64,000 nucleotides of DNA from contig NC_134526.1 of the NCBI RefSeq assembly GCF_027942865.1, positions 10,634,284 to 10,698,283 on the forward strand. The letters are read 5' to 3'. Position 1 is the first letter of the stretch; each line of letters starts with the position of its first letter. A program made the position numbers and the translations under genes. The notes under the pieces are model-generated. The model made no database searches and had not been told where the DNA came from. It was given only the letters and a program-made list of their open reading frames with translations. The stretch is from Odontesthes bonariensis. Its lineage: Eukaryota > Chordata > Actinopteri > Atheriniformes > Atherinopsidae. Shown in pieces: positions 1 through 64,000 of this stretch.

Positions 1-2450
1 CCCAGTCTCTCTAACTGTCAATATGTTATCTTCTCCCCTGCTCTGACATTCAGTGTCCAACCTACAAAACCACTACCAGCGCCTACACTGACCCACAACT
101 TAATCAGAAATGATTTTAATTTGGACTGCCACTTGAATTTGAAGTGTTCATCATTACGTAAAATTAAGAGAACATATTAAGTATTAGTGTCATGGAAAGT
201 CTTGTCAGCTCTTTGGCTCCTCTTTGATGTGAAAATACCAGACAATATGTGGGCATTTCTCAGCTGTTTGTTTGCACACTCCATTGTTGTGTCTATTCTA
301 TGAGCTGTAGTCTCAGCTCTCCTTGCTGTTTATCTGTTCTGGTTGACTTTTCATCTATCCACCTCCTGTCTTTCTCCCTGCCTGATTCCGATTGTGGAAC
401 TCCTCCACGCTTTGCTTTTGATGGTGGTTAAAGATTACGAGGCTGTTGGCTTTGTGTCTGCTGTTATTTTTATTTTTTGCAGGGGAATGTTTGCTTTCTA
501 AATTCCAGAAGGGCTGATTACGGTCCAAAGCTTGTAAAGACTGTGTAACTACAGCTATTTATTGGATGTCGCAGATAACGGTCTTGGCATTTCAAAATAT
601 TTAGGTGAATATCTTTTTAAAGTCTGGTTATATGGCATGTCTCCCTGTTAGAAGATGTTTCAGGTTATTGCCCACATACCCTAAATAGTTGTGTTGAACA
701 GCACACAATTACTGCGTCTCTCCTTGTTACTAATATACAGTCAATAATAGATCCAAGGTATAACGGTACAAATGACGGATGTCTCAGGTATAGAATATCA
801 CTCACTGTCTCTTAAAACCTGAGAGGCCCCCTGTTGCAACACATTATTCATCCATTGCACAAGTCCTGTGGGCAGTTTAAGTATTGACGGGCTGAGCCAG
901 TGCAAAAGCCTAGACTGCTGTGGGTCACTGTAATGTAGCCACGCAAGCAGGGGAAATGGGGAATGTGAGGGGTTAACTGGGGCAAGAAGGTCACAAGTTG
1001 AAGCTGGAAAATGTTTTCCCTCACTTGACCTGCCACCAATACAGTACTGTGGGTCACACTGTCTCCAGGAACAGATGTACCCACAGTCGGGGTTAAAAAC
1101 ATCCCCCTCCCTGTGGTGTCCCTTATACTGTTAAACACTGTCTCTCAAGCACCAGAACAGGAAGAGAGAGGATTCTTGACATGGTGTTGATATTAGGCCA
1201 GCTGTGTCCTAATGTCTGTCTGTAGTGTGATTTGAAAATCCTGTAACAAGAGACGTGTGTGCAGTTGAAAGCAGATATTTCCAATGACTTTATTGTATTA
1301 TTTGATTGATTCTCTGAATCATTATTTCAGCCTATGTTCCACATTAACTGCCTGCCTGTCACAAACAATCCTCTTGCACAGCTGGAGGTTTCACAGCTAG
1401 GTAGCTTCAGGTCAAGTGTTGTGGCACTTAAAGAGCTTCACAGCAGCCCTATTCCATTACATTGGCCAACAGCCATCACACAGCAGTCCTGTGTTCACTA
1501 TATTATAACCTAAACTTTAGTTGGACCAAAGCACACTGGACTGGTGTTAGAGAGGTGTTGCCGCAGCAGGATGAGGGTCAGATTTAACACTGAACGCAAC
1601 GAGAAGGAAATCCTGTCTGAGTCATAGGTAAGGGTCAGTGGGGGTTTGTTCCTCTCCTAAATCCTTAGTTTGGGGTTGTCAGATAAGCTTTCACCTTGGA
1701 CCTGACTTCTGAAGAGAGACTACATCACTAAATACAGAGCGGCCTTCTTGAGCTGTTCACTTAATCTTCTATGTGCAAAGCCAAAAAGCAGAAATCTCTG
1801 CAGTAGTCTTTAGATCATCACTCAGAGTGCAATCAAAAAAAAAAAGAAGCTGCCCAGACTTCACATCCCTCTCTGCAGACAATCCGTTTGGTTCACCAAC
1901 ATAAGAGTCTAGTTTGTGATGTGGGCTACAGCGTAACAGGATCCCAAAGGCAGAAACCCAAACAGGAGACAGAGAAAAAGTCGATGGAAAAGCACTCCAC
2001 TGTGCTCTGTCTGATCAAATTGACATGCGCTGTTTGGATCTACTATACGTATCTGTTGGAAATGCCACATGCCAGCTCAGCTTCAGCAGACTGTTGTGAG
2101 GAGTGGTGGGCAGGAAATTGGGGGAGGGGGGTGCTGAAGCAAAGTTTTGTTCCACAGTTAAGAAAAAGATCCTTGAAAGCAAAAGAGTAATGTCATTTAA
2201 TTTCATCTGCAACAGCGATAACATGATTCTTAATGGGCTTTTGTGGCAAAATTTCCTATTCTGCTTTGAATTCTAAGTTTTGAGTAACTTCACTGTTTTG
2301 TCACATTCACACTTCCTTTTCTTCTATCTTGAGGCCAGCAGCCACGCTGGCTTCTGTTCATACTGGGAGCTCAACCAAATCATCTGCCCTACTCCTGATC
2401 TGGTGCCTCACCCTGACACAGTGTATCAGGTTATTTTGCGTACATCCAAA

Positions 2451-2472
2451 TGTGTGTGTGTGTGTGTGTGTG
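2451..2472. repeat. (TG)11 microsatellite
   Basis: Eleven uninterrupted TG dinucleotides followed by a T-rich run, in the intergenic region upstream of plekhh3. Confidence 0.95.
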
Positions 2473-3989
2473 TTTTTTCTTTTTTTTGAGCTAATAGAGA
2501 ATCATGTGTCATCCTTTGGAAAGAGGGGAAAAGAGGGGGTGGAGGAAGACAGTGAAAAAGACTGAAAGACTTGAACAAAGCTTGTAGGAGAAACTAAAAT
2601 GCAGTTGTTTCATTGAGCAAGGAATAAAAAGTTTCAAATGATAATGAGCTTTATATTTGAAGATTGTAGTGATGTACTTTTGCTCTTTGCATTGACTTCA
2701 GCTCTTTTAGAAACCATATACGGAGGGCGGGCTTTTCTTTTTTTTAAACTTTACTAGTGTGGGCTGAGGGAGTGAGCTCTAAAAATAAAACATATGTTCC
2801 TCCAGGTCTGTGGGAGCAGGGGCCCCAAGCGTATTGTTTTGGGATATGGGGGAGGACAAGGAGGATCTGGCCTGGAGAGAGATATAGAGACGGAAAGCGG
2901 CTGGTGTAGTTTCAACAAGAGAACTCTGAAAATACTCTCCCTTCCAAATTGATCTGTGCAGGCTCTTTTATAGTATACTGTGTATGCTTAAAGAAAATTT
3001 AAATAAAGTAAGTTCACACACTTTCAAATTTTCTTCTCTGTGGGTTGAATGTGGGGCAGTATGTTAGTGTGTGTTTGATTTGGACGTGCCTGCCTGGGAT
3101 GGGGTGAGGGGTGGTCAGGCTTACAGTCCATAATATCAAGTACAGCCCAGCTGAAAAGGTGCATCTGTGACTCTTTTTCTATTGATTTGCGATATGAACG
3201 GAATCATAGAGGTGTATCCATTAAGCAGCAGAGGACGGACCGGCAGCTAAAAGCTCCCCTTGGTGAGGAATGAGTTAAAGACAGCTGACTGAGATGTGTA
3301 GGGGGAGTCTGCACAGAGCAGAGAGGGGAAATGAAGGGATATTAAGGGAGAAATAAGCACCAGTGCCGGTAGGACTGGATAAGTCACGTGTCTGGATTTA
3401 GGACCAGTCCACATATCTCCTTCTGCTGCTTCTATGTAGACTGTTTAGCAGGGTGGAAGAGGAAAGAGTGAGAGAGGAGTGTGTAAGTGTGTGTGAGCAA
3501 TAAAAGCAAACAAAGGAGAATAAAAGAACATGTCAGTGTAATGGTAAATTCAATGTCTCTGTTTTAACCATTTGCCTCTTAATTTCCACCGACAAAACTT
3601 ACAAGTGTAAAAGAGCTCTTACAAATACTAGTAATGTAAAATCAAATACTGAATGAACTCCTCTTCAAATAAAGTTGCTGAATCACACCTTACTGATTGC
3701 CACTAATGAGGCTTTTTTTCTCACTTTGATTACAGAAAAGATTGATTAGTAAGAAAAGCTGTTAGGTTTTTCTGTATGTATCTTTTCCAAAGATCACCCA
3801 AAACTAATCTCTATGTATGCTGACCAGGAGGAAACCATTTAATCAAAGAGGCAAATAAAAGTTTGCCTATCCTATACAAAAGATATCCTGATCAAAGAAA
3901 ATATAGCTTTTGGTCATCAGCTCTGTGGTTGGATAATCTAAAAAAAAATGCAGTTTTAACCCAGGGATGTTAGTTTTTCCTGATGGGTT

Positions 3990-4058
3990 AAAAGCGCAGG
4001 ACAAATTTAGTGTGTATGCATGTATGCATGACAATAAATCTGATCTGAATCCTAATCT
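3990..4058 (+). mobile_element. LINE-like 3' tail fragment
   Basis: The stretch reads GCAGGACAAATTTAG, then a GTATGCAT-rich part, then ACAATAAATCTGATCTGAATC. It resembles the 3' tails of common fish LINE retrotransposons, which end in GGACAAATT...CAATAAA followed by repeats of a short CTGATT/TGAATC-like unit. Only the tail is recognisable. The assignment comes from memory of such tails, and a repeat-library comparison would decide it. Confidence 0.45.
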
Positions 4059-4399
4059 TTTCCTGATGAAACACCCCAGGAACACCACACATTCTAAATA
4101 ATAAGTATTAAATTCCACAATGTAAAATATAAATGAATAACTAAAATACAACAACATGTAAATAGACCAAATCAAAATGTAACTTTTTTAGCTTTTAGAT
4201 TTTAACATTGGTAGCTTTATAGCTTATGCATTTTCATTATGCTTTAGAATAAGATCATTATGACATGACAGGGAGATTTAAAAGGCTACACGGAAAGTAC
4301 AAGCGGGAGGACAACAGAACGATACGAGGCAGTGTATGGACGCTACAGAGAAAACAGGAGCTTCTAGTTTGATTAAAGATATACTCAGTATGATGCTGT

Positions 4400-5034
4400 T
4401 AGAGTCACCTACCAGAGTCCGATGCTCCGTCAGACGGAGGGGCGTGTTTATCAGCGTGTCACACCGGGGAGTGTCTGCCTTAAGCCAATCGTGTGTTAGA
4501 CCTGAGGTCAGTGGGCGTGGTCTATCTTCCCACACCATCTCGACCCAGCTGCTGCATGCTTTTGTTTAAACTCTGAAGTCAGTCTGTCGTGATCAACTTC
4601 GCATTTACGTTGCTCACCAGTTGTGCGTAGAAGATGTTGCAGAGACACTCTTGTAGAATACGACTCGAAGCAGTTTGAACTCACAGCGCTGGCTGGGAAT
4701 AATGAGCTAGTTTCATTGTTTTTTTTCTAACGATTCGGTTGTTTGAAGTTCAAATTGTGGTGAACCAAGCAGCTGGACACCTGGAGGAGGGGAGAAGATT
4801 TTCCTTGAATAACTTGGTAGAGAATGACTGCTGTCATGTACAGTTGCTAGACGTTCTATATTTCCATGAAGAGAAAGGAGAGAGTAAGTTTCTGTTTTTC
4901 TTCCTCCTCCTCGTTGGACATCTATGGAGAGGGTACACTGCATGCTCTCACGCAGCTCTTGGACTCACTTGCGGCGTGAACGTTGAATCCACCGACCTGG
5001 ATAGCCGTAAACGACACACTTAAACCTAATTTGA
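4400..5034 (+). promoter_or_regulatory. plekhh3: Putative plekhh3 promoter and 5' leader
   Basis: Sequence just upstream of the plekhh3 ATG is richer in CpG than its surroundings, especially about 4390-4690. It contains a GC-box-like GTGGGCGTGG near 4510. An in-frame TGA (5032-5034) sits directly before the ATG at 5035, so the open frame cannot extend upstream. Short upstream ATGs, such as the one at 4634, may lie in the leader. No TATA box is clear and the transcription start is not determined. Confidence 0.4.
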
Positions 5035-8000
5035 ATGCCTTTGCAAGGAGTTTGCTGGTTTTTGTGCTGCAGGCAGGGCTTCAGTTTGCTGGGACGGGAC
5101 TATGGGGAGAAAGAGGAGGAAGAATCTTTTGAATTGCGCAACAAGGAGGACTTGACTCCCAATGGACGGGTAAAAGCTCTCCACCTGCACTATTTAATAC
5201 TTCCTGCACATGAATACTTTTAACAAACATACCATCACTGTACTAAACCTGTCTATTTTTTAAATGACGACACTGTGCTTTCTTTGTTTTGCACACTAAA
5301 CTTGGAATTTGAGGCTGCTCAGACAGTTATACTTAGAGACCTTGATTTGAAAATGATTACCTTTGAAAAGCAAATATTAGAACTACAAGGTGTGATAAGA
5401 AGTGCAGCCTTTGCTCCTAAGATTGTTCCTCTGAAATGACGAACTGCAGTGCTTACATGTGAGTGCACATATTAGCAGTTAACTTTGTGGGAACCATAAG
5501 TTTGCTCAGTGAAAAACCTTTTGTCATTCTGTGCAGCCCAGTTTGACACTGCTTTTGAGGCATGGACAACACTGAGCAATCCTGCACACATGTTCTGATG
5601 CAAGCTGTAAAACTCTGTGAGTTGAACTGATCTTGTGTATTTGGCCTCCATCCACTCAATTGCAAATAAGACTGTGGCCTTGTCTCCTCTGTAATGTTAG
5701 TCATCTGATCAGGCACAGAGAGTTCAGCATTGTCCACCCACTTGTGAGGGGGCATTGTTGCCTCGAAATGAGGTAGGCTTTTTCTGTATAAGCCAACATG
5801 CATCTGTTTATGTACAGTGTCTTAGAAAAATCCTCCCCCAAATATTTATCAGGACTTTGTGCTGTTACACTCATCGAACTCATTCTTATAATATAAGCTT
5901 CTCATAATTTTGCCGTTATTTTTTTTCCTGCTGGGTTGAGGCTTTGCAAATTAAATTACCCCCCCCCCCCCTCAGTCACAATTTGTATATCCTGTTTTTC
6001 TGTTGATTGGCCCTTTTGTGTGTTTGCAACCATCCAGTGAAACGGTCCAGAAATTTGCATGAAAACGTTGGGGACAGATAAGTTTACACAGTTATTGGCT
6101 CAACAGAAGTCTAACAGCAACCAGCAGATAAGAGCAACATCTGTTTCTAAGGGTTGTTTAGTGAGATTCTGGTTTGTAGCAGACTCAATGTACCATCTGG
6201 CTGGCCATTGGTGGCAAGAGGAACCCAACTGTGCTCCATATCGGCAATCAATACTCGATCACTGGAACATGTCCCAGTGGAAAAGGCCTTCTAAAGTGAG
6301 ATCTTTTTCCTGTAACTTTCCCGGATCCGTCATTAAAACCCAACCTGTGCCTCCTCTTGGTGTTTTTGGTTTAATGTTTATTGAATTGTAGACTATTTGG
6401 AGAACAGCAGGCACTATTAGATGACTTCAGTGAAAAATATCTTAAGAATAAAGATAAAGGGGATCTGACTCATAAATCATAGACATTCAATCCTAAAGCC
6501 CTCCATAAAAGTAGCCTAAACAACACATTTACTTCCTTCTTAGTTTGGGGGGGTATTTATAGATGTTTTAGCTTATGTGAGCAGATGTGACAGGATAGTA
6601 ATTGGAACAGAAAGAAAAGTTTTAATGAACTTATAATAAAGTCTATTGATGTTTAGTTTTGTTAGTCATAAGCTTTCAATCACTGCATATTGAGCCAAGC
6701 CTACTGAACACAAGGCTGTCAGAAACAGCCTGGTCTGATGAAATACCGCAGGAAAAAACATCACAAGTCGTGTTGCCTGTTATTACTATGCATTCTTGTT
6801 TTCAGTGTCATTGCGCAATTTGACACTCTACTCTGTATTTTTACCCTAACAATTTAGTTTTTTCCATTTATGCTTAAAAAGCACTCAAAACTTTAGAGTA
6901 AATGAAAATGAAACATGGCATGGTTCTACACTGTAATGCTATTTATGTGAAATACCATCAGACCATGTTTGTTGAGATGCTGATTTATTGAAACATCTGA
7001 TCTTTTCAGTCATGGATGCCACTCAAATGACACCAATACATTCCCCAATTATTTCAGCTTTCAAATGAATTTTCTCTTACTGAATACATTCAAAATTGTG
7101 CTGAAAAACTGAGAATACCTCTACCGCTTTCTAAAGGGATACTCAAGTTTGGGGACCTCCTCATTTGTCTTTAGATTTGCCCTTCCTTCGAGAGTAATGT
7201 TACATCACTGATGAGAGCCTTGCCTCTATCGATTTATGCCCGGAAATATTCATGAATATGAATGGACTCATCTTGAGTCATAAAATGTCTGCCTCTATTA
7301 ATCTGCATGATACATATCTCTGTCCTCTGTCATGTGGCTTATCAGGTTACTTCTTAATGGAAAGGACCACTTTATTGACTGTTGTAACCAAAGGTGTTTT
7401 GTCAAATAATCAAAGGCAGTGAGCCATTCTTTTTGCTCCACAGGACTCATTTCCTTATGATAAATACACCCATATGTAATGGAGCTATTGAATATTAATT
7501 CCTCAATGCTTGGAGTCTTGGTGTACTTGAGCAAATCCTGTTTCTTCTTGGGCTATGTGACTGGTTTATGCCGGATATTGTAAATTTGTGTCAGTAGTTC
7601 ATGCTTTGCCTGTGAAAAAGGACATGGCTGAACCATTCCAATATGATTGACTGATAAGTCTAATTTACCATAAATTGTAACCCCCCCACGAAGCTCCCAT
7701 TCTCAGAGTATACAGATCTAATTTGGCTTTTGATTGTGTCAACAGTGAGCATTGGATACAGGGTTAAAGATGGTCTGCAATGATTTCCAGGGAGAGCCCT
7801 TGAGGCTAAGTTTCATTGTTTACTCAAAGTTTAATTTCATCCAAAGCTTAACAAGTTAGATTTTCAGGCAGCAGGTCAGACCCCCTCTTGTGTATATATG
7901 TGTTTCTTTTTCACTTTATAACACTGACATACTCCATTTAGTAGGCCTCTCCCTAGGGATGACCACAGTGACCCATATCTGGTGGAGTCTCCCTCCTGAA

Positions 8001-11000
8001 GACATTCAAAATCCTCACCACAAGCTGCATTGTTTTCCAGCATGCTGCCAAAGGATTTCATGATGTGCGGCATCCACAGTACCAAAGCCATAGGCAACAT
8101 GTATGTCTTTGCCAGGACTCTTATTACTTTGGTTGGAATTATGAGTCAGCGCTGACGCTTGTGTAGTCTTGGCTTTGAAGAGCACAAGGCCATGTCAGAA
8201 CCTTTCCCCTTCATGTTTACAGTCCTCATTCAAAGAAACTGCTCTTCAGCAGCTGCCCAAACAGTCACACTGAGCTGAATGCCTCCAGTGTTGGGACAGC
8301 TTGGCACTGATTTTAAGGACAGGACATCCGTCATTCACTCTTCGTTCCATGTTTCCTTTTAAACTTTTATTCAACTTTTATGTAATGTTAAGTCACATTT
8401 ACCAATAAACTTTCACCACAGAGTGTGTAGACCTGGGCAGTTCAAGCAGCGCATTCTGTTGCTTGGAACGGGCACAGTCCAGCTTTGGTGAGAGTGGGTC
8501 TCATTAACCATCACTGCTGCCCTCTGCCTTCAGAGGTGTCATGGTACGCTGGTTTATATTTGGTTTCCGTTGCGTCTCTGCCTCACCACCTCCAGGCCAC
8601 ACATCTGGTCTTCAGGCCGACACTAGCTGAGCCCAAGCATTTCCTCCCGGTTACTCAGCCTCCCAGGAGAGCTGAAGGGAGAGAGAAAGAGAGCAAGAGA
8701 GGAGACTGGGGAAAGCGAGAGCGGAAGTCAGCCACGGAACGAACAAATCACGGCATCTTTCCCTCCATGCTCTGCTCTAGTCTGGAGTGATTCATCCTTT
8801 GCCCGTCCAAAGGGAGATCTTTTGCCAAGGCTCTGCATTGCACGCTATCCTCGTTCCTCATCCCACAGCCCATTAACTGTATTGGACGGCTGTTTTTCTG
8901 TAAATTGTCACGTTTTGTGGAAAATTACTCAAAATATTCCGACTTTATCTGGCTCATTGGTTTATTGATCATGTAATCAGTTTATATTATGAAATTATTG
9001 CTTGTCTGTCGCTGATTTTATTAATGTTGATTTGTTGTTTTTAGTCTGGACTGTCTAAGTTTTCTTTTCTGGGGCATTTGGCTTGGCTAAAATGTTCACT
9101 GTATGGTTGTCAGAATGGGGAAGGTAATTACCATACCTACTCTCTTCCATTCATAAGTCACTTTCTGAAAATGTTCAGTTATTCTTGCCTCTCTGGTTTG
9201 GCATTTACAGCGCCTCCCCCATGTTAAACATTAATGAAATTTCATTATGTATACCTTAATCATTACCTATTATCCCTGTGAGTCCATTTGCTTTACAATT
9301 ATAATACAAAGTCTATGCTGACGCTATAAATTTGCAGTTCAAGTTTTCTTTGTTATTTTTGAGACTTCTAAAAAGAAGCTGTGGACAGTTTTTGCGGGGC
9401 AAAGGCTATACTTAGGATAGTTTGCCCAGTAGTAGAGCGTGGTGTTTGAACTGTGAAGGGGCCCATAACTGACCTGGATAGTGTTTCAGGTAGGCCGAGT
9501 TGGGCTGGGGCAGCCACAAGAGCTGGCTCAAGGCTGTGGTTCACAGATACAACCCGCCAGGCCATGGGGACACAAAGTGCTGCTCTGCACACCAGGGAAT
9601 TGGTCCAAACTGCATACAGGCAAGCTCTGATGTCTAATGGGGCTTTCCAAGGTCAGGTTGGGAATCTAGGGGCTGGAACACTGTGAAAGGAAGCATCCTC
9701 TCTGATTTTCTACTTAAGAGGGGAGCCATGGAATGAAAAGCTCATTGTTCAGCCTGTAAAATTTGATTTTAAATGTCTGCCAGTGTCACCCTCACTTAGT
9801 CTGTAGCGGCACTCACTTCAGAGTCCACTCAATTCTAATTTCCTGTGATTTGTTATGAATAATTGTTTTGCTAATATGTAGCTATTGATTGATAATGAAG
9901 CTGTTCATCACTTTATCATCATCAGTAAACCAATAATTGTATTAAATGTAGTGCTGGATGTAAACAGCCCTTTATTTAGCGATGTTCTCTGTCATATTAA
10001 CAGCATTTCTATCTCAACTTTTGAGATTGCAGTCATAGCAGAAGCAGTAGCCTTCGTCTTTTCTAGCCACAAGTTAATTTTATTTTGAGGTTAACCTTAG
10101 AAAAATTACCAATCTGAGTTGAAGCATTTCAGAGGTGTGAAGATTGGGGTGCATGCGGCTGTAGAATGAAAGATCCCTCTGTTTTGAGCTCTTACACTAA
10201 ATTAGCCTGTTTTGCCTGCCATATTTCTCTCCACCAGCTTACCCCTTGCATGTGAAAGCCAAGCATTACAGGAACAGAGCAGCTATGTGCCGAGGCTGCC
10301 AGGAACAACTGCATGCTCTACTATAACATGACTACTGAAGGCAATCCATTGAGAGATCACTCCAACCTGTGGATAGTTCTGAGGACAGACTACTGTTTGT
10401 GTTTTATTATCATCTATTTACCCATTTCTCTTTCTTTTGTTTACAGAGTCCAGCTGAGGTGATTGTTTCTCAGCCAACTTGTACAGCCAATGGAACAAAT
10501 GGGTAAGGCAAGAAAAAAGCAATTTCCTCCAAAAATTTTTAGGAAGTTATAGTTCCCTATTTAACTTGTATACTTCCCCTGAGTGCTGGGGATTTCTGTA
10601 TTTATTTCCAGGCAGTAACATTTGTAGGTACTTGGGTTTTCTACTTTTATCTGCAGCATCTCATGGGGTGCTACAGGTTGTTTAGTTTTTACTTGTTATA
10701 CTCTTCACTGTTTGAGTTTTGCCATTCAGAGATAATCTCAGCTGCCATTTGCAGACTATATGTCATCCTTAACCAAGATCATCGTGCCTGATCACATTTT
10801 GTCCTGCTTCCTCGTGAATAAATTCAATTACTTTGACAGTTCAAAGGCTTTTCTCCCAAGCTGTTGGTTACAGGAATCCAGTATGTATTTCCCAAATAGT
10901 ACGATTCAGATGGTCAGGTCATTGACAAGTTATCACTGATGACAGTGAAAAGGAGTGATTCGTGGAGGGCTTGATCCAGACTATTGGTGCATGGCTGTGA

Positions 11001-14000
11001 TCTCAGACAGTGATGTAGCCAGGCTCTGCTTCTTTCTATCTCTGGCAGCATGCCCTTATCGCCCCCCATTCATTCCCCACCCCTGTTCCCTCATCCACAA
11101 TCTCTACTGTACATCTGCCGACTCGCAGTCGGCAGTGAGTCACAAAGCTAGACTTGTAGAACTATCGCACACCACAAATGAATAGACCAGGGCCTTCAAC
11201 AACCCTCAACAAGAATAGAGCTGCCTCAGGAAGTGGGAAGGTGAGCTGAAGCAGAGAAATTTTGCTGCAGTCATACAGGACATGTTGTCTCTGGAGGCTT
11301 TGAAGGGGGGGGGGGGTTGAAGACTGGACTGCGTGACTCAGTCCTACATCAATGGCACTCCCAGAAGAGGTGTGGCTCAGATGTCTTTTTTGTGTGTCAG
11401 TTTTACAGCGTAGTGGCAGTGGCCTTGGGCGACATGGCATAATTAACTGTTGGTTTTGAAGGGAGTGTGTTAAAAGACTGACTGTAATCATCACACTGAG
11501 TGCAGAGATTAGAGAGCGTAGTGCTTGGTCATTACCTGGCCAACGTAAGGACACACCCAGAAGTTCCCTTGTACTGGAGAATGACAAGCGAGGCTCTGAA
11601 ACGTTGGCACCTTGTAATGGAGCAAGTGGTGCCAAATCTATTTATTCAAAGTCTTGTATAACTGGCAAAGCATCTCTGGTTTACTTTGTACTTTCACTGA
11701 ACTGCTGAATGGAACTCTCTTCCATCTCTTCAGATGGTTACCTCACTGAAAATGACCCACATTTAATGGTGATGAACTGAGGGGATTTACATTTGTGTTA
11801 AAGAATTAAGGCTAACATGGAAATACTCAGACAATTAGTCATGGTCTGATGTGGTTTTGAGGGGATGGAGATCCGCCTGTGTCAAAACTGAGTGGTGGCT
11901 ACAGATATATGCCTGCTCACTGTGGGCTCACAGAATCCAAGGATACAACAGTCGTTTCTGTTCCAAATATACATCTGTATGATAACATTGCATGCAGCTA
12001 CATATAATTGTTTATAATAACTTCATTGTGAAAATGCCCTGATATGTCTACGGTGAATTTTAATGTGGTGAATTTTTAAAAATAACTCAAAAGGAAATTT
12101 ACATTTTTCAAATAATTTAGCATGTGCACATTTTTTATAGCATTTGTGTGATCAGAGATATTTTTCTTTTGATTAAATCGACTGTTTTATTCATAAGAGT
12201 AGACAGATTTTTACTGCATTGGAAATGTTCCTGCGTACTGTTGCTTTGATACTTGAACGGAGTTCATGCTCTGCGTTCTTGGCCTCGCAAACTGCAGCAC
12301 ATGCCAAAAATTGATATGAACATATGACAGCCTGGCACGCCTGACGTTTTGGTGTCGTTTTCGTATTTTGGGGTCCTCCCAATTGTTGTAACTGGTCAAA
12401 TATTGTATGGCAATTATTGCCCAATGTATCAAAAGCATAAAAAAAAGCTTAAAAGGGAAACAGAGAATGTGAAACTAGTTATTTTTGTATGATTTGTGCA
12501 CTGTCTCTATTATAGCTTCTTGCGCTATTCCTTTAGTGTAGCTGCGTAATTTTTTTCAGATGTGACACCTACTGGTTAGGAGGATGACTGCAGCAAGTTC
12601 AGCGCACCTAAAGCATCAGTATAATCAGTCATGGGACTGCACTGACATCACAGTTCGTTAGTTTTTTCAATTAAGATGCAATAAAAAAATAAAGGAGCAA
12701 GTCACAACCTGAAAACTCTTTTTTTTTTTTTATTTTTTTTTTTTTATCAATTTTCTTTATTTTTTTATCTTAAACATTTTTCAATTTTGTTTACCAGACA
12801 CTATATAATTGATAAAGAATTCAAAGTCTAAACCTGATGTGGTCATGCTGTCAAGGAAGTACCACAACTCGATATTCTTACACACTCAAGTTGTGTTCTA
12901 GCATCAGAAAAGTAAACTTTTGTCAGCTTATGGGGTTTCGTTTTTTGAGTTTTTAAGCTATTATTGTGGCTAGCAGAACACTGAATACATTTGTGAATTG
13001 TTTGGCCTGAGCTCTGTCAGTCACAGCCCTTCTAACACAAGGTGACGGTGATGGACTGGTTTATTCCGGCGGACAGTGCAACGTCTATCTTATGTAGGCT
13101 TCAGTCTGCAGAAAGCTGCTTGCTCCCCCATGCTGTGCTCATGCTCGTCTTGCATCATCGCAATTTTTTATACCCTTACTTCACTTTCCTCAGTCTCAAG
13201 TTCCTTCTCATAGTTTGACCATGGCAAAGTACAAACTGTACCAAAATGAAAATTGACACTTGATCTATCGTTCTCATCATTGTATCCATCCGCTTTCTCA
13301 TTAGCTCCTTCCGTCACCCTTGACAGCTCTGAACAGTAAAAGGCTTGAAATGTCTTTTTTGTAGTGAACTATGTAAGAGAAAGAGAACAGTGTTTAGGAA
13401 TGTAATTCATGCCAGTGAATGTATGTCTGTGCATATGAGAGGGTGTGTATTCATGAAACAAGTGGGTGTTTGCATGAAGACTTTAAGACCAAGCCCCTGG
13501 TAATTGCGTGTCTGGATGTCTGTCGCCTTGTCTGTCAACCATCGCAAACTGGCCCTGTTTACAGTATAAAATGTATACAATGTGGAAGGTTTTCATTTTC
13601 ATCTCAGTGTTTAACTGTTAGAGTGACTTCATTCAAACTAAAACGTCACTTGCTCTGTTTCATGAAAAGTCCTGCTGACAACACGCACTTCTTCAGTCAC
13701 ACACTTAGACTTCCTTTCACACACCCCTCCTCCTCTGGTCTCAAGACATGACTTTTTTCCTCTCCCCTCTGCCTAGTCCAGAATTTCTTGGCAGTGGTCT
13801 TGACTAAACAGTGTATTTTTAGCTGGGAGGTCATATAGGCCCAATCTTAATCACCGCATTCCCATTTTCCCACCAGCCCAGTTTCAGCCAGAGGCCCATT
13901 CAGCCAGTCCGTGCACTGTGGGGGAGGAGATAGGGACTGAACAGAGAAAGAGATGCATCTCTACTAAGAGGCTCTTTGACTATTTAATGCTACAGTTCGA

Positions 14001-17000
14001 CCCACTGTAATGAGGATTATCTCATAAAATGTGATATATCCTGGATGTTTGTATCAAACGTGTGTCATGCAGTTTATGAGCCTTTAGGGGAGCTGGACAC
14101 CAAGACATCAGAGTTAATGCTTTTTGCTGTCTTTTAGCTTTTCATCAATCAGACAAATCTATTAAGTCAACATACATTATCGGTCTTATATTAAATTGCT
14201 GCGACACATTTGTGCATGGGTCATTTTGCAACTCTGTGTTGAAAGGACCTGCTTTGTATGCAGGAACATGTTTTCACTGCGGTCACTGAAGCCCGAGAGC
14301 AAGGACGCCACTTTTCTAACTTTAATTAGTGTCTCAACATCGTAATTAGACCCTGGATTGAAATCAATTACTCATCTCTAGCATGTACCACCAGACTGAG
14401 GCTGAGGGTCACAAACTAATCAACCCATTGTGCTGCTCACACTACTTGATTTAAGTGTGTCACTGTCATTGTCGCCATGAAAAATCTACTCATTCGTTGT
14501 CATGACCTATTTGCAGTATGTTGGAACAGCTCATATGCTGTTGATTTAAAACAAATCCATAATTCTGTAGTTTAAATAACTCAGACATTCACTCCATGTC
14601 TCTCTAATGGTAAGTGCAAGGAAACCTCCCATAATTCACATATTCACAGATGTTGAGTGAAACTAATATAAGTGTATATATTGGTCATTTTTGGCCTGAA
14701 GTACTAATTGTCAGTCTAGATTGGTGTTGGTTGCCCACTTTTAGAAAATAACTCAATAGAAATGTCTGTCCAGAAATCCTGACTCAGTGACTCAAGAAAA
14801 TCTACAAAGTTTGTTACAGATAACTGGTTGTAATAAATTATTTCCTACAAATTAAGATGGTCAACCATTTCACTGATCAGAGGAAAAGTCACGAGCACAA
14901 CATGGCCTCCACTGTAAGCCAACTGCTGATCTTTCATTCAACACGCCCTTTTTTTTCTAATATGAGTTTAAATTAATAACGCATATTAACCTGATAATAA
15001 TAAAGATCGTAGTTAAGGATTCTAGGTACTTAACTCGGTGGACATTGGACCACTTGTTTGTTCGGTCTTTTGCTGCAACCATCCCACGCAATTCTTCATC
15101 TGTGTTGGTAAAGTTAAGCATTTAGATTTCCAGTGTTGTTCCTGTTCTCTGACTGTTATTGGCGATGCTGTTGAAACTCAATATGAGCATGAACTTTGTG
15201 TCAGTCGATGCGTTCTTCCTTTTTTTTTTTTTTTTTTTATTATTGAAAGGTTTTAGTTCAGTGAATAAGAAAATAGCTTGTGGATGTTCTCGGATCTTAA
15301 GTTTTCTAAAATGTGTTGGGGCACTTTTACCGCCCAAAGCAGAGTGAGTGCCATCAAGCTCAGTTATATTCAAGAGAGGGCACACATATCAGTGACCAAT
15401 ATCGCCAAACTTGAAAACTCGCTGCAAAAACAGGGCTAAATGGCACCACAGGCCAAAAGGAAAATCCTGGCATGAGTGCTTTTTTTCTGTTTAGATCAGA
15501 CTTGGTTGCTCATAATTCCTGTCTAATAAGCATGACATTAACATGGCATAAGAGCAGGATCAGAGCTCTAAACTAGCAGGGCCACAAGCATGAGTAGACT
15601 TGCTGCTAATAAGGTTGCACTGAGTTTTCCTGAATCTCACGTCTTTCTGTGCAGCCACACGGTTCTCACCATCTGCTAATTAGAAGCACGTGATTGACGG
15701 CTGCCTAACACGCCTGCTTTGCACTTATTAGGATGGGACAACATTCAGGTTTGTCTCTTACTCCAGTGCGTGTAATTTGGTGACGTCATGTGATTTCCAG
15801 TTAACCTTCTTCCAACTAAACATGATCAGTGGGCGGCCAGATTTAATTGTTTACGTCTGCATGGGTTTTAAGGATTGTTTATAATATTGATGTTTGACGG
15901 TTTTAATCTATAAAAATGGGATTCATTTTGTGGGTTGGTGTAATATTAGTGTGTAATTTTGGTTGACCAATGTTATTAAATGGGTGAAGGGTGAAGTAAA
16001 TGGAAAAACTCCTGCATGCTACTCGGCTGTATTGTTAATATTTGGATGTTGTTTTGTCACCACTTATTCATGCATAGAATTTCCTTTGCCGCTCATATTT
16101 GAAGTTAATTCAGTTTTTTTCAGTTGTACCTGTGAAACTGAAAGAGTAGAGCAAACTCAAACTGACAGCAGTGACTGTTTCATTTGATGTCATGAAATGA
16201 ATAACCATATGGAAACACTATGGAGTTTAACAGAGATGGATAAGTATTTATTGAACCGCTCCCCTGACTGTTGGCTACATACTGCTATATTACTGGGCTT
16301 CATTGGCCAAACAGTATACACCATACATCCTTTCACTTCTGTGCAGCGGACAGGATGCTGCTTTTAGATTGATTGATCTCTCTGTGGCTGTGTGCATATC
16401 TTGCAAATCTTCTCTTTTTTTTTTGTTTCTATTCTTTTTTTCTTTTCTTCATGACCATCCCCTCATAACTTATGGAGCAGCCAGCCGTATAGTGTCTGTA
16501 CAGCTAGGACTTTTCCACTTGCACATCCATGGTGCAGTATAAGAACCAACATGTTGGTGTTTTTAGAAGAAACCCACACAATGTGCTGATCTTAAACTGC
16601 AGAGTCGAAGGAATGTCCTAATTTTCAACACATTTCCAGTCCAACAGATGTGTAGTATGACATTAAATGATGCCTCTGTTGCTAAGGGTACACCTGGAGG
16701 GGAGGTTTAGCATGAGAGGGAGGTGCTGTCTGTGGATGTGCACTCGCTCTATTCTTCGTGCTGTCTAATCCCCATATCAAATTGTTTCCTGCACTCCACA
16801 GGAAGTTGCCCACTAAAGGCCCCACCGTCACGGCCTTTGCTGAGGCTTCTGGGAATGTGGGGGTGGTAGCATTGGAGGGGGGGGGGTGTTGAAGGTTGGG
16901 GTTGTGGGGCTGCTGGACAGCTGTGTAGATCCAAAGCTACCACATCAATTATGCTCAAACATTTGCCTAAAGCTGTAAAACATGTTCCTTTTTTCCAGCC

Positions 17001-20000
17001 ATCTTTTATTTTGTTGCACCACAGATTGCTCTTGAAAAAGCAAACTACTTATATAGTACAAAGTAATCATATCATTGAAGAATGCCTCCTGATTGTTTTT
17101 ATGTATTTCAATTTTACAATCACAAATACATTTTCCATCATCCATGTTTGAATCTGAGCTGTGCGTGTTGATTAATTACTTTCCCTGCTCAGTAACTTAA
17201 AAACAACGAAGCGTCTGAGTGCTCATTTATTTATGTCTTCTGTCTATTATCATATATTTTCATGTAACACAAAAGAGTTTTTAGTTATTTCAACATTTTG
17301 TCATCAGGAAATGTATTCTATCATAATTTATCAGTATAGTCTGTACTGATATAGTGACAAACCAGTTTATCCTCATGCTATTACAAAACCGACGGCTTGA
17401 TAACAAGAACAGTTTGTTGTAACATGAGCTACTTTGGTGATCTTTAGTAGTCGCAACATAACACTACTGTGGTCTCAAAAAGAGATTCTGGGCATTAGTT
17501 TAACTTTTTGGACACAATGGTCAAACTGCTGAGAAAATATTTAGTTTAGAGGTCAGGCACTCTGTGCTGCTAAAGGTTAAAACTGGGGCTTGGTGTTGTA
17601 CTTGTCTTTCCTTATAATCCCTCTTCCTTCCCTACTTGTCATGGCCCAAAAGATGCAGTCATTTTGACTTTGAAACTGTTTAAAGTTAAAGTTGGGACAG
17701 GCTTGTTTGGGCAAAAGAATCTGTATTCCTCATTCCTCAAAAATCTCCAAATCTATAGACATGATCTTTTTGAAGTTTTGCTTTGATATTCTTCTAGTAT
17801 AGAAGAGCGCTTTTGTGCCACATTTCTAATCATTTTATTCCTCTAAAACTTCCAGTTGACTAGAAGTTTAATCTTTGGATGGTTATAATTACAGACCGTT
17901 TATAAAAGGATTGATGCAGGCACTTTTTAAAGCCTTCAGTTTTACATATGGCACATTTGTTTTTTGGATCCAGAAGTGGCTTGAAAATGAGCGAGTTGTA
18001 TAATCCCCCCCCCCCCTCCTCTCTCTACCAAACATACACACACACACAGTTCTAATGGGCAGGGAAATTAGCTGTTGAGACCAAAACTGTTGTAGCACGT
18101 TGTAAACATGTTTATTTCTGCTTGAGAATTTTAACCAGGGAGTGGAGGGGGATTGACTCTCTTGGATTCAGCTTCAACTGGTCACTTGAGGAACTGTACA
18201 TTTATGGATCAGTTTTTCATCTCTAGTGGTGGCTTCTTGCTTCTAACAGGAGTGTACACTCAATTGAGATTTAAAAATTGTAACAATCGCACACATTAAT
18301 CCAATATCTTCAAAACTGATATACTCGTATGTGTACGTACATTGAGTCTGCATCCTGTTCTGGCTGCCTGTCTGAGTGAGTGGCTCCAATGGTTATTAAC
18401 AAGCCAAAATAAGTGATGTCCTCATATTTCTGTGTTTATTTTAATGCATTTATGTACGGTCTGTACATGCAGAGGTTCCCTGCTTTAGTAAGCAAGTGGG
18501 CTTAGTTATACAGCATGACTTGGTATAATATGACAGACTCCTGAGTATCCCTCTCTCCCATGCATTCTGGTGATTCTTTGGACCAATTTATACATGCATA
18601 CAGAAAATTGGCCCACCATATAGAGTTTCGCTGTCTGAATATAAGATTAAATTAGAAATGCCAGTCAGTTAGAATCAGCAACTGCAAATACACTTGATAA
18701 ATACACTAACATGTATGCATGATAGGCACTGTTTGAGAAGCGGTGTCACAGGGGTCAATCCGATGAACCACAGGATCAGCTCAGAGTGCACGGAAAGAAA
18801 GGAAATGGTTTCTGCTGTCATGTAAGCTGAGTAAAAGCAGATAAGGCTATATACAGACTTATTGATTAGTGTCGCCTTCCGTGAGGAGGAACCTTCTGGA
18901 ATTATCAGATCAATAACTACATAAATCAGCTGATGAAGGCATAAACAAACTATAGACCAGTAACCCTGGGAGTTGGGGCTTGATTAATTTCTGCAGCAGT
19001 GATCCCAGGAGGAGTGGAAGGACAGGAAGGAAGGAGGGTTTTGACTATATACCTCACATGCTATTTAGAGCCAGGAAATGGAGAAAATACACGAGTAATT
19101 AGATAAATAAACGAGGAGAGATAAAACCTCTAAACAATCTATTAGACTGGAAATTGGCCTTGGCCCGAGATAACATTATGAATTTGTCCTCGATTATTGC
19201 TTGACCAGATGCTCAACTGCCACTGCATTTGGAAGTAGCTGCAATAGCTTATTGATGGCGGGACATTAACGAGAGAAGGAAAGAACAGCACTTCAGCAGA
19301 TTTACAGATGTTTTTGATGTTTATGGTTTTAACTATCCAAGACGCTGACCTCTTGAACCTTCTGCTTTCCCCTGACCAACGTGAGCTGGCTGGCTGGGAG
19401 TCAGGCCGGCGTCGCCCTGTCACGTTTATTTTCAGTCGCCTGCTCGGCTTGCCAGCCAAAGTGATAAAAGAGAGACGAGCTGTCCACAGTGGCGTGGTAT
19501 GCATCTGTGCGTGTTTGCGGGCTTGCATGCTGCTAGGGAGGGAAAGTGGCTAAACGCTGGAGGGCAGATATTTGTGGCACTTCTTCCAAACCCCCGTGAG
19601 TGACCCCCACTTAAGAGAGGGTGGTAGTTGGCTAAGAGTTGCATAGTGATGAGAGTCAAAGCCAACAGTGTTTCTATGAGCCAATTACAGTAGCTATCCA
19701 ATGGGGAGGGAGAATTTACTGGAAGAGGGAATCGGGGTTATTTACATTCTCTTTCTGCTCTTCCACACAGGCACACAGTTTCTCAGTCTCCTGATGAGAT
19801 GAAGAGCCTGATCATTGAGAAGAATAAGATTGGGATGGAGGAGGAGCCTGAACTCTTGGTGAAAGGTGAGTCTGACTTTCACAACAGATCACACACCAAG
19901 ATTATCACAGTTACTCAAATCTTCCTTAAATCGTGTGCATTTACCTGCTACAATCATAAGAGTGATGACATAAGAGTGATTCGGTAAATGGAATATGGAT

Positions 20001-23000
20001 TATTACTTGTATTTATAAGCAAAACTTCCTAACATTCACATTCTCTTTGTTTTACAATGATGCCAACTTTCCACTTTGAACTGTTGGCTGGCCAACAAGA
20101 GCAATTTGAAAACTTCACCATGGCTTCCTGAGAATTGTGATAAACATTTGTTAGTATTTTACAAGACGAAATGATCACTGACTGAACCTACCTCAAAATA
20201 AAACGATACTGGATAATGGTCAGTAGTTTATCAACTGAATGAGCTACTTGCTGTGCTAGGTCATGCTGTTCTTGTCATTAAGTAAAGTACATAGTTTTCA
20301 TCAGCCTGATTGTCTCCTGTCGCAGCTCCACGCTGTGCTATCGCTCTGCATCCAACCCTTTCCTGACAACATGTGGCCCACAGCAGCCCCCCTCTCCAAC
20401 CTCGCATCCCTCCTCCTGTAGCTACTGGCATGAGGAGCCCTGTCTAGCATGTCTAATGCTTTTGAGGAATGATCTCATGAGATATTTCTGTGCAAATTTG
20501 TTTTCTCTTTTCTCTTTTTGGCCGACCGAAAGGGAGCAGTAAAATGCCAGCGCTTAGATATGTTGTGTCCTGTTTGGAATGGCGACAGTCAGATTGCCTA
20601 ATTCTGACAGCAGTTGCCATGTACCCCTGGCTAGGGCTCCTTGCTCACTGCTCTCCTTGTATCTACTACTAGAAGACAAGAGTTTCTTTCTTTTAAACTT
20701 CAGCTTCTGCAGCACCACCATTATTCACTGCATGTGCAACACAACTGAAGGACACCTTAGGGTGTTAGATAATCGCTTTCTCGTAAGAATGTGTGTTGAA
20801 GACAGCTTCCATCGGGATCCTTTTTTTCTCTTTTTTTTTACAGCAGAACATCCTGAGGCTACATGGGGTGAATATTGCTCCAGTATCTTAAATAGGCCAC
20901 TGACTTTGCAGATATAGACTGATGATGTGAGGTTGAATTGTAAAAGCCGTGAGAGTGTAGACAGAAAGAGATGTTGACATTGGTTTATTGACATACCTTT
21001 GTTGATTTACAGTTAAAATTACTCCTCACGTGATGTACAGCTTGGCATGCTCCAGTAAACTGTCTGGATATGTCTAAGCCTAAAGGGGAAACAGTTCAGT
21101 GAATTTATTGTATTGACCTAAACTGCAGGTTCAGTTTATAGCCTGTAATGTTTTTAAAGTAGCAGGGGCTATTTCTTTCTGCCATTTATACAGTAAAAAA
21201 AAAAAAAAAAAAAAAAGAGGGGGAAAAAAACATGCACCAGCCAGCGTCAAAAATTGTCACACATGATGATCTTTTGACATCACCTTGGATTTGGAAACTG
21301 TTGTTGCAAAGCTTTAGAGCCCTACCCAGCTTCTTTAGCTTTGGTTTTTAGCGTACTGCAGAGTTTAGCGTTCAGTGAAACAAAACGTTTCCCTGTGTAT
21401 AATGGCGCTCTCATCATAGTGATATGAGTTTTGAAAAAAAAAAAGTACAGTTAATTCCTTTTTCAAGTATATCCATAAATGAATTAAAGATATGAAATAT
21501 GAAATGAGGTGTACTTATATTTTTGATATATATAATTTTTCCTTGTATAATTATTCTGTGGTAAATACAAGGTACAGCATTCTGTATTCAGAGAGTTATA
21601 AGAGGCTTAGCAGGAAAAGATAGAAATTCACAGAGATTGTTTTCTCAATCCATGTTTGAGGGGGCAGGGCACTGAGGGGTTAAGGGTCACAAATGAAACA
21701 AATTAAGGGCGAGCCATGGCCCCCCAGGGGACACATTAGTAGGCTACAGCGATGGGATCCAGATGGAAAACCATGGGAGGGGTACACAGGGGGTCTGGGG
21801 ATTCTACTGCTCTTTCTTTTTCTTTCTGACTCCATCCTTCTTCGCCTTTTCTTATCACACTGCTTGAAGTACCCCAAAAGAGCATTTGTGGGACATCCTG
21901 TGTCTGTGACAGAGGCGTCAGGGTGGCAGTCTTGTCCTTCTCTCGATGTTCTCTCCCAGACACCCTGTCTACCTCCGCTGTCCCACATCCAGTCAGAAAG
22001 CTCAGCCCTACTTACCTCATGATTTTTATTTATCCATTTCACATTGGGTTTTGATGCTGACCCCCTCTGATGTGGTGTTAAGTACCTCCTGGGTTTTTAC
22101 TTTGGGCTATATTGGGGGCTTTATGGTAGGTTTTAAACTGCCACTTACATCATATAGAGGTATAAAAGGAAACGTAGCCTGAGAGGCTTAGCTTTCGTCT
22201 ACTCCTCTCACTTTATTTTTATTTTTGAGTAGCAGCAAAGCAGTGGGGTCCTTGCGCTCCCTGGGAAAACCTCTGAGGCAGGGTTACAAGCAGGGAAAGA
22301 AGTGAAATTTGGCAGATGAAGGTAAATAGGAAGAGAGTGAGAGCAGGGGGGAAGAAAGATGCGGGTGAAATGAGTGCTGGCTGTCAGGTGGCACGCAGCT
22401 TGCTAACCGCAGAGGAAGTTGTGATGCTGTCGTGGCGTCATTACCGTTTTCACTGGGTGTGAGTCTGAATGTATGTTACCTAATTGTTCCTTCAAATGTC
22501 TCTCCAGGTGGCCTGCAATAACTCTGCAGTTTCTCTCTGGCTCTCTGAACAAACTTTGACCCCCCCCCCCCTTTACCACCAGAACTCATCAATTGTCCTC
22601 TGTCTGTTTGTGTACAGGAGGCATTTGGATAGTGCTCTGCCAAACTAGCTTATTTATCTACTCTGAGATTAAATACTTATTAGGAACAATTTGCACACAT
22701 AGCTGAGGGGGGAAAAGTTCACTGTTTAGGAACAGTGGATCTGGGCTGTCGCAATCTTTCCAAACCCTCAGAACTTTAGGAGCACAACAGTCTCGCATTA
22801 TAGAGACAGGCCTGGCAAGTTGAGAATGCATGCCTACAAGCATGTCTGTTTTACCCTCTTCATCTCTCTGTCGCAGTAACTCTCTGTCTTCTTTTCTCAC
22901 TCTGTCAAGCTCAAAAGTGGTCATTTCGTTGGCAGCATGCAGCACTTAATGCCTGTGCTATTAACTGACGGTATTTTTATCCCCTAGTATTTACCCCAAC

Positions 23001-26000
23001 AAGGTAGGCACACACAGACTGCAACATACTTTAGGACAATTACATGCCTTGGGGATTATTCTCGGTGAAAACATGGTTTGGCTGTTCTAGTTTAATAGCT
23101 CCATGATTTGCCCATCTGCTGCCTAGAGAGATTCTTGTTTTGGTATGTAGGTGCAAGAGAGTATTGGCACTTTAGCAACATGGTGCTAGCAAAGTTGCTC
23201 CAATGTGAGTCTGTCCATCAGTTATTAGGATACAATAGATAGTCACAACTTTGGCTTTACATTGTTGAATAAAGAAAGGGCTATGCTGGAGACTGTATTG
23301 GATACTTGGATACTCACTGTTTTGTAGCCAAAGTCTGTGATGAGGAAAGGGTGAGAAATGAGTGTTTAGTGCTTCAAGTTGACAACTTGCTTTATTGATC
23401 GAAATCACAAAGATATTTTTATTTACTATTGAATACAAAAACAGATTTGAGTCTAAGCAGTTGACATGTGTCATATGTTACTTCATTTTAAAGTTAAGTT
23501 GTCATATGATGCTGGTGTGTATCCTATTTAAAGGTTGGCTTTTAAGGGAGGTGCGAGGCAGCTGGATCAAGCAGCGTCGTTACTGGTTTGTGCTGAGCCA
23601 GGACTCCCTTGACTACTACAGCGGACCAGAGAAAGGTGCCCGTAGACTGGGCACACTGGTTCTCACCAACCTCTGCTCTGTCATTTGGCCAGACAAGCAA
23701 ACGTACAAGGAAACAGGTAAGCAAAGCAAACGCACGCACATTATCAGGGGTAAAGTACAGTAGACACAGTTATGTATCCTTTCCTGTAATCTCTGTAAAT
23801 TCCAGTCAGACTTGCATTAATTCCCAATCTGGTATAGTGACCATAGACATTTATTTTGAAATTCCCAAGAACTTGCACTGTTTTTTTGTTTTTGTTTTGT
23901 TTTGTTTTATCGGTAAGTGATGCGTTTAGTCCCCTTTTACTCTCCATGTGTGCTACAATTCTGAGTAAGTTCGGGAAGTCCCAGGTACGTTTTGTCCAAA
24001 AACACAGCTCATGGTTGATCTAGAAACCTCTCATCAGAGTAATAAGCCTGGGCATCTCCCTTCCCTTTTTTTGGAGGAATGAAACAAAAGAGTTAAAGAT
24101 TCAAAAGGAAAGTCTTTGCTGTGTGTGGAAAAGACACAGGAATAAATTAATCTGAGTCTCTGCCTTTCTCAAACATTCTTTCTGTCTGTCTGCCTGTCCA
24201 TCAATGGAGGGGATTATGTCCTGCTGACTTCACCAAACCACTTAAAATGCCCAAACTGTTGAATAAATCCAAACCCAAACATAGTTCTTACTAACTCAAT
24301 ATACTAAGGGACTTTTCTGGACAGAAGTGTGCTTTCAGCAGTGGCTTTGTCACAAGCTCCCTTGGTCGTTTCACTACTGAATAGTTTTGTGTTCCCCCTA
24401 AGCCACTGAGAAATTTGTCACGTATGAATTGCATGAAATCTTTACTTCCTCTGCGTATTTTCTGGTAGTTACTAAGATCTACCACTTCCCTAAAAGGGCA
24501 GGCCTTTACAATAGTTTTGATTTAAGAGCTCCAAACAATCGAAATGAAGAAAGGTAATACCATCATGTTGTATTATCTGTAATAAAGGTTCTTAGTTTTG
24601 GATTTGTACTTCTCCAAGAACTTAAACAAAGAATAATGTGGTGCCAAGTCACGTAGCAGGAAAGCGTGATAACAGCCGTGGGGCTGCAGATCAAGCCAGG
24701 CCGCCTGGGGTATGTCTAATACTTCCTCTGCACAAGGAGGAAGCATGCCTTTCTTTCACTTTTATTGTATGTTGTCCTAGAGGAGACTCGTTGGGGAGGG
24801 GGTCAAACACTTGTGCCCTAACACATCTGCAGAATAACTGTTCTTGTTTGGGTTTGGTGTGGCTTGAGGTTCCTCTCAAGCTGACCTCTGATCCTCAGTG
24901 AAATCGAGAAACGGAGCCAGAGAAAGGGAGTTGTGGCTGATATGCTGGGTGTCCTCTGCAGGGACATTTTGCAGTACTCTTTTCCTGTTACCTTAAATCA
25001 GGTGCAACTACTTGTGCCGACCTCAATGTTTTGTTTTGTTTTCCAGGTTACTGGAGCATTACAGTTTATGGACGGAAACACTGCTACAGGCTGTACACAA
25101 AGCACTTCAACGAAGCTGTACACTGGGCTTGTGCCATCCAGAAAATCATTGATACCAAATCCCCAGTGGAAACGCCAACACAGCTTCTGATACGAGACAT
25201 CGAGGTGGGGCACATAACACAAGCAAACGTATACACACAGTTGCTGCCTGTGATAAGATCCACCAAACGCAAACAGCCGTCAGACTACATATCATTCCCT
25301 CACTCTATTACCATGGAAACCACACAACCTCACAGGGCGGGGAGTCCAAAGTTTATTCTGCTAGCATTTCTCTTTTGAATGACCTCATCTTATTCTATCA
25401 CACTGGACAGAACATAAAAACAGCAAGGTCGAAATTAAGTTATTTCCTTTCATTTAATGCTCAGAACAGTCGCTGCTTTTGAAAAGATGCCTTTTCCTAA
25501 ACCTCCCCACGTGCAGAGAGTGTTTGAAAGGGATAGCCATATTTTTAGACCAGGAGTTGCTAGAGAACACGGCGTGCCGGAATCTCATTGAGCAGACGGA
25601 TGGCTTGTCTTGCATCAGTCCGACCCTGGGGTGAAGACGGGGGCAGTTTTTGGCAGAGGAGGTCGAAGAGGGCTCGGCAAGAAGCAGCAAAACCTGATAA
25701 GCAGTCCTTTGCCTGGCCTCCTGTTTTAGTAATCTCCCAACGAGAGTCTCTAATCTCTAAAAAAGTGGTTAATCTGCTTGCCTCCTTTCACCCCCGTCTG
25801 CTTTGCCAAGAGGGGCCAAGCTTAAATTCTGGCGGAACAGAGAAAGCCTGCTTTGAAAATGCGCTTCATTCATTTATTTGGGTTTCTCATAAGAAAACTC
25901 ATTTTTCTAATCTTCTGTCACTGTAATTCTTTCACTTTTTGACACAGGCACACTTTTTCATATAAGCAAAATATTTCCCCCTCTCAACCGTGATGGCCTT

Positions 26001-26398
26001 TGTATAAATCAAAGAGAGAATGAAGTGAGACAGCTGATCGTGGACTGGAGGCTTACTTATCTTTAAAGTCTAGATTCAGATCCTCTCCATAAAAATGATC
26101 TAAAGAGTTGAAAAAAATACATGAAGCACAAACAGTCAAAGGATATTTCAGGTAAGCCAAAATAGAGGGGGGGGAAAAAAAGTTAAATGAATACCTCAAA
26201 ACTGTCACCCAAATTTGCACGAGCTAAATTAGCTTGTAAGGTAGCAAAATACTCACAAGAATACAAAATAATCTTGCCAGGTGTCAAACAGTTTGATGGT
26301 CTGTCAAACCAGTTGAGTCTAACAAGGAACAACTAGCAGTTAAGGGTGTGAATTTAACCGTAATAGACTGTGGGGAATGAGTCATCCGGTCCCCTGAC

Positions 26399-26435
<37 letters not shown>

Positions 26436-29400
26436 TCCTTGACCTTTTGGAAACAGGACATCAGTCCAGGTGGTCAGTCTATAACTTGCCAATAACTAAT
26501 CAACTGATTTATACACAATACAAGAAAAAGGAGCCAACGGTTAGCTTGGCTTTGTTGAACACAGTAATCACCTACTGCCTTCAAAACTTGTTGAATCAAC
26601 CTTTTAGTTGAAGCCTTTTTGTGGCCGGTTTCTTTTACATTTTTCTTTAAGAAAACATGGTAAATAAGCAAAGCAAGATAGTGTTGCTTTGAATACACAA
26701 TACTGTTTTGCCTTTTGTATCTTCATAGTTGGATTTTTGGTGATGAGAAAAAATTATCATTCAGGTTACCAATTTGCTCCTGGCCAGTCCAATAGCTGAA
26801 GTTTTGCATTTACAATGTTGATGTGCAAGTGGCATCTCTTTCAGCTTTAGGCCAGACTGACGCCTATTTCCCAACATTTCAAAATTGTGATGCAAGTGAG
26901 ACCGATTTCGGATCTAAGCTGTATCGATATAATCTGGGACGTTGTATCTGATTGAAGTTGTCCACAGTACCAGCAGACAAGACTGTTACTAAGGTGCACC
27001 AAACACTGCAGAATAATGTTTCAACCTTGCCCCACTAAGGAAATGGAAAGCTGGCTTGTCTTGTATCCAGAGAGAAGGGGTGGCAGGTTTGGAGGAGCTG
27101 CAGAGTCAGAGGGCCAGAGCAGTGGCAATGTTACTAATGAGCAACAGGTGCTAGAGGGCAATCGCATAGAAGCCATCTGTACTGCTGGAAGGCATCTATC
27201 CACATAGGCACTGAAAGACAGACACGCACGCACAGTAAACTCATTGACACTGGTGGATAAAATATAACATGTCAGTCATGCTAGTGAGGTTTGCTGGGTC
27301 ATCACTTAACCTCCATGCTGCTTTGAAAGTTGCCAGAGCTGAATTTGTGACCCTGGTCAATTCGACCTCGGTCACCCCAGACAGACAAACGCACGCACTC
27401 AATTAATGCACTCACTGACCTCCTCAGGTTGACTCAAGGCTTACAGAAGGGATATTACATTTGTGTTTCAGTGTTTATTGATGTTATTCTAATTTTTCTT
27501 GCTTGTGTATGCAGGAGAATAAGTTTAACCCCGAGGTGGTGGAGCACATCTACCAACACAACCCCATCCTGAAGTACACCCAGGGCCCCCTGTATGCACC
27601 TCTGTTGCCTTTTCCCTATGGCAGTATGGAGCACACATGTAAGCACTTTTTATGTCATACATATTTCCAAAAAATAAATGTGAAGTTACAGTGAAAACAT
27701 AAAATGATAACCCCATTCTAAAGAACTTTAAGTCAGTGCATGAATCTTTCATTTTAATTTCCAAACTTAAGTCAAATCAAAACATATTCTTTTTGTACAC
27801 CTTGTTTATGTTTACAAATACAAATCACATTCTGTTTAAGTAGAGTAAAAAAGTATATCCGAGTATAAGACATCGTTCTTTGCTCCTCCTGCACTCCTCA
27901 GACCACAACGGGAAAGGCTACGGCTCTGTGCGCGAGGAGGCCGTGAAGCTCTTCAACTGCCTGCAGCAGCTGGAGTCGGCACGCGAGCCGGTTCCCATCA
28001 TCCAGGGCGTGCTGCAGACCTGCCTGGACCTGCGGCCCCTCCGCGACGAGGTCTACTGTCAGTTAGTGAAGCAGACCAGCCACACACCTTCCCCATACAC
28101 CGCTGCACATCTACGTTATTGGCAGCTTCTCACCTGCATGAGCTGCACCTTCCTGCCTGGGCCCACCGTGCTCAAATACTTACGATTCCACCTCAAAAGG
28201 TGAGACGCACACAATTAAAGTGGCTTTGCTTTATTTAGCTTGAATGGAGGAAAAAAAATACATCTTAATATATGAGCAGGAATGCTGTTTTAAATATAAA
28301 ACTTGTATTTTGTGTTTGCTTTTGCAAATGAGTTCAGCATTCAGGACTCGGTCATGTTAACTTCAAAACAAATTCATCTTCTTGACTGGAGAACATCTCA
28401 AACTTAATTCAAAGTGGAAAACATGGGATTTCCTTGTTTTTTCTGGCTGTGATTTTTTTTTTTTTTTTTTTCTTGAGGGAAACTTGACATGTGGAAGTCA
28501 GGTGGAAAACACTACAGCATACCCACCGGTGTTGACAGTTTGCGGTAATGGGCTGCAGTTGTCAGTTGACATTAAGATTTTATGTTGGTTTTTTTTCTGC
28601 TTTAAAATGATTTTAGTTGAGAGTGAGTTGAGGCAGAAAGAATGTGACTTTAGACCAAGGGGTAATTGTTATTGGAGCCTGCGATGGAGAAGAGGTTTAG
28701 CTGGGAGATGGTGAACCAGTAGTGATGAGAAGTAGCAGTGAGAGTGTTGAGTCTCCACATCGGACGAGAAGCAGGCGCCACCGTCCTTATCCACCAGTTT
28801 AGATATAGTAGCTGATATGCCTTCACATCGTTAACATGTTCCACCAGACAGATTCAGTGTTTGAGGGCTGGATTTGCAGGTCTGAATTAGCCCCTCTGTC
28901 AAGCATAGTAATCTAAGTTGTTAGCAGTGCTAATCCCCTGCTCTAGATTTTCTGTCTAACGCCATGCCATCAAACCACTACAGTTTTCTATCTATATTTC
29001 TGTACTGGGAATCGCCCTCTTGCTAATGGAACAGTTGCATGCAATGGCAATTCATAATAACACTGTGGAACTCGCTGGCTCTGTGTTTTGATACGTCTCG
29101 CTGTCGCTCTCACGCACTTTCTCTCTCAGTGGATCAGCACTAAGGCTGCAGCTGGGCAGAGCTAAGACTGGAGCTGGGCAGTGGGCCCAAAAACACTCCT
29201 CCCTCACTCCCCCAGTGCCCTGAGAACCCCCCAGGGAATGTCTGCTGTCAGAGAAAAGGCCAGAAGAGAGAAAGCAGAGGAGAAGGAGGGGGCAAGTAAG
29301 CAGGAAATGACAGAAAGAGCCAAAGAGAGGAGAGTATAGGAAGAATCAGAGATTCAGCGGAACATTCCTGATTATGTTTCAGCAGGACAAATCCCACCCT

Positions 29401-29596
29401 GTGGCCATTTGGTTATGAGGTTGCAAGACATTGGAGTAAATAAGTAAGCTTTGATGTGTCTGTGTCTCTCTTTCCTTTGCGTTTTATATTTTAACATGAA
29501 CATTTGCGTGTAATTGCTTCCTTCCTGTTTGTATGTCTGTGATTTTTACACAGGGCTGAGGCCATAACTCCGTCAGGCTGTATTTCACACCTTTCT

Positions 29597-29682
<86 letters not shown>

Positions 29683-30600
29683 GTGAGACTACAGGCTCTA
29701 GTTGAAGTGTGTTGTCTTTTGCCTTTGTGTCCCCTCTTTTTCGTTGATAAGCTCCACATACACACACTCACTCATCACCCCTGGACACTCCACTGGGAGG
29801 AAGTGGCAGGTCACTCTGGTTCACAGGAGCGGAAACACCTTTTCCTGTTTCATGCGCTACCCAAAGTCAAACATGTTTTCTTTGCCATTTTCCTTTTCTT
29901 TGAAGGATTGAGGGATGTTGAGTCTTTTAAGTCCTTAACAGCTAAAGTGAGAGCATTTGTCATTCCTCGCCTCATTGACTTTTTAGCATTGCCAACCCAA
30001 AGAAAATAAAGAATGGAGCTGAATCAAAAGGATGACGCAAAGTCCATGATCGCAGCATTACACTGGCAGATTATGAGTCAGTTAACATGAACAAATTCTC
30101 TCTTTTTAGTATTGGGAATTTTTTTTTTGTTTAAATGGCGTATTTAATGCTTTAACAGGCGAGCACACACGCATACTTGCTAATGTCATTTTCTCACACT
30201 CTTGCCGTTTCCTGTAGGATCCAGAGCCAAACTCCTGAGTCTGAGATGGATAACTATGCGTCATTCATCAGCGAGGCTTTGGAGAAGACTAAGTGTCGGG
30301 AGTGCGTGCCATCCTGGGAGGAGATCCAGATGTTGATGAACCGACAGGAGATGCTGTGCACTGTGCACTATCCTGGCCCTGGGTCCTGCCAGCTCTACAT
30401 CAGCTCGCACACTACTGCCAATGAGGTTTGGGAGCGTCTTTTTGTATCCCGCTTGGCCACTCAACTTTGTTGTCTTTCAGCTTCTCTCACATGTTCCAGT
30501 TCAAAATGGAAGCTAGTGTAACTCTACAAAGCACTGAAAATCACTGAAACTAAACTTCTAACGTTTTTCTTTTGAGTCTAATCATTTTTGTGGCCATCTA

Positions 30601-30633
<33 letters not shown>

Positions 30634-33600
30634 CACTACCCTTCCCCTCATCAGGTTGTTCGAAGGATGCAAGAGAAGCTGGGTCTACACGAGAGTAAAA
30701 ACACGTTTGCACTGTATGAGCAGAATGCACTGTGGGAGCAGCCGGTCGCAGGGAGCGCTCTGATCGCTGACATCCTGACCAGGTTCAAAAAGTGATTCAC
30801 ACTTTTTCCTGTAAAACAGAGCAGACAGTGTAAGGAAGTCAGACACAATAAAAGATATGCAGTCAGGCATGCTATCAAAGCAAAAAAAAAAAGTCTCCTA
30901 GATATCTGAACCACTTGCCACCAGTTAGAGTAGCACTGACAGCAGTGGCAGACTGTGTATGTTATCTTGTCTAGTTCTACTTCTACGCTTGATGTAATCC
31001 AGTATCCTTGATATCTGGTGACCTTGCTTGGTCTAGGTGGCCAAACATGACACCCTGCTGGGAAACTGGACTTGTGTCAGTATGTCTATCAGCAAAACCA
31101 ACCAGCCGCTAGATAACAAAGGTGAAGCTGATGTCATTTATTTCTTCAAGCCAGAGTCTCGAATGAAACAATTAGGTGTCCATTTGGAATAAAATGGAAC
31201 TCTGTTTTCTTAACAAGCGTGGGCGCCTCTGTTGTTGCAGTGTTGATTGATAGAGTAAACATGAAACCCCCAGGTTACTGAACGACAATATTACACATTC
31301 AAGAGGCACTATCTTGTAACATATTAACAGGAAGGCTTAAGATTTTTTTATATGGCTTTTTATATTGGATAATCTTTGCCTGACCAACTTTTAACCCTTT
31401 GCGTCCCTCCTCTGTGCAGCTTCACCACCAAAGAGTCGGAGTCTAAATCCCAGTGGAAACTGTGTTTCAAGCTCTACTGCTTGTTGGATGCTGACAGCAT
31501 ACCAGTGGACAGCATAGAGTATTTGTTCCTCTTTGAGCAGGTAAGGAAGTACAACACGTCCTTTGTCCTTTGTCGACAAAGGACAGTATTCTCCCGAGAC
31601 GGTCTTTGCCATGAGTGGCCATTAAAGTGTTGATAATGAGAAATAATTTATTGACCTGCAGTGATTCATTCCTTCTATTTCATTGGATTATTTGTGGGTT
31701 TTTTTACAGAACAATCTGTAGTCACAGCCAGTAATCTAATGCGTGGTGATTGTAATAAAAATGTGCTGCATTAAAAGCATGACTAAGAGTACTGGCTGGA
31801 TTGCACAAGGGGCAAAAGTCAGCTATGACTAGCTCCATTCTAGCATTTTCCTAGAACTCCTATAAAAAAGTTATGAGACATATATAACAGGGTGAGGTAA
31901 AATGAATTGATGATACAACTGAGGTTATTACTGACAAACGGTACCTTCTTGTTCTTCTCTGTCTCTGTCCTGGTCTTTTGTGCTGCAGTGCCATGAGATG
32001 GTGATGCGTGGTCAGCTGCCCGCCTGTGAGGAGGACCTGCAGGCGTTAGCTGCCCTGAGGCTTCAATGCCTGATGGGTGACTTCAGCACACACGCTCCCT
32101 GCCCACCTTTGGACGAGCTGTTCCCAGGTCATATGCTTGAGACTCGGGTTCTCATGTCCATCTCGGCCTCGCAGGCAGCACCTCCTTGTCAGGTGGCGGC
32201 TCAGGGCTGTCCCACAACACAGCGCTTTCCAACGGGCCTCCTAGCTGGGACGCTGTGGAGCCACACAGCTACAGCGGCGCACAAGCAGAAGGTGGAGCAG
32301 GACATGCGGCTGCGGAGTCGGCTGAAGGAGGAGGCCGCTGCTGTCATGGCATCCATCTTGGAGCGTTGGAAAGATCTGTCTGGCTACAGTCGGAGAGACA
32401 GTATGGCTGCCTACCTCACAATTGCACGCCAATGGTCAGGCTTTGGATGCACTCTTTATGAAGTGGACTTTTATATTGTGAGTATTGAGACGTCATGCTT
32501 AAATATTTCTCAATCGGAGCTTGAGAGCTGCTGGGGTGTTTAGGTGAATACATGGAGAATTGTGCCCTGCTCTGACATTTGATTGCCATTTTCCATCCGC
32601 AGAGTTCAACAGGGAGTTTTTCCCAGAAGCTGTGGCTGGGTGTAGCCGCTACGTCTGTGTCTCTTTACAAGCAGGGAGAATCAGAGGCCCTGGAGTCTTT
32701 CCCTTATGGCCAGATTTGCTCTTATGGCATGTCTGACAGCAACACCTTCAAGATCACAGCTGGAGATCGAGATCTGCTATTTGAAACCACTAAGGTATAA
32801 CGGCTCGCATCCCAGGTTAACACAAACGTAGTGAAAGAGGGAAACCTTCTATTTCTTGGTGTGCTTCACATATTATCAATTTCAATTGAAGTCAGTGGAA
32901 GGCCAAAGGAGCCTTATCACCAAGCAGAGTTCTGCTGCATAAGAGAAAGACGCAGGCCGTCTGCTCATGATACACTCTCCCACACACACTTCCTGCTCAT
33001 TAATTCACTCATTAATTTGGTCTAAATAGGGAGCACACAACCTGACTATTCTCTCCAACCAGTGGCAACCACCACCACAAGTTTAACTTCCTGCTTTTAA
33101 ATGGCATTTGGGTGAGTTTTATTGGAGTGGTTAGATTAAAATATTAGGCTAAACATTTCTCAGAAACACGGACGCTCTTCCAGACAGTCTTTTTTTCCTT
33201 TTTTTTACCCCCGTTGAGAACAAATCTTGCCTTTCACTGGGCTGATTTCCTTGCATCTTCCCACACTGAACAACAAAACCCTTCTGTGATCTCTTGTGGG
33301 GCACAAAAGTAGCTTTTATTTATTTATTGGACGCACAGGCAAATTGAAGTGCAACTCACTTAAATCTTTATATTGCTCAGACATTAATATGAGAGATTTT
33401 GAGTTATTGGGCCTCGTTGGACAAAGAGCAGATTTGCACAGAGTCTTTATTTTTAGGCTCAGAGTTTTGAAAAGCAGGTGATTGTTTGATCATGTCTAGG
33501 GGAACATTAGCAGGACTAGAGTAAGTGATTGTCATAGTGGCTTTTTGCCGTCGTGCCCATCAAGGCCAAGGTAGTTATTAATGAAATCCTCCGCAGGGCT

Positions 33601-34042
33601 TTCCCTGCATTTTTTTTCTGCAAAAGCTGCTAAACAAAATATTTCAAAGTGATGAAATAATCACACACAAGTGATGCTTACAATAATGTTCCGACAGAGG
33701 GGTGTGTACTGTACTGTATGTTCTCCATAAATGCCAAATAACATCATCCTTTGCTTCTGGAGGCTTTTCAAAACAGCTGGATGAAATCATCTGTCTCCAC
33801 CCTCCTGTGACAGTGCCAGACACTAAGACTGCCACCAATTTGACCCCACTCTTTCTCTCTCTCCATCACAGCTGACTGAGATCATGCAGCTGATGAATGC
33901 GTATTTCAGTGCCATCCGTCGGCAGCGAGGAAAAGGGGAAGATCCTGAAATCAACATCACAGAAAGCACCGAGGTGGGCTTCCATCACCTGGCCTCAACG
34001 CCGACACCCACACTCCTGGAACTGCCCTCACACCCCGTTTGA
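5035..34042 (+). CDS. plekhh3: Pleckstrin homology, MyTH4 and FERM domain-containing family H member 3
   Basis: Thirteen coding exons stay in frame: 5035-5169, 10447-10502, 19771-19865, 23534-23716, 25047-25204, 27515-27638, 27902-28199, 30218-30425, 30655-30791, 31420-31540, 31989-32477, 32603-32794 and 33872-34042. They give about 788 aa, against about 790 in human. All introns are GT-AG. The N-terminus (MPLQGVCWFLCCRQGF) has the Trp/Cys-rich start typical of PLEKHH3. A PH domain covers about residues 96-205 (GWLLREV, then KGARRLG). A MyTH4 domain follows at about 215-400 (LRDEVYCQLVKQT, RYWQLLTCMSCTF). A FERM-like module runs from about 405 to 760. Known relatives are adaptor-like membrane/cytoskeleton proteins, and the exact role of H3 is poorly known. 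The ATG context is weak (T at -3), but an in-frame stop lies directly upstream and homology supports it. The extreme C-terminus is uncertain: a small intron from GT at 33974 could move the stop to 34220 or 34264. The family assignment is firm. Confidence 0.95.
5170..10446 (+). other. plekhh3: plekhh3 intron 1
   Basis: Large first intron with a GTAAAA donor and a TTTACAG acceptor. No supported gene or recognisable transposon was found inside. It contains a C10 run near 5960, a 14-bp perfect palindrome (ATATTCATGAATAT, 7246-7259), and generally AT-rich sequence. Such 5' introns often carry regulatory elements, but none can be asserted from sequence alone. Confidence 0.8.
10503..19770 (+). other. 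plekhh3: plekhh3 intron 2
   Basis: The 9.3-kb intron is the largest in the gene, between a 56-nt and a 95-nt exon, with GTAAGG donor and CACACAG acceptor. No gene or full transposon was recognised. It contains poly-T tracts (about 12719-12745 and 15220-15239), a 9-bp-stem hairpin at 11115-11135, and several TAATTA-type motifs (about 14323, 14345, 15678, 19096) that could be homeodomain sites. Confidence 0.75.
19866..23533 (+). other. plekhh3: plekhh3 intron 3
   Basis: A 3.7-kb intron with GTGAGT donor and TTTAAAG acceptor. It contains an A22 run (21195-21216) and a C10 run near 22561. Open frames around 21.7-22.0 kb overlap on both strands without family resemblance and are taken as chance. 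Confidence 0.8.
23717..27514 (+). other. plekhh3: plekhh3 introns 4 and 5
   Basis: Introns 23717-25046 and 25205-27514 flank the second PH-domain exon (25047-25204). They hold no recognisable genes. A T32 homopolymer lies at 26401-26432. The remainder is AT-rich sequence without an element I can name. Confidence 0.8.
26401..26432. repeat. T32 homopolymer
   Basis: Uninterrupted run of 32 T in plekhh3 intron 5. It could be the tail of an antisense retroposon, but no recognisable body adjoins it. Confidence 0.9.
28200..30217 (+). other. plekhh3: plekhh3 intron 7
   Basis: A 2.0-kb intron between the long MyTH4 exon (27902-28199) and the next exon at 30218. It contains a poly-T run near 28450 and an 82-bp CA repeat. 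No gene is supported in it. Confidence 0.8.
29599..29680. repeat. (CA)41 microsatellite
   Basis: Forty-one uninterrupted CA dinucleotides in plekhh3 intron 7, the longest simple repeat in the window. Reading frames through it translate to Cys-Val repeats on the minus strand and are artefacts of the repeat. Confidence 0.98.
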
Positions 34043-36060
34043 GAGGAACCCATACTCAAGTTATCCCCCTCAGCCCCCATCGTCCTCCTCCTTGCGGCCT
34101 CCTATGAGGCCCAGTCCCAGTCCTCTGGACCCTGCGCCTCCTCTGCTGGGAATGGCGCAGCAGCCAAAACAAAGAAAGGGCTGTTTTCACTCTCCATCCA
34201 TGAAAATAAACCCTCGCTGAGCTTTCCAGCTGAAGGAGCTGGCCATAGAATGGGAAGGGGGTAGGGAGGGGATGGGAAGGCAACTGTTTTGCAAGTGAGC
34301 CCAGAAATGCAGAGAAACTACTGCCGTTTCTGATGAGGTGACCCCCACCGCATCCTGTTATGCGACCATCTCCGTCGCCCTACACGGTAATACTTCCGGC
34401 CCCCTCGACACTGTGAGATGTTGGCGTGAGCTTTACCACATCAGGGAGAGACGGCACCACAAGAGTTAAACTTGCAGTAATGAAAAGCTGTGGAACTACC
34501 CTCATAAAGCCATCGCTTAAGAGTGAAAACACTACCCTTTCCCCTCCTGTTCTCTTGAGGTGTGCCATATTGGATTTGCCTTTCCTAGAAGGCAGTCCCT
34601 TGTGCACTGCTGGAATAGTGTTGAGAACATTCAGTGACACACAAACACGCCCACCCTCCCCTTCTTTACCGCTCTGTCTTTCAGCCCCCCACACACCCGC
34701 ACACACACCATATGCTCACGCTCTCTCACATGCCCTTACGCTGACACGTTCATCACAGTCAGTTTTCATAAGGTCTCGGCTGGGCTTGCATTACCTGGAA
34801 CTGTTGATGCAGTGAGCCATGTGAACTTGGAACTGAAAACAGATGTTGAACTCTGTAGCTAAGTCACTTTGGCTGCCACAGCCTCTTGCCTATGGGTATA
34901 TGTGTGGATCTGATCATTAAAAAAACATTTCCTTGATGACACATGGGATCTGTGTTAATTGTTTCAGAGAAATCAAAGGTTTTCCGAGCCATTTCCAATA
35001 TGTTACCACCAAATGCTCCGATATGTCCTTTGCTGTGCTGCTTGTCTTGGCTGTAGTCCCGGACATGAAACTTGGATGACACTTGACTGAGTTAGTTTCC
35101 CAATGCAGCTCTTTTCTGCTGAAGATAACAGGTGCTTCTTTAATGTTATTTTTCACAATGTATATATATAATGGAGGAGATTCCACAAAGCTTAGTCGCC
35201 ACCAGATATGCAGATCCCTTAAGATCTGACTTCATATTTACCGTACAGTGCCCTATTTCTAAGCAAAGTCTTCTAATCAGGCCGTGGATGCTTTTTTGTT
35301 TTATTTATGTAAACTTCACATTAACTGTTCATTGTCTTAATTGCAGACCCGGGCTTACTCTAAAATGATGTTTGCTTTAACTCGTCAGAGCCAAAGATTC
35401 TTTTGGTTCTGCTCCTTAAAGCACCATGTGTGTAAATCCCCAGGTAGCTCTTTCATTTTCACTATTTGAGCATTCTTGTGAAGCCAAAGTTTTGCCACGG
35501 TATGGCTTTGAAAATGGACCAAAGATTTTCTTTAATAAGCTTTTACAACATTAAATGATCCAAATGCAGACAGATTCCCTAATTTATATTAAACAGTTTT
35601 CACTTTTATTCATTCATCTTTAAACGTAAACATCAGATATCCTGTTGTATGTTGAACTTACTTTTTTGTAGTAATGACAATGTAGGAATATGATTTGTAA
35701 AGATAACACCACAGTGCTGTCTGCTACACAGCCCCTTGCAATAACCAGCCTCAAACCTGTTTCCTCACTGTGGAAGGCCATGACAAGTCATTGCACAGTC
35801 AGTCCTGTCCCCTGCTCAGAAGCAGGTCTTTAGCTTTTTGTTCTGCAGCTGCAGGCAGCTCAAAGCAACACATAAAAAGGAAAAAAGAAACAAAAAAAAC
35901 TGCAGATGTCTTTGCTTAGTATTAAGCTTATTTGTATGCTGCATGGTACCTTTTTATGTAATGTGTATAGTCAATTGCACTATTGTTTTTAACTAACTTG
36001 GGAGTGCAATAAAAACTATAAATACTGTATGTAATTAATAAAAACAAAAATGAAAAAAAA
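34043..36060 (+). other. plekhh3: plekhh3 3' untranslated region
   Basis: From the conservative stop to two closely spaced AATAAA hexamers (36008 and 36037), about 2 kb without another gene. The first 220 bases are C-rich and remain open in two frames, so part may be coding if a small terminal intron is used. The rest is ordinary AT-rich 3'UTR. Confidence 0.65.
36008..36042 (+). terminator. plekhh3: plekhh3 polyadenylation signals
   Basis: Two AATAAA hexamers (36008-36013 and 36037-36042) lie about 2 kb past the stop codon, just before an A-rich stretch. They sit about 440 bases from the opposing tubg1 signal, so the two genes end tail to tail with a short gap. Confidence 0.65.
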
Positions 36061-36480
36061 ATCTTCCAGTCTTATCCTTTCTGCGGTTTCATTTTCAAAG
36101 AAAACAAAAAGTGCTTTCATGTGGGCAGATTTGTAAAGCTGCGTTGAGTATTTTCCTTTAGGTGCATTTAAATTGAAAGAAAAAGAAAAAAGCTGAAGCT
36201 CGGCCTGGGCAGCAGAGCTTAAATCTTCCTCCCCCTAAGTTTTTCCATTGCAAACAATAGCTGTTTGAGCAGGCATTGCTAAGTGCCTTTACGTTCCCCC
36301 AAGGTAATGAGCCTTATCTGAATTAGATGAACAGGCACCCTCAGCTGCAGGTGAGTGGGGGAGAAATATTTCTTTGTCATCCTGAAGAAGGATTCAGTTT
36401 ATAACTGATGGGTAAAAGGTGATGTGTTCATAAAACAAAGTGGGTGAAAAAAAAAATAAGATAAAGCAATAGAAAATGTG

Positions 36481-36486
36481 TTTATT
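36481..36486 (-). terminator. tubg1: tubg1 polyadenylation signal
   Basis: TTTATT on the plus strand is AATAAA in the tubg1 sense, 937 bases past the tubg1 stop. It is a good candidate for the 3' end of tubg1, but earlier or later sites are possible. Confidence 0.5.
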
Positions 36487-37422
36487 ATTCTTACACAGGT
36501 CCAACAAGCAAAGCAACATGGAACAGTAAATCCACTTTAGACCGCAACGGAGAAACTAACATATTTACAGGCATGGCAACCAAGTGTGAAAACCAGTTTT
36601 AACGTCATCAATTATATGTGCAAACTGTTGCTTTGGAGAAACAGTTTGCATATTTTGTTAAAATATCAATGCTGTTTAAACAGCAGCTATTTTAACACCA
36701 TTTATGGCTCAAGTCCAACTTCAACTTGACATTCGTGTTGGTTATGTACAGTGGTATCATGTGAGTACTTTATCAGCAGCAGACAGATGGTACAATGCAA
36801 CATGTTTGAAATGTGAGGTAAAGACCAAACCAACATTAACCATCATGCTATGCATTCTGTCCTCACCATTATACAAGGCAGTCACTCCTTAGGCTGAGGG
36901 CGTTTTCACTGTAAATCAACGTCACAAAAACTAAACTCTACTCTGTATAAAAATAGACCAAAAAAAGGCAACAGGTTGTTTTAAATTGCTGAAAACTGGA
37001 AAAATGGTTTACAAGGGGTGTGGTATAGGAGACAAAACAAGTGTAAATAGAAATTTATAGAATGTTTTAGAGATAACAGATTATTCATTCAATTATAAGG
37101 TAGGCGACTTTTCTTTCTTTTTTTCCCCCTGTGTCAGCTAAGGGTAAGAATCTTCAGAATACACTACGGTCCTGGAAAATACTTTGGTTATAATGCGAGT
37201 TGGTCTTAACAATAACGCCCAAGTATCTTCTTATCGGGACACAAACACTATCATTACATGCTATAACAAGCCAATAAATATTTCTTTCCAGAAAAGCAGC
37301 TATAGCCAAACAACAGTCAACTGAGTGACAACTACGTGGGGAAAAATATTCTTAAGAGCTAAGATGGAATAAACTTAGCCTGTATGCTGACTGGGTTGTA
37401 GCAGAGACGAGAAAAAGTCAGT

Positions 37423-45086
<7,664 letters not shown>

Positions 45087-45927
45087 GTTGAATCGTCAGT
45101 TACTCCTTCTTTAGCTAACCTGCTAGCTATCCTGCTAGCTAAATGCTACAAGAAAGACAGCCGTAGCTCACACCGCTTCACCACCACCAGCCTGCTTGTT
45201 CCCGCTTGGTACTGTTGTGACACTTCAGGGTGGACTTCTTCTACGGTTTGCTAGCAGATAACAAACAGACATGTGTCGCATTTGCCGCCACACAATGTGT
45301 GGGAGCATGTGGCGTCACAAAACAAACTTCATCACTGAAGTAAGTGCTATTGCATTTTTATTTTCAAAGTATCTCTTCTCAACTTTATTTGTCTAAAGAG
45401 GGAAAAGAGAAGGAGAGATGCTCACAAATATATCTTTTAAATTAAAAACAGGGAACTGGAAAAAGTCCTGAATGTTCAAATTTCGATGCTTTAAAATACG
45501 ACCATAATTCCTATGTTATTGAACGCACCATGACGCAGCACCTCGTGCGGATTCTCATTGGGCTGTTTAACGGTCAGAAAAACAGGATACGCCATATTGA
45601 CAGTTTCTGAACACACACTGCCACATCTTTGCAAAAATGACTAAATAGTAAGTGTCATCTTCTTCTCAAACGTTTTCACTTGGGTTCAGATAACCTGCTT
45701 ACTTCCAATACAGCAGGCGTGTATTACTGGACGTTCATACAATTGTCCGGCTTGCGTCATTCGTTGTTAGCCCACAAATCCGTTAGCATAGGTACTGTGA
45801 GCGGAGCGGCTCCGTGGCGCTGTGGTGCCCCTCATCAAGCTATTTACCTGTGTCCACTTAGCTTAAGTCTTTATTTTGCAGGCTGACTTTGACTACGGTA
45901 GACGCTAAGATCGTGCTCACTGGAGCA
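45087..45927. promoter_or_regulatory. Probable bidirectional promoter of tubg1 and retreg3
   Basis: The 841 bases between the two divergent start codons contain a reverse CCAAT box (ATTGG, 45557-45561) and a TGACGCA motif near 45530. A possible untranslated-exon acceptor (TTTTGCAG) ends at 45881. TAGCTAA/GCTAGC motifs cluster at 45112-45145. In-frame stops upstream of the retreg3 ATG (TAG at 45859) show that coding does not extend further back. A shared promoter is inferred from geometry and motifs, not shown. Confidence 0.55.
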
Positions 45928-48900
45928 ATGGAAGTGGCATCCATGGAGGATCGCTCTGCCAAGCAGGAGTCTAGTGTTTGCCTTCGAAGTCGCTCATGCT
46001 CCAGCGAGAGAGACGGTCAGGTACGGGCTGTCAAAGCTGCTCTTCTGTCCAAGCTGGGGCCTTACGAGCCCGTCCTGACATACCTACAGTCCGTTCTGGT
46101 GTGGGAAAGACCATTTCAGAGTGTCCTTCTCTTCACTGTTGTCAACTTTGTGTTCTGGTGAGTTATCAGCTTATGTGAGTTTCTGTTTTATTCATGAGAA
46201 CTCTGTGTCTTGGATCTGTGTGGGATTGTGTTGTTGAAACATAAAGACAAATGAGCATGTCTTCAAGCAGCTGGTGCTTTTACACAACACAAATGTTTCA
46301 CCTGTTAATTCAAAGCACAGCAGATGGCAGGGTGGTGGTCCTATTTATGGACTCACCCCATAGTTCCCATGGACTGTGGTGTTTCTCCCGAGTGTCTTAT
46401 TGTGCGAGACTGTGTGGTTTCATGGGTTATCTATTTTACCCATTAAGTGTCCCCTCAGATAAATTTGGGTTTCTGTTAGAATTGAAAACATAAAAACATA
46501 AAGCACATGTTGCTGGAAAGCAGATTATTTATGTCTTTCCATGTTAAACAAGAAAATATTGAGGTTAACAATAGCTGAAAGGGTACTGTAGTTCTGAGAC
46601 AGGTTTTGGCGTAATCAGCTGATCCAGCTAATCGATCAATTTTGAATGGTATGCATCACTGATCTGGAGCATGGAAGAGAAGCCTGGCCAGCATAATTGT
46701 GGAGTTCAGGCATTCCGACTGTATTCAGTTAGACCTTGAAGAATTTGGAGATATATTCTCAGTTTTACTATGTCCAGCACATATAGTCAGTGGTGCAGGC
46801 TAGCTTCTGCCCATAAAGATTAATCAATAATTACAAAGGAGCTGACAATGGCATATCACCTAGTGAACAAATATAAGCAACTTTGGCAGTAGGAAAGTGA
46901 GAATGTCTTGATTGATACTCTTAGATACAATCAACTTTAATCAGAGGGAGCAGACAGTTACAAAATGAAACAATCTACATTCAAAACACACTGAGCAGCA
47001 GCCTCAGTGTTTTGGATTTTAAACTTTTGTTTCTCTAATCAAACTGCTATTGTGACCCCTTATTAGGCATATGGGGTACTGTAACAACAAATTTCACCAC
47101 TAGCCTGTTTGCTAATAGTCTTGACCTGCCAGTAAATTCCTCCTTTGTTTAATCTCCAGATTGGCAGAATCATGAAGTATTGTTTTTGAAGTCTTGTGAT
47201 CTGAAATTGGAGCAGTAGCCTACTGGGAGACTTATTATTTTAAGATCCCAGGCATTGAAATCAAATTGTTTGTCTCTCAAATGTGGATAACACCATTAAC
47301 AACATTTTATATTGCATAATGTAGGCTACAAACTGTAACTTTCCCAGTGTTAGTGGATGTGATTCTCATCAATGCTTATGGATTAATTATTAAAGTAATT
47401 CCACTGGGTTTGTAGAAAGAAATTAAATTTTTCGTAGTGAGTTTGATTGGGTGTAACAAGCAGATGGAACAACTTCTTCTTTCTTACATCTGGTGAAAGA
47501 AACGGCCAATCCCTTGAGAGTTCTGTGGTTCAGTGAATTCAGCGTAAAATTGTTAAATGATCTAACTTATTCTTTGTGTCGTTCTGGTGAAACAGGGGAT
47601 GCACTGTCTGCTCATGTGTTTTCTGTTTTACTCCCCTCCAGGTTTTACGCTCTTACCTCACTGCGCCTGCTGTTCCTGCTGGCTTCTGGACTAGCTGTGC
47701 TTGTATTTGTTGATTGCTGGAGGAATAAGATCTGGCCCATGATTCGAGGTGCTATATTTAGTCTCGATGGGAGTTATTCATTTTTTAAGATATTTCCTGG
47801 GATTGTAACAAATGTAGTTTTTTATAACCAAAATAGATACGCCATCAGTCAGCTGTTTTGCTTAGTAAACTTTGAAAGTAATTTGGATTACACTCGGAAG
47901 AGACCAAGAGACCAATTTAGACCTTGTGCATACTAAGTGTATGGGGTCTTGAAATGTCAGTAGGTCAAAGCGTGGAGTCAAGCTAATTTGTGTACAGTAT
48001 TCTAAAATCTACACTCTCAGGCTATATTAACACACATAATGTTTAAGGCGGTGTCTTTTAAAGCCATGAATGTCCCCTCTCCCTCTCTCTCTCTCCACAG
48101 TCAGAAAGCTGGATGAATCGGAACATGAGAGGTTTGTAGCTGTAGTCTCTAATCGGCCAGTATTCTGACAGCAGTCATTGTACATAGAAGAGTTAAGTTT
48201 AAAACTCTGTCTGTTTGTCCAGCTGGGGTCTGGTGCAGCCCGGCATCATCAGCGTGCCTGAACTTTGCCACCACCTTGCAGAGGCCTGGGTCAGTTTATC
48301 GGTTTTCACATCCAGCACGGTGCAACACAAACGACAAAACCCTGGAAATGTGAGGACCACACGAAAAACATTTCCAGAATACATGTCTTACTTTTTAAAG
48401 CTTGTATTTAATGACATCATTCTATCATGCTGCAGATTATCCTTCAAGATTCTCTGATAAGCTCTGGATAAATGCACTGACCATTTTCTGCATGTTTCTT
48501 GTTGCTCTATGACAGTTTTGCATCCTGACCTGTGGAGTGTTCTCCTGTTTGGCTGTGATTGGATGCTACATTCCTGGATTGGTGCTTTCCTACTCTGCCT
48601 GTGAGTCCCAGCAGCTTAACCAGTCCTAAGTACATATCTGCACCCTTTCACAAGACCATGTTGGCAGGGAAACTCGGCTTGACTGGTCTGATTAAAATTG
48701 CATGGGTGGTGAAACCAGATCTGTGGGGCCTCTGTACCAGGGCCCGATCTGTGAGGTGATTAAAGCAGTGATGAGGCACACATGATGGGAGTGAGGGAGG
48801 GCAGGGAGCCAGGAGGAAGGCTAAGGAGGTCATTCACTGAGCGGGCTAATCTCTTAACCTTCAACCAGTGCAGACTGCAGAGCTCGGCAGGAAGGACCAG

Positions 48901-51900
48901 TCAGCAGCACCGCTCCCTGCTGCTCCCTTTGCCTCATTTAGTTGCTTTACTTAATGTAACAAACATGTGGGTGTGTCTACAGTGAGCAGAGCAAATCTGT
49001 GGTGAATATCAATATAACACAAAAAAACCCTGTTATCCCCCTGTTACAAGTACCAAATATTATTTCCTCCATCTCTATAATAATGGCTGGAGTTGTTTTC
49101 CCTCTTCCTCTAGTGTTGGCCACTCTCCTGGCCCCTCTGGCAGTATATCACAGGGTTTTTCAGCATGTCTGCGTGAAGCTGGAGCCCGCCCTGCAGCGGC
49201 TGGACTTCAGCGTTCGTGGATACATGATGTCAAAGCCCATTGATAATCAGTGTAAGTTTTACACAAAAATCAAATTCGCTCAGTGTTTGTTTTCTAACAG
49301 CATCAAGGAATGTTTTTCTGAGAGTTAATATTTGTTTTATATCAAGTAGAGGTGACACCACAAGGCTGCTGTTTTTACTTAATCGTCTTATGAATTCTTG
49401 CTGAACTGGAAAATGTAGTTACCTGTGACATGTTGCAATGGTTTACGTTTTAGTGCCCTCTAGTGGCACTGAGCACCATGTTCAAATAATGTAAAAATAA
49501 GAACTTGTTTTGATTTATTAAAAAATTAATCATCTTCCAGGGCTATTTTTTTTCTCTTATCAAATTTATAGGGTGATGTGAGTTAACCAATATAGATTTT
49601 ATGCATTAATATAGGCAACAAAACAATTTAATTTTCTATTCATCTGCCTTTTACTTTAATTTATTTTTTTTGTCTATCAAATGTCCAAAATTAACTTACT
49701 TTTATGACAAATTTGAAGCCTAAAGAAAATCAGATCCCAGTTAAAAGCGAGCACTTTTATCTCTGTGTTTGTTAAATATTTAATCAGCTGTTGATGCAGA
49801 TTTGATTTAATCCTGAGCAGAAATGACTTATTTTTTCTAATATTTGGACTTATATTCTGTTTTTGTACCTCCTCTAAAACCAGTCGTTGAATTTACTCTT
49901 AAAAATTAATAGTAATAATCATTTATCTGTCTGTCGTTGCACTCCAAAGTCCTACGAAGGCCCATACGAGGTGCAGCCTCGGGTGAAGCCAGCGACAGCG
50001 AGGAGGAACTGGCTGCTTTCTGCCCAACAGTAAGTTTGTTAAATGTCCAAAGTGTCTCAATATTTTCGATAAATAGGCATGATGTGCGTGAGAAGACATG
50101 CCACAGCTTGTCTGCATAAAATGCTATGACGAGTACCTCTGTTGCTTCAGTTTGTTTTTTCTAGGAGAACATGAGCTTCTGGGTATTTAAAGCAAGTTAA
50201 AGAATACAGAGAAAACATTCACTGCACAGCTGTTGCTTCATCTGTGGGCTCGGTGTCGGTTACTGTAGCATATCAGGCTCACTTCCTGTCGAGGTTAGAA
50301 ACATCAGAGAAGACGTCGGTTTATTTTGCACTAATGTGTGCAGTGAGGCCTGCAGAAGGTTTGAGAGTAAATGGAGAATGCTTTTGGAAAAAGTTCAAGA
50401 TTTTCACTGTCTGGTAATAAAAAAAAAACCTTCAGCAGCACAGCTTTAAAAATATTCAACCATTCCTGTTGCGCCTCCTTGTAAAAGTTAAAATGTTTTT
50501 AAGTCGTCATGATCTTGAGAAAGCCATCCATGCCCTAATAAGTTCAAGGTTAGACTGTTGCAATGCACTTTATGTTGGCATCTCCCAGTCTTCTCTGTCG
50601 CCTTCAACGTGTGTAAAACGCTTCTTAACTCCCTCCACTGACTTCCTGTCCTTTATCGAATTGATTTTAAACTTTTAATGTTTGTTTTTAAAGCTCTTAA
50701 CGGCCTCGCCCCATCATATTTATCTGAGCTTTTAACAGTCTGCAATCCTGGTAGAGCTCTGAGGTCAACAAATCAATTTTTGCTGGAAGTGCCCAGGTCA
50801 GAATACAAACACCTGGGGTGACCGAGCCTTTTCTGTCGCTGCCCACAGGCTCTGGAATAAGCTCCCCAAGAGCTGCATCTTATTTCTGACCTGGGCCTCC
50901 TTAAATCTAGGCTAAAAACCTACTTATGTAGGATTGCTTTTAATACCCAGTAGTATGATGACACTTTTATCTTATTCGATTTTGTTGTATTTTATTGCTT
51001 TCACTGTTCTTTTATTGTTTTTACTTATTCTTCTCTTTATTTATTACCTGCTGTGAAGCACTTTGGTACACCGTAAGGATTGTCTGTAAAGGGCTGTATA
51101 AATAAAGTACATTTACATTCCATTGTGCTGTCTCTTCTAGTTTGATGACGCTGTTGCTGCGAAGGAACTTGCACTGACTGACTCTGAGCACTCTGATGCT
51201 GAGGTGTCCTACACTGATAATGGAACATTTAACCTATCACGTGGCCAAACCCCACTCACTGAGGGCTCTGAAGGTAAAGTATTAAAGTATTGCAGATTTT
51301 CTCTTCCTTTCTTTTTTGATTTGCCCTTCCGCCTGACCTTCTTCCCCTCTGTCATTCTGCTCAGATTTTGACAGACACAGTGATGCTGAGGAGTCCTTTG
51401 CACAAGACCTCCCTGACTTCCCCTCCATAAACCCCGATGTTACTCTGATGGATGACGATGATGACACAAGCATTGGGCTGCCTAGTTTGGGTCCATCTGG
51501 GCTAGCCAGCTATAGGGCATCAGTGCTGGATGTGGATGCTCATCTGGAGTCGGACCAGGAGGATCTGGATACAGAACTTTCTCTCAGCAGCCTGCCACTT
51601 GCCTCAGATTTCACTGGAGACTTGGCTGGAGTCATCGCCAGCAACATGATCCAGGCGGCACTGGCTGGTGCCATGCAGCCTCGGCCTCCAGCCAGCCAAC
51701 GCAGACAAGGCCCCCCCAAGGCAGGGTCCCATCGAAGCTACCGGAAGCAGTCCAGCTCGGAATGGGACACAGACGTGGACGGAGAAGACTTTGAAATGCT
51801 GGATCAGTCTGAACTGAACCAGATGGATCCCCTCGGCGGAGGAGGGGGCGGTAAACAAGGCGAGAGCCAGGGGTCTAACTTCTTATCAAGCTTGCTTGGT

Positions 51901-51912
51901 AAACCACAGTGA
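45928..51912 (+). CDS. retreg3: Reticulophagy regulator 3 (FAM134C)
   Basis: FAM134-family proteins are ER membrane receptors that shape ER tubules through a reticulon-homology domain and bind LC3/GABARAP for ER-phagy. Nine coding exons: 45928-46157, 47642-47748, 48101-48131, 48223-48349, 48516-48600, 49114-49251, 49950-50029, 51141-51273 and 51365-51912. All are GT-AG and in frame, giving about 492 aa (human 466). Residues about 40-60 read [21 protein letters not shown]. Two hydrophobic hairpins follow, at about 63-98 and 167-210, around [15 protein letters not shown] and [15 protein letters not shown]. The acidic cytosolic tail contains [31 protein letters not shown] and [11 protein letters not shown]. 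An LC3-interacting motif ([11 protein letters not shown], core F-E-M-L near residue 453) lies near the end. The ATG has a good context (G at -3, G at +4), and an in-frame TAG lies 69 bases upstream. The tail also holds a six-Gly run. The identification is firm. Confidence 0.96.
46158..47641 (+). other. retreg3: retreg3 coding intron 1
   Basis: A 1.5-kb intron splitting the Trp codon at the end of the first coding exon, with GTGAGT donor and CTCCAG acceptor. No gene or named repeat was seen in it. Confidence 0.8.
50480..51118 (+). mobile_element. L2/CR1-like LINE 3' fragment in retreg3 intron
   Basis: Translation around 50510-50600 gives [30 protein letters not shown]-like segments. These match the C-terminal part of L2/CR1-type LINE reverse transcriptases. 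Further on come [14 protein letters not shown] and WNKLP-like segments in shifted frames. The end (GGGCTGTATAAATAAAGTAC) is typical of L2 tails. The copy is 5'-truncated, frameshifted and appears to lack an internal block after QSSLS, so it is a dead remnant. It sits in the intron between coding exons 7 and 8, in the same orientation as retreg3. Confidence 0.8.
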
Positions 51913-53600
51913 AGAGCGCGTGCTGCTGAGAGTGTGTGTCGGCATGTGTGTGGCTCGACGGGCAGAGTTTTTATTGATGAGCCGTGAATGAGTGTGAGAG
52001 GATTTTAGGTTCCAGCAGCCCCGCTTCTCATCAGTTTCTCACTGTGAAGTATTTTATTTTCAACTCTTTTTCTTCTGTGCTCTGCAACTGTGATCGTCAG
52101 GAAAACTTCTACGTTGTAGGCTGAGCAATAGGAAAATATAAAGAAAAAAAAAGTCGGTCAGACGTCGAACAAACCAGCATTTTTTTACATTGTTGCGATC
52201 CTGCAACTTTACTCACCCATAACTTACAGGAGTACTTGTTAGTGACTTTTGATTAGAAAAAAATAGATAGAATGTAATGAAATAAGATAAAAAAAAACAG
52301 AATGCCCATGCAATCTTTTCTACATGGAGGTCTGAACATACAGGGCTTTTTAAAATAGGACCAAATAAGACATTCCTATTGCTTGAGCTGAGCCATGTTT
52401 GGTAATGACATAGTGAAGCAGCATTTAATGTTAAAGTACATTAAGCCACAATTAAAAGAAATAGCAGTTTGTGTAAGTTAAGGTCTGTCTGTCCCTAACA
52501 TGTGAGCATGGTCTGTTGGAGGTGGATTTGTTGGTTGCAGGTTAAGAGAGCTTTGTTTAAGTTATTTACACACTTGCTGACAGTAGTGTTTCTGGACCTC
52601 GCAGACAAAAAACGAATAATACCTGGATAAAGTTTCAATGTTCAGTGTGTTTTATCTGCTGACTAAGGACATCTTTATACATGATTGGGAGCTTATTTTG
52701 TCCCATTACAGTCTTACCTGAGCCAGGGGAGTACCGATGTATGTCGGTTCATAGCATTTGTGAACCTGAGCTCCAAGGCGAGAAACGCTTCCATGTCGTG
52801 TGAGTAAGTACAGAATATTTTTATTTTTATTTTTCTGCCCTTTGGTGTTCATGTTTAATAGTTTGCACGAACCTGCCGCTTTGTGTGTTTTTCTGTTTAA
52901 AGGATATTACCTGAACAGATCTCTTTATATTTCACCATTGTCGTATGATGTGTAATTGACAGTCAAGCTGAACTTTTTTTAAAGAAAGAAATAGAATATT
53001 GTCCATTTCATGGCTCTTATGTCAGTAGGGAACCATGTTTACAGCAAAATAGGTTAAAAAATGTATCCTCATATCTTTTTTTTTTTTTTTTAATTATTAT
53101 TTTTAAATGGCTTTTGTGCTGGTCAGCCTGATTTCCGCTACATGGTCAAACCATGTCAGAATTTTAGAATTGAAGTGGCACTTTATGCTTAAAAAAACAA
53201 GAGTTGAGATTTATTAAAAGGCAAATATCAGAGCCTAAGAGTGTTGTTTTGCTTTTGTTTTTAAAGAGGAAAAACACTTTGCTTTCTTTCATTGTGTTTT
53301 ATTGAGAAGAAAATCATAGCTGCAAGAATTTTACTTTAATATAAAAAAAAAACTGCTGGGGTACATGGAGTCGAAGTAGAAAAATTGTGCACTGATCGGA
53401 AGGTGTTGACATTTTGAGACTTGTAGACTTGGTTTGTTGGACTTGGTTTGAATATTCCTCCATGAAGACTAAGTTCGTCAATATAAGTGATTGTCTGTTT
53501 GATCATTTAATGTGCATAGTATTGTATTCTCTTCTCTGTATCTGGTTTTGATATGTTTTGAAGTGAAAATCTTATTGAATAAAATGTTTGCAAATAGGTT
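51913..53600 (+). other. retreg3: retreg3 3' untranslated region
   Basis: About 1.7 kb from the stop to the AATAAA at 53578-53583. It is AT-rich with T14 and A8-type runs, and no other gene is evident. The single strong hexamer at the end makes one long 3'UTR the simplest reading, but no transcript evidence is available. Confidence 0.6.
53578..53583 (+). terminator. retreg3: retreg3 polyadenylation signal
   Basis: AATAAA followed by TGTTTGC and then a GT-rich stretch (TTTGTCTTACTCG), about 1.67 kb beyond the stop codon and about 640 bases before the psmc3ip start. Confidence 0.6.
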
Positions 53601-54171
53601 TGTCTTACTCGTTATTTCATGTGGTGTTTAAAACTAAACGTGGCTCTTGACACAGATTGACCTTTACAGTAAATGTTCACTTCAGTTTAAAACGGCACAT
53701 TGCAGCTGTATATGTCCTTGCCTACGAAGTGAATTTGTTTGAATTTGTAAATTTTAACACGTTCTATGTTTTTCTATCTATATAACGCCTTTCTGCTGAA
53801 ATGCCGAACATGTACTGTATGTGTGTCCGTGTTTTATTTCCCATCCTACATAAAAGCCTGCATGACATTTTCAACGGGACGGGACACAAACCGTTGATTA
53901 GCTTTGAGACGCGCCAAAATGACAGAGGTCTCACTGCACTTTTTTTTTTTTTAGATTTAGCAAGTCGTTTTAAAGTAGGCCAGAGCTAAGCGAAAGGACG
54001 AACTTAGATAATTATGTAACATTAATAAATGTTATTCAAGGCACAGTAAAACCATGGCGAGTAACTGCAATTAAGTAAAAACCGACATTTAAGAGCCCAG
54101 ACCCGCTGCCAAGAAAGAAACTACTGGAGTGGCGCATCTTCACATATAATCAATCTTTTCAGTGACGCACA

Positions 54172-54183
54172 TTTCGCGCGAAA
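54172..54183. promoter_or_regulatory. psmc3ip: E2F-like palindrome upstream of psmc3ip
   Basis: TTTCGCGCGAAA is a perfect 12-bp palindrome containing two overlapping matches to the E2F consensus TTTSGCGC. It lies 37 bases before the psmc3ip ATG, probably at or near the transcription start. A TGACGCA motif is just upstream (54163-54169). E2F family members, including the repressor E2F6, are known to control many meiotic genes. Binding here is inferred from the motif alone. Confidence 0.6.
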
Positions 54184-54220
54184 CTCAATCTCGTAAACTG
54201 AAAAAGCAAACTCGTTGAAA

Positions 54221-55809
54221 ATGAGCAAAAAAGACAACGGTAAGTCAATAGTTGTCTTTTAGGTGGAATAGTTGGACTGAAACAAAAAGCCTGGGTTATG
54301 ACATATATATATATATATCGAGTGAACGACAATTGTTTGATATCAGATGATAAGTTAGATAGTTTAGCCGAGTTAGCTATTAGCTAACTAGCTAAACTGC
54401 CTACGGTGGGGGGTAGAACGTTTGTTGATTACGGAGAAAATGTCTTCGAAAGGCGCCGACTAAATATGAATTATCTAGATATATGGCTCTTTAAGTACAG
54501 TAATATTGTGTTATATGACAAAGTAAATATAGCACAGCAAAACATTGAAATTGACATGAAAGTTTAGTTGTACTATAACTTGAATGTTTGCTGTCACCCA
54601 CAGGTGCTTCAGTCATCCTTGCCTACATTAATGAAAAGAACCGTCCTTACAGTGCTCAGGATGTTTTCTGTAATTTACAAAAGCAGCATGGTTTGGGGAA
54701 AACGGTGAGATTAATTCTTAACTAAATTCCCCATAATTGTGCTGTCTGTGGTAGGGGTACCTAATGGTGGACTGAATGTTTGCTTCATTAGGCTGTGGTC
54801 AAAGCAATGGAGCTGCTGGCTCTCGAGGGCAAGATAAAGGAGAAAATATATGGCAAGCAAAAGATTTACTTTGCCGATCAGGTTTGTGTTCCTTTTGAAA
54901 CGTTGAATCGATGTGAACTGGAAGATGTGCACGTATAACCGTGTATGTGTCCGCTGAATCTGACCATTGCTGCCCAACACTCCCGCAGGCTCAGTTTGAA
55001 GACGTGAATGATGCAGACCTGAAGACAATGGACCGTCAGATCTCAGAGCTCAATGCAGAGGTGCAGACCCTCACTCAGAGCTGCAGACAGCTCGATGCAG
55101 GTATGTTACACTACTTACATGTGCAACTTGATCTGTGTTTTATCACATGAAGCAGTTTTAGGACCCGGGCTGGTTTTTTTTTTATCTGTGATTTGTAACT
55201 ATTTACATGTTTTATAACAGAGCTGAAGGAGCTGAACAGCTCTCTCACAACAGAGGAAATTGTTGCAGAGATCAAAGAGCTAAAAGCTGAGACTTCTGGG
55301 TGCAAAGCGCGTCTGGAGAAGATTAAGTCGTCTGCAAACCATGTCACCCCAGAAGAGAAGGAGAAGGTGGGTAGCAGGAACCACTTTAAAACACCTATTG
55401 ATGTTTTTTTTCTCCTGTTTCTCTTCTTTATGTCATGTAACATAACTTGTTTTTGTTTAATTTTACAGGTTTATAAAGAGCGAGATGTTTATGTAAAAGA
55501 GTGGAAAAAGAGGAAGAGATTGGTAATAATTTGTACATACAATCGTAGCTTCTGTAGCGCCGGCTCTTTAATGTTTAACATGCAACAAAATGTACCTTTT
55601 CATTTGTTTCTGTCAGGCTTCAGACATGATGAACGCAATCTTGGAGGGATATCCAAAGAGCAAAAAGGAGTTCCTGGTGAGTCGTGGAGCAAGACTATTT
55701 TTGCAAAATGTAAACTCGCTGCCAACACTTTTGCTCTTTCATATCTTTACAGGAGGAAGTCGGTGTAGAGACTGATGAAGACTGTAAGGTGGCTTTCCCA
55801 AGTACTTGA
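54221..55809 (+). CDS. psmc3ip: Homologous-pairing protein 2 homolog (PSMC3-interacting protein, HOP2)
   Basis: HOP2 pairs with MND1 and stimulates DMC1/RAD51 strand exchange in meiosis. In vertebrates it was also described as a nuclear-receptor co-regulator. Eight coding exons: 54221-54239, 54604-54704, 54792-54881, 54989-55100, 55221-55366, 55469-55522, 55617-55676 and 55753-55809. All are GT-AG and phase-consistent, encoding 212 aa (human 217). Residues 7-75 form a winged-helix DNA-binding domain (GASVILAYINEKNRPYSAQD, then AVVKAMELLALEGKI). Heptad-rich coiled coil follows at about 80-150 (QISELNAEVQTL, EIVAEIKELKAE). A conserved C-terminal basic helix and tail (EWKKRKRL, ILEGYPKSKKEFLEEVG) ends the protein. 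Introns are short, 77-364 bases. It lies downstream of retreg3 in the same direction and converges with mlx. Confidence 0.97.
54303..54318. repeat. (AT)8 microsatellite
   Basis: Short AT dinucleotide run in psmc3ip intron 1, followed by a cluster of TTAGCTA-type motifs. Confidence 0.9.
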
Positions 55810-55862
55810 ACAAAACGTTTGTGCTGCTGCTTCATCAGTATCCGCCTGTTCGGGGCATAACT

Positions 55863-55928
55863 AATAAAATGGATTACGCAATCTGAGCCACAGCACATAG
55901 TTTATTCATAGCCAGTGTTTTGAATAAA
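55863..55928 (+). terminator. psmc3ip: psmc3ip polyadenylation signals
   Basis: AATAAA occurs at 55863-55868 and again at 55923-55928, 54 and 114 bases after the stop codon, giving a very short 3'UTR. The first is the likeliest signal. Confidence 0.6.
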
Positions 55929-56294
55929 TAGTACAACTTTAATAAACGTTGAATTGGAAAAGAAGTGTAACAAAAACAGCTTCATCATTGGCTCAACACC
56001 AAAACAGTTTGACAGCACTGAGGGATGCTCGTCACCACAGGCACCGGTGGTTTTTTTTCCCTTTTAAAGCCATTAAAGCAACCCTGAAAATATCAAACTA
56101 TTCATCATAGATCAAAGAGCTGTATATTGTTGTTCTCAAACATGTTCTAATCCATCGGACGATTTTTCAACATGTTAACCGCTGTGTGAACAATGGTTGG
56201 TTTATACGAGCTTCCAATATTGGAGTGAATTGTTCCATTTTCTCTTTTTAAGCTGTAGCACTGTTAAACGTTCTTGACAGTAATTTCTAAAGGC

Positions 56295-56923
56295 TTAAAG
56301 GATAAGACCGGTTTTTTGACATTGGGCCCTTGATTTCACATTATAACATGATGTTCTACTCACCCCTGCTTGTTGTTGAACATTTGGAGCTGTTCCGAAG
56401 ATATTCGAGAGGCGTCTGGCTGCTCTCTTGAGATATTCGGCCATGAAACGGTTTCCTATGGGGAACGTTATACAGGCACAAACTATGCTGTTTATAATTT
56501 ATTAATTACTGTACACTAGCACTGATAACGTGGAGGTGCGTCGCTTACTTAAAAAAATCCGGGTTACTGTAATTTTGCTACTCGTGCTACTGCCACAGAC
56601 AGCCCACAGACCTGCTGCCTATTTATTCATTCGGCTAAAATTCAAAATTAGTAACCCGGATTTTTTTAAGTAAGCGACGCACCTCCACGTTATCAGTGCT
56701 AGTGTACAGTAATTAATAAATTATAAACAGCATAGTTTGTGCCTGTATAAGCTTGCCCATAGGAAACCGTTTCATGGCCGAATATCTCAAGAGAGCAGCC
56801 AGACGCCTCTCGAATATCTTCGGAACAGCTCCAAATGTTCAACAACAAGCAGGGGTGAGTAGAACATCATGTTATAATGTGAAATCAAGGGCCCAATGTC
56901 AAAAAACCGGTCTTATCCTTTAA
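56295..56923. mobile_element. Palindromic foldback MITE flanked by TTAA
   Basis: A 629-bp inverted repeat: left arm about 56295-56577, right arm about 56643-56923, loop of about 65 bases. Compared by eye, the arms differ by three clustered substitutions (GGGGAACGTTA against GGGCAAGCTTA) and a 2-nt indel next to the loop, so they are about 98-99% identical. Each end reads TTAA then AGGATAAGACC inward, consistent with TTAA target duplications as in piggyBac- or Kolobok-type DNA transposons. No transposase frame is present, so it is a non-autonomous element. It lies between the convergent 3' ends of psmc3ip and mlx. Confidence 0.85.
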
Positions 56924-56929
56924 GCTCAA

Positions 56930-58504
56930 CAATGGCAACTCTTTAAACCATCTTTAAGCATGAAATAGATTTCATTGGCTGCACAGAGAGGGACCATTGC
57001 ACAGCTCTTCCCTACTGGGGAGAAAAAAAGACATTCATTTACATATTAACATTGTTTTTTTAAAGAGATATCATCTACATTCTCTGTCAGTTGGGTGTTT
57101 AGGTACACTTACCTTTTAAAAAAAATCAACTATTCTGTTTTGGTATATATTCTGTCTACATGTAAATAGTGTGGTGGAAACAGGAATAACTCAAAATGTA
57201 GTCCAGTTCCAGCTGTAATGCTACAGCAGCCTCAAACTTAATGAAGTCCAAATGAAAATAAACTTTGTAAAGTAGACTTTGCTGTGTATGACTGCATCAC
57301 ATTTTAGAAGTGTAACTAACAATGTGGCCACTGAGTTGACTCGACTTTGACAAATTATTAAAATATTCAAAGAAACGAGACAGGATCCAGAATCATTATT
57401 TCTACAGTAAAGATGGACACAAAATCAAACCCATAAAAAAAAAAAGTTATTTAGAAATGATGTGTTTTCACTGATTACAGAAGTTTTTAGTTTCAGATTG
57501 TTGGTTCTCTTAGACGTAATAAAAATTACACCAGAAAAAAAAGTGGAACAGATCACAAACGTCTGACAGCAAAAGTAAACAGCATTTAAAAAATCTACAC
57601 TTTTAACACAATCATCTCCCAAATAAATTATTCAAACACATGTGACTAACATCTGGTCAAGGACGAAATCTGAAATCTACTCAATGCTAGCTATGGAACT
57701 TGAACTACAATTTGTCTCTGAAACAAACTGAAAAACAATCTTTATTTAACCTGTCAGAGATGAGACTTCACTGGTCTTTGTCAGCTTTATATAGACCCTC
57801 ACCTTTTGTTACAATAAAGGAGTTCAAAGTGAACCTCAGATGTAAAGCTGAAACGCCACAGGAGGTGAACCTGAAAGCACATACCGTAGAACTGCTTGTA
57901 AACCTGCAGATAATGACATGTAGCGGAATATTTTTAATTATCTGATAAGATTCAGGAGTGACTTAAATGTTTGCACGCTGGAGCTGAGAGGAGCCCTTTG
58001 CTTCAGCATTAAGCTACACAGTTATGCTTACTGTGAAATTGCGAGACACGCAGCAGACACTCAGTTTACTCAATCTGTGAGGAGTTTTGTTTGAGACCTC
58101 CCCGTGTTATGGTTTTAACACATCTCAAATGGGGCAACTCCAGTTGCTGCATAGCGATTACAACCAGCTCCACAGTAATCTGCCACTATGTTGAATTTAA
58201 CACACACCATTATTTCATTAACTTGCACACTCATGTGTTTTCTCAGCATTTTAGAATAAAAGTCAGATAAGGCCAAATTAAATCATAAAGTTATCCGTTG
58301 CCAGCATTTAACTGCTATGTCCAAGGCAGCTTTTCATCTCTGCCCACAGTGTGTGACGAGGTAATCCAAATGCAGTCAGGGAGGCACTGATGAGCTGAAC
58401 TGAGCGCTGTGGCAAGGCCTGAAGCTGAAGTTTTTACTCCATCCTGAGAGGCACGAGTAGATACAAAGTCCATTTCTGGGACTCAACCAGAAGTTTCAAC
58501 TCGA
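56930..58504 (-). other. mlx: mlx 3' untranslated region and psmc3ip-mlx intergenic space
   Basis: AT-rich sequence after the mlx stop with no supported coding exon. A TTTATT at 57741-57746 (AATAAA in the mlx sense) is a candidate signal about 760 bases past the stop. The 3'UTR could run further left, towards the foldback element. Confidence 0.5.
57741..57746 (-). terminator. mlx: Candidate mlx polyadenylation signal
   Basis: AATAAA on the minus strand (TTTATT on plus), about 760 bases after the mlx stop codon. Chosen on hexamer and position only. Confidence 0.4.
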
Positions 58505-61500
58505 TCAATAAAGCTGACCATTGAGCTGCCGGAGCACTCCAACAACAAAATCCCGGAGAGTCTAACAAAGAGCAGAGGAAGCACAGGAACAGTAATTATC
58601 TCAGCAGAGTGAAAGCGTGAGCCGCTGCATTCCATTCATCAAGAACAGCCCTTACCTGCGGCTTGCAGTGCTCCTCGATCCAGCTGAAAACGCAGGCGGA
58701 CAGTTCCTGAAAGCTGCTCACTGAAACAGAGCTGCTGAAAGACACAAACAGGGAGTCCATGATGTTCTGAAAGATGTTGAACTTGACCTGGTCAGACACC
58801 TGATCTTCACCCTGCTGTGGGTTGTTCTGGTGGGCCTTCACGATGTGCTCATAGTTCCTATTAAGAAAGACAAACACTTTAACTGGCATTGCAACATATA
58901 CAATTCACAGAAAGCTTTTTAATAGAGAAACCCTGAACTTCAGTGACTCAAATAACCTGGATTGTTTGATAACTTCTTAAATATTTACAGAAGATCTGAT
59001 TTTCTGAAATGAATTTTCCATTAAAGCATTTTTAAACTTTATTTCCCTACTGGTCAACATTTCTTTTAAAACCCAAATTCATCTGCTTGGAAGCAGAACA
59101 TTCGTGCCTCTGGAATGCTTAGGTTGCAAAAAGCAGGATGTGAAGAACGTCTCGAAAAAAAAAAAAAAAAAAAAAAAAGCTTATTTGACTAAGTCTGAAT
59201 GCCCGTCTCACGTTTTCATGATCTTAAGTGCCATCACTTCTTTTCTTAGGACAGAAACTTCCTCTTCTTGCTTCTTCTTTTCTTTGTGAAGAAAATGGAT
59301 GTAGTCAATTGCTAAAAAAAAAAAAGTAAAACAAAGAAATGCATCAGTGAAAGAAATGTTTACAACACTGAAAAGACATTTGGCATATTTACTTCAAAAT
59401 CTGTTTTACTGCTGAATGTGAGCATACAGGACTGGATGTATGAAGCTGACTAATGACAGATACACAAGTAACCCCACAAGTTATAAAAAAAATAATAAAT
59501 AAAAAAAGAACTTGCACACGATATTCTATTGGAAAACCACACACTTATTAATCAGCATGGCATCATTGCTATGCTAATGCACAGCGATACTCATCTATGA
59601 AACCAGTTCTTAAAGACATAAAGACCTGGATGACTGAAATCTCTGCTTCTAAATTCAGACAAAACTGAAGTCATCGTCTTTTTCTCGAGGTTTTGCTTTT
59701 TTATTGGCTCACTGTTAAATCAAGAATATCATTTTAAATGATTCCCCTCGCATATAAAGCTCTTAATGAGCATCATATCTTAAAGATCTCTTTGTTAGAT
59801 TTGTTCTGAACAGAGCACTCACACTGCAGGTTTACTTGAGGTTCCCGGAGTTTCTAAAAGTAGAATGGGAGGCAGAGCCTTCAGTTTTCAGGCCCCTCTC
59901 TGTGGAACCAGCAACCCGTTTGGGTCCAGGAGGCAGACACCCTCTCTACCTTTAAGATTAGACTCAAAACTTTTCTGTTTGACAAAGCTTACAGTAAGGG
60001 GTGGCTCAATTTGACTCGACTATGATTGTAATACTATGATTTGGATTACAATTGGTTTGAATTGGACTGTATCTTTGAAGTGTCTTGAGATGACATATGT
60101 TGTCATTTGGTGCAATATATAAATAAAACTGAATTAAAACTGAAATGTTGATCTTTAATAGATTGGCCCTGTCACAATGTATTGATCAGCTCGTGCAAAC
60201 AGCCATTTGTCAAAGTGATCTAACATTAATAAACTCTGGTATGTATGATGCAGTAGTGGCAAATATTATAAACTAACCAAATAAGAACCCCTTCCTCTTC
60301 CAAAACTATAGTTTGCAACAAACATAAAAGGCACTCTCAAAGGTCCCTGTTTGTCCCCCGTTGTGCCACGGCTGCAGTGGGGATGGTGACCTGTGGAGTC
60401 TTTGGAGGCAATTTATTTGCCAATAGTAATAAAAACACAACAATTCGCATTTGAATACAATTCTACACTAAGTAAAACACATGGTTATGGATATCAAAGT
60501 GGATTCCTATCAGTCACCAGATCAGACACAACATTTCAAAGCGTGCTGTTAAAGGACCTAAACAGGTTCCGTTAGCCACATCTTACTCTTCTGCAGAATA
60601 GTGGCCTTGCTGATCTTTTGTGCTCCAACTGTGAACTCCGACTGCTGCTGGCAGGTGGGCACAATCGTCTGCAGGTCATCATAGCCTTTCTGATGTTAAA
60701 AAGATTTGTAAAGCAAAGGTTAGACAACTCTAAATGCGTTACAAAGTGCATCGCTTGTCTGAGGTAAGTTAAAAACCTGCATCCATCTGTAATCTTCTGT
60801 AGCCTTACCTTGATGGCATCCCTGCGCTTTTGCTCAGCCTGCGTGTGCGCTTGTCTCCGTCGATCTTTATACGAGTCCTTATAGGATGTCTCATGCCTAT
60901 AGTCACTATCTTCATCATCTATTTGGGATCATATTCAAGAAAAAAAAAAATGAATCATGTTGAAGTCATGACTAATCTACAGTATGTCACTGGTGCATAA
61001 TCACAATTAATCAACATTTATTGATTGATTTCACACACAAAGTATAAAATTGTACATGCATTGGCTTTCTCAAACTAATTAAATTACACAGAAATGAGGA
61101 ACATGCCGAGTTATTATTCATTCTCAGCAGAGACATTATTTAATGCTTCAATTAAATTACTGACAGAGCATTAACAACAACAAAAATCATTTTTAATATA
61201 AAAAGTGGACGACAGCTGTGCTTGTAATGAGGGCAGGCATCATAATATGAAGTTTACATATGTGCAGAGTAGTTTAACGCTCTGTCAGAGTACCTGAACA
61301 TTCAGAACGTGCATATAAAAGACTAAATAAAAGAATCACCGGCAAGACAGTTTGTTTTTGTTTTTTAAGAGGCAGGTAGTAAAATGAAAAAAAAAAAATA
61401 TGTATTTTATATATAATAAGATATACATTTACAAAAGCATCAACGCCAATTTTGCTGCCGCAGTCGACAGCACTGCAGACAGACACACAACCCCTCCCCT

Positions 61501-63940
61501 GACTGGCAGCTGAACACGGGGACAAACGGCACAGAGCTTCTGCTGTTGCAAGCACAAAACTAACTTAACATTGTATTTATTGTTTTAAGGGCTTCTTCTA
61601 TTCTTTTTAAATTGTCATCATACATATTATGAAACTCCAGGAGCAAGCAAGAATCTGTGTGTGTGCAAAAAATGTAGTCAAGTGAAAATCTGATGCCTCA
61701 GAACTACAGTGCATGTGCAGTAGGGCTGCAACTAACGACTATTCTAATAGTCAACTAGTCACCGACTATTGAAACGATTAGTCGACTAATCGGATAATTA
61801 TTAATTTTTTCTTAAATTTAGCATGAAGTTGCTTTTATTACGTGGCAAATGATAAACAAGAAATATGGGTACTTCAATGAAAAATGCATCTTTTATTCAA
61901 CTTTGCTGCTGATTCATACAAAAAGTAAATAAAAATGTCTAAAACCAATTAGGCACAGTGCTCGGTCAGTATAGACATAAATCCTTAAACAAATAAACCT
62001 CTGTCCATTTTTTAAGGACAGGCAAATGTGTTTTTATAAAAAATAAATCATTAATTACAATCAAGTAAAATAGAGAAATATATTTGTCAGGCACAGTCAG
62101 GCATAACGTTAAAGCTCTCTTTTAAAGCGAAAAAACGCTTACAAAATGTACATCAAAAACAAAACGGAGTCAGACTCCGTTTCGTTCAACTGCCCGACGT
62201 GTTTTCTCTTTAAATGTTCGTGCATCACCGAGGTGCTGCTGTGATACGCAAGGTCTGCTTTGCAAACCTTGCAAGTAAACTTTTTATATATTATACCAAA
62301 TACCAAACTGCTCTTTGATTTCATATGACGGGTTTAAAGTTAAAGGATTATTTTTGGTTTAATTAAAAAAGGTTTTCTTCTTTCTTTTTTTCTCCCCGTC
62401 AACAAAACTTTTCTGTCACATTTTTCCTTTTGATCATTTCTGTCATTTATCTGTTTATGGCTAAATAAATGATTTACCAGTAATCTGTGAGTAACGCAGT
62501 CACGAGGAACATAATGTTTTGAGTGTGCTGAATTACAGTTGATTTTAGCAGTTAAAGCACCAGTGCTGCAAGAGGAAAATTAGTTTGAAGCCATTTATTG
62601 AAAGCACTTTATGCCTCCTAATTAGTCATCTTTTCCCCTTTTTCATCTGTGGTAAGAAAAATGTTAAATTGAAATATTGAGTATTGTGAGATCTCTGCAA
62701 AACACAATTCAAATCCCTACCATAACAAACACAATACCTGTATTTGGCACTGAAGAGGCACTTGTTGAGCCAATGCTGTTTGCTCTGGATACAACACTAC
62801 CCTTTCTGGGAGTTTCAGCAAAGAAACCTAGAAACACATTCATTGAAGGATTTTTGAAAATTAGATACACGGGCATCAACATAATCAGAGACCAAAAAGT
62901 CCCCGTTTTCAAACAGCAACATTAACTATTATGAGAGAAGACAAGATATCAGCTGACAGAGTACTCACTGGGGTCAAAGCCACTGTCGCTGAAAGCACCG
63001 TCTGTCTGTCCAGCCATTACCAAACAGCAGTGGAAGGCGAGGGGAGAAAACAGAGACTGAGATGACAAGGTGAACATGTGTGCTGCCCTAAATATGCTGA
63101 CAAAAGACCAAGTGCAAGCCAATCTAAACCCCCTCCGAGCATTGCCCTCATTCGACCACTTTTAGTATAAAAGGGGGTGAAAAAGGTGGCAAATTAGTGC
63201 TTCAAGCACAGATTTACTGTTTTATCTAGGGCACCTCCACACAATAGTTTTTTTTTTTTTTTCTAGTTTGTGGTTCCAAAGATAAGAACTTTATTTTTCA
63301 ATGACTACGATAGGAAAAATCCTGATAATGCTTTCTGTGTCAACATCAAGTCTTGCTTTCATGAAGCTTTCTCTCTTCTTCACTCGAGCCATACTAAAAC
63401 AGGATCTATGAGCAAAATTTTAAAATAAAGAGCCGTATTTTGGGATATCTGAAGTAAAAATGGTATATTCTAACGACATATCACAGGGGTATTAATTTAC
63501 ATGTGAACTGACTTTTTTTTTTGTCTTTCTTTCTGAAGCTGCAGTCTTTAAGTAAAAAGAAGAAGTGCATTTCACTTTTGGATGAGTTTTAAAATAAGTC
63601 CACTGATTTAAATATATCTTTCAATGTTGAAGAAGACCTATCTCACAAACAAGTGAACATTTATATGGGAAATGCGATTTGCATTTTCCTGGCGCTTTGT
63701 TTACTTAGCTAGCTTGTTAGCTAACTAACACAACGTTAACGAACGTCATCAAGCTAACGCTAGCTAGTTTTGGAGCTATCAAAGCTTTGTTTTCACACAA
63801 CGTTAGCAGAGCTTCAGCGTTTTGTCAAGTATGTTACTTATAATTGCTGCCACGCACAAATACACAGTAATCAATTTGCAATAATAATAAAAGTGACTTA
63901 CTTTCCAGTGGTCCTCCGGAGACGTAGTAGGATCCGTCAT
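58505..63940 (-). CDS. mlx: Max-like protein X (bHLH-leucine zipper transcription factor)
   Basis: MLX dimerises with MondoA, ChREBP and MXD proteins to bind E-boxes/ChoREs in glucose-responsive transcription. Eight minus-strand coding exons in transcription order: 63940-63902, 63005-62969, 62827-62738, 60918-60809, 60689-60587, 59311-59212, 58857-58656 and 58561-58505. They are in frame and give 245 aa, matching the human alpha isoform (244). The start is MTDPTTSPEDHWK. Exon 3 has RKGSVVSRANSIGSTSASSV. The basic region AHTQAEQKRRDAIK precedes helix-loop-helix KGYDDLQTIVPTCQQQ and the zipper IDYIHFLHKEKKKQEEEV. The C-terminal dimerisation/cytoplasmic-localisation domain includes FQELSACVFSWIEEHCKPQ and ends GQLY. 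Exon 2 is the least certain: a second in-frame acceptor would begin it at 63056. The 5' untranslated region is cut by the window end. Confidence 0.96.
59155..59178. repeat. A24 homopolymer
   Basis: Run of 24 A (poly-T in the mlx sense) in the mlx intron after the exon at 59311-59212, about 34 bases from that exon's donor. Confidence 0.9.
59608..60140 (+). mobile_element. L2-like LINE 3' fragment in mlx intron
   Basis: The sequence has hallmarks of a decayed fish L2 element. An early stretch translates to fragments like DIKTWMTEI and NSDKTEV in broken frames. A later part reads SRRQTPSLPLRL-type and SKLFCLTK-like segments. The end is GCAATATATAAATAAAACTG, the usual L2 tail. It is antisense to mlx, 5'-truncated and full of stops. 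Boundaries are approximate, and a repeat-library search would refine the subfamily. Confidence 0.7.
61721..62340 (-). mobile_element. hAT DNA-transposon remnant with BED zinc finger
   Basis: The left edge (AGGGCTGCAACTAACGACTA, then several AGTCGACTA-like repeats) matches the terminal and subterminal sequence of hAT elements common in fish genomes. At 62139-62324 on the minus strand a 61-codon frame holds FTCKVCKADLAYH and HEHLKRKH. This is a BED-type zinc finger (C-x2-C ... H-x4-H), the N-terminal DNA-binding domain of hAT transposases. The catalytic region is missing, so it is an internally deleted, inactive copy. No matching right terminal repeat was found. It lies in mlx intron 3, sense to mlx. 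Confidence 0.75.
62139..62324 (-). pseudogene. hAT transposase N-terminal fragment (BED zinc finger)
   Basis: A 61-residue open frame whose middle carries the BED finger residues Cys-Cys-His-His (KVC region and HLKRKH). The family's usual transposase is several hundred residues long, and the RNase H-like catalytic core and hAT dimerisation domain are absent. It is therefore a truncated transposase relic, not a host gene, unless it is spliced into mlx transcripts, for which there is no evidence. Confidence 0.65.
63703..63767. promoter_or_regulatory. mlx: TAGCTAA/AACGTTA motif cluster near the mlx start
   Basis: Repeated TTAGCTAGC, TTAGCTAACTAA, AACGTTAACG and GCTAACGCTAGCTAG motifs lie within 65 bases in mlx intron 1, about 170 bases downstream of the start codon. 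Similar clusters occur near the tubg1/retreg3 and psmc3ip starts. Their function is unknown to me. They may be regulatory motifs or simple-sequence accumulations common at fish promoters. Confidence 0.4.
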
Positions 63941-64000
63941 TTTGGAATGATAAATAAGTAAAAGCAGTGCTACCTTCACGTACGTTTCGTAAATTCAATC

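Follow-up and report, generated by a model that had tools for sequence, protein, structure and literature searches.

In the window, as we call the whole 64,000-nucleotide stretch of DNA analysed, a foldback element is flanked by two genes whose ends face each other, psmc3ip on the plus strand and mlx on the minus strand. The product of psmc3ip, with its exons joined by hand, matches Pfam LZ3wCH (E 1.6e-9), which we take to be the domain of Hop2/PSMC3IP. The other neighbour is presumably mlx, a name given by similarity; its candidate product has only a sub-cutoff HLH match in Pfam and no match in a PDB search. The convergent psmc3ip/mlx pair of the original prediction stands by a domain match for psmc3ip, and more loosely for mlx.

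The foldback is an inverted repeat (56293-56925) with arms of 276 bp each (56293-56568 and 56650-56925) and three mismatches, paired at 56463/56755, 56466/56752 and 56467/56751. Beyond these arms there is a 2-nt gap and then 8 more paired bp, which leaves a loop of ~65 bp. Counted with one TTAA per end, the unstranded element occupies 56295..56923, and termini of this kind are found in every copy that retains both ends (38 of 40). The left and right TTAA (56295..56298 and 56920..56923, unstranded), which would be the target site duplication, enclose the left arm with the terminus AGGATAAGACCGG (56299..56577, plus strand), the loop (56578..56642, unstranded) and the right arm, whose opposite strand bears the same terminus (56643..56919, minus strand); the end sequence is also written as TTAAAGGATAAGACCGG and TTAAAGGATAAG. 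The near-perfect foldback with a short loop and TTAA at both ends that had been described from the letters alone was therefore recovered in full. The loop is shorter by 34 aligned positions than that of the family, and nearly all other copies keep these positions (12 of them are missing from L045, three from L026 and one from L012). When folded as RNA, the element is predicted to form a hairpin of -532.1 kcal/mol, far below all 20 shuffled sequences (-156.7 ± 7.2 kcal/mol, none as low), in line with the long hairpin first proposed. Among the 25 of 39 inverted-repeat pairs of the window that were listed, it exceeds all others in length by a wide margin, the second longest measuring 49 bp, and most of the remainder involve A/T runs. 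An outward AATAAA is present in each arm (56715, plus strand; 56498, minus strand) and another in the loop (56622, minus strand), which could make the element a source of poly(A) signals. Elsewhere the window holds a perfect CA repeat of 41 units (29599-29680).

Related copies are dispersed in the same genome, presumably that of a fish (945 Mb, 187 contigs), where the best 40 of 1077 first-look candidates gave 126 matches. Besides the window copy, these best 40 comprise 39 further places, 32 of which match the whole query while 7 are partial or internally deleted; the sample is non-random, having been chosen by match to the window copy, and 36 of the 40 lie in one orientation. The terminal TTAA is present at the right end of all 40 and at the left end of 38, the exceptions being L041 and L046, whose left end is missing with other sequence joined directly; no second end for these two was seen in the 9.9-kb stretches around them. 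Flanks, compared over 40 nt per side, amount to 38 distinct ones among the 40 copies. Three copies (L042-L044) have common flanks and represent one threefold duplicated locus, with one copy inverted; these three, L045 and L047 carry an internal deletion within one arm. The distance to the 663-bp family consensus averages 1.03% (range 0.45-2.69%) over 35 copies, that is, leaving out the window copy, L041, L043, L044 and L046, and the consensus arms pair without mismatch over their outer 272 bp. Around the truncated or deleted copies, four 9.9-kb loci searched by BLAST and with a 12-base end motif contained only the known copy and no longer relative. Fish DNA is not expected in the other collections consulted, in which we found no exact match to one 21-mer (prokaryote genomes), no exact match to three 21-23-mers (viral contigs) and no distant match (phages). 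Two further end-like matches in the window were set aside as chance: a third occurrence of TTAAAGGATA, at 52897 (1.93 expected and three found, of which two are the ends of the element itself), and a 15-nt match at 36066-36080 with no TTAA.

These data define the class of the element. It has terminal inverted repeats, TTAA at the target site (38/40 left and 40/40 right, the duplication itself being deduced from them), similar copies ~1% from their consensus at 40 places with 38 distinct flanks, and no transposase of its own, its longest listed stop-to-stop frame having 67 residues. It is very probably a young, non-autonomous, TTAA-inserting foldback MITE, as the transposon reading in the original prediction had it, with copies that share their limits amid distinct flanks. 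Near-perfect palindromes can in principle arise as assembly artefacts, from an inverted or collapsed contig, but the 39 further TTAA-bounded places in the same genome, which keep the same limits amid distinct flanks, argue against both chance and artefact, and we consider the latter negligible. As to what moves the element, Kolobok elements have a TTAA target and a terminal RR, with AG termini in the full-length elements listed in the relevant section of PMC6004289, and here TTAA is followed by AG (AGGAT; AGGATAAGACCGG). The TTAA plus AGGRR signature of T2-MITE, given in the same section, fits the first four bases of AGGAT and fails at the fifth. Movement by piggyBac would equally account for insertion at TTAA, a target common to both; however, a start of CC[C/T]T after TTAA, as piggyBac is characterized in the portion of PMC2872659 concerned, is absent here, where the terminus reads AGGAT, and this alternative appears unlikely. 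Because an AG start follows TTAA, Kolobok is favoured over piggyBac, and a Kolobok-type transposase is the probable mover, judging from the ends; neither an autonomous partner nor a transposase was found in the four 9.9-kb stretches around odd copies.

Known elements offer both likenesses and differences. As presented in that section of PMC6004289, the Xenopus T2-MITE/Kolobok elements share with ours the TTAA target, the AG that comes next, short non-autonomous structure and many similar copies; they differ in that our element breaks AGGRR at the fifth base, that its arms make up most of its length and that no transposase was found for it. For the TTAA plus AGGRR motif the section cites Izsvak 1999 and another paper. 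Very long inverted arms are also a feature of the Galileo/Foldback-like elements of Drosophila, among whose copies ectopic exchange is documented in the parts of PMC2775673 and PMC4168063 bearing on it, although Galileo belongs to the P superfamily and has another target. By the same accounts (PMC2775673, PMC4168063), the arms of GalileoN-1 and -2 are >99% alike within a copy and ~7% apart between copies, and the chimeric GalileoN-4 and -5 show the reverse (~6% apart within a copy, >99% alike between), whereas in the present family the arms differ within copies as much as between them. Compared by description only, Angel of teleosts (Izsvak 1999) is likewise a short inverted-repeat teleost element. 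The element belongs to an already known general kind, and the less ordinary point is that the copies compared look like shuffled mixtures of each other. Angel, too, reportedly has a hairpin shape.

The three substitutions that separate the arms of the window copy do lie within five bases (56463-56467, plus strand), as first noted. G56463 in the left arm is private to the window copy (1 of the 34 copies that have a base at this position). The other two, C56466 and G56467, also in the left arm, are common to the window copy, L024, L026 and L045 (4 of the 34). At all three places the family consensus pairs, and the odd letters are those of the left arm of the window copy. The original prediction held that they could reflect arm-to-arm gene conversion; this we reject, because such conversion would have erased the three substitutions. 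By comparison of the copies, they are ordinary changes in a single arm, inherited in part, with two present in three other copies and one private.

We compared arms within and between copies in those 32 of the 40 whose two arms are both complete. The two arms of one copy differ at a mean of 4.56 sites, and arms taken from two different copies at 4.57 (permutation P 0.59). A copy therefore does not homogenise its own arms in place. In 38 copies (all but L043 and L044), the same variant nevertheless occurs in both arms at 9 paired sites. The expected number is 1.46 if right-arm variants are shuffled over positions with the same base (0/20000 as high) or 3.94 with three-base context kept (27/20000). 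At one further paired site both arms vary, each to a different base. At sites 85-87 the right-arm side is carried by L045 alone, and without this copy the paired sites number 6 against 1.23 expected (20/20000). Of the nine, four are transitions and five (17, 86, 87, 114, 217) transversions, so that recurrent mutation, though possible, is not an easy answer.

Combinations of variants along the element were also compared. The 22 common variable sites in 36 copies (L041, L043, L044 and L046 dropped) form 231 pairs, and in 151 of these every one of the four combinations occurs; mean r2 is 0.26 below 6 bp, 0.09 at 6-60 bp, 0.046 at 60-150 bp, 0.048 at 150-300 bp and 0.034 beyond 300 bp. If seven doubtful columns are left out, four combinations persist in 72 of 105 pairs and the correlation of r2 with log distance is -0.51 (0/2000 permutations), much of which is supplied by neighbouring bases, since it is -0.20 without pairs ≤2 bp apart. 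Retaining one site per close cluster (11 sites, 55 pairs), we find 36 pairs with four combinations and a correlation of -0.39 (39/5000 permutations as low). Variants recurring in both arms, taken with the four-combination pairs, suggest that copies exchange short tracts, and short-tract exchange among copies seems to be the best reading of the variant pattern, limited as this result is by the non-random sampling of best matches. The stronger form, in which the copies behave as a freely recombining population that swaps tracts of tens of bases, also from arm to arm, with sites more than ~60 bp apart almost independent, is a tentative proposal that we hold to be somewhat doubtful. A literature search for MITEs together with gene conversion, mosaic structure and template switching found nothing, and one combining foldback, palindrome and conversion returned a nematode genome paper alone.

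Left arms appear roughly threefold more variable than right arms, differing from the consensus by 3.9 against 1.3 per 268 bp in the 32 complete copies, and singletons number 25 in the left arm and 12 in the right (binomial P 0.047). The arms are told apart by the loop only, and we give the asymmetry little weight because, in a sample of best matches with 36 of 40 in one orientation, it may be an effect of the search.

Two functional explanations of the hairpin were weighed. The right arm contains an outward 49-codon ORF (56774..56923, plus strand) whose stop codon lies inside the terminal TTAA, with its mirror in the left arm (56295..56444, minus strand). Each arm would then offer a captured gene fragment, an outward first exon with a splice donor that fuses with neighbouring genes, and each arm does have, facing outward, an ATG with 49 open codons and a donor-like GTGAGT motif (at 56855 in the right arm); the ORF start is, moreover, present in 37/40 right and 34/40 left halves. 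Attractive as this ORF is, it varies neutrally: the 37 variants within it (40 copies, both arms) comprise 27 non-synonymous and 9 synonymous changes plus 1 stop, where 26.2, 9.0 and 1.8 are expected without selection, and no Pfam family matched the right-arm frame up to E = 1. From this neutral pattern the arm ORF is probably not a selected gene, and outward exon capture was rejected as very improbable. It is only slightly less improbable that the element is a selected hairpin-RNA locus, a source of endo-siRNA or of ADAR targets acting on psmc3ip or mlx. The predicted RNA hairpin is indeed extreme, but such elements occupy no fewer than 40 dispersed places, the left-arm mismatches and loop deletion of this one are those of any decaying copy, and poly(A)-signal hexamers lie between it and each gene: AATAAA on the plus strand on the psmc3ip side (55863, 55923, 55941), and ATTAAA (57933) and AATAAA (57741) on the minus strand on the mlx side. 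Only read-through past these hexamers would include the element, which weakens the earlier proposal that read-through from either gene does so, although such hexamers also arise by chance. Double-stranded RNA, ADAR editing or endo-siRNA is structurally possible given the modelled fold, and nothing special is indicated for the psmc3ip-mlx locus itself.

The TTAA-inserting MITE would have arisen and spread as follows. Two inverted arms of ~283 bp flank a short asymmetric loop, with ends reading TTAA-AGGATAAGACCGG. A putative transposase made elsewhere would cut both ends, and the element would insert into TTAA, leaving TTAA at each side; the TTAA ends are observed, and their duplication is what such insertion would produce. 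A master with perfectly paired outer arms would have spread recently, the copy between psmc3ip and mlx being one ordinary insertion. Copies would then have swapped short tracts, perhaps by gap repair after excision or by ectopic gene conversion.

It is a long-standing question how MITEs, and palindromic ones in particular, multiply when they bring no replicative transposase themselves. The present family is young and nearly perfect, it exists in many copies and its variants can be counted per arm, so that candidate models become distinguishable: a master copy, in-place conversion of arms and template switching each predict a different variant pattern. The non-random sample of 40 speaks against homogenisation of arms in place and favours exchange between copies or arms. 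What most deserves further attention is the possibility that copies exchange freely; if true, it would mean that amplification or repair of the hairpin element proceeds through repeated template switching between copies and not by simple cut-and-paste descent.
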